Of a stretch of 64,000 nt of DNA, positions 1 through 64,000 are shown one piece after another. Source of the stretch: Rhizobium sp. Q54 (GTDB lineage: Bacteria; Pseudomonadota; Alphaproteobacteria; UBA2966; CAIVPW01); the NCBI GenBank assembly GCA_945947575.1, contig CAMEYM010000006.1:43905-107904 (forward strand). Reading direction: 5' to 3'. A program made the position numbers and the translations under genes. The first letter of the stretch is position 1, and each line of letters begins with the position of its first letter. The notes beneath the pieces were generated by a model. The model saw only the letters and a program-made list of their open reading frames with translations, made no database searches and had not been told where the DNA came from.

Positions 1-1
1 G

Positions 2-271
2 TACTTTTCTCCGGAACAGCCGGACCGCTATCGGCCGATCGTCAACGCACTGCTGGTCGGCGACCGCTACATGCTGTGTGCCGACTACCGCAGCTACATC
101 GAGTGCCAAGAGCATGTCGATCTTTTGCACGGCCGTGCAGACGAATGGACTCGGCGGGCGATCCTGAACGTCGCTGGAATGGGCCGGTTTTCCAGCGACG
201 AGACCGTTCTTGGATACGCGGACAGAATCTGGAACGTAGGGCCTCTAACGGGAGACACGGGGCGCGGCTGA
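2..271 (+). CDS. glgP: Glycogen/starch phosphorylase, C-terminal part (5' truncated by window edge)
   Basis: Frame-2 reading YFSPEQPDRYRPIVNALLVGDRYMLCADYRSYIECQEHVDLLHGRADEWTRRAILNVAGMGRFSSDETVLGYADRIW matches the conserved glycogen phosphorylase C-terminus. Confidence 0.9.
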   Translation, partial: YFSPEQPDRYRPIVNALLVGDRYMLCADYRSYIECQEHVDLLHGRADEWTRRAILNVAGMGRFSSDETVLGYADRIWNVGPLTGDTGRG

Positions 272-480
272 GCGATTGCAGGCTGGGTCTTGCGCTGTCC
301 AGCGTTCCGGAAGCGACGCGCACTAACGTGAGCGAGCGGGATGTAGGCCTCGCAGGCCTCTCGCTGAGCATGCAGCGAGTTGAACTCCTGCTGGAACCGC
401 TCCTCCATCTACCTGGGGACAAGACAAAAAACCCCGCTGACCCATAGGGTTAGCTGGGCGGCACGGGTAACCGCAAACGC

Positions 481-528
481 GATGCCTTGACAGATACGAT
501 ACGAATGCTACATATAGTATCAGGCATC
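481..528. promoter_or_regulatory. Inverted repeat overlapping a TTGACA promoter-like element upstream of the DUF5681 gene
   Basis: GATGCCT(tgaca)GATAC ... GTATCAGGCATC nested arms; TTGACA at 487-492 followed by AT-rich catatagtat. Confidence 0.5.
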
Positions 529-547
529 CAGCCCAAGGTGACCGCTC

Positions 548-1108
548 ATGTCTGACGATTCCGTCCGAATGCCGACCGCGCAGCCTGCACCCGCCAATAC
601 GCGACGTAACGCGGGCGGAAACGCGGCGATTACGCGGGGCCGCCCCTTCGCCAAGGGCAACCCCGGACGCCCCAAAGGCGCGAAAAACAAGGCGACTCGC
701 CTGGTCGAGGCCGTCGCCAACGGCGATGTCAGCGGCATCTTGCTGGCGGCCGTGCGCCGCGCGGCACAGGGCGACGTCCGTGCGCAGAAGTTGTGCCTCG
801 ATCGCCTCGTGCCCCTGCGCCGCGAACGCGGCGTCGCGCTCGACTTGCCCGTGCTCGCCACGCCCGGCGCCGCGGCACACGCCGCCACGGTGCTGGTCGA
901 GCAGGTGGCTGCCGGTCAAGTGACGCCGGGCGAGGGCAAGAAGGTCCTGGAAATGATCGTCACCCAACGTCGCCTGGTCGAGGCGGGCGAGCTCGCGCGC
1001 CGCATCGAGAGCCTGGAAGCCGTCATCGAGGTGCTGCGCCAGGACCTCGCCTGCGTCCTCGGCCGCGAGGACCTGGTCGTCCGTCCGTCCGCGGAGCCCT
1101 CGCCGTGA
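548..1108 (+). CDS. DUF5681-type protein (phage/mobile-element associated family)
   Basis: N-terminal RGRPFAKGNPGRPKGAKNKATRL motif typical of DUF5681 proteins. Confidence 0.7.
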   Translation: MSDDSVRMPTAQPAPANTRRNAGGNAAITRGRPFAKGNPGRPKGAKNKATRLVEAVANGDVSGILLAAVRRAAQGDVRAQKLCLDRLVPLRRERGVALDLPVLATPGAAAHAATVLVEQVAAGQVTPGEGKKVLEMIVTQRRLVEAGELARRIESLEAVIEVLRQDLACVLGREDLVVRPSAEPSP

Positions 1109-1371
1109 TCGCCTCGCGCCGCTTGGTCCTCGATACGGCCGCGTTGCAAACGCGCGTCGCCGATCTCGAGAACGCCGTGCGGTACATGCGCGATCAGCTC
1201 GATTGCTTTCGCCGCGGCGAATACGCTTGGGCGCCCGTGGCCCAAGCGCCTGCGATGGACGCAACCGCGGGCCCACGGCTCGTCGTGTCCAACGAGACGC
1301 CCGGCCCCGCATCGGCGGGCGGGCACCCGGGCAGAGACGGCGAGGCACCCGCGACGGCGGGCCATGCGTAG
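1105..1371 (+). CDS. Small hypothetical protein, GTGA-overlapped with upstream gene
   Basis: GTG start overlapping the TGA stop of the DUF5681 gene (translational coupling geometry); VIASRRLVLDTAALQTRVADLENAVRYMRDQLDCF. Confidence 0.45.
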   Translation: MIASRRLVLDTAALQTRVADLENAVRYMRDQLDCFRRGEYAWAPVAQAPAMDATAGPRLVVSNETPGPASAGGHPGRDGEAPATAGHA

Positions 1372-1464
1372 AGCGGCCCCCCCAACTAGACGGGTTGTGA
1401 TCCTGGCGCCGGCCGGGGAGGGCGCTACACTTCCGCCGATGCTTGACCAAGCCTGCGCCTGCTC

Positions 1465-2571
1465 ATGGACTTGGTGACCACGGCCGCATTGTCCGGCTGG
1501 GGGATAGCTGCCGCATTGACCATGGTTGCGGCGGTGGCGGGCGGCCTCTTGTTGCGCGGCCGCAGGAGCGTGGCGACCTTCCTGGTGGGCGCCGCCGTCG
1601 CTGCGGGCCTTTCCGCCGTTGCCACCACGCGCGCGGTGCCGCGCGTCGCGGCCATCGAGTTGCGCTTCGCCGCCGAGACCGGCCTCGGTCTCGCGGCACG
1701 CGAGCTCAACGCCGGCTACAACGTCGAGGCGGCCGCCGCGCTCGACCGCGCCGAGGTCCAGTTCCGCGATCTCGGCCGGCTCGCCGGCGATGCCCCGCGC
1801 CAATCGCGCGAGGGTCTGGCGCGGATCGAACTTGCGCGCGGCGACGTCGAGCGCGTCCAAGGCCGGTTGCCCGAGGCCAAGGCGCGTTACGCCACTGCTG
1901 CGATGCGCCTCAACACCCTCGGCCATCCCGACACCGCCTGGGCGCTGTTGCGTCTCGGCCACGTCGAACTCGCTCTCAATGACGCCGAGGCCGCGCGCCG
2001 TTCCTACGGCCAGGCCATCCCGCTGTTCATCCGCTTCGGCATGGCGCGCGGCGAAGCCGAGGCGCGTCTCGCCGCCGGCGCGCTGGCGCGCCAAAGCGGG
2101 TCGTTCGGCGAGGCCGTGACCAATCTCGAGGCGGCGATGCGTCTGTTCGATGATCCGTTGGGCCAGGGCCGCGCCATGGTCGAGCTCGCATGGGTCAGTC
2201 AGGCGTTGCGCCACACGGCGGTGGCGCTCGCCCAGGCGAGCAACGCCGAGGATCTCTTCCGTGCCGCCAATGCGCCGTTCGGATTGGTCCTGGCCCCATT
2301 CGTCGGCGCCGAGATCGCCATCGAGGACGAAGAGGGCGAGGTTGCACACGCCCACCTCGACCGCGCCCAGGCCGCGCTCGAGTCCATGGACGACGCGCTC
2401 GCCGGCGCCGCGCGCTACCTCGGGCTCGCGGCCACGTCGCAGCTGCGCACGCGTGCTTCGAGCAATGCTACTGTCGCGTACCCGGACCATCACGCCGAAG
2501 CACGCATGCTGCTCGACACCGTCACCTTCCTGATCGGCCGCGGACGCAATCAAGCCGATGCGGTCCAGTAG
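1465..2571 (+). CDS. TPR-repeat protein with N-terminal TM segments
   Basis: Hydrophobic N-terminus then helical repeat pattern (A..LDRAEVQFRDLGR, RRSYGQAIPLFIRFGMARGEAEARL). Confidence 0.75.
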   Translation: MDLVTTAALSGWGIAAALTMVAAVAGGLLLRGRRSVATFLVGAAVAAGLSAVATTRAVPRVAAIELRFAAETGLGLAARELNAGYNVEAAAALDRAEVQFRDLGRLAGDAPRQSREGLARIELARGDVERVQGRLPEAKARYATAAMRLNTLGHPDTAWALLRLGHVELALNDAEAARRSYGQAIPLFIRFGMARGEAEARLAAGALARQSGSFGEAVTNLEAAMRLFDDPLGQGRAMVELAWVSQALRHTAVALAQASNAEDLFRAANAPFGLVLAPFVGAEIAIEDEEGEVAHAHLDRAQAALESMDDALAGAARYLGLAATSQLRTRASSNATVAYPDHHAEARMLLDTVTFLIGRGRNQADAVQ

Positions 2572-4096
2572 TCTTCTTGCTGCATCGGCGCTGCTGGCGG
2601 TGAGCCTCGCTGCATGCGGCGACAGTGGCGACCAGCAAGCCGAGCAAGCCGTCACGGCCGCGACCCAGCCCGCCGGCGCCGCCAAGGGTGCCGCCGGCAA
2701 TCCCCAGGCCGAGGGCTTGCTCGCCCAGGCCGAGCAGGCCGCCAACACCGGCCGCGATGCCCAGGCGAACGACCTCTACCAGCGCGCCGTCGCGCTCTAC
2801 CAGCAGGCCGGCGACCTGGCCGGGCAGGGCAGGGCTCTCCTTGGTCTCGCCACGCACACCCGCTACACCGGACAGGGCGAGGTGGCGCGCGACATCTACG
2901 TGCGCGCCAAGTCCGCGTTCGCCCAGGCCGGCGACGCCTTGGGCCAGGCACGCGTGACGTTCGCGGTCGCCGAGCTCGAGCGCGCTCGCTTCAACAACGA
3001 TGCGGCGCTGGCCGGCTTCCGCGATGCCGCCGCGGCGTTCCACGCCCACGGCCAACTCGGCCTCGAGGGCCAGGCGCTGCTCGGCATCGCCGACAGCGAG
3101 CGGCGTCTCGGCCGCATCGTCGCCGCGTTCGGCACCGTCGATCGCGCCCGCGCCATCTTCGAGATCACCAACGATCGCGCCGGCCAGCAGGTCGCCGACC
3201 GCACCCGCGACGAGCTCGTCACCTACATCGACGAGAACGACGAGACTCGCCTCAAGCTCGCCTACGACATCAACTACGCCGACCAGGGTGGCAGCCGCCT
3301 CCTCGAAGGCCTCGGCAACCTGGGCATGGGGCGTCTCGAGGTGACCGCCGGGCGGCCGGCGCTCGCGCGCCGCTTCTTCGCCGAGGCGCGCACCATCTTC
3401 ACCGAGATGAAGCTGCCCAACGGCGAGTTCGATGCGCTCGCGGCGGTCGGGGATCTCGAACGGCGTCTCGGCGCCGCCGACGCGGCACGCGACGCCTTCG
3501 AGCGCGCCGTGCCGCTGCTGGACCGGGCGCGCGCCAGCCAATCGACGGAAGTGCGCGCGTTCGAGGATGCCGCGACCGTGCCGCTCGCCGAGCGCGGTGC
3601 GCTGATGCTCCTCGCCTACGCCGACGTCGCGCCACCCGCCGATGCCGCCCGTCATCTGGACGCCGCGCGCGCATTGGTGCCGCCGGGCACAGCACGCATC
3701 GACGGCGCGCTTCTGCTGGCGCGCGGCCGCGCCGAGCAGCGTGCCGGCCGGCTTGACGCCGCCGCCAGCGCCTTCGAGGAAGCGGCGGCGACGCTGGTCG
3801 ATCCCGCCCACGCTCTTGGCCGCGCCCAGGCATTGCTGGCGCGTGCGGACCTCGAGCGCGAGCGCGCGAACGCTCCCGCGGCCATCGACCTGTACGGCCG
3901 CGCACTCGAAGCCTTCCTCGCGGTGCGCGACCGCATCGGCGAAGGCGACGCGCGCTACGGCCTGGCGCGCATATTGGCGGCGACCGACCGCACCGAAGCG
4001 AACATCCAGTACCGCATCGCCGCCCGCGCCTTCGACGAGCTCGGGCTGACCCAGCGCGCGCAAGCGGCGGCCGCCACCGCCCGGACCCTCAACTGA
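2558..4096 (+). CDS. TPR-repeat lipoprotein
   Basis: Lipobox LAVSLAAC after signal peptide; repeated A..LY.RA.ALYQQAGDLAGQGRALLGLA TPR units; overlaps upstream gene by 14 nt. Confidence 0.8.
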   Translation: MRSSSLLAASALLAVSLAACGDSGDQQAEQAVTAATQPAGAAKGAAGNPQAEGLLAQAEQAANTGRDAQANDLYQRAVALYQQAGDLAGQGRALLGLATHTRYTGQGEVARDIYVRAKSAFAQAGDALGQARVTFAVAELERARFNNDAALAGFRDAAAAFHAHGQLGLEGQALLGIADSERRLGRIVAAFGTVDRARAIFEITNDRAGQQVADRTRDELVTYIDENDETRLKLAYDINYADQGGSRLLEGLGNLGMGRLEVTAGRPALARRFFAEARTIFTEMKLPNGEFDALAAVGDLERRLGAADAARDAFERAVPLLDRARASQSTEVRAFEDAATVPLAERGALMLLAYADVAPPADAARHLDAARALVPPGTARIDGALLLARGRAEQRAGRLDAAASAFEEAAATLVDPAHALGRAQALLARADLERERANAPAAIDLYGRALEAFLAVRDRIGEGDARYGLARILAATDRTEANIQYRIAARAFDELGLTQRAQAAAATARTLN

Positions 4097-4184
4097 GCGC
4101 GCGATTCCGTCCGAAGTATCTGAATTCGGCCGATTTTGAAGCCCCGGGGGGAGCGTCGACCCAGCGGCGGGCCGGACCTATCAT

Positions 4185-5210
4185 GTGGGCGTGTATCCCC
4201 TGTTGCGCAATTTCTCGCTGCTGAGCGGTGCCGCCTTGTTCGTCGCCGGCGGAGCGCTGTTGCTGATCTTCCTCTCGGTCGAGGCGGGCGAGCGCGAAGC
4301 GTTGGAGGGGATGGCCGGCGTCGAGGAGGCCGGCGAACACGTCGGCATGAGCATGCGCATCGTCGCTGCGTCGTTGGTGGTGCTGTTCGGCGGCTTGTAC
4401 CTCGCGCTGTTCTTCGTCGTCGCCCATGGCGACCGCATCCTGCGGGCTCAGTTCGCCGACCTCGAGACCGAGATCGCCGGCCGCAAGCGCGCCCAGACCG
4501 AGCTCGCGGACGCCCAGAGCTTGGCGGCGTTGGGACGTATCATGCCGGTCGTCAGTCACGAGTTGCGCAATCCACTGGGGGCGATGCGCTCGGCGATCTT
4601 CCTCGTGCGCAATCACTTGCGGCCCGATCAAGAAGACGCGGCGCGCGCTGTCAGCAGTCTCGATCGCAGCGTCACGCGCTGCGATCGTATTCTCGACCGC
4701 CTGACGACCTTCACCAAGGTCGGTGACCTGCGTCCGCATGTCACCGTCGTCGACCCGTGGCTCAAGGAAATCCTCGATGCCCAGCAGCCCGGCGCCGGCA
4801 TTCGCCTGGAGCAACAGCTCGGTCTCGGCAGTGTGGCCGTCGCGTTCGATGCCGAGCACCTGCGGCGCGCCGTCGAGGCCGTCGTCGAGAACGCACTGCA
4901 GGCGGCCGCCGACGCGCTCCGCGCCGGACGCGCTGGCGCGAACGTGCGTGTCGTGACGCGGGCGCGCAGCGATCGCATCGAGATCCAAGTGGTCGACGAC
5001 GGTCCGGGTATCCCACCCGACGTCATGCCGCGCATCTTCGAGCCGATGTTCAGTACGCGGGGCTTTGGCATCGGTCTTGGCCTGACCGTTGCCCAGCGCG
5101 TCATGCAGCAACACAACGGCGGCGTTGACGTGCGCTCGGTAGCGGAGCGCGGCACCGAAGTGACGCTGTGGTTGCCGCTCTCGGTGCCGGCCGTGATGGG
5201 AGCTGCCTGA
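4185..5210 (+). CDS. Sensor histidine kinase
   Basis: TM segments, H-box VSHELRNPLGAMRSAIFLV, N/G boxes VVENALQAA, DDGPGIPPDVMPRIFEPMFSTR; GTG start. Confidence 0.9.
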   Translation: MGVYPLLRNFSLLSGAALFVAGGALLLIFLSVEAGEREALEGMAGVEEAGEHVGMSMRIVAASLVVLFGGLYLALFFVVAHGDRILRAQFADLETEIAGRKRAQTELADAQSLAALGRIMPVVSHELRNPLGAMRSAIFLVRNHLRPDQEDAARAVSSLDRSVTRCDRILDRLTTFTKVGDLRPHVTVVDPWLKEILDAQQPGAGIRLEQQLGLGSVAVAFDAEHLRRAVEAVVENALQAAADALRAGRAGANVRVVTRARSDRIEIQVVDDGPGIPPDVMPRIFEPMFSTRGFGIGLGLTVAQRVMQQHNGGVDVRSVAERGTEVTLWLPLSVPAVMGAA

Positions 5211-5211
5211 C

Positions 5212-6369
5212 GTGCACGCCGAGGCTCAAGAAGAAACTCTGCTCTTGGTGCCGGTCACCCGGCGCGTCCTCATCGTCGACGATGATCAGGATTTCGCCCA
5301 GAACCTCGCTCTCGTCCTCAAGATGCGCGACTATGTCGTCTCGGTGGCCTTCGACGTCGAGGGAGCCGTCGCGCGCGTCGCCGAACAAGCGCCCGACGTC
5401 GCCATCTTGGATATCCGTCTGGGCTCGGCCAGCGGCATCGATCTGATCCCGATCCTGCGTGCCCGCGCGCCAGGCATCGTGTGCATCATGGCCACTGCCT
5501 ACGCCGAGGCCGACACCGCCATCCAGGCGCTGCGCTTCGGCGCCGACGACTACCTGAAGAAGCCCTTCGCCCCCGAAGAGATGCTGGCGGTGCTGGATCG
5601 CAGCTACGCCCGGCTGATGGCACGCGACGACAACGCCGGCAGCGTCGCGCATGACCGCGCCGCCCTGCGCGCCATCCAGGCGAGCAACGAGCGCGTCATG
5701 GCGTTCGTGAAGGAGGAGATGCGCACTCCCCTGGCCGAGGTCGGTTCGACGCTCCTGGCGATGGACCGCGAGATCGGTGCGCGCATGCCGCCGTCCACAC
5801 TCAGCCTGATGCGCGGTGCCTACAGACAGATCGAGCGCATGGTGCAGAGGCTCGCCAACGTCGTCAGCCCCGGAGCCGAGGCGCCGGCGCCCGCGCGCGA
5901 CCGGGTTGCCGAGGTGATCCTGGACGCGACCCAGGACAGCTCGCCGGCCGTTTCCAAAGCCGGCTCCCGCCTATCGGTGGATTGTCCCGCCGACGTCGCC
6001 GCCCTTCCGATCGAGGGGCGCGTCGGCCGGCGCGTGCTGGCGACCGTGCTGAGCAGCGCGGCACGGCTGACGCCGCATGGCCGCATCAGCGTCTTCATCG
6101 CAGCGAGCGGCGGCGGCGCTACGGGCCGCAAGGTCACCTTCCGCGTCAAGGACAGCGGCGCCGGCATCGATGCCACCGCGATCGCCAGCACCCTGGCGGT
6201 CAGTGGCTCCGGCACGCGCGAGGGCGACCTGGCGCCCGAGAAGGCCCTCTCCGAGGCGGGCGCCCTGTGCCGCACCCACGGCGGCAGCTTCGTGGTGCAA
6301 AGCAGCATCGGCGAAGGCACTACCGTGAGCTTCGCCTTGCCCGTGCGAGGCACCGTGCTCGGGTCCTAG
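5212..6369 (+). CDS. Response regulator fused to degenerate HisKA plus HATPase-like domain
   Basis: REC domain RVLIVDDDQDFAQNLALVLKMRDY..AILDIRLGSASGIDL..YLKKPF; KEEMRTPL in H-box position; VKDSGAGID G-box. Confidence 0.85.
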   Translation: MHAEAQEETLLLVPVTRRVLIVDDDQDFAQNLALVLKMRDYVVSVAFDVEGAVARVAEQAPDVAILDIRLGSASGIDLIPILRARAPGIVCIMATAYAEADTAIQALRFGADDYLKKPFAPEEMLAVLDRSYARLMARDDNAGSVAHDRAALRAIQASNERVMAFVKEEMRTPLAEVGSTLLAMDREIGARMPPSTLSLMRGAYRQIERMVQRLANVVSPGAEAPAPARDRVAEVILDATQDSSPAVSKAGSRLSVDCPADVAALPIEGRVGRRVLATVLSSAARLTPHGRISVFIAASGGGATGRKVTFRVKDSGAGIDATAIASTLAVSGSGTREGDLAPEKALSEAGALCRTHGGSFVVQSSIGEGTTVSFALPVRGTVLGS

Positions 6370-6527
6370 ATTCGGCCCTGGGGAATCGAGTCTTCTCGCC
6401 ACCCGTCCGGTCGTGCTAATTCCTGGGTTGTAACGAAACCGTAATCCACGGAGCCTTTGCGCACCGAACCGCCGCCGGAATTGGCGGCGTTTCTGCGCCC
6501 GGGGGTGCTCTTGTTCACACAGGCACG

Positions 6528-8006
6528 ATGACGCAAACAGCACGCAAGCTGTTCTTGCCGGCTGCCGTCTTCACGGCATTCGTATCGATCTTCGCGTTCG
6601 GCAACGACGCGCTGCGCGAGTTCTCGGGCCGCGCGTTGGGGCGCACGTTCGACTACCTGCCGTACTTCCTCGGCATCGGTGCATGGGTGTCGGCGGCGTT
6701 CTTCGCCAACCGCGTCGTCAACGTCTTCCTATGGCAGACGGTGTTCCAGCGCATGACCGGCGCCCAGGCGCCGCGTCTGCTCACCCAGATCACCGGTGCG
6801 GCGATCTTCTTTCTCGCGGCCCTCGGCATCATCGGCATCGTCTTCAACCAGTCCCTGACCGGCGTGCTGGCGGCGTCCGGCGCCGTCGGCTTGGTGCTCG
6901 GCCTGGCGTTGCAGACGATGATCCGCGACGTGTTCTCCGGCATCGCCATCAACATCGAGCGCCCGTTCCAGCTCGGCGACTACATCTCGGTCACCGAACG
7001 CAGCCTCGTCCACGGCGGCGGGCGTGTCGAAGAGGTCAATTGGCGCAGCACGCGCCTGCTCACCTCCGAGGGCAGCCTGCAGGTCATTCCGAACAGCGTG
7101 CTCGGCATGGCGGTCATCACCAACTTCTCGCGCCCGACCAACACCTCGGAGTTCGAGCTCGTCGTCGTTCTCGATTTCTCGGTGGAATCCGGTCGCGTGC
7201 TGCGCATCCTCGACGCCGCGTTGAAGGAAGCCGTGCTGACCGGCGGCCCGCTGGCCGACCCCGCGCCCAAGGCGCGCATTGCCGGTCTCGATGAGAAGGG
7301 CGTGCGTTACAAGCTCAAGTACCACATCGATCCGCGCCGCGGCGGCCCCGGCAAGATGCGCCACCAGGTGCTCGACCACGTCCTGCATCACCTGCAGAAG
7401 GCCGGCCTCACCCCCGCCTATCCGAAGCAGGACACGTTCTCCGCGCCGATGCCCGAGCGCATGCTCGACGCGTTCTCCCACGGCGCCCAGCTGCTCGCCC
7501 GCGTCAGCCTGTTCCGCAGCCTGACCGACGAGGAGCGCGAAGGGCTGGCCACCAACATGATGCCGCGCCAGTTCCGCGCCGGCGACATCGTCATCCGCGC
7601 CGGCGACGCCGGCCGCTCCATGTTCGTCCTCGTCGAGGGCGTGCTCGAGGTATCGGTGCCGTCGAAGGACAGCGATGCCCTCGTCAAGGTCGGCCGCGTG
7701 CGCCCCGGCGAGTTCTTCGGCGAGATGTCGCTGCTCACCGGCGACCCTCGCTCGGCGACCGTCGCTGCCGCCAGCGCCGCGTTCGCCTTCGAGATCGACA
7801 AGGAGCAACTCGCGCCGATCCTGGACTCGCGCCCCTCGCTCGCCGAGGCGATCAGTAACGTCGTGGCCGAGCGCCAGGTCGCGATGGCCAATCCGGCGGC
7901 CGGCCCCGAGGCAGTGCCGGATGCCCGCGAGCTCAAGTCGGTATCCGACCGCATCCTCGGCGGCATTCGCCGCTTCTTCGGCCTGGCGCTGAAGCCCGCC
8001 GCCTAG
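6528..8006 (+). CDS. Mechanosensitive channel MscS family with C-terminal cyclic-nucleotide-binding domain
   Basis: MscS pore region GLVLGLALQTMIRDVFSGIAINIERPFQLGDYI; CNB domain GDIVIRAGDAGRSMFVLVEGVLEVS..GEFFGEMSLLTGDPRSATV. Confidence 0.9.
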   Translation: MTQTARKLFLPAAVFTAFVSIFAFGNDALREFSGRALGRTFDYLPYFLGIGAWVSAAFFANRVVNVFLWQTVFQRMTGAQAPRLLTQITGAAIFFLAALGIIGIVFNQSLTGVLAASGAVGLVLGLALQTMIRDVFSGIAINIERPFQLGDYISVTERSLVHGGGRVEEVNWRSTRLLTSEGSLQVIPNSVLGMAVITNFSRPTNTSEFELVVVLDFSVESGRVLRILDAALKEAVLTGGPLADPAPKARIAGLDEKGVRYKLKYHIDPRRGGPGKMRHQVLDHVLHHLQKAGLTPAYPKQDTFSAPMPERMLDAFSHGAQLLARVSLFRSLTDEEREGLATNMMPRQFRAGDIVIRAGDAGRSMFVLVEGVLEVSVPSKDSDALVKVGRVRPGEFFGEMSLLTGDPRSATVAAASAAFAFEIDKEQLAPILDSRPSLAEAISNVVAERQVAMANPAAGPEAVPDARELKSVSDRILGGIRRFFGLALKPAA

Positions 8007-8134
8007 CGGCGCGCTCGCGGAATCCCGAGGGCTTCGGCCGCATTGCGGCCACCCAAGGCGCCTGAATCCCGCGTACAATCGGGCCGCTTTCGCGAGCGCG
8101 CCCGCCGGGTGCCCGCCCACATCGGACGCCCGCC

Positions 8135-9889
8135 ATGACCGACACCAACGCCAACGTCGCAACCAAGCCGAAGCGCGGCGTCGTCCGCTCCATCTGGCGT
8201 CTCACGTGGCCGTACTTCTACTCGGAGCAGAAGTGGAGCGCGCGCGGACTAGCGGTCGCCGTCATCGCCCTCGCGGTCTTTTCTGTGTTCATCGACGTCA
8301 AGATCAACGCCTGGTACGGCCGCTTCTATAACGCCCTGCAGGAATACGATTGGGCGACCTTCTGGTGGGAGATTCTCGTCTTCACCGGCTGGGCGTTTGC
8401 CGGTCTCGCCGGCGCGGTGCTGCAGCTGTACCTGCGCCTCTTGCTGTTGATGCGCTGGCGCATTTGGCTGACCGCCCGCTATCTCACCGACTGGCTGCGT
8501 GACCGCGCCTACTACACGCTGCAGATGCGCGGCTCGCACACCGACAACCCGGACCAGCGCATCGCCGAGGACGTGGACGCCTACATCGGCCAGACGGAGC
8601 TTCTCGTCCTTGGGCTGCTCGACTCCGTCATGACCATCGTGTCGTTCAGCATCATCTTGTGGACGCTGTCCGGACCCCTGGCGGTTCCTCTGTTCGGCAC
8701 CGAAGTCACCGTGCACGGCTACATGTTCTGGATCGCCGTGGTCTATGCGATCGGCGGCAGCTTCCTGATCCACTGGATCGGCCGCCCGCTCATCGGCTTG
8801 AACTTCCAGCAGCAGCGCCTCGAAGCCAACTTCCGCTACGCGATGGTGCGTCTGCGCGAGAACGCGGAGCCGGTCGCGCTCTATGGCGCCGAGGCGGACG
8901 AGCGCAAGATCTTCGACAATCGCTTCGCCCTGGTGATCCAGAACTTCTGGGCGATCATCATACGCCAGGTGAAGATCGTCACCTTCAGCAACATCTATGG
9001 CCAGGCCTCGGTGATCGTGCCGTTCCTCGCCGCCGCACCGACGTACTTCATCACGCGCACCTTCCAGCTCGGCGGCCTGATGCAGACGGTCTCGGCGTTC
9101 GGCCGCGTGCAAAGCGCCCTGTCATGGTTCATCAACGCGTACATCTCGATCGCCAACTGGCGTGCCACGGTCGACCGTCTCACCACCTTCACGGATGCGC
9201 TCGAGGAAGCGCACGCGACCGACCAGGCGCCGGGCGGCGTCGCCGTGGCGACGGCGGCGGACGACCGGCTGCAGGTGCGCGACGTGCGCCTTGGCCTGCC
9301 GGACGGCACGACACTGACGCAGGGCATCGACTTCACTCTGGGCCGGCGCGAGTCGGTGCTGGTGCGCGGCCCATCGGGTGTCGGCAAGTCGACGCTGTTC
9401 CGTACCATCGCCGGGCTGTGGAAGTTCGGCAGCGGCGCGATCGATATTCCCAGCAGCAAGCGCGTGCTCTTCCTGCCGCAGCGTCCCTATCTGCCGATCG
9501 GCACCCTGCGCATGGCGACTGCCTATCCGGCGCGGCCCGACGGCAACAGCGACGCCGAGATCGCCGCCGCCTTGCGCTCTGTCGGCCTCCCGCATCTCGT
9601 CGATCGCCTCGATGAGGACCGCAACTGGGCGCAGACGCTCTCCCAGGGCGAGCAGCAGCGGGTCGCGTTCGCCCGCACACTACTCAACCAGCCGGACTGG
9701 CTGTTCATGGACGAGGCGACGGCCGCGCTCGATGAGAAGAGCGAGGCGGCGCTGTACCGCATGCTGCGCACGCGGCTGCCGAACGTCGCCATCGTCAGCA
9801 TCGGCCACCGTCCGTCATTGGCCGAGTTCCACGATCGCACGGTAGACATCCGCCCCGCTTCCGAACCGCAGCCGCTCGCGGCCGAATAG
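8135..9889 (+). CDS. ABC transporter ATP-binding/permease, SbmA/BacA-like (YddA family)
   Basis: FNALQEYDWATFWWEI, Walker A GPSGVGKSTLFRTIAGLW, signature LSQGEQQRVAFAR, Walker B WLFMDEATAALD. Confidence 0.9.
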   Translation: MTDTNANVATKPKRGVVRSIWRLTWPYFYSEQKWSARGLAVAVIALAVFSVFIDVKINAWYGRFYNALQEYDWATFWWEILVFTGWAFAGLAGAVLQLYLRLLLLMRWRIWLTARYLTDWLRDRAYYTLQMRGSHTDNPDQRIAEDVDAYIGQTELLVLGLLDSVMTIVSFSIILWTLSGPLAVPLFGTEVTVHGYMFWIAVVYAIGGSFLIHWIGRPLIGLNFQQQRLEANFRYAMVRLRENAEPVALYGAEADERKIFDNRFALVIQNFWAIIIRQVKIVTFSNIYGQASVIVPFLAAAPTYFITRTFQLGGLMQTVSAFGRVQSALSWFINAYISIANWRATVDRLTTFTDALEEAHATDQAPGGVAVATAADDRLQVRDVRLGLPDGTTLTQGIDFTLGRRESVLVRGPSGVGKSTLFRTIAGLWKFGSGAIDIPSSKRVLFLPQRPYLPIGTLRMATAYPARPDGNSDAEIAAALRSVGLPHLVDRLDEDRNWAQTLSQGEQQRVAFARTLLNQPDWLFMDEATAALDEKSEAALYRMLRTRLPNVAIVSIGHRPSLAEFHDRTVDIRPASEPQPLAAE

Positions 9890-9901
9890 GCCGCCGAACG
9901 A

Positions 9902-9931
9902 CAAAGGCCCCGTGAAAACCGGGGCCTTGTT
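9902..9931 (+). terminator. Intrinsic terminator
   Basis: caaaGGCCCCgtgaaaacCGGGGCCttgtt stem-loop. Confidence 0.8.
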
Positions 9932-9999
9932 CTCGAGGAGGAGAAGAAGCCCGAGAGCGTCGCGGACTACACGGGCACCTCAATAGCGGGCGCCTTCGG

Positions 10000-10398
10000 C
10001 TAGACCCGCCCGGCGACCGCGGAGGAAATTGCAGCGTCCAGATCCTCGCCGACGTATGGCTTCATCAAGTGCAGAAGCCGGGGTTCCTTGTCTTTGGGCA
10101 GCTCGGCATATCCGGTGGCGACGATAATCGGCAGGTTCGGCCACTTGGAGCGGATCTCGGCCGCGAGCTGGGTCCCGGTCATGCCCGGCATGGCCTGGTC
10201 GGTCAGGACCACATCGACCGGCGTGCCGGCGTGCAGAATCTCGAGCGCCTTGCGCGGGGAGGGTGCCTCCAGCACCTGATGGCCGAGGCTCTCCAGCACG
10301 TCCAGCGTCGACATGCTGATCAGCGCGTCGTCTTCGACGAGCAGCACCCGGCATGGCGCCGCGTGCCGCGCCCGCTCGACGGTCTCCAGCTTTTCCAT
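10000..10398 (-). CDS. Single-domain response regulator (CheY-like)
   Basis: CRVLLVEDDALISMSTLDVLESLGH..DVVLTDQAMPGMTG; start set at internal Met MEKLETVERARHAAPCRVLLVEDD. Confidence 0.85.
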   Translation of the reverse strand: MEKLETVERARHAAPCRVLLVEDDALISMSTLDVLESLGHQVLEAPSPRKALEILHAGTPVDVVLTDQAMPGMTGTQLAAEIRSKWPNLPIIVATGYAELPKDKEPRLLHLMKPYVGEDLDAAISSAVAGRV

Positions 10399-10640
10399 GA
10401 ATGTCCTCCCGACGCGCTGCCACTGCCCGGCAGGGTCAAAAGCTCGCTCCACGCGGCAACCTACGCTGCTAGCCAAAGCCGAGCAGTCGCGCTTTCGCGG
10501 TGGTCGCCTATCTCCACTGGGGGAGCAGCATCAGCGTGTGACGGGCGAACAAACCGGGCTTCGCGCCGATTGACGGCGGCACGATTCCGACGACGGCGGC
10601 TACAGGATAGTGGACGCGCGCGGCCGTCCTTGGCACGCTG

Positions 10641-12185
10641 GTGCCAATGCCCTCGGCCACCATCACGCCTCTGGTAACCGGCGATGCCGCTGCCGGCGAG
10701 GTCGTGACACGCGTCCGCTCGCAGCTGCTGCCAATCGCGCAGCGCTGCGTCGGCCAGTCGACCGCCCTCCGCCAGCAGTTCGCCGACGCCAAGGCCGCGA
10801 CCCAGCTGCTTGCCGTCGCCGACCGCACCATCACCGCCTCGCGCTCCTTGGAACGCCTGGTGTCCGCCTCGCTGGAGCCGCGCGCCGAGGCAGCCCTCGC
10901 CACCCCGGCGGCCCAGCGCCGCCTACGTCACGACCTGCGCAACCCGATCGCCGCCGTGCGTGGCTTTGTCGAAATCCTCGCGGAAGACGCCGAAGGTGCC
11001 GGCTTCGGCTACCTCGCTCCGGACGTCCAGGCGCTGCTGGCCACCGCCGACGAGACCCTCGTCGTCATCGATGGCATCCTCGACGCGGTGGCCGTGCCGG
11101 TGGTGCCGGTGCCCGGCGAGCGCGGCTACACGCCACCGGGCCGGGTGCTGGTCGTCGACGACGACGACTCGATGCGCGCCTTGCTGGTCCAGCAGTTGCG
11201 CCGGGACGGCCACGAGGTGATCGCTTCGGCGAGCGGCGAGGAGGCCTTGCAGCTCATGCGCGGCGACGAGTTCGATGCAGTCCTCGTCGACCTCAACATG
11301 CCCGGCCTCAGTGGCTACGACGTGCTGACCCGCATCGTCGCCGATCCAGAATTGCGGGAAACCGGCGTCATCATCGTCTCCAGCGCCGGCCAGGACGACC
11401 GCATCGTGCGCTGCATCGAGGCGGGCGCCATCGACTACCTGGTCAAGCCGGTCAAGCCCGTGCTGCTGCGCGCGCGCCTGGCGGCGACGCTCGCCCGCAA
11501 GCGCCTGCGCGATACCGAGCGTGAGCACCGCGCCCGCCTGGAGCTGGAGAAGGGCAAGTCCGACGCGCTGCTGCTCAACATCCTGCCGCGCCAGATGGTG
11601 GTGCGCCTGTCGGCGGGCGAGGACGTCATTGCCGACGCCTTCGACAACGTCACGGTGCTGTTCACGGACTTCGTTGGCTTTACGCGCTTCGCCGCGCGGC
11701 TCTCGCCGCGCCAGGTGGTCGAGACGCTCAACCGCGTGTTCTCGGCGTTCGACAACCTCGTGCTCCGCCTCAACGTCGAGAAGATCAAGATGATCGGCGA
11801 CGCCTATATGGCGGTGGCGGGCCTGCCCACGCCGCGCGTTGACCACGCCGAGCAGATCGCCGAGCTCGCTCTCGGGATGCAGATGACGCTCGCCCAGATC
11901 AATCCGGAGCTGAGCGAGCCCCTGGACATGCGCATCGGCATCGCGACGGGGCCGGTGGTGGCAGGGGTCATCGGCACCCACAAGTTCGCGTTCGACGTGT
12001 GGGGCCACACCGTCAACATGGCAGCCCGCCACGAGTCTTACTGTGAGTCCGGCAAGATCCACGTCGCCAAGGAGACGGAGCCGCTGCTGCGCGAGCGCTA
12101 TGTGCTGCAGTCACGCGGCATCCTCAACATCCGCGGCCGCGGCGAGGTCGAGACGTTCTACTTGTTGGGACGCAAGCCGCGCTGA
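10641..12185 (+). CDS. HisKA-like / receiver / class III adenylate cyclase fusion
   Basis: LRHDLRNPIAAVRGF; REC VLVVDDDDSMRALLVQQLRRDGHE..AVLVDLNMPGLSGYDV; cyclase VTVLFTDFVGFTRFAARL..EKIKMIGDAYMAVAG..VWGHTVNMAAR. Confidence 0.85.
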   Translation: MPMPSATITPLVTGDAAAGEVVTRVRSQLLPIAQRCVGQSTALRQQFADAKAATQLLAVADRTITASRSLERLVSASLEPRAEAALATPAAQRRLRHDLRNPIAAVRGFVEILAEDAEGAGFGYLAPDVQALLATADETLVVIDGILDAVAVPVVPVPGERGYTPPGRVLVVDDDDSMRALLVQQLRRDGHEVIASASGEEALQLMRGDEFDAVLVDLNMPGLSGYDVLTRIVADPELRETGVIIVSSAGQDDRIVRCIEAGAIDYLVKPVKPVLLRARLAATLARKRLRDTEREHRARLELEKGKSDALLLNILPRQMVVRLSAGEDVIADAFDNVTVLFTDFVGFTRFAARLSPRQVVETLNRVFSAFDNLVLRLNVEKIKMIGDAYMAVAGLPTPRVDHAEQIAELALGMQMTLAQINPELSEPLDMRIGIATGPVVAGVIGTHKFAFDVWGHTVNMAARHESYCESGKIHVAKETEPLLRERYVLQSRGILNIRGRGEVETFYLLGRKPR

Positions 12186-12235
12186 CTCTGTTCCGTCACG
12201 GCCGGGCTTGACCCGCCACCTGCGCCGCAGGCGCG

Positions 12236-12784
12236 CTACTTCAGTTCGACAATGCTCCCGCCGATGGCGGTGAGGTACTGCGGGTCACGCTGGCAGATGA
12301 ACTGCGTGACGTTGTCTTCCAGGCGCGCCAGCACGGTTGCGCCGCGCTTCTTGTTCAGCGAGTCGTACTTGAACAAGCCCTTCGAGACGATGGTGCGGAA
12401 GTCGCCGCTGGACTTCATCAGTTGCGCGGCGACGCGCGGGAATACGAAGCCCGGCACGAACCCCTGCAGCTCGCGCACGTCGGCGTCTTCGAGGCCGCCG
12501 CAGCGGCCCAGGTAATCGCATAGCAGGGCGGAAAAGGCAGCGGCCGCAGCGAGGTCGTCCTGCGCCTTCATCTTGCCGGCGCGCTCCGCCTCCTTGACGA
12601 CCCGCTCCAGGATGTAGCGGGCGACGCCTTCGATCTCCGCGTACCGCTCGGTCTTACTGGCGCGGCGGTTCGGCGCGATCTTGAAGGTCTCGATGACCTT
12701 CGGAAATTCCATTTCGAATTTGTGCAGGGAAAGGTTGTCGCGAAGGTCCTTTTCCTGCTTCTTCGAGCCAAATAGGCCGAACAT
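12236..12784 (-). CDS. Hypothetical protein
   Basis: 182-codon ORF MFGLFGSKKQEKDLRDNLSLHKFEMEFPKVIETFKIAPNRR; non-biased amino-acid composition; family not recognised. Confidence 0.65.
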   Translation of the reverse strand: MFGLFGSKKQEKDLRDNLSLHKFEMEFPKVIETFKIAPNRRASKTERYAEIEGVARYILERVVKEAERAGKMKAQDDLAAAAAFSALLCDYLGRCGGLEDADVRELQGFVPGFVFPRVAAQLMKSSGDFRTIVSKGLFKYDSLNKKRGATVLARLEDNVTQFICQRDPQYLTAIGGSIVELK

Positions 12785-12919
12785 CTATGTAGAATCCCCG
12801 CCGTGGCGAGCCACGTTTGCCCCAGGTGTGCCGGGGCGGACCCCTCGACCCAGCGTTCAGGGCACACTAGCGCATTCCTCCCGCGGCCGCGAGGCGCATC
12901 GGCTGCCGCTGTGGCAATC

Positions 12920-12965
12920 AAACGAAGAAGGCCGGAGCGGTGTCCCGCCCCGGCCTTCTTCGTTT
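12920..12965. terminator. Long bidirectional intrinsic terminator
   Basis: AAACGAAGAAGGCCGGagcggtgtcccgccCCGGCCTTCTTCGTTT near-perfect stem. Confidence 0.85.
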
Positions 12966-12979
12966 GCCGTGTGCCGGTG

Positions 12980-13690
12980 TTACTCGGCCAGGCTGATGCT
13001 CACCGCTTCGCGGCCCTTGGGCGTCTCGACGACGCGCATGGAGACTTTCTGCGATTCGTTCACGCCCGTGAGGCCGGCCTTCTCGAGGACCGAGACGTGC
13101 ACGAACACGTCCTTGGCGCCGTCGCCGGTGGCGACGAAGCCGTAACCCTTGTCGGGGCTGAACCACTTGACCGTGCCGCTCACCTCGGTGGCGGTGGACA
13201 TGTCGATCTGGGCGCGCGCCGGACGCGGTCCGCGCGGTCCGGCCGGACGGGTCGTTTGGGTCGCGGTGCTCTCGTCGACCTCGATCACGCTCACGACCTG
13301 CGGGCCCTTCTGACCCGTGCCGACCGTGACCTTCATCTTGGCGCCGGGCGAGACGCTGTCGCGCCCGGAATTGTGCAGGACACCGATGTGCAGGAATGCA
13401 TCGCCAGAGCCGTTGCCGAGCTCAACGAATCCGAAGCCCTTCTCGGGATTGAACCACTTCACGACCGCGTCGGTAGGAGGGCCGCCGGGAGGACCTTCGC
13501 GCTGGAAGGAACTGCCGCCGCCGCCCATGCTGCTGCCGCCGCCACTGCTGCTACTGCTGCTGCCACCACCCAGGCCCATCGGGGGTCCGGAGGGGGGGCC
13601 GCGTCGGTTGCCACCCTTGTCGCGCGGTGTGAAATCGTCGTCGTCGAAACCGCGGCGCCGGGGGCCGCGATGGTCGTAGTCTCTGCTCAT
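12980..13690 (-). CDS. Dual cold-shock-domain protein with low-complexity Gly/Arg/Ser N-terminus
   Basis: Two CSDs (VVKWFNPEKGFGFVEL..DAFLHIGVL and GTVKWFSPDKGYGFVAT..DVFVHVSVL); N-terminal MSRDYDHRGPRRRGFDDDD..GGGSSSSSSGGGSS. Confidence 0.9.
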   Translation of the reverse strand: MSRDYDHRGPRRRGFDDDDFTPRDKGGNRRGPPSGPPMGLGGGSSSSSSGGGSSMGGGGSSFQREGPPGGPPTDAVVKWFNPEKGFGFVELGNGSGDAFLHIGVLHNSGRDSVSPGAKMKVTVGTGQKGPQVVSVIEVDESTATQTTRPAGPRGPRPARAQIDMSTATEVSGTVKWFSPDKGYGFVATGDGAKDVFVHVSVLEKAGLTGVNESQKVSMRVVETPKGREAVSISLAE

Positions 13691-13995
13691 AGTCTCCTGC
13701 TCAAAATTTCCCCCCACACCGTGACCGCGGCGCCGCAAAACACAGAAGCACCGGCCGGCGGGGACTTCGCTCTTGGCTGGCCATACCTCGCCAGAAAGAG
13801 TTGTCGCATGGAAATCGCCAAGGTCGCAACCGCCGCGCCGACAACCGGCCCTTGCAAAACATGGCTCTGGGCCGGGAGTTTCCACATGGTTGAGGGCCGC
13901 AGGAACCCTGGTAGAAGCACAGCCCGAGTACGCGCAATCGGCGAGTGGGCTGCGTCCAGCCACGGCCGCTAGGCCGCCACTGCGGCGCGCAAATC

Positions 13996-15879
13996 CTAGC
14001 GGCTACGCGAAAATGCTTTGGCCGCCGCTGCGGCTCCGCGCCGCGAGACGGAGGCCCACGCCGCCAACACAGTACGGGCCCCCGCCTTGGCCCAGATCCG
14101 CAGTGGATCGAGGCGATGCCGCGATGCCTCGTCGGGCTCGACCTCCAGGCCGACCTGGGCGATGACGCCGCCGATGACCTCGCGCACGATCAGCTCGACC
14201 TTGCCGATGCGCAGGCGCCTGCCGCGCCGGAGCTTGCCCGGGATGTAGGTGGCCAGGAATGCCCCGACGGCGCCGTCGCGATCGATGGCGGGCACGCGAA
14301 ACCCATACGAATCGGCGATGGCGCTAAGGTTGGCGTCCGCCGGGAACACGAACTCGCCGAGCAGAAGCGCATCGACGCGGGAGTCGGCGGTATCCGGCTT
14401 GCCGCCGAACAGGAAGTCGAGCGCCGGCAGCTGCTCCGCCGCCGCCACCAACAACACGTAATCGCCAGGCGAGAGGCGCTCCAGGCTCGCCACGGGGCGG
14501 ATGGCGCCGTCGCGCACCACCGAGACGATGCCCGCGCCCTGGGGTAGCGGCAGGCGCGCGATCGGCCGGCGCAGCACCAGGCTGGTCGGCTGCACCGTGT
14601 ATGCCGCCATGTCCGCGCCGACCGCGCCCGGCAGGTCGATGTCCACCCGCGCCGGCGCATCCGGCCGCGGCGGCAGCACCACGCCGAGCCGGCGCCCTGC
14701 AAGAGCGATCGTCCAGCCCTGCACGGCGAGCGAGGCAATGACGACCGCGAACACGACGGTGAAGAACACGTCGGCGCCGATGACGCCCGTCAGCACGGGA
14801 ATCGTGCCGAGGTAGATCGGCACCGCACCGCGCAGTCCGACCCAAGAGATGAATCCGATCTCGCGCGCGTCGAAACGCTGCCCGCCAAAGCGCATCGGCG
14901 CCAGGCACGCGAACACAGCAAGCGGCCGCGCCACGAAGATGAGCGCTGCGGCGACGCCGAGGGACGCGACGAGGGTGGGCACGAGCTCGCTCGGATCGAC
15001 CAGCAACCCGAGGATCAGGAACATGACGATCTGCGCCAGCCAGGCGAGCCCGTCGTGGAAGCGATGGATGATCTGGGTGGCGCGGTGACGCCGGCTGCCA
15101 ACGACGTACCCGGCCAGGTACACCGCCAGGAACCCGCTCGCTCCGACCTGCTGAGCGCCGGCGAACAGAGTGAGCGCGCCGGCCACCGCCAGCACCGGAT
15201 AGAGACCCTGGGCGATGCCGATGCGATTGATGACAAACAGCAGAGCGAGGCCGCCGCCGAGCCCGGCCAGGATGCCGCCCGCCGTCTCCAGCGCGAATCG
15301 CCCGACCAGCACCTGCACGTCGGTGGTCCACGCCGCCCCCGTCTGCATCGTCAGCAACTCGACGCACGTGATGGTGAGAAAGATCGCCATGGGGTCGTTG
15401 AGGCCGGCCTCGACCTCGAGGGTGGCGCGCACGCGGTCGCGCAGGCGCAGGCCGCGCTGATGCAGCAGGAAGAACACCGCGGCCGCGTCGGTGCTCGCCA
15501 CCAGCGATCCCACCAGGAACCCCTCGAGCCAGGCGACGTCGAGCAGCCACATGGCGGCGAGTCCGGTGACTCCCGCGGTCACCACGACGCCTACCGTTGC
15601 GAGCGCCGCGGACGGTGCCAGCGCCAAGCGCATGTCGGCACGGCTGGTACGCAAGCCGCCGTCGAACAGGATGATGGCCAGCGCGATGCTGCCGACCAGG
15701 TAGGACGCGCCGAAATCGTCGAAGTCGATGCCGCCCGGCCCGTCTTCGCCGGCCAGCATGCCCAAGCCCAGGAACACGAGCAGCAGGGGGGCGCCGAAGC
15801 GCGTCGAGACCAGTCCGGCAAGGATCGACAGCACGATCATGCCGGCGCCCAGGAGGATCAGGTCATGGGCGAATTCCAC
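13996..15879 (-). CDS. Potassium/proton antiporter (CPA1, NhaP2/CvrA-like)
   Basis: Multi-TM FGAPLLLVFLGLGMLAGEDGPGGIDFDDF..ASTDAAAVFFLLHQRG..EAGLNDPMAIFLT plus C-terminal TrkA_C-like region. Confidence 0.88.
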   Translation of the reverse strand: MEFAHDLILLGAGMIVLSILAGLVSTRFGAPLLLVFLGLGMLAGEDGPGGIDFDDFGASYLVGSIALAIILFDGGLRTSRADMRLALAPSAALATVGVVVTAGVTGLAAMWLLDVAWLEGFLVGSLVASTDAAAVFFLLHQRGLRLRDRVRATLEVEAGLNDPMAIFLTITCVELLTMQTGAAWTTDVQVLVGRFALETAGGILAGLGGGLALLFVINRIGIAQGLYPVLAVAGALTLFAGAQQVGASGFLAVYLAGYVVGSRRHRATQIIHRFHDGLAWLAQIVMFLILGLLVDPSELVPTLVASLGVAAALIFVARPLAVFACLAPMRFGGQRFDAREIGFISWVGLRGAVPIYLGTIPVLTGVIGADVFFTVVFAVVIASLAVQGWTIALAGRRLGVVLPPRPDAPARVDIDLPGAVGADMAAYTVQPTSLVLRRPIARLPLPQGAGIVSVVRDGAIRPVASLERLSPGDYVLLVAAAEQLPALDFLFGGKPDTADSRVDALLLGEFVFPADANLSAIADSYGFRVPAIDRDGAVGAFLATYIPGKLRRGRRLRIGKVELIVREVIGGVIAQVGLEVEPDEASRHRLDPLRIWAKAGARTVLAAWASVSRRGAAAAAKAFSRSR

Positions 15880-16001
15880 GCTGGAACACTAGCGCAAGAG
15901 CGGCTGTCCCTGTGGACAAGCGATCAACGCCGCGGGCGTTGTGACGGCCCGTACATTGACTCTTAACCAGCCCGACCCTATCTGGGAGGGGCAACCGATC
16001 C

Positions 16002-16096
16002 GTGGCCTCTGGCCGCCGCGCCCCCCAGGTCTCTTGTACCGGGGCCTCCGACGAGACATCCCACAATCGAGATTGTCGAGACCGTGCGATCGTCGC
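16002..16096 (+). promoter_or_regulatory. 5' leader of csp gene 1 (paralogous to leader of csp gene 2)
   Basis: GTGGCCtctGGCCGCCGCGCC..GGCCTCCGACgAGAC..GATTGTCGAGACCGtGCGATcGTCGC shared with 16670-16754. Confidence 0.6.
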
Positions 16097-16158
16097 CGGC
16101 TGCGTATGTTTTGATACCGCGCCCCATTGGGGCGCACCTTGAGAAAGCTAGAACGACA

Positions 16159-16362
16159 ATGGCTACAGGCACTGTGAAGTGGTTCAACTCCCAGAAGGGC
16201 TTCGGCTTCATCCAGCCGGCCGACGGTGGCAAGGACGTGTTCGTCCACGTCACCGCGGTCGAGCGCGCCGGCCTGCCGGGTCTGACCGAAGGTCAGAAGG
16301 TCAACTATGAGGTTGGCACGGAGCGCGGCAAGGCCGCCGCGATCAACCTTTCGGCCGCCTAA
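16159..16362 (+). CDS. Cold-shock protein (CspA family)
   Basis: [52 protein letters not shown]. Confidence 0.95.
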
Positions 16363-16400
16363 GCGACGACCGACAAGAACCGCTCCTAATCGAGCCTTGG

Positions 16401-16436
16401 AAGCCCCGGAGGGAACTCCGGGGCTTCTTGTTTTTC
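16401..16436 (+). terminator. Intrinsic terminator of csp gene 1
   Basis: AAGCCCCGGAGggaaCTCCGGGGCTTcttgttttt. Confidence 0.9.
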
Positions 16437-16498
16437 AGGGATCGACCGGATTGCGCGTCTGCCCACCGCAAGACCAAACAATCGCCTGCGTCCTCCTT

Positions 16499-16608
16499 GC
16501 GGCCTGGTCGCCCTTTCGACGGCGCTGGGATCTGCGCCAAAGCTCTCGAGGAGCGCCTCAGGAGACTTCGGGGCTTCTCGTTTTTGGCGGCGTTGTTGCC
16601 CTTTCGAG
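16499..16608 (+). repeat. Degenerate tandem repeat between the two csp genes
   Basis: gcggcctggtcgccctttcgacggcgctggga (16499-) resembles gcggcgttgttgccctttcgaggtgtcctgga (16587-); each preceded by a terminator-tail-like cggggcttct(t/c)gttttt. Confidence 0.5.
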
Positions 16609-16669
16609 GTGTCCTGGAAATTGCTTTGACTTATGGGGTCGTGGCGGGTCTTCTTGGCCCGCAATCACT

Positions 16670-16754
16670 GTGGCCATCTGGCCGCCGCGCCCGCCTTTGG
16701 CGGGCCTCCGACAAGACTCCCCCATTGCGATTGTCGAGACCGCGCGATTGTCGC
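16670..16754 (+). promoter_or_regulatory. 5' leader of csp gene 2 (paralogous to leader of csp gene 1)
   Basis: GTGGCCatctGGCCGCCGCGCC..GGCCTCCGACaAGAC..GATTGTCGAGACCGcGCGATtGTCGC. Confidence 0.6.
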
Positions 16755-16809
16755 ACGGGAGCGTTACACGACTGCGCTGCAAAGCGCACACCTAGAGAAA
16801 GACACTACG

Positions 16810-17013
16810 ATGGCTAAAGGCACCGTGAAGTGGTTCAACTCCCAAAAGGGCTTCGGCTTCATTCAGCCCGACGACGGTTCGAAGGACGTGTTCGTCCACA
16901 TCACCGCCGTTGAGCGCGCCGGCATGTCCGGCCTGAACGAGGGCCAGAAGGTCACTTATGATGTGGCCACGGAGCGCGGCAAGTCGGCGGCAGTCAATCT
17001 GCAGAACGCCTAA
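16810..17013 (+). CDS. Cold-shock protein (CspA family), second copy
   Basis: [52 protein letters not shown]. Confidence 0.95.
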
Positions 17014-17040
17014 CTAGCCACGCTGCTCCAACGGAGCTCT

Positions 17041-17077
17041 GAAGCCCCGGCGGCAACGCCGGGGCTTCTTGTATTTC
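17041..17077 (+). terminator. Intrinsic terminator of csp gene 2
   Basis: AAGCCCCGGCggcaacGCCGGGGCTTcttgtattt. Confidence 0.9.
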
Positions 17078-17210
17078 GGGCGCCCGTTGGCGCCGTGCTG
17101 AACGGAGTATCTCCGGAAACACATCGAATACTGTGCGGTCTGGGACGGGCCGGGGGCGCGCGTGTCCGCTAGCGTGCGTTCCGTTGAACACCCGTTCCGG
17201 AGATTGCACC

Positions 17211-17459
17211 GTGGCAAACGTCTTTCGCGATCTCGTCCGCGCTCCCCGCACGCTCATGCTCGCGTCGACTTTGGCCGCATCCCTAGGTGGATGCAGCACC
17301 ATGGGCGAGCGGGAGATGGTAGCCGCCGCCCCAGCGCCCGGTGGCGCGCTCACCCAGGCCGGCACCGACGCGCCCACCGCCCGCAGGTCCGATCCGGACG
17401 GTCAGTGCTTGGCGTGCTTTCCGGGCCTTCTCCAGATGCCGCTGTTCGGGCTGCGCTAA
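17211..17459 (+). CDS. Small putative lipoprotein
   Basis: GTG start; VANVFRDLVRAPRTLMLASTLAASLGGCSTMGERE with lipobox LGGC. Confidence 0.5.
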   Translation: MANVFRDLVRAPRTLMLASTLAASLGGCSTMGEREMVAAAPAPGGALTQAGTDAPTARRSDPDGQCLACFPGLLQMPLFGLR

Positions 17460-17529
17460 GCCCCACGGCAACGCGAGCGCTGTCCGGCGCGCCAGCCGCT
17501 ATACTCTTTCCACACCGGGAGGGGCGAAG

Positions 17530-19398
17530 ATGCGTGCTCTGCGTGCACTGGCGGCAGCCTTGCCGCTGCTGATGGGTTCGGCCGGTGCGGCCGTGGCCAA
17601 CGAAGACGTCCTCAAGCTGTCGCGCGATCCGGCCAACGTCGTGATGCCGAGCATCACGTACCAGGGTTGGAACTACAGCGCGCTCGACCAGATCACCCCG
17701 GCCAACGCCAAGCTCCTGTCGCTGCAATGGACATTGCAGATCGGACTGCTCGAATCCCACGAGGCGTCGCCGATCGTCATCGGCTCGACGATGTACCTGA
17801 TTTCGCCGCGGCAGAACTTCCTGGTCGCGTTCGACCTCTCCACCGACGGCGTGTTCCGGTGGGAGTTCCGCCCGACCCTCGAGTCGGTGCCCGCCAACCT
17901 GAACACCTGCTGCGGCTCGCCGCCGCGCGGCCTGTACTACGCCGAGGGCAAGGTGTTCTTCACCGCCGCCGATGGCCACGTCTTCGCCGTCGACGCGCGC
18001 TCGGGCGAACAGGTGTGGCGCTCGGCCGCCGGCGACGCCCAGAAGGGCGAAACGAGCGCCGGCAACGGCCTCGTCGTCGGCCGCAACTTCCTCACCGCCA
18101 CCGACGGCTATGGCGGCCGCGGCAAGGTGCTGGCGGCGGACCTCAACACCGGCCGCATCGCCTGGAGCCGCACCAACATCGGCCCCAACGCCGACGTCGG
18201 CATCGGCGCGCGGTTCCAGAAGAACTATCCGTACCTCGCCGGCGCCAACCCGGCGCAGGACTCGTGGTTCGGCGACTCGTGGCAGCGCGGCGGCGGCAAC
18301 GCCTCCGGGTTCTTCACCTACGACCCCGACATCAACCTGTTCTTCTACGCGGCCGGCGTCTGCCGTCCCGCCAACGCCGACTACCGGCGCGAGCGCGGCA
18401 AGGTCGATCTCAACGCCGCCGGCCAGCTGGCGACGTTCCACAACAACTTTTGCGCGGCGCAGATGGCGCGCGACGCCACCACCGGCGACCTGGTGTGGGC
18501 CTACACGCTGACGCCCCAGGACATGTGGAGCCTGGACGAGCAGGGCATCACGCCGCTCCTCGACCTCGACGCCGGCAAGGCGGCGCTGCGCGCCTCCGCC
18601 AACGGTCTGGTCTACGCGTGGGACCGCGCCACCGGAAAGCTGCTGGCCCAGCCCTGGGCGCACTCCTTCCAGGACATCATCAAGAGCATCGACCTGCAGA
18701 CCGGCCTGCCGGCCTACGACATCGATAAGCTCGCGTTCACCGCGGTCGCCGATCGCCGCCGCGTCACCCAGGCCGACCCCGCCGCCGCCGCCCGCCCCGC
18801 CGACTACACCGGTACCGAAGTCGTCGCGTGCCCGACCGGTGGCACGCGCAAGTGGGAAGCCGAGGCGTATTCGCCGCGCACCAAGTTCGTCTACGCGCAC
18901 ACCAACAACACGTGCGCCGCGACCGTTGCGATCGCCGGCGACTACAAGGAAGGCGAGCCATACGTCCTGCTGCGTCGTGCTGCCGTCGCCAACGTGCCGC
19001 GCAAGGACGTGGCCGGCCAGGCGACGACCACCCTGTCGGAGCTCAAGGCCCTTGACCCGGTCAGCCGCAAGGTGGCGTGGTCGCGCCCGATGGGCGACGA
19101 GACGCGCACCGCCCAGCTCGTTACCGCCGGCGACGTCCTCTTCAAGGGCAACAACGCCAGCGGCCTCGTCGAGGCCTACGACGCGCGCAGCGGCGAGCCG
19201 TTGTGGTCGTTCCGTTCTGGCTCCGGCTTTAGCCAGTCTCCGATCACGTACCTCTGGGAGAACCGCCAGTACGTCGCCATCGTCGCGAGCTCCGCCGCGC
19301 CCAATGTCGGCGTCGGCTTCAACACCGCAGCCGATGCCGCCGCCCGCCAGCGCCGCGGCGGCACGACCCTCTACGTCTTCGCCCTGCCGCAGACATAG
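17530..19398 (+). CDS. PQQ-dependent alcohol dehydrogenase-like beta-propeller protein (active site apparently degenerate)
   Basis: Signal peptide; vicinal NTCCGSPPRG; repeated propeller motifs (VFAVDARSGEQVWRS, VLAADLNTGRIAWSR, TGDLVWAYTLTPQDMW, EAYDARSGEPLWSFRSG), ending LYVFALPQT. Confidence 0.85.
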   Translation: MRALRALAAALPLLMGSAGAAVANEDVLKLSRDPANVVMPSITYQGWNYSALDQITPANAKLLSLQWTLQIGLLESHEASPIVIGSTMYLISPRQNFLVAFDLSTDGVFRWEFRPTLESVPANLNTCCGSPPRGLYYAEGKVFFTAADGHVFAVDARSGEQVWRSAAGDAQKGETSAGNGLVVGRNFLTATDGYGGRGKVLAADLNTGRIAWSRTNIGPNADVGIGARFQKNYPYLAGANPAQDSWFGDSWQRGGGNASGFFTYDPDINLFFYAAGVCRPANADYRRERGKVDLNAAGQLATFHNNFCAAQMARDATTGDLVWAYTLTPQDMWSLDEQGITPLLDLDAGKAALRASANGLVYAWDRATGKLLAQPWAHSFQDIIKSIDLQTGLPAYDIDKLAFTAVADRRRVTQADPAAAARPADYTGTEVVACPTGGTRKWEAEAYSPRTKFVYAHTNNTCAATVAIAGDYKEGEPYVLLRRAAVANVPRKDVAGQATTTLSELKALDPVSRKVAWSRPMGDETRTAQLVTAGDVLFKGNNASGLVEAYDARSGEPLWSFRSGSGFSQSPITYLWENRQYVAIVASSAAPNVGVGFNTAADAAARQRRGGTTLYVFALPQT

Positions 19399-19405
19399 CG
19401 TCGCG

Positions 19406-19921
19406 ATGGGGCAGGGGGCCCGCTGGGTCGTCGTCGACGACCGCATGCAGCGCGGCTATCGCTACCGGATCACCGCTCCGGCCGGCCGTGCGTTCGATGC
19501 GGGCTTCCATCCCGATCTGACACCTGCCGAGATGCTTCGTCTCGGCGTGTTCGGCGGCAAGTACATGACCGACTGCCGCACCGAGTTCCCGGCGAGCTGG
19601 TTTCGGCGCGCGCGCCTGGCCGACGGCCCGCGCGATCCAGCGCTCAACTGCTTCGGCGTCGATGCCAGCCAGCCGCTGTCCGTCTGGCGCGCGAAAGGCT
19701 GGATTCACCCGGCCGACCCGCGCGGCTGGTTTCAGTGGTACTGCCGCTATTACCTCGGCCGGCGCTTGCCGGACGAGGACCAGCGACAAATCCGCCGCTG
19801 GAAGGCGATGCGCCGCCACGTCGTGCAACTCCAGCACGCCTGCGAGCCGGGCGACATCTGGTGCCGGCCACGCCAGCGCCAGGCGCTGCTGCAATGGGCC
19901 TACGACAGCCGCGCGCTGTGA
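19406..19921 (+). CDS. Conserved hypothetical protein
   Basis: Compact 171-aa ORF FGGKYMTDCRTEFPASWFRRARL..AKGWIHPADPRGWFQWYCRYYLGRRLPDEDQRQIRRW. Confidence 0.75.
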   Translation: MGQGARWVVVDDRMQRGYRYRITAPAGRAFDAGFHPDLTPAEMLRLGVFGGKYMTDCRTEFPASWFRRARLADGPRDPALNCFGVDASQPLSVWRAKGWIHPADPRGWFQWYCRYYLGRRLPDEDQRQIRRWKAMRRHVVQLQHACEPGDIWCRPRQRQALLQWAYDSRAL

Positions 19922-20139
19922 ACCCCGCGGGGACGCTAGTCCGACTCCGCTCCTCACCCGGCGCACCGCCGAGCGGACGGCGCCTGGGCGGGTGCCCATC
20001 ACCTACCCCTGGGACCGCAGCCAGTTCGGTGCCGACGCTGCCTCGGTTCGCCCTGCCGCAGATGTAGGCGCGCGGCTCGCAGCCGAGCTAGACTGATTCT
20101 GGCGAGCGGTCGCTGTGGCGCTCGCGGTCATCTGGGAGG

Positions 20140-21510
20140 ATGCACATGACTGGCAAGCGCGAACGTGGACTGATCGAGCTCTACCGGGACGATCCCGAAC
20201 GGGCCGACGCTGTCGTTTTTGGACGCCGCACCGGTATCGAGCGGCGCGGCTTCCTAAAGGGCGCCGGTCTGGGCGCGATGGCTGCCGCGGTCGGTGGAGC
20301 GATTCCGTTCGCCGCCAACATGCCCGCGGGCCTGATCCCTGCGGCACTTGCCCAAGGCGCGCCGGCGGCGACGCCGCCCGCCGCGGCCCCAGCCGCCGCC
20401 GCGCCAGCGGCGCCTAAGCCCCTGCAGATGACCGGCAAGGCCGAGATCCTCGTGCTGCAGGAGCGCCCGCTCAACGCCGAGACGCCGCAGCACCTGCTCG
20501 ACGACGATGTGACGCCGACCGCCAAGTACTTCATCCGCAACAACGGCCTGCCGCCCGACGCGTTGGGCGCACCGGCGAGCTGGCGCGTCACGGTGGACGG
20601 CGAGGTCAACACGCCGCTGACGCTGACCGTCGCCGAGCTGCAGCAGCGATTCACACCCGTGACCATGAAGCTGCAGATGGAGTGCGGCGGCAACGGCCGA
20701 TCGTTCTTCACGCCCGAGGCACGCGGCAACCAGTGGGGCAACGGCGCCGCCGGTTGCGCCGAATGGACCGGCGTGCGCCTGCGCGACGTGCTCGCTGCGG
20801 CCGGGGTCAAGGCGAGTGCCGTCTACACCGGCCACTTCGGCGCCGACAAGAACCTCGCCGGCACCGACGCACAGGTCATCTCGCGCGGCGTGCGCCTCGC
20901 CAAGGCGATGGATGAGGATACGCTCCTTGCCTTCCGCATGAACGGCGAGGCGCTGCCCAACATCCATGGCGGACCCGTGCGTCTCATCGTGCCGGGGTGG
21001 CCCGGCTCCGCGTCGCAGAAATGGCTTACACGCATCTGGCTGCGCGACAAGGAGCATGACGGCACCGGCATGACCGGCTTCTCGTACCGCACCATGAAGA
21101 CGCCGATCCCGCCCGGTGGCACGGCGGCCGAGGCCGACACCCAGATCCTCGAGTCGATGCCGGTGCGCTCCATCATCACCAGTCCGGCGCACGGCGCGCG
21201 TCTCCCTGCCAACACGCGCCAGCTCGCGTTGCGCGGCGCCGCCTGGGCCGGCGACAAGACGGTGCAGGCAGTGCACGTCTCGACCGACTTCGGCACCACC
21301 TGGACGGCGACGCAGCTTGCCGCGCCCGCCAACCGCCACGCCTGGCAGCGCTGGACGGCGAACGTCACGCTGCCGAGCGCCGGCTACTTCGAGGTGTGGT
21401 CGCGCGCCACCGACCAGGACGGCAAGATGCAGCCGCACGCCGCCGGCAACTGGAACCCGCAGGGCTACGGCGGCAATCCCATCAACCGGGTCGCCGTCCT
21501 GGTAGCGTGA
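20140..21510 (+). CDS. Sulfite oxidase-family molybdopterin oxidoreductase (SorA/SoxC-like), Tat-exported
   Basis: Tat motif ERRGFLKGAGLGA; Mo-ligand region LQMECGGNGRSFF; WTGVRLRDVL; PGWPGSASQKWLTRI. Confidence 0.88.
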   Translation: MHMTGKRERGLIELYRDDPERADAVVFGRRTGIERRGFLKGAGLGAMAAAVGGAIPFAANMPAGLIPAALAQGAPAATPPAAAPAAAAPAAPKPLQMTGKAEILVLQERPLNAETPQHLLDDDVTPTAKYFIRNNGLPPDALGAPASWRVTVDGEVNTPLTLTVAELQQRFTPVTMKLQMECGGNGRSFFTPEARGNQWGNGAAGCAEWTGVRLRDVLAAAGVKASAVYTGHFGADKNLAGTDAQVISRGVRLAKAMDEDTLLAFRMNGEALPNIHGGPVRLIVPGWPGSASQKWLTRIWLRDKEHDGTGMTGFSYRTMKTPIPPGGTAAEADTQILESMPVRSIITSPAHGARLPANTRQLALRGAAWAGDKTVQAVHVSTDFGTTWTATQLAAPANRHAWQRWTANVTLPSAGYFEVWSRATDQDGKMQPHAAGNWNPQGYGGNPINRVAVLVA

Positions 21511-21833
21511 TCCGCTTTATGTTCGTGCTCGCGGCGGTGGGCATCGTGCTTACCGCCGCAGCCGCGCAAGAGGCCCTGGTGGAGACGCCCGACGTCCTGC
21601 CGGCCGGCCTGGGCCGCGACGAGACCTTCTACGTCTGCACCGCATGTCACGGCAGCGCCATCGTGCGCCAGCAGGGCATGACCCGCGAGTCGTGGGAGCA
21701 GACGATCGACCTGATGATTCAGCGCCAGCAGATGGCACCGCTCGAGGCGCCGTTGCGCGCACTCATTGCCGACTATTTGGCGGCGAACTTCCCGCCCCGC
21801 CGCCGCGCGCCGGCCAATCCGTTCGCGCCCTAG
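21507..21833 (+). CDS. Periplasmic c-type cytochrome subunit (SorB-like)
   Basis: GTGA overlap with upstream gene; single heme motif CTACH; signal peptide. Confidence 0.8.
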   Translation: MIRFMFVLAAVGIVLTAAAAQEALVETPDVLPAGLGRDETFYVCTACHGSAIVRQQGMTRESWEQTIDLMIQRQQMAPLEAPLRALIADYLAANFPPRRRAPANPFAP

Positions 21834-21846
21834 GCGGCCGCTGGCG

Positions 21847-22230
21847 CTAGTGCGCCGCCGGCTGGAACAGCTCCACGACGTTGCCGGACGGGTCGTCGAG
21901 CAGGATCTGGTTGCCGCCCTTGCCCTCGACGATGTCGTTGCGGAATTTCAGTCCCGCCTTCTTCAGCCGCTCCACCTCGGCCTTGAGGTCTGTGACATGG
22001 ATCTGAAAGCGCGACCAGCCGCCCGGCGTCTGCTTGCGCCCGTCGGGCATTTCCTTGGCGCCCGCGCTGGTCTTGTTGCTGAGCAGCAGCCGCATCGGCC
22101 CGCGATCGATCGCCGCGAAGGCCGGCGAGGTGTCCTGGTGGACGGTGAAGCCGAAGTGCTGGGTATAGAACTTCAGCGCCGCCGGAACGTCATCGACGAT
22201 GTAGCGCACGACCACTGCGGGCTTGTCCAT
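21847..22230 (-). CDS. VOC/glyoxalase family protein
   Basis: VVVRYIVDDVPAALKFYTQHFGFTVHQD..IHVTDLKAEVERLKKAGLKF..DDPSGNVVELFQP. Confidence 0.9.
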   Translation of the reverse strand: MDKPAVVVRYIVDDVPAALKFYTQHFGFTVHQDTSPAFAAIDRGPMRLLLSNKTSAGAKEMPDGRKQTPGGWSRFQIHVTDLKAEVERLKKAGLKFRNDIVEGKGGNQILLDDPSGNVVELFQPAAH

Positions 22231-22235
22231 CTCTG

Positions 22236-25220
22236 TTACCCCAAGAATCCGATGTGGTGGATGATCGCCGAGGATACGCGCCGCACCAGCTCGAAGTGCT
22301 CGCGCAGCGGCCGGAACACCTGCGCGTGCTCCGCTTCGTAGGTGAGCTGATCCTCGCTGCGATAGTTGGCGGTTTCGCCGAAGTCCTCGGCCTGAGTCGC
22401 CGTCTGCAGCGAGAAGATGCGCTCCAGAACATCGACCGCGCCGTTGATGTCGAGATGCAGCAGCCGCAGGATGGTGCGGTCACGCGTCGTGCCCATCTGC
22501 GGACCGAAGTCCGGCACGCGCGTCGCCAGATCATAGAGCTGCAGCACCAACGCGACGCGCAGCGCATGCAGGATCGACAGCGCCGCGATGCTCTCGCTCT
22601 CGACCAGCTTGCCGCCGGAGAGCCCGCCGTTCTCGCGGGCGATTTCCTCCAGCCCAGCGCGCGCCGCCAGCACGTCCGTGTACAGCCGCCGCACGACGCG
22701 TTCCTGGGCGCCGTGCAGGTTGGCGCGCTCCAGCATCGCCGCCACCGCCGAAAGGCGCTCGCCCCAAGACGCATCGGTGGCGGCGCCGGCGCGCAGCAGC
22801 CACAGGTTCGGATCGTGGGTCTCGACGTAGGCGCGCAGCGCGTCGAAGCTGCCCACTGACAGGGCGTACTCGGCAATGCCCATCAGCGTGCGCAGGCGCG
22901 GGCTGTTGCGGTAGAGCTCGGCGAAGCGTTGCGGGTCGCGCCGGATCGCGGCGCCAAGGCCGCCGGCCGAATTCGCCAGCACGCCGAGCTGCTGCAGCGC
23001 GGCGTTCTGCGGAATCGCGCGCAGCTCCGCGGCGTAGGCGACCGTCTTCGCCTCGCCGTCGTCGCGCTGGCGCACCATGTTGCGGCTGCCCGACGGGTAG
23101 ATGAAGTTGGTCGCGAACGCGCCCAGCAGCGCGCCGAAGTCCGGGTCGGCCATCAGCTCGACCTGGAACTGGGTGATGCCCGTGAACAGCTCGGAGATAT
23201 AGTCCGTCTCGCGGTAGTACGGGTCGTTCGCCGCGGACGCCGGCGGCTCGACGACGTGCTCCAGGATGCGCGTCAGTGCGGCGAGCGCCGAGGCCGGGTT
23301 CATGTAGTAGAGGTAACCGTCGCCGCCCTGGAAGCTCACTTCTTCCTTGTGGCGTACGCCCGAGCGCGCGAGGGCCTCGCGCGCGGCCGGCGTATTGGCA
23401 TAGTGGAGCGCCTCGGTCAGGTTGATCGGGTGGCCGCCGCGGCCGACCGACTCGCCGTGGGTGTCGAACACCACGAGCTCGATGCCGGCCATGCCCTGGT
23501 CTTTGAGGACTTTGGCGAGCTTCAGCTTGAACTTCTCGATCGCCGCCGCCGCCGGCATCTGGCCGAGGTAGCGGCCGGCGTCCGAGTACCCGGTCTGCAC
23601 GGCGATGCGGCCGCGCCGCTGCACGTAGGCGCGATAACCCGGCACCGATAGCAGCTCGTTGATGATGCGGTGGCCGGCTTCGAGCGCCTTCTGGGTCTCG
23701 AACAGCGGTGAGATGTCGATGCGGTCATCGATGCCGAACAGGCGCGCGTAGTACAGCGCCGACAGCACCGTAAACGCCGTCTCCGTCTCCGCGATCAGGA
23801 AGCGCACCGGCGTGCGGTTATCGACGTACTTCAGCATCTGCGCCGTGACCATGAACAGGCGCCGCGCCGAAGCACGCTCGGCCATCACCGAGCCGAAGTT
23901 GATGGTCGCCGCCTCGACCTTTTCCAGCAGCCCGCCGATGCGCGCCATGTAGCTGGCGCGGAAGCGCGGATCATCCGGCGCGCCTTCCAGCCCCATGGTG
24001 CGGCGGATGGCGTTGTGCAGCTGGCTCGCATTGATGCGCACGTGCACGTGCGACAGGCCGAGGCCTGTGTTGGCGAGCTCGGCGCGCAGCACCAGCAGGC
24101 GCCGCGCGATAGTCGATGACTTGGCGACGTCGAGCGCGCCCTGCAGCACCTCGATGAGGGTGCGCGAGTCCGTCAGGCGATGCGGCAAGCCCTCGACGAT
24201 GCGCTTGGAGATGGTGCTGATGCGCACCCGCATTTCTGAGGGCGCCGCCTCGGTCTGCCCGAACGCGGCGATCTCCGCCGTCACCTCGTCGAGCGCCGAG
24301 CGCAGCCGCGCCGCGATGCCGTCGAGCGCCGCCGCCAGCGCCTCGCCGTTCTGCTTCTCCTGGTGCAGCGCCGAGGCGCGGATCGAGGTGACCTCCTGCA
24401 ACGCCAGCTTCAGGCGCTGGGCATGACCGCGCAGGTGCATCTGCAGCGTATCGGTCCAACCGATGTCGGACCGCCCGTCGAGGTCGTAGCCCACCCAGCT
24501 GGCGATGGTGACGAGCCGCGGCGTCAGCGCGCGCCATTGCTGCGGATAGAGCTCCTCGGCGATCTCCAGCACCGCGGTGTGCGCCCGCCGCAGCGCCTGG
24601 TGCAGGTTGATGATGACGTCTTGGCTCAGCTCGTGCTCGCGCACGAGAGTCATCGAATCCGGCCGGTGGTGTCCGGTGCGCGCCAGGCCGAGCAGCTTCT
24701 CGCGCGCGTCGTCGTCGAGCGGCCCGCCGTCGGCGCCGCGGTTGGTGGCGAGGTCCACCAGGGCGTGCATCAGCTCGCCCGAGATGTTGAAGGTCGGATG
24801 GGCGGTGAACACCACGCCAAACAGCTCGCGCTCGACGCGCCGCTGGTATTCCTCGAACGCGACCGGGTTCCCTTCCGCGTCCAGCGTCAGGCTGCGCGCC
24901 AAGCGCTTCAGCGTGTCGGTGTTCTTGCGCGGGTCGGTCTCGCCCAGGTAGCGCGCCAGGCGCCGCGCCCGCGCCAGGAACGCCTGCACGGTAAGGGTCT
25001 GCAGCACGCTTTCGAGTGTCGCCAGTGACACCTCACCGGCCGCCATGCGCCGCGACAGGTGATGCGCCAGCATCAGAATCGGGTTGCGGAACGGGTCGCC
25101 CTCGGCTCCCTCGGACAAACGGCTGAACTCGGCGCGCAGCTCGGTCAGCAGGCGGCTGGGGTCGGTCATGGGGCCGGGGGTGAATCCCTCCGGTGCGACC
25201 TTGGAGGCCGCCTCGCTCAT
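22236..25220 (-). CDS. Divergent phosphoenolpyruvate carboxylase homologue
   Basis: VVFTAHPTFNISGEL, TGYSDAGRYLGQM, ELVVFDTHGESVGRGGHP, YPSGSRNMVRQRDD; start MSEAASKV at 25220. Confidence 0.8.
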   Translation of the reverse strand: MSEAASKVAPEGFTPGPMTDPSRLLTELRAEFSRLSEGAEGDPFRNPILMLAHHLSRRMAAGEVSLATLESVLQTLTVQAFLARARRLARYLGETDPRKNTDTLKRLARSLTLDAEGNPVAFEEYQRRVERELFGVVFTAHPTFNISGELMHALVDLATNRGADGGPLDDDAREKLLGLARTGHHRPDSMTLVREHELSQDVIINLHQALRRAHTAVLEIAEELYPQQWRALTPRLVTIASWVGYDLDGRSDIGWTDTLQMHLRGHAQRLKLALQEVTSIRASALHQEKQNGEALAAALDGIAARLRSALDEVTAEIAAFGQTEAAPSEMRVRISTISKRIVEGLPHRLTDSRTLIEVLQGALDVAKSSTIARRLLVLRAELANTGLGLSHVHVRINASQLHNAIRRTMGLEGAPDDPRFRASYMARIGGLLEKVEAATINFGSVMAERASARRLFMVTAQMLKYVDNRTPVRFLIAETETAFTVLSALYYARLFGIDDRIDISPLFETQKALEAGHRIINELLSVPGYRAYVQRRGRIAVQTGYSDAGRYLGQMPAAAAIEKFKLKLAKVLKDQGMAGIELVVFDTHGESVGRGGHPINLTEALHYANTPAAREALARSGVRHKEEVSFQGGDGYLYYMNPASALAALTRILEHVVEPPASAANDPYYRETDYISELFTGITQFQVELMADPDFGALLGAFATNFIYPSGSRNMVRQRDDGEAKTVAYAAELRAIPQNAALQQLGVLANSAGGLGAAIRRDPQRFAELYRNSPRLRTLMGIAEYALSVGSFDALRAYVETHDPNLWLLRAGAATDASWGERLSAVAAMLERANLHGAQERVVRRLYTDVLAARAGLEEIARENGGLSGGKLVESESIAALSILHALRVALVLQLYDLATRVPDFGPQMGTTRDRTILRLLHLDINGAVDVLERIFSLQTATQAEDFGETANYRSEDQLTYEAEHAQVFRPLREHFELVRRVSSAIIHHIGFLG

Positions 25221-25396
25221 GACTTTGCTTCGCGGAGCCAGCGCTGCCACGGGTTCGAACTCGCTGTTGGGCCTAGGCAGCCAGTGCCTTAGCACGCCGC
25301 CTTGGCCCCGCGAAAGGATGCTCGCCGCCGCGCACTCCGTGGCCCCCCTTTTGGCGGCCGGGTTGGGTGGGCAAGAATCAGGCAGCGGCAGCGGGT

Positions 25397-26452
25397 TCAG
25401 CGCTTCCTTGCTTCCTTCGCCAGCAGCGCCCGCTTGCGCTCGACGCCCCAGCGGTACCCCGCCGTCGCCCCGTCGCTGCGGATCACGCGATGGCACGGCA
25501 CCGCCACCGCCAGCGGATTGCTCGCCACCGCCCGCGCCACGGCACGCGCCGCCGTCGGCAGCCTGAGCTTCTTGGCGATCGCCGCGTACGTCGTCGTCGC
25601 GCCCGCCGGAATCGCGCGCAGCGCCGCCCACACCCGTTGCTGGAACGCCGTGCCGCGCACGTCGAGCGGCAAGGCAAATGCCTGCGCCGGATCGTCCACC
25701 ATCGTCACCACGGCAGCGACCGACTTGCGGAACGCCGCGTCGTCCGCCAGCGCCGCGTTGGCGAATCGCCGCCGCAGGTCGCGCACCAGCGCCTCGCCGT
25801 CGTCCCCCAGCGCAATGGCGCACACGCCGCCGTCGCTCGCCGCGACCAGCACGACGCCAAGGCTGCTCGCAGCGATGCCGTAGCGGATGCGCTCGCCGCT
25901 TCCGCCAGCGCGATAGCTCCGCACCGTCATGCCGAGGTCGGCGCGCGCCGACTCATAGAATCTCGCGCTCGAGCCGAACCCGGCCTCAAACAGCGCGCGG
26001 GTCGTCGTGCCGCGCGCCATTAGCGCGCTTTGGACGCGCTGCCGCCGCTCCGCCAGGAAGTAGGCGCGCGGCGTTACGCCGGTCGCCGCCTTGAACACGC
26101 GGTGGAAGTGGAACGGCGACAAACCCGCCGCCGCCGCCAGGTCGGCCAACCGCGGCGGTGCCTCCGCCGCGGCGACGGTGCGGCACGCCGCCGCGATCGC
26201 TGTATCGTGGCTCGCCTCCGGCTGGTTCGGCCGGCAGCGCTTGCACGCACGAAACCCCGCGCCCTCGGCGTCGGCACACGATGTATGGAACTGCACGTTG
26301 TCGCGCAACGGCCGCCGCGCACCGCAATCGGGCCGGCAGTACACACCGGTCGTCCACACCGAATAGAGGAACGCACCGGCGGCCGACCGGTCGCGCGCGG
26401 TGACCGCGCGCCAGCGCTGGGTATCGGTCCGGAAAGCAGAAGCGGTGGTCAT
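25397..26452 (-). CDS. ada: Bifunctional transcriptional activator / O6-alkylguanine-DNA alkyltransferase
   Basis: AdaA zinc site TTGVYCRPDCGARRP..CKRCRPNQ, AraC HTH, AGT active site AVPCHRVIRSDG. Confidence 0.95.
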   Translation of the reverse strand: MTTASAFRTDTQRWRAVTARDRSAAGAFLYSVWTTGVYCRPDCGARRPLRDNVQFHTSCADAEGAGFRACKRCRPNQPEASHDTAIAAACRTVAAAEAPPRLADLAAAAGLSPFHFHRVFKAATGVTPRAYFLAERRQRVQSALMARGTTTRALFEAGFGSSARFYESARADLGMTVRSYRAGGSGERIRYGIAASSLGVVLVAASDGGVCAIALGDDGEALVRDLRRRFANAALADDAAFRKSVAAVVTMVDDPAQAFALPLDVRGTAFQQRVWAALRAIPAGATTTYAAIAKKLRLPTAARAVARAVASNPLAVAVPCHRVIRSDGATAGYRWGVERKRALLAKEARKR

Positions 26453-26539
26453 GGCCTCCAACTCTAGTGGCCCGCGCGCCGAAGCACCCGGCGGCTTGCC
26501 GTCGAATTCGGCGCTCGGAGCGCGCCGCCAACAAGAAGC

Positions 26540-26914
26540 CTACCCGCGCACCGCGGCCGCCGCGCTGAAGCCTGCCCAGGCCCCCACCAGGCACAGCACC
26601 ACCGAGCCGACGACGTAGGCAGCCGCGCGGCCCCACTCGCCGGCCTGCGCCAACGCCACGGTTTGCATGCTGAAGGCCGAGAACGTGGTGAAGCCGCCCA
26701 GCACGCCGACGACCACGAATAGATGGGCAGCGGTCATCGCCCGCGTCGGCGGCGTCAGCGCGAACCACACGCCGATCGCCACGGATCCGATCAGGTTGAT
26801 CGCCAGCGTCCCCCACGGGAACCCGGCGCCCGCCAGCCGGGTGATCCAGGCGTCCGTCCCGTAGCGCGCCACGGCGCCCAAGGCGCCGCCGACCGCCACC
26901 CACACCGCGTTCAT
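26540..26914 (-). CDS. crcB: Fluoride efflux transporter CrcB
   Basis: WVAVGGALGAVARYGTDAWI..FPWGTLAINLIGSVAIG..GGFTTFSAFSMQTV. Confidence 0.93.
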   Translation of the reverse strand: MNAVWVAVGGALGAVARYGTDAWITRLAGAGFPWGTLAINLIGSVAIGVWFALTPPTRAMTAAHLFVVVGVLGGFTTFSAFSMQTVALAQAGEWGRAAAYVVGSVVLCLVGAWAGFSAAAAVRG

Positions 26915-26967
26915 GCCGCCTCCGCGCGCTCGAAGGGGCACTGTGGCACAGTGGGACAAGTCCCGCG

Positions 26968-27462
26968 ATGACCTCCCCGCCGCCCCCCGCCACCGCGGAA
27001 GCCAGCATCGGCTTGCGCTTCGCCGCCACCCTCGTCGCGGTCGCATCGGTCTTCTTCCTGATGGACTTCATGCTGCGCGGCATCGCGCTGGCGCCGCCGC
27101 GGGCCATGCTGGGCATGCTGCCGATGGTGCCGATCGCGCTCCTGCACGCCGTCGCCCTCGTAGCCTCGGCCTGGTGGCCGCAGCCGCCGCGCGCCGCCGC
27201 GCTCGTGCTCACCGGTATCGTGCTGTTCGTCGGCATGCTGGTGGTCGCGGGCGGCGCCGATGCCGCTGCCGTGCAGGGCCGCAGCGCCGTCGCTGGCATG
27301 ACCTCCTCGGGCTATCACCTCGCGGTCGGAGCGCTGGTCGCAGTGCAGGGCGCCTTCGGCGTCGTGCTCATCTGGTCGCGGCGCGCCGCCGTCGCGCGCT
27401 GGGACTCACCCAAGCGCCGCAAACGCGGACCCATGGGCCTCCGCCGCCACGACGACGACTAG
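26968..27462 (+). CDS. Hypothetical multi-TM membrane protein
   Basis: Hydrophobic segments ATLVAVASVFFLMDFML, LVLTGIVLFVGMLVVAGG; basic tail. Confidence 0.6.
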   Translation: MTSPPPPATAEASIGLRFAATLVAVASVFFLMDFMLRGIALAPPRAMLGMLPMVPIALLHAVALVASAWWPQPPRAAALVLTGIVLFVGMLVVAGGADAAAVQGRSAVAGMTSSGYHLAVGALVAVQGAFGVVLIWSRRAAVARWDSPKRRKRGPMGLRRHDDD

Positions 27463-28290
27463 GCTACGCCCAGCAGCCGAGCGATGCGATCGCGCGTCGG
27501 CGGATGCGTGCGCAGCAACGCCGGTACTTCGACCGCGCGCCACATGCGCCGCAGGACCGTGTGCTGGTCCGTCTCGATGCGCTGCAGCGCCGAGGCGAGT
27601 CCGATCGGATCGCCGGTCAGCTTCGCCGCCGCGCGGTCAGCATCGAACTCGCGGTTGCGCGACAGCGCCAGGTGGATGAGCGACACGCCGAGCGGCGCCG
27701 CCGCCACGAGGAACAGCGCGCGCATGCTCACGGCGCCCGCGCCGGACAGCACGAGCAGGAACGCAAGAGCAAGCCCGAGGAACGCCAGCGTCCGCACCAT
27801 GCGTCCGATGACGTTCGCCACCGCCAGCAGCGTCATGTCGCCGGCGGCGATGTGCGACATCTCGTGCGCCAGAATGCCGGCGATCTCGCGCTGCGACAGC
27901 TTGTGCAGCAGCCGGTGCGAGATGCCGATCGCCGAGTCCTGCGGCGCGCCGACCGAGAACGCCGTCAGCGCCGGATTGTGGACCACCCAGAGCGCGCGCG
28001 GGCGGCTGCGCCAGTCCCGCGCGCGCGGCCAGCGACGAGACTTCCGCGTAGAGCGCATGCGCGCGCACCGGATCGAGCGGCTGGGCGCGGAAGAATCGGC
28101 GCAGCATTGCCGGCGTCGCGCGCGGCGCCAGCAGCAGTCCAGCCGCCAGCATCACCGCCACCACGACCACCGCCGTCGGTCCGGCCAGCGTGCGTGCCGA
28201 ATACAGGAGCACCCCCGCCATGGCGGCCATCAGCAGGACGGCTTGCCAGCGGGAGCCTCGTATCTGGAGAAGGAAGGAGGGACGCGACAT
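27459..28290 (-). pseudogene. M48 (HtpX-like) zinc metalloprotease, frameshifted at a CG-dinucleotide run
   Basis: N-terminal half in frame of ORF 27637-28359 (..SSLAARAGLAQPPARAL), C-terminal half in frame of ORF 27459-28058 (ALWVVHNPALTAFSVG..AGILAHEMSHIAAGDM); frames meet at gcgcgcgcg 27992-28000. Confidence 0.75.
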
Positions 28291-28390
28291 GCCTGGGAAA
28301 TGTGGTGCGTCGCAGCCAAGCGCGCCACTCCATCCAATGCGCTGCCCGTCTGCCAGCAATCGCGGCCGGTGCCCGCGCTGTCTTGCGCGC

Positions 28391-28696
28391 CTAGGCGCCG
28401 GCGTCCGCCGGCGCCTTCACCAACCCCAGCTCATGCAGCTGATCGGCCTGAGCAAGGATGGCACCCTGGGCGCCGTCCACCTCCCGGTAGGAGGGTGGCG
28501 CCAGGTCCTGCATCGCCTCCTGCAGCAGACGCGCCGTCGTCTGCGCGACGTTGCGGAATACGTGCGCGCGCACGGCCGCGCTTGCGCCGGTCAGCGCCAG
28601 GGCAAGGCGGTCCTGCTCGATCGTGCGGAGCAGGGCCAGGGTGGAGCGGGGGTCCAGCCGAGCCAGGTCGTCAAACGTCCGAAAGACCGCGCGCAT
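28391..28696 (-). CDS. Stand-alone FliG C-terminal domain protein
   Basis: VFRTFDDLARLDPRSTLALLRTIEQDRLALALTGASAAVRAHVFRNVAQTTARLLQEAMQDLAPPSYREVDGAQGAIL aligns to the FliG C-domain; Met start with G-rich upstream sequence. Confidence 0.8.
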   Translation of the reverse strand: MRAVFRTFDDLARLDPRSTLALLRTIEQDRLALALTGASAAVRAHVFRNVAQTTARLLQEAMQDLAPPSYREVDGAQGAILAQADQLHELGLVKAPADAGA

Positions 28697-29043
28697 CCTC
28701 GCCCTCGCCCCCGCACAATACCCAAAACAACCGCCTCACCCTGAGTCCGTCGCAGTGTGAGCCCTTCGTTTCCGCTCCCCGCGGCGCGCGGGCCTTGGCT
28801 GGGACGGGAGGGGGCAGGTTGAGGGACCCGTCCTCCTCGCGTCGTGACCACGGAGACATCGGAGCACCGGCTGTTCGTCTGGCTCCCGAGGTTGGTCGGC
28901 TAGGTCCGGCAGCGCGGCGCTCGCGCGCTGCGGCCTTTCGGTCGGAGGAGCGGGAGGCGCTGCACCACTCGGCGCCAACAGCGCCAGCTACTAGGGGGTG
29001 CAGACGTCGCTGGCGTCGCAACCGCAGCATCCTCGCATCTCCA

Positions 29044-29072
29044 TTGACACGAAACGCATCGTACTCTATATA
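29044..29072 (+). promoter_or_regulatory. Sigma70-like promoter with no annotated downstream gene
   Basis: TTGACA (29044-29049) - 17 nt - TATATA (29067-29072). Confidence 0.5.
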
Positions 29073-29308
29073 CGAACCGTGACAACAGCATTCGGTCTGC
29101 CGGCGCCCGCGGTGCGCGAACGGATACGCAAAACAACGCGACGGGTACGCGGTGAGTTACGCGGGTTCGCGCGCGTGGCGACGGCGGCGGCAACCCCACC
29201 GCGTCCAAGGGCCGCGCAATCCCGCGTTCTTTACGCGGCCGGGTCGCCCCCCGCGGGGACGATTTCCGGATAACGCCCGTAAGGAACCGTTTGCAGCGGC
29301 GAACGCGC

Positions 29309-29593
29309 TCAGTTGATGGGGTAGGCGCGGCTGACCAGCTGGATTTCGCGCGGGCTGATGATGGCCGCGCTGGCGACGCGCACCGAGTGGATCCTGCCCT
29401 CGATCTGCGTCTCCCAGAAATCGAGGAACTTCTGCAGGACCGGGAACTTCGGCGCGAGATCGAGCTCCTGCCAGATGAATTGCTGCAGGAACGCTGGATG
29501 ATCGGGGCGGTGGTAGACGATCTCGGCGGTCGTCAGCCGATAGCCTTCGAGCTGGCGAATGAAGGCGGGCGAAGCGGACTCAACGGATGCCAT
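29309..29593 (-). CDS. usg: Usg family protein
   Basis: FIRQLEGYRLTTAEIVYHRPDHPAFLQQFIWQELDLAPKFPVLQKFLDFWETQIEGRIHSVRVA matches the alphaproteobacterial Usg family. Confidence 0.85.
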   Translation of the reverse strand: MASVESASPAFIRQLEGYRLTTAEIVYHRPDHPAFLQQFIWQELDLAPKFPVLQKFLDFWETQIEGRIHSVRVASAAIISPREIQLVSRAYPIN

Positions 29594-29730
29594 GCGCGTC
29601 CTCCGACTACGGTCTCCGTCCCAACTGGCGGAACAGAGCCACCTGTCATGGTTCCGCTAGGGCCTGTGCGTGTCAAGAACATAACAATTTCCGTACGTTA
29701 GCAGCAGTCTCGGGCGATTGCTGCCATGCC

Positions 29731-29769
29731 CTAGCACTCGCCGGTGGCGGCTGCCAAATTCTTTGGCAG
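29731..29769. promoter_or_regulatory. Degenerate CIRCE-like repeat overlapping a perfect 8-3-8 inverted repeat upstream of groES
   Basis: CTAGCACTC-N9-GGCTGCCAA (29731-29757) versus CIRCE TTAGCACTC-N9-GAGTGCTAA; CTGCCAAA-TTC-TTTGGCAG (29751-29769). Confidence 0.55.
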
Positions 29770-29908
29770 TCGCGCCTTGCGTCTGCTAAGACGAGGCATA
29801 TATCCCAAGAGCCAATCGCGCCTTCGACGCCGCGCTTCTGCGTGGCCGTTGGGCGAGGGCCAAAACTGGGTTCGCGAGAAGCACGAAAGTTCTGGAGGAA
29901 AAGACTGC

Positions 29909-30235
29909 ATGTTCCGACCGCTGCAAGACCGCGTTCTGGTCCGCCGCATCGAAAGCGAAGCGAAGACCACCGGGGGAATCATCATTCCCGACACCGCGAA
30001 GGAGAAGCCGTCCGAGGGTGAGGTCGTCTCCGTCGGCCCGGGCGCCCGCGATGAGAGCGGCAAGATCGTGCCCCTCGAGGTCAAGGTCGGCGACCGGGTG
30101 CTGTTCGGCAAGTGGACCGGCACCGAGGTCAAGCTCGACGGCGAAGAGCTGATGATCGTCAAGGAATCCGATCTGTTCGGCATCATCGAAAACGACAGCG
30201 CTGCCGCGACCAAGAAGTCGCGCAAAGCCGCTTAA
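29909..30235 (+). CDS. groES: Co-chaperonin GroES
   Basis: [45 protein letters not shown]. Confidence 0.97.
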
Positions 30236-31870
<1,635 letters not shown>

Positions 31871-31940
31871 ACACTAACCACTTGCCCGAGGACCCTCCCC
31901 CTGACCAGGGGGAGGGCAGGGTGAGGGTGAAGAAGACTTG

Positions 31941-31973
31941 AGGGGTCCGGTTCACACCGGACCCCTTTCGCTT
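31941..31973 (+). terminator. Intrinsic terminator downstream of groEL
   Basis: AGGGGTCCGGttcacaCCGGACCCCTttcgcttt. Confidence 0.85.
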
Positions 31974-31991
31974 TGTGAGGACCGAATGCCG

Positions 31992-32849
31992 CTATTTCGG
32001 CAACGCCTTCAGCGCCTCTCCGACCGTGACCGACATCGGCGTCGTCGCCCGGCCGATCAGCTTGGACAGCTGCTTGCGGTCCTCGAACAGCGCGTCCTTC
32101 GCCGCCAGCGCGTCCCATCCGGCGATCGCCTTCGACAAGCCCGCGGGCAGCCCGAACCCCGCCAGCGCCGTGGCGTACTGATCCTGCGGCATGTCCTTGT
32201 ACGCAATCGTCTTGCCGGTCTGGCGCGACACTTCGCGGGCGAGATCGCCGACGGTGAACGCATTGTCTCCGGCGAGTTCGTAGGTCTTCCCATCGTGCCC
32301 CGGTGTCGTCAGCACCACCACGGCGGCATCGGCGTAGTCGCGCCGGTCGGCGCCCGACACCTTGCCGTTGCCGGCGCTGCCGATGAATGCACCGCCTGCC
32401 AGCGCGCCGCCGATCGAGCCCGTGTAGTTCTCGGTGTACCAGCCGTTGCGCAGGATGGTCAGCGGAATGCCCGACGCCTTGAGGTCGGCTTCGGTGGCGC
32501 GATGCTCGGCGGCGAGGTCGATGGCCGACGTGTCGGCGCGCAGGATGCTCGTGTAGACGATGCGCTTCACGCCCGCCTGCTTGGCGGCCGCGATGATGTT
32601 GCGATGCTGCGTCGCGCGCTTGCCGATCTCGCTCGCCGAGATCAACAGCAGCGTGTCCACGCCCGCCAGCGCGGGTTTCAGGGTCTCCGGCTTCTCATAG
32701 TCGGCGACGCGCACCGCTACCCCCAGGCTGACGGCCTTCTCGGCCGAGCGGGCGAGCGCGACGATGCTGGCGGGTGGCACCTTGGTCTTGAGCTTCTCGA
32801 CGACGAGGCGGCCCAGCTGGCCGGTCGCTCCGGTGATGGCGATGGTCAT
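31992..32849 (-). CDS. NmrA-like / NAD(P)H quinone oxidoreductase (QorB-like)
   Basis: MTIAITGATGQLGRLVVEKLKTKVP..ALARSAEKA..TLLLISASEIGKRATQHRNIIAAAKQAGVKRIVYTS. Confidence 0.88.
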   Translation of the reverse strand: MTIAITGATGQLGRLVVEKLKTKVPPASIVALARSAEKAVSLGVAVRVADYEKPETLKPALAGVDTLLLISASEIGKRATQHRNIIAAAKQAGVKRIVYTSILRADTSAIDLAAEHRATEADLKASGIPLTILRNGWYTENYTGSIGGALAGGAFIGSAGNGKVSGADRRDYADAAVVVLTTPGHDGKTYELAGDNAFTVGDLAREVSRQTGKTIAYKDMPQDQYATALAGFGLPAGLSKAIAGWDALAAKDALFEDRKQLSKLIGRATTPMSVTVGEALKALPK

Positions 32850-32896
32850 GACGTTCGATCCTTGTTTGATCTGACTGTCCGGACCATATAGGGTCT

Positions 32897-32915
32897 TACT
32901 TACATTCCGTAAGTA
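32897..32915. promoter_or_regulatory. Palindromic operator candidate between divergent hxlR-type regulator and oxidoreductase
   Basis: TACTTAC-ATTCC-GTAAGTA perfect 7-5-7; extra half-site GTAAGTA at 32927-32933. Confidence 0.65.
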
Positions 32916-32932
32916 CCTACAAAAAAGTAAGT

Positions 32933-33331
32933 ATGAAGAAGGCCAACACCCCATCGCGACGGCGCGGCGACCTGATGTCGCCGGCGTGCCCCTCGCGCGA
33001 CGTGCTGAAGCACCTGACCAGCCGCTGGGGCATCCTCGCCGTTGTGGCGCTGCAGGGCGGCAGCACCCTGCGCTTCGGCGAGTTGCGGCGCGCCATCGGC
33101 GGCGTCAGCGAACGCATGCTGGCGCACACGCTGCAGTTGCTCGAAGGCGATGGCATGGTCGAGCGCATCGCCCATCCGGTCGTGCCTCCCCACGTCGAGT
33201 ACCGGCTCACGCCCCTCGGGCGCGAGGCCGCCACGCGTCTGCGCGGTCTGGCCGAGTGGATCGAAGGCAGCCTGCCGCGCTTCCAGAAGGTCTGGAAGGA
33301 GCAGGGCAGCGCGGATAGGTTGGCGCGATGA
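32933..33331 (+). CDS. HxlR-family transcriptional regulator
   Basis: CPSRDVLKHLTSRWGILAVVALQGGSTLRFGELRRAIGGVSERMLAHTLQLLEGDGMVER. Confidence 0.9.
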   Translation: MKKANTPSRRRGDLMSPACPSRDVLKHLTSRWGILAVVALQGGSTLRFGELRRAIGGVSERMLAHTLQLLEGDGMVERIAHPVVPPHVEYRLTPLGREAATRLRGLAEWIEGSLPRFQKVWKEQGSADRLAR

Positions 33332-33993
33332 CGGACGATATGGACACCCGCTGCGCCGAGATGGTGAAGAGCATCGAGACCGATGCGACCGCCACCGCCA
33401 GCCACACCGGCCGCGAGAAGTTTTCCGATCGCGTGCTCGCCGCCGTGCGCAAGACTCCGCGCCATCTGTTCGTGCGCGAAGGGGACCAGGCGCGCGCCTA
33501 TGCCAACGGACCGCTGCCGATCGGCCAGGGCCAGACCATCTCGCAGCCCTACATCGTCGCGTTGATGACCGATCTGCTCGACCTCGCCGGCTCCGAGCGC
33601 GTGCTCGAGATCGGCATGGGTTCGGGATATCAGACCGCGATCCTCGCCGGCCTCGCCGCGCACGTATACTGCGTCGAGATTCTGCCCGACCTCGCCAAGT
33701 CCGCCGAGGCGCGCGTGCGGTCTCTCGGCCACCAGAACCTTTCGGTGCGCGTCGGCGACGGCCACGCCGGCTGGCCCGAGCACGCGCCCTCCGACGCCAT
33801 CCTGGTTGCCGCCGGTGCCTCGGCGATGCCCGACGCGTTGCTCGCGCAACTCAAGCCCGGCGGCCGCATGGTCATTCCGGTCGGCCGGGGGCGCACCACG
33901 CAGGAACTGCTCGTCGTCACCAAGGACGCGAACGGCAAGGTAAGCCAGCGCTCAGCGCTGCCGGTCGCGTTCGTGCCGTTGGTGAAGGGCTAG
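33328..33993 (+). CDS. pcm: Protein-L-isoaspartate O-methyltransferase
   Basis: PRHLFVREGDQARAYANGPLPIGQGQTISQPYIVALMTDLL..RVLEIGMGSGYQTAILAGL. Confidence 0.9.
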   Translation: MTDDMDTRCAEMVKSIETDATATASHTGREKFSDRVLAAVRKTPRHLFVREGDQARAYANGPLPIGQGQTISQPYIVALMTDLLDLAGSERVLEIGMGSGYQTAILAGLAAHVYCVEILPDLAKSAEARVRSLGHQNLSVRVGDGHAGWPEHAPSDAILVAAGASAMPDALLAQLKPGGRMVIPVGRGRTTQELLVVTKDANGKVSQRSALPVAFVPLVKG

Positions 33994-34012
33994 GGCCCGA
34001 TGGGCCTGTGGA

Positions 34013-34051
34013 CAAAAAGCAAACCCGCCAGCGGGCCGCTAGCGGGTTTGC
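34013..34051 (-). terminator. Orphan intrinsic terminator oriented on the minus strand
   Basis: Minus strand GCAAACCCGCtagcggcccgctgGCGGGTTTGCTTTTTG; U-tract only on minus strand. Confidence 0.6.
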
Positions 34052-34315
34052 CTAGAAGCCTCCGGAAGCGGTTCGCGACGGGCCGGGGAGGATCGGAGTC
34101 GGCCTTCGTTCGCGTCCAGCTCCGGTGCCAGACTGGACCGGCGATGCGCCGGGTGCCCACGGCCATGGCGTGGCCGTACTCTTTGTGTACTCCTATGGTC
34201 CCCAAGGGTCAGTGATGGTTGTCACACGCTCGCGTGTAGTTTGTAGCCGGAGTCACATGGAAACCGCGGCCTACGCTTATTTGACTTTCCACAGCTATCC
34301 CGGTTTCCTTCTCTA

Positions 34316-35050
34316 GTGGGGATCGGGGACAGGCAGCAGGCAGCGCTCGCGGAGCTGCCCGAGGAGCGTTCGCTCGCGGGCATCCATGTGCTTTCCGTGC
34401 TTCCGCCGGAAGCGCTGCGGGAAGTCGAGCGCGTGTGCCAGTTCGAATCCTACCGCCCCGGCTCGTGGCTGTTCGAGCGCGGCCAGGAAACCAACCACGT
34501 CTTCTTCGTCCTGCGCGGCATCATTCGGGTGTTGAACTATTCTGCGACGGGAAGGGTGGTGCGCTTCGCCTCCGTCGGGCCCGGCGGCGTGTTCGGTGAG
34601 CTCGCCGCCATCGACAGCCTGCCGCGTTCGGCGACCGTGGTGGCCGACCAGCCGTGCGTGGTCGCCAAGCTCGCCGCCAAGGATTTCCAGAGCCTGATCT
34701 CGAGCTCGCCGTCGTTCGCCATGGCCATGGTGCGCCGCCTCGCCCAAGTGGTGCGGGCCTGCGACGAGCAGATCATGGACCTCGCCGAGCTCAACGCCTC
34801 GCAGCGCGTCTGCCTGCAGCTGTTGCGCCTGGCCGAGCCCGATCCGATCGTGACGACCAGCTGGGTCGTATATCCGCTGCCCACTCAGGCGACCCTCGCC
34901 GGCGACGCCGGCACCACCCGCGAGACCGTGGCCCGCGTGCTGGGCCGGCTGCAGGCCCAGGGCATCGTCCAACGCAAGGGCCGGTCCCTCTACATCCGTG
35001 ACCGGAATCGCCTCGAAAGCCTTGCGGTCCGAGACCATCCCGACAGCTAG
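34316..35050 (+). CDS. Crp/Fnr-family transcriptional regulator
   Basis: cNMP fold GSWLFERGQETNHVFFVLRGIIRVLNYSATGRVVRFASVGPGGVFGELAAIDSLPRSATV; HTH TQATLAGDAGTTRETVARVLGRLQAQGIV; GTG start. Confidence 0.9.
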   Translation: MGIGDRQQAALAELPEERSLAGIHVLSVLPPEALREVERVCQFESYRPGSWLFERGQETNHVFFVLRGIIRVLNYSATGRVVRFASVGPGGVFGELAAIDSLPRSATVVADQPCVVAKLAAKDFQSLISSSPSFAMAMVRRLAQVVRACDEQIMDLAELNASQRVCLQLLRLAEPDPIVTTSWVVYPLPTQATLAGDAGTTRETVARVLGRLQAQGIVQRKGRSLYIRDRNRLESLAVRDHPDS

Positions 35051-35143
35051 CCGCTTGCTCCTTGGATCAGTCGTGTTTGTGCGGACTGCGTTCGGCGGTG
35101 GCCGGGTGACCGCCTCGGCCCCAAGTTCCCCAAACCGTCGCGG

Positions 35144-36441
35144 ATGAGCATTCCCGACTTCAACTGGAGCCAGCGGCGCATTCTCGTCGTCGAGGATGAC
35201 GCCGAGACGCTCGAGCGCATTCGCGCCATCTTCGCTCCCGTGCGCTTGGCCGGTCTCGAAGTTTTGCGCGACGGCGCCAAGATCGCCGAGATGCTCGGGC
35301 GCTTCGCCGCCGACATCGTCCTGATGGAAGCCAATCCGGTCGGCACCGACGGCCTCGACGTGCTGCGCGCCATCCGTAGCCGCGAGAGTCCCAATCGCGA
35401 CGTCATCGTCGCGGTCATGGTGGCGATGGCCGACGCCGAGCGCCTGCGCCGCATGTGTGGGATCGGCATCGAGAGCTTCATCCGCAAGCCGGTCACCGGC
35501 GAGGTGCTGCTGGCGCGCGTCGCCGGCGCCCTGCAGAATCCGCGCCGCTTCGTGAGCTCGCTGACCTACTTCGGGCCCGACCGCCGCAAGGCGCGCCCCG
35601 CCAACGAGCCCTACCTCGGGCCTGAGAAGCGCCGCATCGTCAAGGTCAAGGAACCGGCGCCGCCGCCGCGCGCGGTGACCCCGCCACCGGCCGCCCGCGT
35701 CACTCCGGCGCGTCCCGACGATGGCGACAAGTCGGCCTGGTTCGAGGCCGCGCCGACGCCGAAGAAGCCCGAGCTCAGCGAGAACTTCTCGCTCGTCGAC
35801 CCGGTCGAGCCCAAGAAGCCGCAGGCGCCCGAGAAGATCGAGGTGCTGGAGAGGCCCAAGAAGAAGGACACCTCCGAGGATTGGGCGAGCGAGATGGCGC
35901 CCAAGGAGAAGAAGGTCGAGGAGGACACCAGCTTCGACGTTGCCGCCATGCTGGCCGGCCACTCCGAGTGGCTGCAGTCGGGCGGCGCCAACGGCACCAA
36001 GGCGGTGCTGGGGGGGGCCAGGATTTGTCCGGCGCCGACATGCCGGGCGTCAACCTGTCGGGCGCCACCCTGCGCAACGTCATCCTTTCGACCGCGAACC
36101 TGCGCGCCGCCATTCTGCAGAGCGTCGACCTGCGCGGCTCGGTCCTGTCCGGCGCCGACCTCACCGACGGTGACCTGACCAGCAGCAACCTGCGCCGCGC
36201 CGACCTCTCCACGGCCAAGCTGACGAACACCAGGCTCGCCGGTACCGACCTCGCCGGTGCCTCGCTGCGTGGCGCCGCCATGGAGGGGACCGACTTGCGC
36301 GGCGCCAACCTTCTCGACGCCGACATCGCCTCCACCGACCTCAGCATGACCACCGGCCTGATCCAGTCCCAGGTCAACAAGGCCCGCCCCAACGTCCACA
36401 CCCTCCTGCCGCCCGGTATCCGCCGCCCGGCGATCGAGTAG
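35144..36441 (+). CDS. Receiver-like domain + linker + pentapeptide-repeat domain, split by a frameshift at a G8 tract
   Basis: ORF 35144-36178 carries the REC-like domain to ..NGTKAVLGG; frame of ORF 35881-36441 carries QDLSGADMPGVNLSGATLRNVILSTANLRAAILQSVDLRGSVLSGADLTDGDL; frames meet at G8 36010-36017. Confidence 0.75.
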
Positions 36442-36508
36442 GTATTTAACGCCAGATGTTGTGTACAATAAGCTGGCGCAAAGCCAGGGGCCTCGGCTTC
36501 CTTTGGTC

Positions 36509-36531
36509 CAGTTCTACGGATACGAACTGGT
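36509..36531. promoter_or_regulatory. Inverted repeat upstream of cysG
   Basis: CCAGTTC-TACGGATAC-GAACTGG perfect 7-9-7; upstream TACAAT -10-like at 36464-36469. Confidence 0.5.
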
Positions 36532-36571
36532 AATTGGAAAATTCCACAGGAAACTTTACTTAGATCAGTGG

Positions 36572-38056
36572 ATGGCCGACACTTGTGGCGGGGAGAGGCC
36601 CGCTACGGGCTGGGTTTCGGCGTTTGCACCGCCGGAGGGCATCGCATTGGATCAACTGCCGATCTGGCTGTCGCTGCGCGAGCGCAGCGTCCTGGTCGTT
36701 GGCGGCGGCGAGAAAGCCGCCGCCAAGATCCGCCTGGCGCTTGCCGCTGGCGCCTTGGTCACCGTCGTCGCGCCGCGTCTCGGTACCGAGGCCGTTGAGC
36801 TGGTCCGCGCCCAGCGCGTCCGTCACCTCGCGCGCCCTTTCGCCGACGACGACACCGCAGGCCACGCCGTCGTCTACGGCGCAACGGGCATCGACGCGGT
36901 AGATGCCCAAGTCTCCGCCGCCGCCAAAGCGCGCGGCGTGCTCGTCAACGTCGTCGACCGTCCCGCGCTGTCTGACTTCTCGATGCCCGCCATCGTCGAT
37001 CGCAGCCCTGTCGTCGTCGGCATTTCCACCGGCGGCGCCGTCCCGGCCCTGGCGGCTGCCGTGCGCGCCCGCATCGAGGCTGCCTTGCCGGTGCGCCTCG
37101 GCCGCCTCGCGGCGTTCGCTGAATCGTTCCGCTCGGCCATCCGCGCCAAGATCGCCGAGGGGCCGGTGCGCCTGCGCTTCTGGCAGGGTGTCGTTGCCGG
37201 CCCCATCGCCGAGCAGGTGCTCGCGGGCGCCGAGGCACGAGCCCATGCGGCGGTGCTGCAGGCGCTCAACGGCGGCGACATGGAGCGCTCGACCGGCACC
37301 GTCTATCTGGTGGGCGCCGGCCCGGGCGACCCCGAGCTCCTGACCCTGCGCGCCGTGCGCCTGCTGCAGACCGCCGACGTCATCGTCTATGACCGCCTCG
37401 TTGGCGAGGACGTGCTCATGTTCGCTCGCCGTGACGCCGAGCGCGTGTTTGTCGGCAAGGAGCCGACCCGCCATCCCGTCTCGCAGAGCGAGATCAACGC
37501 GCTCCTAGTTGCGCGCGCCCAGGCCGGGCTTCAGGTCGTGCGCCTGAAGGGCGGCGACCCCTTCATCTTCGGCCGTGGCGGCGAGGAGGCGGACCACCTG
37601 CGTGCCGCTGGCGTCGCCGTAGAGATCGTGCCCGGCATCACGGCGGCGCTGGCATGCGCGGCGGCGGCCGGCGTGCCCCTGACACACCGCGATCACGCCA
37701 TGGAAGTCACCTTCGTCACCGGGCATGGCCGCGAGGAGGGCGACAGCGCGCCCGATTGGGCGGCGCTCGCCCGCGCCCGCCACACCCTCGTCGTCTACAT
37801 GGGCGTCGGTCACGCCGAGGACATAGCAGCCCAGCTCGTCGGCCACGGCCTGGCCGCATCGACGCCGGTGGCGATCGTTCAGAGCGGCTCGTTGCCGAGC
37901 CAGCGTGTCGTCGCCGCGACGTTGGGGGGCCTTGCTCTGAGCATCGCCGAGCAGGGCGTCACCAATCCGGCAGTCTTCATCATCGGCGACGTGGCACGGG
38001 CAGCGCAGTCCGATTCCGCCGTCGCCGCAACCCTCGTACGCGCGGTGGCCAGTTAA
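36572..38056 (+). CDS. cysG: Siroheme synthase (multifunctional CysG)
   Basis: LRERSVLVVGGGEKAAAKIRLALAAGALVTVVAP; VYLVGAGPGDPELLTLRAVRLLQTADVIVYDRLVG. Confidence 0.93.
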   Translation: MADTCGGERPATGWVSAFAPPEGIALDQLPIWLSLRERSVLVVGGGEKAAAKIRLALAAGALVTVVAPRLGTEAVELVRAQRVRHLARPFADDDTAGHAVVYGATGIDAVDAQVSAAAKARGVLVNVVDRPALSDFSMPAIVDRSPVVVGISTGGAVPALAAAVRARIEAALPVRLGRLAAFAESFRSAIRAKIAEGPVRLRFWQGVVAGPIAEQVLAGAEARAHAAVLQALNGGDMERSTGTVYLVGAGPGDPELLTLRAVRLLQTADVIVYDRLVGEDVLMFARRDAERVFVGKEPTRHPVSQSEINALLVARAQAGLQVVRLKGGDPFIFGRGGEEADHLRAAGVAVEIVPGITAALACAAAAGVPLTHRDHAMEVTFVTGHGREEGDSAPDWAALARARHTLVVYMGVGHAEDIAAQLVGHGLAASTPVAIVQSGSLPSQRVVAATLGGLALSIAEQGVTNPAVFIIGDVARAAQSDSAVAATLVRAVAS

Positions 38057-38478
38057 TGGACGGAACGCCCAAGAAGGCTGCCGAGGCCACAAAGGCCCCC
38101 AAGGCGAGCCGGCAGGTGATGACCGCTTATCGTCTCGAAGACGGGCATGTCATCTACCTCGCGGCCGACGGCAGCTGGAGCGAGTGGATCGAAGAGGCGC
38201 GCATCGCCACCACCAAGGAGGAGGCCGACGCGCTCACTGCCGCGGCCAAGGTGGCGACGGATGCCAACCAGATCTTCGAGACCTATCTCATCGACGTGAC
38301 CACGGAAGGGCGGACGTGGCCGGTGACCATGCGCGAGGTCATGCGCGCCCAGGGTCCGACGATCCACCCGCACTTCGGCAAGCAGGCCGAGCGCGGCGAG
38401 CGCGTCTCCGCGGTTGCGAACGCCGCCGCCGGCAAACGTACCGAGCGCGGCGAGCGCCGCGAAAATCGAGAAGGCTAG
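38056..38478 (+). CDS. DUF2849-like protein
   Basis: VMTAYRLEDGHVIYLAADGSWSEWIEEARIATTKEEADALTAAAKVATDANQIFETYLIDV; TAATG coupling with cysG; position between cysG and cysI. Confidence 0.8.
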   Translation: MDGTPKKAAEATKAPKASRQVMTAYRLEDGHVIYLAADGSWSEWIEEARIATTKEEADALTAAAKVATDANQIFETYLIDVTTEGRTWPVTMREVMRAQGPTIHPHFGKQAERGERVSAVANAAAGKRTERGERRENREG

Positions 38479-38523
38479 GTCGCGCCGTAGGCGCGCAACC
38501 CTACAAAAAGGCAGACGCAGGCA

Positions 38524-40179
38524 ATGTACCGCTACGATGAGTTCGATCAGGTAGTCGTCAAGGAACGCGTCGAGCAGTTCCGCGGCCAAGTGGCGCGCCG
38601 TCTCAGCGGCGAGCTCACGACGGACGAATTCCGCCCGCTGCGCCTGATGAACGGCCTATATGCCCAGCTGCATGCCTACATGCTGCGGGTCGCCATCCCG
38701 TACGGCACACTGTCGACGCGCCAGATGCACATGCTGGCGCACATCGCGCGCAAGTACGACCGCGACTACGGCCATTTCACGACGCGCCAGAACATCCAGT
38801 ACAACTGGCCGCGGCTCGTCGACGTTCCCGACATCCTCGCCGACCTAGCGTCGGTCGAGATGCATGCCATCCAGACGTCGGGCAACTGCATCCGCAACGT
38901 CACATCGGATCAGTACGCCGGGGTGTCGGCCGACGAGATCATCGACAGCCGCATCTACTCCGAGATCCTGCGCCAGTGGTCGACGTTCCATCCGGAGTTC
39001 TCGTTCCTGCCGCGCAAGTTCAAGATCGCCGTGACGGCCGCCGCCGACGACCGTGCCGCCGTGCGCTTTCACGACATCGGCGTCATTGTTCACAAGAATG
39101 ACGCGGGCGAGATCGGCTTCGAGATCATGGCCGGCGGCGGCATGGGCCGCACCCCGGCGGTGGCGCCGACATTGAACAAGTTCGTGCCGGAGCGCGACCT
39201 GCTCGCCTACTGCGAGGCGATCCTGCGCGTCTACAACATGCTCGGGCGGCGCGACAACCTGTTCAAGGCGCGCATCAAGATCCTGGTGATGTCGACCGGC
39301 GTCGAGGCCTTCACCAAGATGGTCGAGGACGAGTTCGCGCTGATCAAGGACTCGGCGTTGAAGCTGCCCGAAGAGGAGATCGCGCGCATCCGCGCCTACT
39401 TCGCTCCGCCGGGCTATGAGGACCTGCCGGTGCAATCGAAGGCCCTCGACGCCCACCTGCTCAAGGACAAGGCCTTCGCCGACTGGCACAGCGTCAACGC
39501 CGCCGCCCACAAACAGCCGGGGTATGTGATTGCCACGGCGTCGCTGAAGCCGACCAGCGGCGTGCCGGGGGACTGCTCGTCGGACCAGATGGATGCCATC
39601 GCGGACCTCGCCGAGAAGTTCAGCCTGGGCGAAGTGCGCGTCACCCACGAGCAGAACCTAGTCTTTCCGTATGTGCGCAAGGACGACCTCTACCCGCTGT
39701 GGCAGCAGTTCGTGCGCCTCGGCATCGCGACGCCGAACCTCGACCTGATCTCCGACATCATCTCGTGCCCGGGCCTGGACTACTGCGGCCTCGCCACGGC
39801 GCGCTCGATCCCGGTGGCGCAGCAACTCTCCGAGCGCTTCTCCGACCTCAAGCGGCAGAAGGATATCGGCGAGCTACGCCTCAACATCTCTGGCTGTATC
39901 AACGCCTGCGGGCACCACCATGCCGGCAACATCGGCATCCTCGGCGTCGACAAGCAGAACCAGGAGTTCTACCAGGTGACGCTCGGCGGCCATGACGGCG
40001 CCGACGCCAGCATTGGCGACATCACCGGTCCGTCGTTCCCGGCCGACAAGATCGTCGATGCCGTCGAGACCGTCGTCGACGTCTACATGGCACAACGCCA
40101 GGGCAAGGAACGCTTCATCGACACCTATCGCCGCGTCGGCATGAAGCCGTTCAAGGAGAAGCTCTATGCCGCTCATTAG
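38524..40179 (+). CDS. cysI: Sulfite/nitrite reductase hemoprotein
   Basis: RQMHMLAHIARKYDRDYGHFTTRQNIQYNWPRL; SGNCIRNVTSDQYAGV; NISGCINACGHHHAGNIGILGVDK. Confidence 0.92.
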   Translation: MYRYDEFDQVVVKERVEQFRGQVARRLSGELTTDEFRPLRLMNGLYAQLHAYMLRVAIPYGTLSTRQMHMLAHIARKYDRDYGHFTTRQNIQYNWPRLVDVPDILADLASVEMHAIQTSGNCIRNVTSDQYAGVSADEIIDSRIYSEILRQWSTFHPEFSFLPRKFKIAVTAAADDRAAVRFHDIGVIVHKNDAGEIGFEIMAGGGMGRTPAVAPTLNKFVPERDLLAYCEAILRVYNMLGRRDNLFKARIKILVMSTGVEAFTKMVEDEFALIKDSALKLPEEEIARIRAYFAPPGYEDLPVQSKALDAHLLKDKAFADWHSVNAAAHKQPGYVIATASLKPTSGVPGDCSSDQMDAIADLAEKFSLGEVRVTHEQNLVFPYVRKDDLYPLWQQFVRLGIATPNLDLISDIISCPGLDYCGLATARSIPVAQQLSERFSDLKRQKDIGELRLNISGCINACGHHHAGNIGILGVDKQNQEFYQVTLGGHDGADASIGDITGPSFPADKIVDAVETVVDVYMAQRQGKERFIDTYRRVGMKPFKEKLYAAH

Positions 40180-41476
40180 GGATGGCAACTTGGCCCTGGA
40201 CCAGTGGGTCCACCGCGGTGACGACGAGCCGCTTGCGGACGGTCCCACCATCGTCAGCCTCGATCGCTGGAAGCGCGACCGCGCCACGCTGCTGACGCGC
40301 AACGCGCCGCTCGGACTGCGCCTGAAGAGCGACCAGGCGCCGGCGCAAGTTGCCACTGATCTCGGCCTTTTCGGCGTCGTCGCGCTCGAGTTCCCGACCT
40401 TCAAGGACGGCCGGCCGTTCTCCTATGCCAAGCTCCTGCGCGACCGCTACGGATACAAGGGCGAGGTCCGTGCGTTCGGGCACATCCTGCGCGACCAATA
40501 TCTGTTTCTCGACCGCCTCGGCGTGAACTCGATCGAGGTCAAGGATGAGAAGCAGTTGAAGGAGTTCAAGACGGCTTTGGCGGAGTTCTCGGTCTTTTAC
40601 CAACCCGGCGTCGATGCACGCCGTCCCGCCATGGCGCTGCGCCGCCAGGTGGCAAGTGCGCTGAAGCCATCCCGTCCGGACTTCGATGATCTGACGCGAG
40701 TGGAAGACGTGCCGCCGCCGGCGGACGCTCCGCCGGCCCCCAGCTCGGCGCGCATCGCCGTGTCCGACGCGAAGGTGCGCGCGTTCTCTCACAAGTACGG
40801 CCACTTGTCGGCGCCCAAGCTGATCGCGGCGATGATCGACGTCGAGTTCAAGGGCAGCATCGCCCTGGTCTCCTCGTTCGGCACCGAAGCTGCCGTGCTG
40901 TTGCACATGGTCTCCGAGATCGACCGCAACCTGCCGGTGCTGTTCCTCGATACCCAGAAGCTGTTCGGCGAGACTCTGCGCTACCGCGACCAGCTCGTCG
41001 GCCAACTGCGCCTCACCAACGTGCAGACGATCCGGCCGGACCCGGAGCGGGTGAAGGACCTCGACCCGAACGGCATGCTGTTCAGCCGCCGCGCCAACCT
41101 GTGCTGCCAGATCCGCAAGGTCGAGCCGCTGGCGAAGGCCCTGCACGGCTACGACGCGTGGATCACCGGCCGCAAGCGCTATCAGGGCCGCCGCCGCGCT
41201 GTCCTGCCGGTGATCGAGGCCGCCGAGGGGCGCGTGAAGATCAATCCTCTCGCGGGCTGGAGCAAGGACCTGCTCGACGAGTATTTCGCCGAACACGGCC
41301 TGCCGCACCATCCGCTCGAGTCGGAGGGCTTCCTGTCGATCGGCTGCATGCCCTGCACCGACCGCGTTGCCCCCGGCGAGGACATGCGCGCCGGCCGCTG
41401 GCGCGGCCAGGACAAGGACGAGTGCGGCATCCACGAGACGCCGGCGGCGCAGTCTCTGACCAGCTCCGGGCTCTAG
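40166..41476 (+). CDS. cysH: DUF934 domain fused to adenylylsulfate (APS) reductase
   Basis: N-terminal DUF934 (LGLFGVVALEFPTFKDGRPFSYAKLLRDRYGYKGEVRAFGHILRDQ); C-terminal SSFGTEAAVLLHMV, NLCCQIRKVEPL, GCMPCTDRV, DECGIHE. Confidence 0.9.
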   Translation: MPLIRDGNLALDQWVHRGDDEPLADGPTIVSLDRWKRDRATLLTRNAPLGLRLKSDQAPAQVATDLGLFGVVALEFPTFKDGRPFSYAKLLRDRYGYKGEVRAFGHILRDQYLFLDRLGVNSIEVKDEKQLKEFKTALAEFSVFYQPGVDARRPAMALRRQVASALKPSRPDFDDLTRVEDVPPPADAPPAPSSARIAVSDAKVRAFSHKYGHLSAPKLIAAMIDVEFKGSIALVSSFGTEAAVLLHMVSEIDRNLPVLFLDTQKLFGETLRYRDQLVGQLRLTNVQTIRPDPERVKDLDPNGMLFSRRANLCCQIRKVEPLAKALHGYDAWITGRKRYQGRRRAVLPVIEAAEGRVKINPLAGWSKDLLDEYFAEHGLPHHPLESEGFLSIGCMPCTDRVAPGEDMRAGRWRGQDKDECGIHETPAAQSLTSSGL

Positions 41477-42462
41477 GCTCGGGCGCGGTCGGCGACGTCC
41501 TCGATCGCCTGGATGAGGGCAGGGCGGATGCCCGGCTCGGGCAAGGCGTGGCCCGCCATCTCGATAAGGCGCAGGTCGCACCCGGGCCACGCCTGCGTCA
41601 GGGCATACGCGGCCTGCGGGGGGCACAGCAGGTCGTAGCGGCCCTGCACCAGCGCTGCGGGGATGCCGGCAAGGCGGTCCGCCTCCCCGAGCAGCTGGCC
41701 CTGCCGCAGGAAGCAGTCGTGCTCGTAGTAGTGCGCCTCGATGTACGGGGTGGCCGGGATGGTGCGTCCGCCGGTCGGGGTAGTGAGGGAGGCGGGCAGA
41801 GGCACGGCCTTGTCGGGCCGGATCTCCGACAACGTCCGCTCGTAGTCGCCCCACACGAAGGCGGCGGGGACGTGCACCGCAGCGTCGGTATCCCGCAACC
41901 TGCGCGCCAACGACGCCATCAGATCGCCGCGCTCCGCCTCGGGCAGCAGGGTCAGGGCGGCAGCAAACAGCTCCGGCCGGAAGATGCGCGGCGCGTCGAC
42001 GAACGCCCAGCGCCATTCCTCGTGGGTGCCCAGGAACACCCCGCGCAGCGCCACGCCGGCGACCCGGTCGGGGTGCGCTTCCGCGTAGGCGATCGCCAGG
42101 GTCGCCCCCCACGAGCCGCCGACCACCAGCCAACGCTCGATGCCCAGCAGCGTACGAATCCGCTCGATGTCGGCGATCAGGTGCTGGGTGGTGTTGGCCT
42201 CGCGTCCGTATTTCGGGGTGCTGCGGCCGGCGCCGCGCTGGTCGAACAGCACGGCCCGGAAGCGATGGGGGTCGAAGAGCTGGCGGTGCATGGGCTGGCA
42301 ACCGCTGCCGGGCCCGCCGTGCAGGAACACCACGGGTGTCCCGCCGGGATTGCCGACCTGCTCGACATAGAGCGTATGCCCATCGCCCACCGCCACCGTG
42401 CGGGTGTCAAATGGGGCGACCTCCGGGTACGGTTCCCGTGTCGGACGAGAGGGTGACTCCAT
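41473..42462 (-). CDS. pip: Prolyl aminopeptidase (proline iminopeptidase)
   Basis: EVAPFDTRTVAVGDGHTLYVEQVGNPGGTPVVFLHGGPGSGCQPMHRQLFDP..VVGGSWGATLAIAYAEAHPDRV. Confidence 0.93.
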   Translation of the reverse strand: MESPSRPTREPYPEVAPFDTRTVAVGDGHTLYVEQVGNPGGTPVVFLHGGPGSGCQPMHRQLFDPHRFRAVLFDQRGAGRSTPKYGREANTTQHLIADIERIRTLLGIERWLVVGGSWGATLAIAYAEAHPDRVAGVALRGVFLGTHEEWRWAFVDAPRIFRPELFAAALTLLPEAERGDLMASLARRLRDTDAAVHVPAAFVWGDYERTLSEIRPDKAVPLPASLTTPTGGRTIPATPYIEAHYYEHDCFLRQGQLLGEADRLAGIPAALVQGRYDLLCPPQAAYALTQAWPGCDLRLIEMAGHALPEPGIRPALIQAIEDVADRARA

Positions 42463-43039
42463 GGCGGCACCGAAGATACTCGCTTTCGCAGGCTCCCTGC
42501 GCACGGACTCCTACAACAAGAAAGTCCTCAAGATTGCGGTGCGCGGCGCGCGCGAGGCAGGCGGCGAGGTCACCGAGATCGACCTGCGCGAGCTGGCGAT
42601 GCCGATCTACGACGCCGATCTGCAGGCTAGCGATGGCTTCCCCGCCAACGCCAAGAAGTTCAAGGAGCTGTTCGCAGCCCACGCCGGCCTTCTGATCGCC
42701 TCGCCCGAATACAATTTCGGCATGTCGGGCGCGCTCAAGAATGCGCTCGATTGGGCTTCGCGCGGCGAAGGCAAGGAGCCGGCTTACACCGCCACCCAGG
42801 GCAAGTTTGCCGTGATGATGTCGGCCTCTCCCGGCATCTACGGCGGAGTGCGGGGGTTGATTCAGCTGCGCACGGTACTGGCCGGCATGCGCATCACCGC
42901 GCTCGCCTCCCAGGTCGCTGTCACCAGCGCCAAGGAAAGCTTCAACGCCGACGGCACGCTCAAGTCGCCCGAGATCACCGCCGAGGTCGTCGCCCTTGGC
43001 GCCAACTTGGTGAAGTTCTTGGGGAAGGTTACTTCCTGA
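42461..43039 (+). CDS. NAD(P)H-dependent FMN reductase family protein
   Basis: PKILAFAGSLRTDSYNKKVLKIAVRGAREAGGEVTEIDL..SPEYNFGMSGALKNALDWASR. Confidence 0.92.
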   Translation: MAAPKILAFAGSLRTDSYNKKVLKIAVRGAREAGGEVTEIDLRELAMPIYDADLQASDGFPANAKKFKELFAAHAGLLIASPEYNFGMSGALKNALDWASRGEGKEPAYTATQGKFAVMMSASPGIYGGVRGLIQLRTVLAGMRITALASQVAVTSAKESFNADGTLKSPEITAEVVALGANLVKFLGKVTS

Positions 43040-43826
43040 CCGACGGCGTCTCGATGGGCAGGCCGCGGCCCCGCCAGGTGACGTAGAGCTCGAGGGCGAG
43101 GTACTCGGGCGAGCCGAGCGGGTAGGGCTCGGCGCGCATCGAGGTGTTGCACCACTCGAACATGCGGTGGGTCGAGCTGATGGTGTGCCAGATCAGGCGG
43201 TACATCGGATGACCGTTGGTCTGGCCCTGGCTGATGGTGTCGCCACGCAGCAGCATACCGGGGCGGTCGTCGTGGCACATGGCGCACGAGATATCGATCT
43301 GGCCGCGCCGGGTGTTCCAGAATTCCTTGCCCTGCTCGAAGAACGGCGCCGCCGGGCCGGTGATGTCCACCGCCTTGGGCAGGCCGCGCGACTGGTGCGA
43401 GACGTAGGACGTGATCGCCAGCAGTTCGGGCGACTCGTAGGCCAGGGCAGGGGCACCCATCTTCTCGACGCGCTCGCGGTTGATGACGAGCTCGAGGTTG
43501 AGGATACCGCTCGATTTGGCGTCGTAGGCGGGATAGCGCGTCGCGACGCCCTTCATGGTCTCGGCGGCGTTCTGGTGGCACGAGGCGCAGCTGCGGCCCT
43601 GGGTGCCCTCCACGCGACGCCACATGGCGGCGCCCGCATCCACGGCGAACATGCCGGGGTTCTGGAAGTCGTCGTCCTGCAGTAGGCGCGTCTGCTGGCC
43701 AAGGTAGAAGTAGCCGGAGTTGCGGCCCTCGACCGAATAGCGCGACAGGGGCCAACCCTGGGCGTGCGCCGCCGTGGCGGCCAGCAGCGTGGCGCAGGCA
43801 ACCAACAGGAGACCAAGGGCGCGCAT
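43029..43826 (-). CDS. soxA: SoxA-type diheme cytochrome
   Basis: Heme motifs CASCH and CAMCH, SoxA fold text GQIDISCAMCHDDRPGMLLRGDTISQGQTNGHPMYRL; signal peptide. Confidence 0.9.
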   Translation of the reverse strand: MRALGLLLVACATLLAATAAHAQGWPLSRYSVEGRNSGYFYLGQQTRLLQDDDFQNPGMFAVDAGAAMWRRVEGTQGRSCASCHQNAAETMKGVATRYPAYDAKSSGILNLELVINRERVEKMGAPALAYESPELLAITSYVSHQSRGLPKAVDITGPAAPFFEQGKEFWNTRRGQIDISCAMCHDDRPGMLLRGDTISQGQTNGHPMYRLIWHTISSTHRMFEWCNTSMRAEPYPLGSPEYLALELYVTWRGRGLPIETPSVRK

Positions 43827-44320
43827 CACTTGATGGTCAGCAAGAACGCGATGGCGTCCTCGATGTCCTGGGCGCTGTAGATGGTACGGCCCACGTACTG
43901 AGGCTGTACGCGGGTCAGCCCCTCGGTGCGGTAGTACGCCGGCATCATGGTGTCGGGCGTGATCAGCTTCGCATTCACTAGGCGCAAGCGCAGCTCGGCC
44001 GCGGTGTAGCGAGTGCCGAGGCCCTCTAGGGGCGGCGCGATCTTGCCCTGGTCGGGGAACTCGGCCAATGCCGGCACCTCGTGACAGATCAGGCAGGTCG
44101 AGTTGGACGCGTCGGCGATTACTCGCCTGCCGCGCACGGCGTCGCCGGGCTGCGCGGTCAGCGGTTGCGGAATGGTATTGCCGACGATCTCGTACTTCGC
44201 CAGCGGCGGGATCGGACCGGTCAGGTGCGCCTGCAACGGCACCCGCTCCGGCGCCACGGCCTGCGCAAGCGCGGCTCCGGCGGCCAACACGACGACCAAG
44301 CTGACGAGAGAGAAGCGCAC
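43826..44320 (-). CDS. soxX: SoxX-type monoheme cytochrome
   Basis: CLICHEVP; GNTIPQPLTAQPGDAVRGRRVIAD; TMMPAYYRTEGL. Confidence 0.9.
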   Translation of the reverse strand: MRFSLVSLVVVLAAGAALAQAVAPERVPLQAHLTGPIPPLAKYEIVGNTIPQPLTAQPGDAVRGRRVIADASNSTCLICHEVPALAEFPDQGKIAPPLEGLGTRYTAAELRLRLVNAKLITPDTMMPAYYRTEGLTRVQPQYVGRTIYSAQDIEDAIAFLLTIK

Positions 44321-44394
44321 GCGCGGGACTCTAACACGAGCACACCCCCGGCAGCTTCCGCTGACGGGGGTGTGATTGGTTCAGGCGCCGGAGC

Positions 44395-45681
44395 TTAGCC
44401 CCAGATTTCGTTGGCCATGCTCGCGTACCAGCCGCGCGCGTAATCCGCTTCCTGCTTGCGGAATTCCGGCGTGGCCATGGCCGGGCTGTTACCGCCCGAG
44501 CCCGGCACAGCGATGATGGTGCCGTCGTCGCCGATGCGATGGACGCTGGCGACGGAGATGCCGTAGTCCGGATTGATCAGGCTGTAGCAGACGTTGATCA
44601 TCGACGGCGCCGTCGGCTGCTGGCCGCGCAGCAGCGCTGCGATGGCGGCGGCGGTCACCTTGCCCTGGTTCGAGGCCGAGAAGCCCGACTTCGGCATGGC
44701 GCCGGCGACGCACGCGTCACCGATGACGTGGACGTTCGGCACCGAGCGCGACTCGAAGGTCTGCGGATTGACCTGGCAGAAGTCGCCGGTGGCGAGGTTG
44801 GCGAGGTCGACGACGCGGCCCGCGCGCTGCGGCGGGATGACGTTGACGACGTTGCCCTTGTGCTGACCGAAGTCGGTGTAGACGGTCATGGTGTTGGTGT
44901 CGACGCGGCTGACGTTGCCGCCCTGGCTGAACGACACCCACTCGATCATGCCCGGGTAGAGCGCCTGCCAGGCGCCTTGGAACAATGCCTGCTTGGAGAA
45001 GGTGTCCTTGGCGTCGAGCAGAACGAGCTTCGAGCGCGGCTTCTGTGTCTTCAGGTAGTGGGCGATGAGCGAAGCGCGCTCGTACGGCCCCGGTGGGCAA
45101 CGGAACGGGTTGTTCGGGATCGCCATGATGACGACGCCCCCGTCGTCCATCGCAACCAACTGACGGCGCAGCAGCTCTGTCTGCGGACCGGCCTTCCAGG
45201 CGTGCGGCATCTTCTCGCTGGCCGCCTCGTCGTACCCCTGGATCGAGCCGGTGCCGCTGAACTTGAAGTCGATGCCGGGCGAGACGACTAGGCGGTCGTA
45301 GGCGATCGGCGTCGTGTTGCCCTGCACGGTGACGCGCTTTGCGGTGGCGTCGATGCCGGTGACCGTGCCGTTGATGACGGTGACGCCGGCGCGGCGGAGG
45401 CCGTCCCAGCTGTGGGTGACTTGGGCCATCTCGCCGAAGCCGCCGAGCACGGCGTTCGAGAACGGGCAGGTGATGAAGTTGGCGCCCGCGTCGATCAGGG
45501 TCACGTTGACCCCGGCGCGGCGCAGGTACTTCGCGGTGGTGGCTCCACCGAAGCCGCCGCCGATGACGACGACGTTGCCGGCCGCCTGGGCGAAGCTCTT
45601 GCCCGACGGAGCCAGGCTGGCGAAGGTCGCGGCGCTGGCGAGCTTGAGAACGTCGCGGCGCGAGTTGTTGTTCTTCAACAT
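44395..45681 (-). CDS. FccB/SoxF-like flavoprotein, Tat-exported
   Basis: RRDVLKLASAATFASLAPS; VVVIGGGFGGATTAKYLRRAGVNVTLIDAGANFITCPFSNAVLGG. Confidence 0.9.
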   Translation of the reverse strand: MLKNNNSRRDVLKLASAATFASLAPSGKSFAQAAGNVVVIGGGFGGATTAKYLRRAGVNVTLIDAGANFITCPFSNAVLGGFGEMAQVTHSWDGLRRAGVTVINGTVTGIDATAKRVTVQGNTTPIAYDRLVVSPGIDFKFSGTGSIQGYDEAASEKMPHAWKAGPQTELLRRQLVAMDDGGVVIMAIPNNPFRCPPGPYERASLIAHYLKTQKPRSKLVLLDAKDTFSKQALFQGAWQALYPGMIEWVSFSQGGNVSRVDTNTMTVYTDFGQHKGNVVNVIPPQRAGRVVDLANLATGDFCQVNPQTFESRSVPNVHVIGDACVAGAMPKSGFSASNQGKVTAAAIAALLRGQQPTAPSMINVCYSLINPDYGISVASVHRIGDDGTIIAVPGSGGNSPAMATPEFRKQEADYARGWYASMANEIWG

Positions 45682-45703
45682 TGGGTCTCTCCCTCCCGGC
45701 GCG

Positions 45704-46054
45704 CTAGCGGATGGCCGCGAAATGGGCGGCGATCGAATCGATCTCCGGGTCCGTGTAGCCCTTGGCCAGGCGGTTCATGATCGTGACCGTCACCTGATCG
45801 GCCTTGAAGGCCTTCAAGACCGTCACGAGCTCCACCGCCGGGCGCCCGTTGATGGCGGGCACCTTGCTGTTGGCGAGGCCCTTGCCATCGACGCCGTGGC
45901 AGGAGTTGCAGGAATTGGCGAGCACCGCAGGTGCCGCCGCGGCCATCGCCGGCACCGCAGCCGGTGCAGGCTGAGCAGGTGCGTTCTGCGCCACGGCGGC
46001 GCCAGAGAACGCGAGCATCGTCAATGCGGTCGCAGCGACTGTTCGCAACATCAT
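45704..46054 (-). CDS. Monoheme cytochrome c (FccA/SoxE-like partner)
   Basis: Signal peptide, CNSCHGVDGKG, adjacent to fccB-like gene. Confidence 0.85.
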   Translation of the reverse strand: MMLRTVAATALTMLAFSGAAVAQNAPAQPAPAAVPAMAAAAPAVLANSCNSCHGVDGKGLANSKVPAINGRPAVELVTVLKAFKADQVTVTIMNRLAKGYTDPEIDSIAAHFAAIR

Positions 46055-46255
46055 GTGGCAAGTCCTTCCCATGCCGGGATTTTTGGAACATGCCGCCGCC
46101 CCTCGGGGAGGCGGCACGTCCGGCCGAATCCTTGGCCGCAATATACATCGGTTGGCCTGTTGCTGCGCGTGGTTCGCAGTTCCCGCGGCGCGGGCGGACG
46201 GGCAGGCGGGAAGATCGGCTCACGGCCCCGTGAAGGCCTGAGAGCCGCGGCGGGC

Positions 46256-47128
46256 CTATTCGGGCAGGGTGCGGACGACCCGGAAGCCGATGTCGTTGAT
46301 GCGCAGGCTTTCCGGCGTTGCCTGGCGGAAGCCGCCCAGGAAGGCGCGCTCGTGGTGCCAGCTGCCGCCCCGCACGACGCGGCGGCCGCAGTCGCCGTCG
46401 TACCAGGCGGTGCCGTCCTTGGGCGCGTTGGCGAGCGAGGGATTGAAGCAGTCCTCGACCCACTCGGCGGCGTTGCCGGGCATGTCGAACAGGCCGAACC
46501 TGTTGGGCTCGTACTTGCCTACGGGGAACGTAAACAGCCAGTCCTCACGGCCCATCGTGTCGATGCCGGGGCAGTCGGCGCAGTTGGCCATCTCGAAGCG
46601 CGGCGTGTTGGCCGTGGTCCACCAGGCGGCGTCGTTCGGGCTGCCGGCACGCGCGGCATACTCCCATTCTGCCTCGGTGGGCAGGCGGTAGACCTCGCCG
46701 GTCCTGTCGCGCAGCCATGCGACATAGGCTTGGGCGTCCTCGTGACTGACACACACGACGGGCTCGTTATCCGCCTGCACGTGCACGGCCGGGTCGAACG
46801 CCTCGTTGAAGTCCTTGTCGGGTTGGGGGCGCGCGCCGACCAGCGAGAACCATGCGCAGCCTTTGGCGACGTGACCGGTCGCCTTGGCGAAGACGGCGAA
46901 CTCCGCCCACGTCACCTCGTTCTTGGCGATGGCGAAAGGGCGGCGGAACTCGACGGGAAACTCGGGCGCGCCGAACTTGTCGCTGCGCGTCATCCTGCCG
47001 GCGGGGACCACGACCATCGCCGGGCATTCGGCGCAGTCCTTGATCTCGCGCTCTTGTGCGCGCGGAGCAGCGGGCCCAAGCACGACGACCAGGGCGATAC
47101 CTCCCAGGATAGCCGCGCCGCGCGCCAT
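46256..47128 (-). CDS. SUMF1/formylglycine-generating-enzyme-fold protein, secreted
   Basis: DCAECPAMVVVPAGRM, EVTWAEFAVFAKATG, YRLPTEAEWEYAARAG, GLFDMPGNAAEWVEDCF, RVVRGGSWHHERAFLGGFRQA. Confidence 0.85.
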   Translation of the reverse strand: MARGAAILGGIALVVVLGPAAPRAQEREIKDCAECPAMVVVPAGRMTRSDKFGAPEFPVEFRRPFAIAKNEVTWAEFAVFAKATGHVAKGCAWFSLVGARPQPDKDFNEAFDPAVHVQADNEPVVCVSHEDAQAYVAWLRDRTGEVYRLPTEAEWEYAARAGSPNDAAWWTTANTPRFEMANCADCPGIDTMGREDWLFTFPVGKYEPNRFGLFDMPGNAAEWVEDCFNPSLANAPKDGTAWYDGDCGRRVVRGGSWHHERAFLGGFRQATPESLRINDIGFRVVRTLPE

Positions 47129-47145
47129 CTTCCCCTGTCCTCCTG

Positions 47146-47481
47146 CTACCGCAGGCCCGCGTCGATGACCCGGCCGTTCCGCATGGTGCACTGGTAGTTG
47201 AACGTCGAGTTGCGGCCGGCGTCGTTGAGGCGGGTGAGACGGCCGCCGATGAGGAGATTGGCGCCGGCGATCTCGTGCCAGATGGTGTTCTGGAGGAAGC
47301 GCAGGTCGTCGGCTTCCTGCATGTCCTCGGTGATCGTCTCGTGGCATTCGGCGAGCTCGGCGGTGTAGGGGCCCGCTCCCGCGCGCACGCTCGAACCGAA
47401 CATCGCGTTGTAGCCAAACCACGCGCCAACGCCCACGGCGACCGCGAGCGCGGCGCCGACAACCAGATTCCTACGTCGCAT
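47146..47481 (-). CDS. Small hypothetical protein, single N-terminal TM/signal
   Basis: MRRRNLVVGAALAVAVGVGAWFGYNAMFGSSVRAGAG..AECHETITEDMQEADDLRFLQNTIWHEIAGANLLIGGRLTRLNDAGRNSTFNYQCTMRNG. Confidence 0.65.
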   Translation of the reverse strand: MRRRNLVVGAALAVAVGVGAWFGYNAMFGSSVRAGAGPYTAELAECHETITEDMQEADDLRFLQNTIWHEIAGANLLIGGRLTRLNDAGRNSTFNYQCTMRNGRVIDAGLR

Positions 47482-47504
47482 GATGCCGGTCGCGATCCTG
47501 CCGA

Positions 47505-47834
47505 TCAGGCCGTGACGGTGATCTCGCGGCTGCGCTTGTAGACGCTGCCGTCGTCATCCAGCCACGTGAACTCAAGCTTGCCGGTCTCCGTCGCAGTCGT
47601 AAAGAACGCCAGGTACGGGTTCTCGGCGGTGCCCGGCTGCAAGTTCGAGCGGAACACCTCGACACCATTATAGGTGACGAAGAATGTGTTGATGATGTGC
47701 CGCGGGATGATCTGGCCGTCGCGATCGTAGCTGTAGCCGTTGTGCATCACGTGGTTGATCAACGTGCGGATCTCGATGACGTCGCCCTTCTTGGCGGTCT
47801 CGGGCACGGAGATTCTCGGCTCAGGGATTTCCAT
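47505..47834 (-). CDS. soxZ: SoxZ
   Basis: GDVIEIRTLINHVMHNGYSYDRDGQIIPRHIINTFFVTYNGVEVFRSNLQPGTAENPYLAFFT. Confidence 0.9.
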   Translation of the reverse strand: MEIPEPRISVPETAKKGDVIEIRTLINHVMHNGYSYDRDGQIIPRHIINTFFVTYNGVEVFRSNLQPGTAENPYLAFFTTATETGKLEFTWLDDDGSVYKRSREITVTA

Positions 47835-47845
47835 CGGGCTGCTCC

Positions 47846-48394
47846 CTATTCGTTGCCGCGCACGCGCTGGCGCTTGAGGAATTCGGCGGCGTGGAACGCA
47901 TCAACCTCTTCGACGCAGGCGCCGAACGTCACGTTGAGCGGCACCGAGGTGCCCCAGCGGCGGCCGTCGGCCATCAGCGCGACCGCATAGACGGTCTGCG
48001 TCTTGGCCATGCGAATACGGCTCGAGACCTCGGCTTTGCCGGCGCGCACGCCCATGATGTAGTCGGCGACGGTTGCCTCCGGGTTCTCGGGGGCGAAGAC
48101 CAGTATGCGTTTGACGTGGTCGTCCTCGGTCATCTTGGTGGCGACCCGCAGGGTCACCGGCACCGAGAAGCCGGACTCGGCGATGATCGGCAGCTCCATC
48201 ATCAGATCGCCAAAGTGATAGTCACCCGGCCCGACGTTCTGATCGAGGATCTCGACGATGCGCTTTGGGAAGGCCATCGGCCCGTCGGCCAGGGCCCGTT
48301 GCGGTGCCGCCGTGATCATACCCACCACACCCATTCCAGCGCCGATCAGGAAGGTGCGGCGGTTGGGCGTGCGGAAACGATTTTCAGCCTGCAT
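47846..48394 (-). CDS. soxY: SoxY-like carrier protein with atypical C-terminus
   Basis: Tat-type RRTFLIGAGMGVVG; VPVTLRVATKMTEDDHVKRILVFAPENPEATVADYIMG; ends VPLNVTFGACVEEVDAFHAAEFLKRQRVRGNE. Confidence 0.85.
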   Translation of the reverse strand: MQAENRFRTPNRRTFLIGAGMGVVGMITAAPQRALADGPMAFPKRIVEILDQNVGPGDYHFGDLMMELPIIAESGFSVPVTLRVATKMTEDDHVKRILVFAPENPEATVADYIMGVRAGKAEVSSRIRMAKTQTVYAVALMADGRRWGTSVPLNVTFGACVEEVDAFHAAEFLKRQRVRGNE

Positions 48395-48513
48395 GGAATA
48401 CCCCAGGACTCGAGGTTCACTTAGAGGGGAATCTATCTTTGCCGGGCCAAATTGCAATGGCGCCTGTGTGCAAAGCGGCCGATCGCGGGGGAAACCGCCC
48501 TCAAGAAGCAGTG

Positions 48514-48543
48514 ACGGCCGGGGTGGTTTCCCATCCCGGCCGT
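48514..48543. terminator. Stem-loop between Mo-hydroxylase gene and soxY
   Basis: ACGGCCGGGgtggtttcccatCCCGGCCGT. Confidence 0.6.
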
Positions 48544-48584
48544 CCTGTAGTGCCTGACCCCGAGGGGTCAGCCTGTTTGGAAGC

Positions 48585-50798
48585 TTACGTCCAGGACAGG
48601 TCGGCCTGGTTGATGATCACGTCACGGACGCGCTTGCCCGTGGCGGCGAAGATCGCGTTGCCCAGAGCGGGCGCGGCCGGCGGAGTCGCAGGCTCACCCA
48701 TGCCGCCCCACTTGTCGCCACCCGCGAGAGCGAAGTGGACGTCAACGACCGGCATCTGGCTGATCTTCAACAGCGGGTAGGTGTCGAAGTTGCCTTCGAC
48801 GACCGCGCCCTTGTCGATGGTCAGCTCGCGATAGATCGCATCCGTGATGCCGTAGACGATGCCCGACTGCATCTGGTGGGCGGCGATTGCCGGGGTCACC
48901 AGGTTGCCGCAGTCGACGACCACGTCGTACTTCTCGACGGTGAGCTGGCCACGGCGAGAGACCGAGACCTTGGCGCACATCGCGATGATCGAGCCGAACG
49001 ACTCGCCGATGGCGACGCCCATGCCCTCACCCTTCGGCAGATCGCGGCGATAGCCGGACTTCTGCTTCAGCGTGTTCAGCACGAGCTGCCAGTCGGGCAG
49101 GTCCTTCGTCAGATCGATGCGCAACTGAAGCGGATCCTTGCCACCAGCCAGCGCGACCTCATCCATGAACTGCTCCATGTGCCACAGGTTGTGCTCGTAA
49201 CCCGGGGCGCGATAGGCCTGGATGTTCTGGTTGGTGTTGCGGATGTGGCCTTCGATGAGGGTGTTCGCGATCTTGTAGCGGTGATCGCGAATGCCGTTCA
49301 TGGTGCCGGAGTCGAGCCCGTTGGCGACCGCCGTCGGGTTCGCCTGAGCCGCCGCCGAGTGACCGGCAAAGCGGCCGTAGAACGCGATGGGCATGCCCTG
49401 CGCGTCCAGACCCATCTTGAGGTGAGACATGGCGGCCGGACGGCCGCGTGCCTGACGCTCATTCTCTTCGCGGGTCCACAGCATCTTCACCGGACGATTG
49501 CCGACCTGGCGGGCGATTTCGGCCGCCTGGCGGACTTCGTGGTTACGGCTGCGGAGACCGAAGCCACCGCCGAGGAACGTGGTGTGCGAGTACACGTCCA
49601 CCGGCTGCTTGCCGAGGTGCTCGGCCACAACGGCCAAGGCGCCCGGCGGGTTCTGGAAGCCGCCCCAGACATCGACGCGATCAGCGGTGATCGAGACGGT
49701 GCAGGACATCGGCTCCATGCAGGTGTGGCTGTCGTAGCCCGTGAAGTAGTGGCCTTCGACGGTCTTGGCGGCGGTCTTCATCGCGGCGATGGTGTCGCCG
49801 TCATTGCGGCCAACGGCGCCCGGAAGCTTCACGGCTTCCGTGAGACGGGCCTTGTACTCCCGGCTGTTGATCGCGACGTCCGGACCCAAGTCCCACACGA
49901 CGGGCATCAGGTTGAGCGCGGTCAGAGCGCGATAGTACGTGTCGGCGACAACCGCCACGCCTTCGTCGATACGGGTAGCAAACGGCTGCTCACCGACCGG
50001 CTTCAGGGCGTAGGCGCCGATGATGCCGGGACGGCCCTTGATGGCGTTGAAGTCGAACGACGTCAGCTTGCCACCGCGAACCGGGACGACCTTCACTGCG
50101 GCATAGACCATGCCGGGCAGCTTGACGTCGAAGCCGAACGTGGCGGTGCCGTTGACCTTCAGCGGCGTGTCGAGACGAGCGAGCGTCGTGCCGAGCAGAG
50201 AGAACTGGCCCGACTGCTTGATCGCCGGCTCCTGCGCGAGCTGGACCTGCGAAGCGCGGGTCGCAAACTCGGCGTAGGTGCCACGGCGGTTGCCCGCCGT
50301 CAGAACGCTGTCCTTGGCCACGACCTGGTCGCGCGGAACGGACCAGGCAACGGCCGCGGCTTCACGCAGACGCTCGCGCGCGGAGGCGCCAGCCTGCTGC
50401 AGGAACACGCGGCTGTTACGAACGGCGCCTGAGCCGCCCGTGGACATGCGCTGGTAGAGGTTGTTGTTGCGGACGTGACGGTTCGAGTCGGCGTATTCGA
50501 CCTTCACCATCTTCCAGTCAACATGCAGCTCTTCGGCGACCAGCATGGGCATGGCGGTGAAAACGCCCTGGCCCATTTCGGACTGGCCGACGCGAATGGT
50601 CGTGGTGCCATCCGGGTCAACGACGATCCAGGCGTTGATTTCCTGGCCTTCCTTGGCGGTGGCGCGCTCCCACGGGTTCGGCATCATGCCGGCCGCGGCC
50701 TGCGCCGGGCCAGACATGGCGATACCGATCATGAGGCCACCGCCGGCCGCAGCCGTGGTGACGATGAAGCTACGGCGAGTGATTTCGAGATGCGTCAT
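48585..50798 (-). CDS. Xanthine dehydrogenase-family Mo-binding subunit (isoquinoline 1-oxidoreductase beta-like), Tat-exported
   Basis: RRSFIVTTAAAGGGLMIG; VGQSEMGQGVFTAMPMLVAEEL; YRAPGYEHNLWHMEQFMDEVA; GMGEPATPPAAPALGNAIF. Confidence 0.9.
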   Translation of the reverse strand: MTHLEITRRSFIVTTAAAGGGLMIGIAMSGPAQAAAGMMPNPWERATAKEGQEINAWIVVDPDGTTTIRVGQSEMGQGVFTAMPMLVAEELHVDWKMVKVEYADSNRHVRNNNLYQRMSTGGSGAVRNSRVFLQQAGASARERLREAAAVAWSVPRDQVVAKDSVLTAGNRRGTYAEFATRASQVQLAQEPAIKQSGQFSLLGTTLARLDTPLKVNGTATFGFDVKLPGMVYAAVKVVPVRGGKLTSFDFNAIKGRPGIIGAYALKPVGEQPFATRIDEGVAVVADTYYRALTALNLMPVVWDLGPDVAINSREYKARLTEAVKLPGAVGRNDGDTIAAMKTAAKTVEGHYFTGYDSHTCMEPMSCTVSITADRVDVWGGFQNPPGALAVVAEHLGKQPVDVYSHTTFLGGGFGLRSRNHEVRQAAEIARQVGNRPVKMLWTREENERQARGRPAAMSHLKMGLDAQGMPIAFYGRFAGHSAAAQANPTAVANGLDSGTMNGIRDHRYKIANTLIEGHIRNTNQNIQAYRAPGYEHNLWHMEQFMDEVALAGGKDPLQLRIDLTKDLPDWQLVLNTLKQKSGYRRDLPKGEGMGVAIGESFGSIIAMCAKVSVSRRGQLTVEKYDVVVDCGNLVTPAIAAHQMQSGIVYGITDAIYRELTIDKGAVVEGNFDTYPLLKISQMPVVDVHFALAGGDKWGGMGEPATPPAAPALGNAIFAATGKRVRDVIINQADLSWT

Positions 50799-50814
50799 TG
50801 TTTCCTCCCTCGCC

Positions 50815-51282
50815 TTAGCGTGCGCCGCCGGCAATGGCCGCAGCGCGATGAATCGCGGCGCGGATGCCTTGGTACGTGCCGCAACGGCACAGGTTCAGTT
50901 CCATCTCGGCGTCGATGTCGCCGTCGGTCGGACGCGGACGCTTCGCGAGCAGCGCTGCAGCGGCCATGATCTGGCCGGACTGGCAGTAGCCGCACTGCGG
51001 AACGTCGAGTTCGGTCCAAGCGACCTGAACCGGATGGGTAGAATTCGGCGAGAGGCCTTCGATGGTGGTGACCGTCTTGCCGACCGCGGCCGCAGCCTGA
51101 GTTGCGCAAGAGCGGGCAACCTGGCCATCGATGTGCACGGTGCACGCGCCGCAGCGAGCGATGCCGCAGCCGTACTTGGTGCCAACGAGGCCCATGTTGT
51201 CGCGGAGGACCCAGAGCAACGGCGTCTCTGGTTCAACATCCACAGTGTAGTTTCTGCCGTTGACGGAAAGCGTCAGTGCCAT
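50815..51282 (-). CDS. [2Fe-2S] subunit of Mo hydroxylase (IorA-like)
   Basis: [50 protein letters not shown]. Confidence 0.93.
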
Positions 51283-51674
51283 GGTGAGCTACCTCCCTCA
51301 AGGTACATGCGGGGTGTGTGCGTCACGGGCTGCCCCGGCAATACAGGGTATTGCCAAGAACTCCCGCAGCCGTGCGAAAGCACGCTCCGCCGTGCCGTCC
51401 CGTATAAGCCCGAGGGGGTCTGAAAACAACAGAAAACGGTCCGAATGCGCGTGGAATTCCGCCCCTTTCGGAGTATCCACAGGCCGCCGCGATCCGGCCA
51501 AATCCGCAACAAAAATGCGGATTCACGAGGCACCCCGGCAACCGCGGCCGGGCCTACTCCCTACCTTGCATACGGAAATATCGACGGTGTTCGAACGGCC
51601 GCGCCGGCCATCAACAAACGGTGGGCGACCCCTTGGGGCCGGTTGCCGCGCGGGAAGGTTGCACCCTAAACGGC

Positions 51675-51705
51675 GACGCCGCCACCCCGGAGGGGTGACG
51701 GCGTC
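51675..51705. terminator. Stem-loop downstream of triheme cytochrome gene
   Basis: GACGCCGcCACCCCggaGGGGTGaCGGCGTC. Confidence 0.65.
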
Positions 51706-51725
51706 GAACCGAAGTGATGGCGGCC

Positions 51726-53018
51726 CTAGTGCGCGGCGGGCGCGCGCACCGCAGCGATGTCGCCCTTCAGGTCGGGCCACGGCTCACGCGTCGTGAACTG
51801 TGCCCGCATGAACAGCAGGATCGCCTCGAGGTCCTCGTCCCGGATCGTGAGCGGAGGCATCGAGCGATCCCGCGAGCCGGGCGGCGGCCGGATGCCTTCG
51901 ATGGAGATGCGCGCGACGTTGCGTGCATCCGGCATATTGATGGTGGTCGTCATGCCAAGCGGCAACGGCTGGCCGTTGATCTTGTGACAGTTGGCGCACA
52001 GCCGGCCGAACTCCGTCGCGCCCTTCGCCAGCGCCGGGTCCGTCGGCTTCGGCGGTGAGTCCGGATTCCATTCGCGCGCGCGCGCGAATGCAATGACCTC
52101 ATCGACCTTCGCCTGCTCGACCGGGCGCTGGAAGGTGGCGAGGTACTCGGCCATCGCGTAGACGTCGTCCTCTTTCTGGTCGTACAGGTGGCGAATGATC
52201 GGCGTCATCGGACCCGCCGTGATGCCGTGCTGCTTGTCCCAGCCGTCGAAGAGGTAGTTGACGAGGGCGTTGGCGCTCCACGGGATCGGAGCGAGCGACG
52301 CGGTGTTGAGCGGCGGCACGTACCAGCCCTCGGCCTGACCGCCCGCGAACTTCGAAGCACCGCCCTTCTCGCCGCCGATGATGTTGAGCGGAGAGTGGCA
52401 GGAGCCGCAGTGGCCGAGGCCCTCCACGAGGTACGCGCCGCGGTTCCAGTCCTCGTCCTTGGTTGTGTCGGGCTCGAACGGACCCTTCTTGAGGAACAGG
52501 AAGTTCCAGCCTGCCAGGCTCAGGCGGATGTTGAACGGGAACGGCAGCTTGGTCTCGGGTGCCTGGTAGTTCACCGGCCGGACGCCCGCCATCAGGTAGG
52601 CGTAGATCGCCGCGATGTCTTCGTCGGTGGTCAGCGTGTAGTGGATGTACGGGAAGGCAGGGTAGAGGTACTGGCCTTCGCGATCGACGCCTTCGCGCAT
52701 GGCGCGTGTGAACGCTTCGAGCGACCAGCCGCCGATGCCGGTAGCGACGTCGGGCGTAATGTTGGTCGTGTAAATGGTGCCGAACGGAGTCGGCAACGCC
52801 AAGCCGCCGGAGAATGGTTCGCCGCCCGGACGGGTGTGGCAGACCTCGCAGTCGCCCATGCCGGTCATCAGCTTGCCGTGCTCGAGGACGGCGCGGCTGA
52901 AGGTGTTGGCAGCCGGTGCAGCTGCCAGCGCCGGGATCGCGTCGTAGCGCATGGCCCATGCCAACGCGCCGACCAACACGACCAAACCGAGCACTACGAT
53001 TCCCAGTAGAAAGCGCAT
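51726..53018 (-). CDS. Membrane-anchored triheme cytochrome c (alcohol/aldehyde dehydrogenase cytochrome subunit-like)
   Basis: Three heme motifs CEVCH, CGSCH, CANCH; N-terminal TM. Confidence 0.9.
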   Translation of the reverse strand: MRFLLGIVVLGLVVLVGALAWAMRYDAIPALAAAPAANTFSRAVLEHGKLMTGMGDCEVCHTRPGGEPFSGGLALPTPFGTIYTTNITPDVATGIGGWSLEAFTRAMREGVDREGQYLYPAFPYIHYTLTTDEDIAAIYAYLMAGVRPVNYQAPETKLPFPFNIRLSLAGWNFLFLKKGPFEPDTTKDEDWNRGAYLVEGLGHCGSCHSPLNIIGGEKGGASKFAGGQAEGWYVPPLNTASLAPIPWSANALVNYLFDGWDKQHGITAGPMTPIIRHLYDQKEDDVYAMAEYLATFQRPVEQAKVDEVIAFARAREWNPDSPPKPTDPALAKGATEFGRLCANCHKINGQPLPLGMTTTINMPDARNVARISIEGIRPPPGSRDRSMPPLTIRDEDLEAILLFMRAQFTTREPWPDLKGDIAAVRAPAAH

Positions 53019-53225
53019 ACCTGGAGATCTCCCGTCTGGATGGACCGCGCCGCAAGCGACGACGCGAAAACGCAACGCCCGGCGGCGCCTACCTGAGTCG
53101 CGGCCGGGCGCGCACCATAATATGGCCGTCTAGGCCGCGCTAGCCGAACCGTAAGGGTTAGAGCGAGGCAAACAGCCGCATCGCGCGGCGTTGCCGGCGT
53201 GGAAGCGTGCGTGCGCGCGCCCTTG

Positions 53226-54545
53226 CTACAGGGACGACCGCAGCCGTCCCATCGCACCGAGAACTTGGAAGTGGCTGAGTAGCACCGCGCTGCGGCCGCT
53301 GACGACTCCGCCGGCCGCCTGGAAGAGCTGGTCCTCGACACCGAGCAGATCGAGCAGCTTGGCATCGCCCGCCTCGAAACGGTCGTCGAACGAGAGGCGG
53401 CCGTCCTCGGCCGACTTGAGCGCGTCCTCGAGCGACGGCATGCGTGCCAGCGCGACCTCGTGCGCGTTGAAGGAGACTCGCACGCCCTGCTCGAGCAGGC
53501 GGCCCGACTCATCCTGGCGCAGGCGCGCTTCGTTGAGCAGCGCGCGCGACGCCTCGAGCTGCGCCTTGTCGGCGCCGTCGTCGATCTGGATGTCGGTGCG
53601 CGGCACGGTCACCGTCTGCGCGCCCGGAGGAGCGAACGGACCCGGCTGCGATACCTGCGGTGTCTCGGTGATGCGGATGGTCAGGTTGCCCTGGGCGATG
53701 GCGACCTCATCGACGCGCACGTTGGCGCCCATGACGATGACGCCGTTCTGCTCGTCGATGACGATGCGGGCGATCTGGTCCGGCTCGACGGTCAGCTGCT
53801 CGATGTCGGTGAGGAAGCCGACCAGGTCCTGCTGATAGGGCAGCGGCACGTTAAGGCGTACGGTCGAGGCGTCCAGCGCCTGCGAGACGGGACCCCGCAT
53901 GAAGCTGTTGATGGCCTGGCTGATGCGGCGCGACGTGGTCAGGTCCGGATTGCGCAGCGTCAGGTTGAGGGAGGTCATCGCGGCGAACTCGAACGGCACT
54001 TCGCGCTCGACGATGGCGCCGTTGGACATGCGGCCCGAAGTCGGCACACCGCGGGTCACGGTCTGCGCCGCGCCGCCGGCGGTGAAGCCGCCGACCGTCA
54101 CCGAGCCCTGGGCCACGGCGTAGATCTCGCCGTCCGCGCCGAGCAGCGGGGTGACGAGGAGGGTGCCGCCCAGCAGGCTGCTCGCGTCGCCGAGGGTAGA
54201 AACGGTGACGTCGATACGCGTGCCCTGGCGGGCGAAGGGGGGCAGGTTGGCCGTCACCATCACGGCGGCGACGTTCTGGGTGTTCAAGGTGGCGTCGCGG
54301 GTGTTGACGCCCAGGCGCTCGAGCATGGCGATCAAGCTCTGGCGCGTGAACGGGGCGTTGCGGAGCGAATCGCCCGAGCCGTTCAAACCGACCACCAGGC
54401 CGTAGCCGACCAGCATGTTGTCGCGCATGCCCTCGAAATCGCTGATGTCCTTGATGCGCGGGGCGGCGCCGGCGGGCGCAACGGGCGCCAGCGCAAGGGT
54501 GGCGGCGAGGACGAGATGGAGGAAACGGGACAAAGGAATACGCAT
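53226..54545 (-). CDS. flgI: Flagellar P-ring protein FlgI with TolC-family-like C-terminal segment
   Basis: Residues 1-~322 FlgI (RIKDISDFEGMRDNMLVGYGLVVGLNGSGDSL..ETPQVSQPGPFAPPGAQTVTVPRTDIQ); residues ~325-439 resemble a TolC C-terminal region (FEAGDAKLLDLLGVEDQLFQAAGGVVSGRSAVLLSHFQVLGAMGRL). Confidence 0.9.
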   Translation of the reverse strand: MRIPLSRFLHLVLAATLALAPVAPAGAAPRIKDISDFEGMRDNMLVGYGLVVGLNGSGDSLRNAPFTRQSLIAMLERLGVNTRDATLNTQNVAAVMVTANLPPFARQGTRIDVTVSTLGDASSLLGGTLLVTPLLGADGEIYAVAQGSVTVGGFTAGGAAQTVTRGVPTSGRMSNGAIVEREVPFEFAAMTSLNLTLRNPDLTTSRRISQAINSFMRGPVSQALDASTVRLNVPLPYQQDLVGFLTDIEQLTVEPDQIARIVIDEQNGVIVMGANVRVDEVAIAQGNLTIRITETPQVSQPGPFAPPGAQTVTVPRTDIQIDDGADKAQLEASRALLNEARLRQDESGRLLEQGVRVSFNAHEVALARMPSLEDALKSAEDGRLSFDDRFEAGDAKLLDLLGVEDQLFQAAGGVVSGRSAVLLSHFQVLGAMGRLRSSL

Positions 54546-54572
54546 GAACCAACCTTCCGGCCGCCTATCCAG

Positions 54573-54588
54573 AGCGAATCTTGTGCCA
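54573..54588 (-). promoter_or_regulatory. Sigma54-like promoter upstream of flgI
   Basis: Minus strand TGGCACA-AGAT-TCGCT; -24 GG and -12 GC at canonical spacing. Confidence 0.55.
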
Positions 54589-54866
54589 CGGGGCGCGGCC
54601 TGTCCCATTGAAATCCTTGGGAATTTTTGCCTCCAAACCGCCGGTCGGGGCGGCCGCGCAGGCAATTCCTGCCGCGCTCGGCAGCTTTGCACAGGGGGCT
54701 AGTACGCTTCGGCGGTGCGGCCGTGGTATGGCATGCGTCACCGGGCGGTCGCGGAGCCTGGGCTAGACTGTACGTAGCTCTTGCCGCCGTCTGTTTACCG
54801 TGCGTTAACCCTGTTCGGGGCACGCTACGGAGTGCGAGGTACCTCGGGGAATAGGGCGTCCGCCGC

Positions 54867-55280
54867 GTGAAGATCGTCGGGTCCGGACCAATCCATACGG
54901 CTGAAGCGGCGCGCGTGCGCCGCAAGCAGGCCAAGGACACGAGCTTCGCCAAGGAGCTCGAGGGAGGCGCTGGCGAAACCACGCGCCTCGCCGAGCAGTC
55001 GCGCGTCCAGACGCTCGACTCTCTGCTCGCCCTTCAGGAAGTGCCCGACGCGAACCAGCGCCGCTCTGCCGGCGTACGCCGCGGCTTCGATTTGTTGGAT
55101 CGTCTCGATGAGATTCGCATGGGCCTGCTGCAAGGTGCCATTCCTGCCGACCGGCTGACCAACCTGGTGCGCCTCGTGCGCGCGCGTCGCGACGGCGTCA
55201 TGGATCCGAGCCTGAACGCCATTCTCGACGATATCGAACTGCGGGCGATGGTCGAGCTCGCCAAGCTCGGCCAGTACTAG
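54867..55280 (+). CDS. fliX: Flagellar assembly regulator FliX
   Basis: MKIVGSGPIHTAEAARVRRKQ..FDLLDRLDEIRMGLLQGAIPADRLTNLVRLVRARRDGVMDPSLNAILDDIELRAMVELAKL; divergent to flgI. Confidence 0.88.
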   Translation: MKIVGSGPIHTAEAARVRRKQAKDTSFAKELEGGAGETTRLAEQSRVQTLDSLLALQEVPDANQRRSAGVRRGFDLLDRLDEIRMGLLQGAIPADRLTNLVRLVRARRDGVMDPSLNAILDDIELRAMVELAKLGQY

Positions 55281-55283
55281 AGC

Positions 55284-55973
55284 GTGGCTGGCGCCGACCG
55301 ACGTTCACGGTCGCGTGCGCGGGCGGCGCCGCCCAGGGCGGCTCCGTCGGCACCCAAGACTGCCAAAGCGTCACCCTCTCGTAACAAGAAACGGCCAGTA
55401 GATCGCTCTACCGGCCGTTCTCGGGTCACTCCCGCTGTTGCGGGAGCAAAGGGCGATTCATATACTCCGCGCCCGATTGAGAAGGCCAAGCGCGCCGCCG
55501 CATCTGCGGCCGCGGCGCCCGCCAAGAAAGACAAGTCCGAGGAGTCCCGTGTGAACATGACCGTGCGTCTGCCGAAAGGGTATCGCCCCTCGGAAGACGA
55601 GCCCTTCATGAACAAGAAGCAGCGCGAGTATTTCCGCCGCAAGCTTCTGGCATGGCGGGAAGAGCTGCTGAAGGAATCGACCGAGACCCTGCAGCACCTG
55701 CAGGAGGAAAGCGCTGCGGCTCCCGACATGACCGACCGTGCGTCGGCCGAGACGGAGCGCTCGCTGGAACTGCGCACGCGCGACCGCGAGCGCAAGCTGA
55801 TCGGCAAGATCGACGCCGCGCTGCGCCGCATCGATGACGGCTCCTACGGCTACTGCGAGGAGACCGGCGAGCCCATCGGCCTGCCGCGCCTCGAAGCCCG
55901 CCCGATCGCCACGCTCAGCATCGAGGCGCAGGAACGCCACGAACGCCGTGAGAAGAGCTACCGGGACGAGTAG
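55284..55973 (+). CDS. dksA: DksA/TraR-family protein (start uncertain; may begin at 55551-55557)
   Basis: MNKKQREYFRRKLLAWREELLKES..DRASAETERSLELRTRDRERKLIGKIDAALRRIDDGSYGYCEETGEPIGLPRLEARPIATLSIEAQERHERRE. Confidence 0.88.
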   Translation: MAGADRRSRSRARAAPPRAAPSAPKTAKASPSRNKKRPVDRSTGRSRVTPAVAGAKGDSYTPRPIEKAKRAAASAAAAPAKKDKSEESRVNMTVRLPKGYRPSEDEPFMNKKQREYFRRKLLAWREELLKESTETLQHLQEESAAAPDMTDRASAETERSLELRTRDRERKLIGKIDAALRRIDDGSYGYCEETGEPIGLPRLEARPIATLSIEAQERHERREKSYRDE

Positions 55974-55999
55974 CCGCCGACCAAGGATTCAACAGCAGA

Positions 56000-56030
56000 A
56001 AGGCCGGTCCAAGGGACCGGCCTTCTTGTG
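56000..56030 (+). terminator. Intrinsic terminator downstream of dksA
   Basis: AAGGCCGGTCCaagGGACCGGCCTTcttgtg. Confidence 0.85.
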
Positions 56031-56151
56031 TCTGAGCGGTTGTCCTCGAGGGACGCCTCGGCCCAGAGCGGGGAGGGGGGAGGGCCTCCCGTTGGAACGG
56101 CGCGATGATGTTGCGTCGGTTCCTGCGGAACCTCGCTGCATCTCTGCTTTC

Positions 56152-56910
56152 CTAGAAGGGCGCGATGATGTCCAACAGCTGCTGCCCGTAGCGCGGCTGC
56201 TGCACGTCGGTGATCTGGCCGCGGCCGCCGTACGAGATGCGCGCCTCGGCGATCTGCGTGTGGGCGATCGTGTTGGTGGCAGTGATGTCTTCCGGACGCA
56301 CGATGCCGGCGACGGTCAGCTCGCGCACTTCGAAGTTCACGCGCACTTCCTGACGGCCCTGGATCACCAGGTTACCGTTGGGCAGGACCTGCACGATCAT
56401 CGCGGCGACGGTGAGACTGATGGTTTCCTCGCGCTCCACCGCGCCCTCGCCCTGGAAGTTGCCGCCGCCGTTGACGCCGACCAGTGCGGTCGGATCGATG
56501 CCTTGGGGCAGCACCTTGCCGAGCTGGGTCTCGAGGCCGAACAGGCCCGGGATGCCCAACGTCTCTTCGGTGGTGCGCGCCCGCGTGGTCGTGTTGTTGA
56601 CGGTTGCCGTGTCGGCAATTTGGACGTTCACGGTCAGGATGTCGCCGACGCGTGCGGCGCGCTGGTCGCGGAAGAACGCCTTGGCACCCGGCCGCCACAA
56701 CGAGTTGGCCATCCTTGGCGCCGGATCCGGCGCCGGCAGCGGCGTCGTGATCGGCCGGTAGTCGGGCTTCTCGGTCGGGTTGGCGACCGCCGCCATGGCG
56801 GGTGGCTCGCCGATCTGAGCAATGCGGTCGACGGTATTGGCGCAGCCGCCCGCCGCGAGCAGAAGGGCGCCGGCGGCGACGGAGTGCGAAAGCTTCTTGG
56901 CTCGGATCAT
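56152..56910 (-). CDS. flgH: Flagellar L-ring protein FlgH
   Basis: Lipoprotein GGCANT; NSLWRPGAKAFFRDQRAARVGDILTVNVQIADTA; GIVRPEDITATNTIAHTQIAEARISYGGRG. Confidence 0.95.
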   Translation of the reverse strand: MIRAKKLSHSVAAGALLLAAGGCANTVDRIAQIGEPPAMAAVANPTEKPDYRPITTPLPAPDPAPRMANSLWRPGAKAFFRDQRAARVGDILTVNVQIADTATVNNTTTRARTTEETLGIPGLFGLETQLGKVLPQGIDPTALVGVNGGGNFQGEGAVEREETISLTVAAMIVQVLPNGNLVIQGRQEVRVNFEVRELTVAGIVRPEDITATNTIAHTQIAEARISYGGRGQITDVQQPRYGQQLLDIIAPF

Positions 56911-56935
56911 GGGGGCCTGTTCTTGCGAGCTCTGT

Positions 56936-57904
56936 CTAGCGGACGGCGACGTCTTGAACGGGACGGCGCGCGACGACACGCACGCGGCCCGGCCCTTCGA
57001 CGATGCCTTCGACGGTGGTCTTAGTCTGGGCGTTCATCACCTGCACGATTTCGCCGTAGCCGGCGTTGCCCAGGGCGCGTCCGGCCGCGGTCAGCTGCAG
57101 GCCGGGTCTCTCGACGATCATCGTTACGGTCGAGTTCTTGGCGACGACGATTGGCGTCTGCACGTCGCTCATACGCACCGGTTCGTTGACGCGCAGGACG
57201 CGGCGGGGAGACTGGCCGACCAACTGATCGGTTTGCGTGGCGACGCCCTGGCCCATGCGATCGGCGCGCACGTCGATCCAGGCCACGTCGGTCTGCCGGA
57301 TGACGCCGCCGGCGGCGACGACATTGACCAGCACCGGTACCTGCAGCATCTCGACGGCGCGGCCGCGCACTACGGTGCGCTGGGCATCGGCACCGGTGGC
57401 CGGAGCCACGATCGTCGCGGCGAAGGTGCCGCGCGCTGCGTCGTAATCGAGGTTCTCGACCCGCACGGTAAGCGGCGCGGTACGCGCGACTTGCAAGGTG
57501 AAGTTGGCATTGAGGATGTCGGCGACCAGGGTACGGCCGGGCGCCCGCGTTGCGAGCTCATAGTTGATTGCTTCGAGCACGACGTCCCGCGGCACCACCG
57601 CGGCGCTGCGTTCGACGGTGACGCCACGCAAGCCGCGGGGGTCCCAGGTGACGCCGTGTTCCTTTGCCAGCGCGGCTACTTCCGCGATGTTGAGCATGGC
57701 GCGCTCGCCCGGGGCAGGCGAGGGGGCGACCCGGACGGCTGCGGCGATGCCGCGCGTGCCGGTGATTTCGCCGAGCGTTACCCACGGTCCGTCGACCACG
57801 ACGACGCCGGCGGCAGTCTGCGCGGCCGCAGGGGTTGCCAGCAAGCTGGCCGACAGGACGAATGCGCCGAACGTCTTCCCAAGGGTCTTCATCGCCGTGT
57901 TCAT
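56936..57904 (-). CDS. flgA: Flagellar P-ring chaperone FlgA
   Basis: SAF-like domain VPVLVNVVAAGGVIRQTDVAWI..VGQSPRRVLRVNEPVRMSDVQTPIVVAKNSTVTMIVERPGLQLTAAGRAL. Confidence 0.9.
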   Translation of the reverse strand: MNTAMKTLGKTFGAFVLSASLLATPAAAQTAAGVVVVDGPWVTLGEITGTRGIAAAVRVAPSPAPGERAMLNIAEVAALAKEHGVTWDPRGLRGVTVERSAAVVPRDVVLEAINYELATRAPGRTLVADILNANFTLQVARTAPLTVRVENLDYDAARGTFAATIVAPATGADAQRTVVRGRAVEMLQVPVLVNVVAAGGVIRQTDVAWIDVRADRMGQGVATQTDQLVGQSPRRVLRVNEPVRMSDVQTPIVVAKNSTVTMIVERPGLQLTAAGRALGNAGYGEIVQVMNAQTKTTVEGIVEGPGRVRVVARRPVQDVAVR

Positions 57905-57923
57905 GTGTGCCTACCGATCGCGG

Positions 57924-58709
57924 TTAGCGGAGGGTGGTCACGGTGCGCATCATCTCGTCGGATGCGGTGATGACCTTGGAGTTCATCTCGTAGGCTCGCT
58001 GGGCGGTGATCAGGGACGTGATCTCGGATACCGGGTTCACGTTCGAGGTCTCGAGGAAGCCCTGGCGCACGGTGCCGTAGCCCGGCGAACCCGGCGTGGC
58101 GACGTTGGCGGCGCCCGACGCCGGCGTCTCGAGGAGCAGGTTGTTGCCGATCGATTCCAGGCCCGCGTCATTGGCGAACACCGCCAGTTCGAGCTGGCCG
58201 AGGTTGGTCAGGTCGGTCTGGCCGGCGAGCTTCACCAGCACTTCGCCGGTCTGGTTGACGACGATGTCGATGGCTTCCTGCGGGATGGTGACACCAGGCT
58301 GCACGACGAAGCCGTCGCCGGTCACCAGCTGGCCGGTGGGCGAGCGCTGGAAGGAGCCGGCGCGCGTGAACGCGTCCTGGCCGTCCGGCAGCTGCACGCG
58401 GAAATAGCCGTTGCCTTCGACCGCGACGTCGAGCGGGTTCTCGGTCGCCGTCATGTCACCCTGGGTGTTGATCCGATAGACGCCGGATACCTTCACGCCG
58501 ACGCCGATCTGAATGCCGGTCGGCACGATGGTGCCGGCGTCCGACGACGGAGCGCCGACGCGCCGCAGATCCTGGTAGAGGAGATCCTGGAACTCCGCCT
58601 TCTGGCGCTTGTGCGCCGTCGTGTTCATGTTGGCGATGTTGTTCGAGATCACTTCGACGTTGGTCTGCTGAGCCAGCATTCCCGTCGCTGCGATACTGAG
58701 GGATCTCAT
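57924..58709 (-). CDS. flgG: Flagellar distal rod protein FlgG
   Basis: MRSLSIAATGMLAQQTNVEVISNNIANMNTTAHKRQKAEFQDLLYQ. Confidence 0.96.
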   Translation of the reverse strand: MRSLSIAATGMLAQQTNVEVISNNIANMNTTAHKRQKAEFQDLLYQDLRRVGAPSSDAGTIVPTGIQIGVGVKVSGVYRINTQGDMTATENPLDVAVEGNGYFRVQLPDGQDAFTRAGSFQRSPTGQLVTGDGFVVQPGVTIPQEAIDIVVNQTGEVLVKLAGQTDLTNLGQLELAVFANDAGLESIGNNLLLETPASGAANVATPGSPGYGTVRQGFLETSNVNPVSEITSLITAQRAYEMNSKVITASDEMMRTVTTLR

Positions 58710-58750
58710 GGTCGTTTCCCCTTGTCTGAAATCGGTTCGTTGGTGGCCAA

Positions 58751-59479
58751 TTAGCGCAGCTGCGGCAGGCGGTCCGCCATCTTGCGCTGCAGTTCGTGCT
58801 CGGTTTCCATCAGCTTGTTCGAGTGCTGGTAGGCGCGGCTGGTCTCGATCATCGCGGCGAGTTCGAGGACCGGCTCGACGTTGGACCGTTCGATCATTCC
58901 TTGGATGACGCGCGTGCCGGCGCTGGGCCGCTCGGGCGCGTCAGTGACGAAGTAGCCGGCGCCACGGCGCCGCAGCTGCTGCGGATTGTCGAACTCGACC
59001 ATCAACAGGCGGACCGGTCGGGCGTCGTCCACCGCAACCGTGCCGTCGGGATTGATCATGACGTTGCCGAGAGCGGGGTCGGCGACGATGATCGGGCGGC
59101 GGTTCTCGTCGAGGATCGCGTCGCCCTGCTCAGTGGACAGTTCGCCGCGCTGGTTCACGGTCAGATGGCCGGCGCGCGTGTAGGCAACTCCGTTGGCCGT
59201 CTGGGCGACGAGGAAGCCGGGTCCCTGAATGGCAAGGTCGAGCTGGTTGCCGGTGCTCTCGAGTTGGCCTTCGCGGAAATTGATGAGGACGCCGAAGTCC
59301 TGGACATAGGCGATCTTCTTGTTGTTGCCGCCGTCCATCAGGAACGTCTCGAACAACGTCGTATCGCTCTTGTAGGCGCCGGTGTTGGCGTTCGCGATGT
59401 TGTGGGCGATGACTTCCATCTGACGCTGCAGCACCATCTGGTGCGAGAGCGCGACGTAGCCGCTGTTGTCCATCGTCAT
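58751..59479 (-). CDS. flgF: Flagellar proximal rod protein FlgF
   Basis: YVALSHQMVLQRQMEVIAHNIANANTGAYKSDTTLFETFL; rod-protein C-terminus NVEPVLELAAMIETSRAYQHSNKLMETE. Confidence 0.93.
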   Translation of the reverse strand: MTMDNSGYVALSHQMVLQRQMEVIAHNIANANTGAYKSDTTLFETFLMDGGNNKKIAYVQDFGVLINFREGQLESTGNQLDLAIQGPGFLVAQTANGVAYTRAGHLTVNQRGELSTEQGDAILDENRRPIIVADPALGNVMINPDGTVAVDDARPVRLLMVEFDNPQQLRRRGAGYFVTDAPERPSAGTRVIQGMIERSNVEPVLELAAMIETSRAYQHSNKLMETEHELQRKMADRLPQLR

Positions 59480-59564
59480 GGCGTTTCGCCTTGGCTAATG
59501 GAGCCGTTGTCAGGGTAAACGCGCATATCCGACAGCCAGCCCCCGAAATCCGTGGCCGCAGCGG

Positions 59565-59580
59565 TGCACGTCGCGTGCCA
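59565..59580 (-). promoter_or_regulatory. Sigma54-like promoter upstream of flgF
   Basis: Minus strand TGGCACG-CGAC-GTGCA; one mismatch to TGGCACG-N4-TTGCA. Confidence 0.55.
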
Positions 59581-59774
59581 TCGTTAAGACGGGCGGATTT
59601 GCTCGGGTTTGCGGGGCTCGTGCGAATGGGCAGGGGGTTCCGCGGTCTGCGGCGGCCCGGCAGGACCTGCCCACAGCACCCATCACAGCAAACGTCTTCT
59701 TAACGAACGGGGCTTAGGGTCCTCGTGTAGGATTCGTGCCGGAAGCTTCGCTTTGGGTGCGCAGGGACAGGTCG

Positions 59775-60335
59775 ATGGCTGACGACGAAGAAGACGACAA
59801 CAAGAAGAAGGGCGGCGGCGACGAAGGGGGCGACTCCGGCGGCGAAGGTGGCGAAGGCGGTGGTGGAGGCGGACGCAGTTTCAGTCCCCTCAAGATCATC
59901 CTGTTCGTCGGCCTGCCCGTGCTGTTGCTCGTCGGCGCTGGCGTCACCGCGTACTTCATGGGCTGGCTCGGCTTCCTAGGCGGCGGCGAAGACGTCGTCG
60001 AGGAGGAGCACGTCGAGCGACCCGTCACCGCAGCTGCGTTCGTCGACTTGCCGCGCTTCACCGTCAATCTCTCGAGCACCGGCAACCAGCGCGCTCTGCT
60101 GCAGCTCACGATGTCGATCGAGCTCGCCAATGAGGCTATGAAGCCTGCGGTCGAAGCGGTGCTGCCGCGCGTCATCGATTCGTTCCAGGTGTTCCTGCGC
60201 GATCTGCGCGTCGAGGACCTCGCCGGCACGCGCGGCACCTATCGCCTGAAGGAAGAGATGCTCAATCGCGCCAACGCTGCGCTGGCGCCGATCAAGGTCG
60301 AAGACGTCTTGTTCCGCGAAATGCTGGTTCAGTAG
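59775..60335 (+). CDS. fliL: Flagellar basal-body protein FliL
   Basis: Acidic/Gly-rich N-terminus, single TM, YVDLPRFTVNL-like FVDLPRFTVNLSSTGNQRALLQLTMSIELAN. Confidence 0.9.
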   Translation: MADDEEDDNKKKGGGDEGGDSGGEGGEGGGGGGRSFSPLKIILFVGLPVLLLVGAGVTAYFMGWLGFLGGGEDVVEEEHVERPVTAAAFVDLPRFTVNLSSTGNQRALLQLTMSIELANEAMKPAVEAVLPRVIDSFQVFLRDLRVEDLAGTRGTYRLKEEMLNRANAALAPIKVEDVLFREMLVQ

Positions 60336-60415
60336 CTCCACGCTTGGTTTGAGTCCGTGCCGCTCTGCGGCGCTCTGGTTTGAGTAGGCCGCTCCGCGGC
60401 CGGGGATTGGTAGAC

Positions 60416-61519
60416 ATGGCCGACGAACCGCAAACGCCCGCGACTCCATCCGACGACCAGATGGCGGAAGAGTGGGCTCAGATGGCCAAGGGCGGCGCCA
60501 ATAGCCCGTCCGGTGGCGACGCCGGCAGCGGCGGCGGCCCCGACCCAACCTCGTCGCGCGTCCTTGACCAGGCCGAGATCGACAGCCTGCTTGGCTTCGG
60601 CGGCGCTGCCGGCTCGATGCCGGAACAGTCCGGCATCCGCGCCATCGTCAACTCGGCGCTCGTCTCCTACGAACGTCTGCCGATGCTCGAGGTCGTCTTC
60701 GACCGCCTCGTCCGCCTGATGTCCACCAGCTTGCGCAACTTCACGTCGGACAACGTCGAAGTCTCGCTCGATACCATCACGTCGATCCGCTTCGGCGACT
60801 ACCTGAACTCGATTCCGCTGCCGGCCATCCTCAGCGTGTTCCGCGCGCTGGAGTGGGACAGCTTCGGGCTGATCACGGTCGACAGCTCCCTCATCTATTC
60901 GATCGTCGATGTGCTCCTCGGCGGCCGCCGCGGCACGGCGACGATGCGCATCGAGGGCCGTCCCTACACGACGATCGAGCGTAACCTGGTCGAGCGAATG
61001 GTCAGCGTCGTGCTCGAAGACCTTTCGACCGCGTTCGAGCCGCTGTCGCCCGTGACCTTCAGCTACGACCGTCTCGAGACCAACCCGCGCTTCGCCACCA
61101 TCGCGCGCCCGGCCAACGCCGCCATCTTGGTCAAGCTGCGCGTCGATATGGAAGACCGCGGCGGACGGTTCGAAATTCTTCTGCCCTACGCGACCCTAGA
61201 GCCGGTCCGCGAGCTCTTGCTGCAGCAGTTCATGGGCGAGAAGTTCGGCCGCGACACGATTTGGGAATCGCACTTGGCCAACGAGCTGTGGAGCACCGAG
61301 GTCGACATCCAAGCGATCCTCGATGAGCAGACGATGTCGCTGAGCGACGTCATGGAGTTCAAGATCGGCGAGACGTTGCTGCTGAACGCTCACCCCGACT
61401 CGGTGGTGCGTCTATCGTGCGGCGGCGTGCCGTTGATGCGCGGCAAGATGGGTCGCGTCGGCGACCACGTCGCTATTCGCATCATCCAGGGTCTGCGTCG
61501 GCCGCAGGCAGACCAATAA
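60416..61519 (+). CDS. fliM: Flagellar motor switch protein FliM
   Basis: LDQAEIDSLLGF CheY-binding motif; LMSTSLRNFTSDNVEVSLD; DVMEFKIGETLLLNAHPDSVVRLSCGGVPLMRGKMGRVGDHVAIRI. Confidence 0.96.
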   Translation: MADEPQTPATPSDDQMAEEWAQMAKGGANSPSGGDAGSGGGPDPTSSRVLDQAEIDSLLGFGGAAGSMPEQSGIRAIVNSALVSYERLPMLEVVFDRLVRLMSTSLRNFTSDNVEVSLDTITSIRFGDYLNSIPLPAILSVFRALEWDSFGLITVDSSLIYSIVDVLLGGRRGTATMRIEGRPYTTIERNLVERMVSVVLEDLSTAFEPLSPVTFSYDRLETNPRFATIARPANAAILVKLRVDMEDRGGRFEILLPYATLEPVRELLLQQFMGEKFGRDTIWESHLANELWSTEVDIQAILDEQTMSLSDVMEFKIGETLLLNAHPDSVVRLSCGGVPLMRGKMGRVGDHVAIRIIQGLRRPQADQ

Positions 61520-61624
61520 ATCGCGCGCGCTGGTAACCAAACGTCAGGGATCTATCCGTACAGTCTGCGTCGAGCTTGGTAAGCGGCCGGCGTTCACCGG
61601 CCGATTTGGGTAAAGGGTAGCGCG

Positions 61625-62263
61625 ATGAATTTCGATCCCGCCGTAGGCGTGTTCCTGGATGGCTTGATTGCGGTGCTGCTGCTGGCGACCATCGCCACGG
61701 GCGTGTTCCTGAATCGGCGCATCGCCAGCCTGCGCCGTTCGACCAAGGACATCAATCAGCTGGTGGGTGGCTTCGACAAGGCGACCGCACGGGCGCGCGC
61801 CGGTATCGAGACCCTGCGCAACACGCTCAAGGATTCGGGCGAGCAGCTCCAGGATCAGATCAACACCGCCCGCGGCCTGCGCGACGACCTCAAGCAGATG
61901 GCGATCGCCGGCGGCCGTCTGACCATGCCGGAGAGCCGCGAGCCGGCGCGTCCGGCCAAGCCCAAGCAATTCGCCAAGGCCGAACCCCGTGGAATGCCTG
62001 CCGGCATGCCGCGCGCCGAGCCGCCGTGGGCCGAGCCCGCCCAGGTGATGCCGCTCACTGGCCGCATGGCCGAGGCGGCAGCGGCTTCCGAGGCCAAGCG
62101 CCCGGCCGTCCGCCGCCCTGAAAAGGCCGGGATTCCCGGCCAGCGTCCGGCAGCGGCGGCGGGCGTGACCCGCAAGACCGCGGCCGCCATGGCCGCCCAG
62201 GCAACCGAGAACGCCTCTGAGGTCGAGCGCGAGTTGCGCGAGTTGCTCCGTCACGTTCGCTAA
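61625..62263 (+). CDS. Flagellar-operon protein, probably DUF6468 family
   Basis: Single TM, FLDGLIAVLLLATIATGVFLNRRIASLRRSTKDINQLVGGFDKATARARAGIETLR, position after fliM. Confidence 0.7.
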   Translation: MNFDPAVGVFLDGLIAVLLLATIATGVFLNRRIASLRRSTKDINQLVGGFDKATARARAGIETLRNTLKDSGEQLQDQINTARGLRDDLKQMAIAGGRLTMPESREPARPAKPKQFAKAEPRGMPAGMPRAEPPWAEPAQVMPLTGRMAEAAAASEAKRPAVRRPEKAGIPGQRPAAAAGVTRKTAAAMAAQATENASEVERELRELLRHVR

Positions 62264-62329
62264 AGGCGGCTCGGCAGTAAGATAAGGAGCGGTGGCGCAG
62301 GACGCGCTGTCGTAGGCGAGGGGATCACG

Positions 62330-62965
62330 ATGACCATCCGTCTCATTCCGGCGACCGTCGGATTCGCGGCGCTGCTGTTCGCGGTCAAAGCGGTCGACGT
62401 GTGGCAAGGATCCGCATCGTTCTTCCCGGCCGATCTCGTCGCCCAGGTAACCGTCGCGCCGGCCAAGGCCCAGCAGCCACCGCCCGCCGCACCCGCGGCG
62501 CCCGCGGGCAATGCGACGGCGCAGGCGGGGCAGATCGTCTTCACGCCCGCCGAGCTCGACATGCTGCAGAACCTCAAGACGCGCCGCGAGGAACTTGATG
62601 AGCGCGAGCGCGAGATCGATCTGCGCAACAACCTGCTCGCCGTGTCGGAGCGCCGCGTCCAGGAGCGTATTGCCGAGCTGAAGGTCGTCGAGGAGACCAT
62701 TCGCGGCCTGCTCGTCCAGTACGACAAGCAGCAGGAAGAGCAGCTTGCCGCCGTGGTGCGCATCTACGAGGCGATGAAGCCCAAGGATGCCGCCAACATC
62801 TTCAACCGGCTGCGAATGCCGGTGCTGCTCGAGGTCGCCGAGCGCATCAAGGAGCGCACCATGGCGCCGATTCTCGCCGAGATGGATCCGGTCATCGCCA
62901 ACGCCCTGACCATCGAGATGGCGACCCGTCGCGCCCTGCCGTTGACCGGCCGGCCGACCCCGTAG
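62330..62965 (+). CDS. motE: MotE-like periplasmic motor protein (MgtE_N-like)
   Basis: TM, coiled coil ELDEREREIDLRNNLLAVSERRVQERIAELK, then VRIYEAMKPKDAANIFNRLRMPVLLEVAERIKERTMAPILAEMDP. Confidence 0.82.
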   Translation: MTIRLIPATVGFAALLFAVKAVDVWQGSASFFPADLVAQVTVAPAKAQQPPPAAPAAPAGNATAQAGQIVFTPAELDMLQNLKTRREELDEREREIDLRNNLLAVSERRVQERIAELKVVEETIRGLLVQYDKQQEEQLAAVVRIYEAMKPKDAANIFNRLRMPVLLEVAERIKERTMAPILAEMDPVIANALTIEMATRRALPLTGRPTP

Positions 62966-63083
62966 GGGTGGTCATGCCCGCGTCGCTGTCAGCGTCGCCA
63001 CCCGGGTTGGTATCTGGTATTGGCGCGCGTCCCGCGCGACGCGCGCTTTACCCTGTCTCGCAAACGGACTACGTAAGGTGTTG

Positions 63084-64000
63084 ATGGCGGGCATTTCATG
63101 GCCGTTGGCGTCGTGGTTGCGCGCTGGTGCGCTGGCCGCAGGGCTTTGCGCGCTGAGCGGGATCGCTGTGGCGGACCCCGTCACCATCCGCACCTCGCCC
63201 AATCCGGGCTATGGCCGCATCACCTTCGCGTGGCCCGCGCCGGTGGGTCATACCGCGACCCTGACCAGCGGCGTGCTCACGATGGTCTTCGAGCGCCCCG
63301 TCGAGGCGAATGTCGCGCGCCTGCCTGCCGACTTCCCGGGCTACGTCGAATCGGCACGGCTGTCGCCGGACGGGCGCACCCTGACGCTCGGACTCACCAA
63401 GCACTATTTGTTCCGCGCCTACACCAGCGGCGCCGAGGTGCGCGTCGATCTGCTCGGCGAGGGCATCGAGGTTGCGGCGCAACCCGCCGTGCCCCAACTT
63501 GCTCCCCAAGTCACGCCCCAGGCCGCACCAACTCCGGTCGCCCCGCCTGCCGCGCGCCCACCGGCGACCGCGCAAGCGGCACGACCGCCTGCCGCCACAC
63601 CCGCCCAGCCTGCTGCCGTCGCGCCGCCCGCGGCCATCACCGCGGTGCAGGGACCGGCGCGCGTCGGCGCCGCACCCGTACCGGTGCGCGTCGGGGCGCA
63701 CGACGGCTATGACCGTATCGTCTTCGATTGGACCATCGACGTCGCCTACACGGCGGAGAGCGGACCCGGACGCATCACCCTCGACTTCGCCCGGCCCGAC
63801 GGCACCGACTTGACGCCGCTCATGCGCGCTGGTCTGGAGAACGTGGACGGCGCCACCGCGTCGGTCGCCAACGGCCGTACCCTGGTCGTGCTCCAGGTTC
63901 CGGAGGGCGCGCGCCTGCGTCACTTCAAGAGCGGCACCAAGGTCGTGGTGGACGTGCTTGCCGGCACCGGTGTCGCCGCGGCCGCACCGGCCGCGACCCC
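63084..64000 (+). CDS. Large periplasmic protein with tandem AMIN-like beta domains (3' end beyond window)
   Basis: Open frame from ATG 63084 to window end; MAGISWPLASWLRAGALAAGLCALSGIAVADPVTIRTSPNPGYGRITFAWP, Ala/Pro linker, then AHDGYDRIVFDWT. Confidence 0.75.
   Translation, partial: MAGISWPLASWLRAGALAAGLCALSGIAVADPVTIRTSPNPGYGRITFAWPAPVGHTATLTSGVLTMVFERPVEANVARLPADFPGYVESARLSPDGRTLTLGLTKHYLFRAYTSGAEVRVDLLGEGIEVAAQPAVPQLAPQVTPQAAPTPVAPPAARPPATAQAARPPAATPAQPAAVAPPAAITAVQGPARVGAAPVPVRVGAHDGYDRIVFDWTIDVAYTAESGPGRITLDFARPDGTDLTPLMRAGLENVDGATASVANGRTLVVLQVPEGARLRHFKSGTKVVVDVLAGTGVAAAAPAAT

Follow-up and report, generated by a model that had tools for sequence, protein, structure and literature searches.

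The C-terminal chain of the P-ring subunit FlgI in Salmonella, termed FlgI-IRL, comprises residues 231–346 of the mature protein and holds a flexible loop at residues 264–295; in the ring, neighbouring subunits touch through their IRL domains and residues 296–346 are ordered (PMC8298488). We have here analyzed a stretch of DNA of 64 000 nucleotides (the window), found where contig C6 ends in a 40-contig assembly (2.49 Mb, 95.7% completeness) of an alphaproteobacterium from a lake, in which a reading frame beginning as FlgI ends as a TolC-like outer-membrane protein of type I secretion. No report of a FlgI–TolC fusion was found in the literature searched. An earlier note on this DNA had proposed that the chimera either links flagellar and efflux architecture or marks a deletion by which flgI became fused with a tolC-type gene. 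We conclude that the hybrid frame is most likely real, and the scar of a broken gene rather than a new machine. The features concerned are as follows, with G and L numbers denoting genomes and fetched loci, respectively.

53226..54545, minus strand: fused reading frame, having the 5′ part of flgI in frame with the 3′ part of tolC (HMM matches)
53578..54545, minus strand: flgI part, residues 1–322 and most of codon 323 (PF02119; identity to G002), with the signal peptide, the FlgI-IRU and FlgI-OR domains, and FlgI-IRL from its start through the flexible loop (borders from PMC8298488)
53568..53577, minus strand: 10-bp microhomology CGGCGCCGAC at the flgI/tolC join (G002 flgI, G003 tolC)
53226..53567, minus strand: tolC 3′ part, residues 327–439 and stop, being the last about 113 codons (TIGR01844; orthologous tails)
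51726..53018, minus strand: cytochrome c family gene, a syntenic landmark by the tolC end (same neighbour in G001–G004)
54867..55280, plus strand: fliX, a syntenic landmark on the far side of flgI (retained in G002)
56152..56979, minus strand: flgH (L-ring), intact, opening the remaining flagellar cluster and followed by flgA, flgG, flgF, fliL and fliM

The fused reading frame and its two halves

The reading-frame check gave a frame of 439 residues with its ATG at 54545 and its stop at 53226, at the position and on the strand given for it in the earlier note, having FlgI character through residue 323 and being TolC-like from residue 327. Pfam FlgI (PF02119) matched residues 30–329 (E 1.4e-119) with a score of 399.4 bits, above the gathering score of 25.3, and PRK05303 of NCBIfam scored 381.2, above its cut-off of 300. 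The PF02119 match covered profile positions 1–300 of 343 and stopped there, the C-terminal chain of FlgI-IRL that belongs to a full-length FlgI thereby being incomplete. It was also clear that the conserved FlgI C-terminus (..LNALGVGPRDMISILQ.IKAAGAL.A.I..) is missing, as had been noted before; this motif was present in 30 of the 31 FlgI-type frames in the fetched loci, distant phyla included, with the fused frame as the sole exception.

The likeness of the tail to the C-terminal helical region of TolC, also suggested earlier, was borne out by the profile searches, which assigned the first part to FlgI and the tail to OEP/TolC. Pfam OEP (PF02321) matched residues 319–411 with E 6.9e-5, or E 3e-5 for the tail alone (24.4 bits, above the cut-off of 22). 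TIGR01844 (type_I_sec_TolC, NCBIfam) matched residues 324–437 at profile positions 289–402 of 414 with E 1.3e-13, or E 5e-15 when the tail was searched alone, the alignment reaching the extreme C-terminal part of the family. The TIGR01844 score was 50.8 bits against a whole-protein cut-off of 225, and the fused frame lacks the two OEP repeats of the family. Using phmmer against solved structures, we found P rings for the first part and TolC, weakly, for residues 344–436. The tail was 66–84% identical to the TolC genes of sister species, a match far beyond chance, and the flgI part had 95–96% amino acid identity to the intact flgI of G002.

Compared with G002, FlgI residues 1–323 gave a dS of 0.33 and a dN of 0.02 (ratio 0.06), and the TolC tail showed six synonymous changes and one non-synonymous change in 82 codons (dN/dS 0.06); for the unfused tolC tails of G001 and G003, dN/dS was 0.22. 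Because the tail is as conserved as unfused tolC, its conservation predates the fusion. Both halves thus were constrained as separate genes, and nothing in these comparisons points to selection on the hybrid.

The join falls about at the end of the flexible loop, and the ordered last 50 residues of FlgI are therefore gone. As this lost part, from about mature residue 296 in Salmonella numbering, belongs to the lower inner P-ring domain (FlgI-IRL), the fused protein is probably non-functional. With the last 50 residues lost and flgJ missing as well, a working P ring is unlikely; the predicted product would most likely be unable to form a normal one, and cells of such a genotype are probably non-flagellated, or not flagellated by this cluster.

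The intact arrangement in relatives and the join

For comparison we used metagenome-assembled genomes of related alphaproteobacteria, of which several, to judge by isolate names, are from lakes. The closest one compared, G002 (locus L032), aligns with the window on either side of the join at about 90%, and exactly the 3.7 kb found between the two matching flanks in G002 is absent from the window. The flgI of G002 is intact, having 375 residues, the usual C-terminus and a full PF02119 match (1–343), and is followed on its own strand by flgJ (Rod-binding) and an FlgN-like gene, beyond which lie flagellin, FlbT, FlaF and FlaG-like genes on the opposite strand. Thereafter comes a tolC 3′ fragment, located 3.7 kb downstream of flgI on one contig and on the same strand, and then the cytochrome c gene as in the window. 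Locus L032 thus holds both parents of a deletion fusion on the same strand, separated by the interval that the window lacks. The order of flgI, flgJ, flbT and flagellin is conserved in G004, G005 and G007, and orthologous tolC tails were found in G001, G002, G003 and G004, all having this cytochrome c gene as their neighbour. Flagellin is preceded in G004 and G007 by genes for a DegT aminotransferase and a GNAT protein, a pair that looks like a flagellin-modification island.

The window is collinear with G002 flgI as far as ...GACGACGGCGCCGAC and with the tolC of the sister species G003 starting at CGGCGCCGACAAGGCG. The 10 bases CGGCGCCGAC at 53568–53577 are common to these two parents, as are the residues 324–326 (G-A-D), with K327 being the first TolC-only residue. 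A shared run of at least 10 bases occurred at 1.2e-4 of all flgI/tolC region pairings (about 1 in 8,000), and an identity of this kind at the join is what a microhomology deletion by illegitimate recombination is expected to leave. The junction DNA gave no match among plasmids.

The join was seen once, in a single genome of the species. A second intact flgI was not found in this genome, and none of the 40 relatives or the loci fetched from genome contigs had another FlgI–TolC fusion; among the matches listed for 385 genomes sampled in the class, there was also no other match across the junction. The earlier note had regarded both a second flgI and fusions in relatives as worth looking for. Three loci that were aligned by tblastn to residue 379 (L058, L061 and L063) were rejected as fusions, being ordinary FlgI with a longer loop.

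Flagellar genes and the tolC locus across relatives

Between the ends of the join, the window is without flagellin, flbT, flaF, the flaG-like and flgN-like genes, and flgJ. The FlbT and Rod-binding (FlgJ) families, present in G002, G004, G005 and G007, were not found anywhere in the genome carrying the fusion, and the flgJ/flbT piece has therefore not simply been moved. FliF and FlhA were also not found in this genome, which could reflect a gap in the bin; it retains FliP, FlgH and three flagellins, with fliP on contig C33 beside FliR- and FlhB-like frames (read by eye). Of the eight family genomes, G004 and G007 have FliF and FlhA, whereas neither was found in the other six (G000–G003, G005 and G006), the six-genome absence being due either to patchy loss or to repeated bin gaps of one cluster. 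Several of the genomes without FliF and FlhA still have FliP, FlgH and flagellins. In G003, a membrane protein with Fer4_5 (NosR-like by eye) is the immediate neighbour of the fliX region, in the expected place of flgI. The overall pattern fits an ongoing loss of flagella in the genus, and may also in part be produced by bin gaps. As a side observation, a large Fer4_5 membrane protein (NosR/NirI-like by eye) occurs at 10219–12447 of L033 and 16324–18699 of L034, occupying the flagellar-gene place of G003 and lying upstream of tolC in G001.

The genes flgH, flgA, flgG, flgF, fliL and fliM, as well as fliP, are intact and conserved, and decay of the remaining flagellar genes was rejected with dN/dS values of 0.06–0.45. 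Since the flagellar genes left in the window are intact and constrained, and show no trace of long-standing decay, the deletion would need to be recent. The contigs of G001, G002 and G003 all stop near the dksA–flgH gap (55974–56152 of the window); a repeat at dksA–flgH was rejected as the cause of these breaks, this DNA being single copy in the genome studied.

The tolC gene itself is cut in several ways. In G001 it is found from PVEDAVQ.. onward, joined to an antisense HlyD C-terminus (by eye; no Pfam match), G003 has only its end, beginning at YPRISLDL, with a shorter stretch of that antisense HlyD-like end attached, and in G002 its end, from about LSFNAHEV, is joined to an antisense GNAT end. 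The contigs of G004, G005 and G007 stop in or close to tolC. The locus is thus break-prone, tolC having either been lost by a different rearrangement in each lineage or being located at a population-variable spot where assemblies break. Because tolC is broken differently in each relative, the prior is raised both for a deletion and for an artefact at this site. The truncations or contig ends of tolC, each at a different position, are located at 7622–9412 of L034, 7225–7800 of L033, 5450–5863 of L032, the start of L036 and the end of L038.

We also observed that the longest identical run with G002 is 190 bp at 100% (53287–53476 of the window against about 5510–5700 of L032). It lies in the tolC remnant, with nearby flanks being 80–90% identical, and ends at the tolC break of G002 itself; this run reflects either recent recombination between lineages or an assembly oddity.

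Readings of the fused gene and comparison with known systems

With a probability of roughly 0.74, we hold the fused frame to be the scar of a chromosomal deletion that joined flgI to an already eroding tolC. That reading, the second of the two offered earlier, has strong support from the unbroken gene order of G002 and from the 10-bp microhomology at the join. The ancestor would have been organized much as G002, with the cytochrome c gene, tolC (minus strand) and flagellin/flbT/flaF (plus strand) on one side, and the flgN-like gene and flgJ (minus strand), flgI (minus strand) and fliX on the other. Illegitimate recombination between the CGGCGCCGAC of flgI and that of tolC would then have removed at least 3.7 kb of DNA with the 5′ part of tolC, flagellin, flbT, flaF, the flaG-like and flgN-like genes, flgJ and some 50 codons at the 3′ end of flgI, leaving the two stumps in frame by chance. 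The signal peptide of FlgI and the larger part of the P-ring fold would be retained in the product, which in place of the lower inner-ring C-terminal chain would carry an orphan helical hairpin of TolC.

An unlikely alternative, although the one to be taken most seriously, is that the join exists only in the metagenome-assembled contig, as an assembly or strain-mixture artefact formed where variants or weak coverage meet. The genome is in 40 contigs, the relatives are metagenome-assembled too, and tolC is a trouble spot in every one of them, with contig ends in G004, G005 and G007 and differing joins in G001–G003. Furthermore, tolC and flgI were under purifying selection until recently, and four separate recent truncations are much to ask. 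However, an overlap of 10 bp is below the k-mer or overlap lengths usually employed by assemblers and is typical of illegitimate recombination, and the displaced flgJ and flbT DNA was found on no other contig. The adjacency of tolC and antisense HlyD is, moreover, common to G001 and G003, which come from different sampling campaigns, and speaks for real rearrangements. We infer that the event took place in cells rather than in the assembly.

It is very improbable that the chimera is a P-ring subunit that acquired a helical hairpin of TolC and is under selection for a function at the peptidoglycan or outer membrane. In favour of this are an open frame, a retained FlgI signal peptide, a conserved TolC tail (dN/dS 0.06 against G002) and two long tail helices, residues 325–391 and 397–438, predicted by AlphaFold with pLDDT of about 66–87. 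That model was, however, of low confidence as a whole (mean pLDDT 50.5, pTM 0.27; 11-row alignment) and informative for little but the helical tail, and the tail is conserved also in unfused copies, so that selection acted on tolC before the fusion. Lacking the other repeat, a lone TolC hairpin cannot make up the trimeric channel. The chimera was furthermore encountered in a single genome, and both the lower inner-ring segment and flagellar neighbours, including flgJ, have been lost; the link between flagellar and efflux architecture is on these grounds not supported.

Equally improbable is a FlgI that works with its C-terminus replaced and the TolC tail as an inert appendage. The join nearly coincides with the end of the flexible loop, and folding of the upstream domains could thus be preserved, but the segment of residues 296–346 is ordered in the ring, where neighbouring IRL domains are in contact (PMC8298488), its motif is kept in all but one of the FlgI-type frames, and flgJ is missing. 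We also regard it as very improbable that the FlgI–TolC protein is produced and retained as a subunit of a P-ring-like ring in the periplasm, bearing a helical hairpin, by a lineage abandoning swimming and reusing a partial basal body.

As a deletion scar, the fused frame is an ordinary example of how deletions make hybrid genes, here at the start of flagella loss in small-genome freshwater bacteria, and such chimeras should not be counted as new domain architectures. More promising than the fusion is the wider locus, where every related species has its tolC truncated at another position.

Compared with known systems, the product resembles FlgI (PF02119, PRK05303) over residues 1–323 with the signal peptide and the IRU and OR domains, but has 113 foreign residues in place of the last about 50 (Salmonella mature 296–346). 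It shares with the TolC family (TIGR01844, PF02321) its last about 113 residues, the C-terminal helical segment and the cytochrome c neighbour, but comprises only the last quarter of such a protein, with neither a signal peptide of TolC's own nor the first OEP repeat. As in microhomology deletion fusions, there are same-strand genes, a lost interval, a short identity at the join and a hybrid in frame by chance, whereas the event is here deduced from the parental sequences of sister species.
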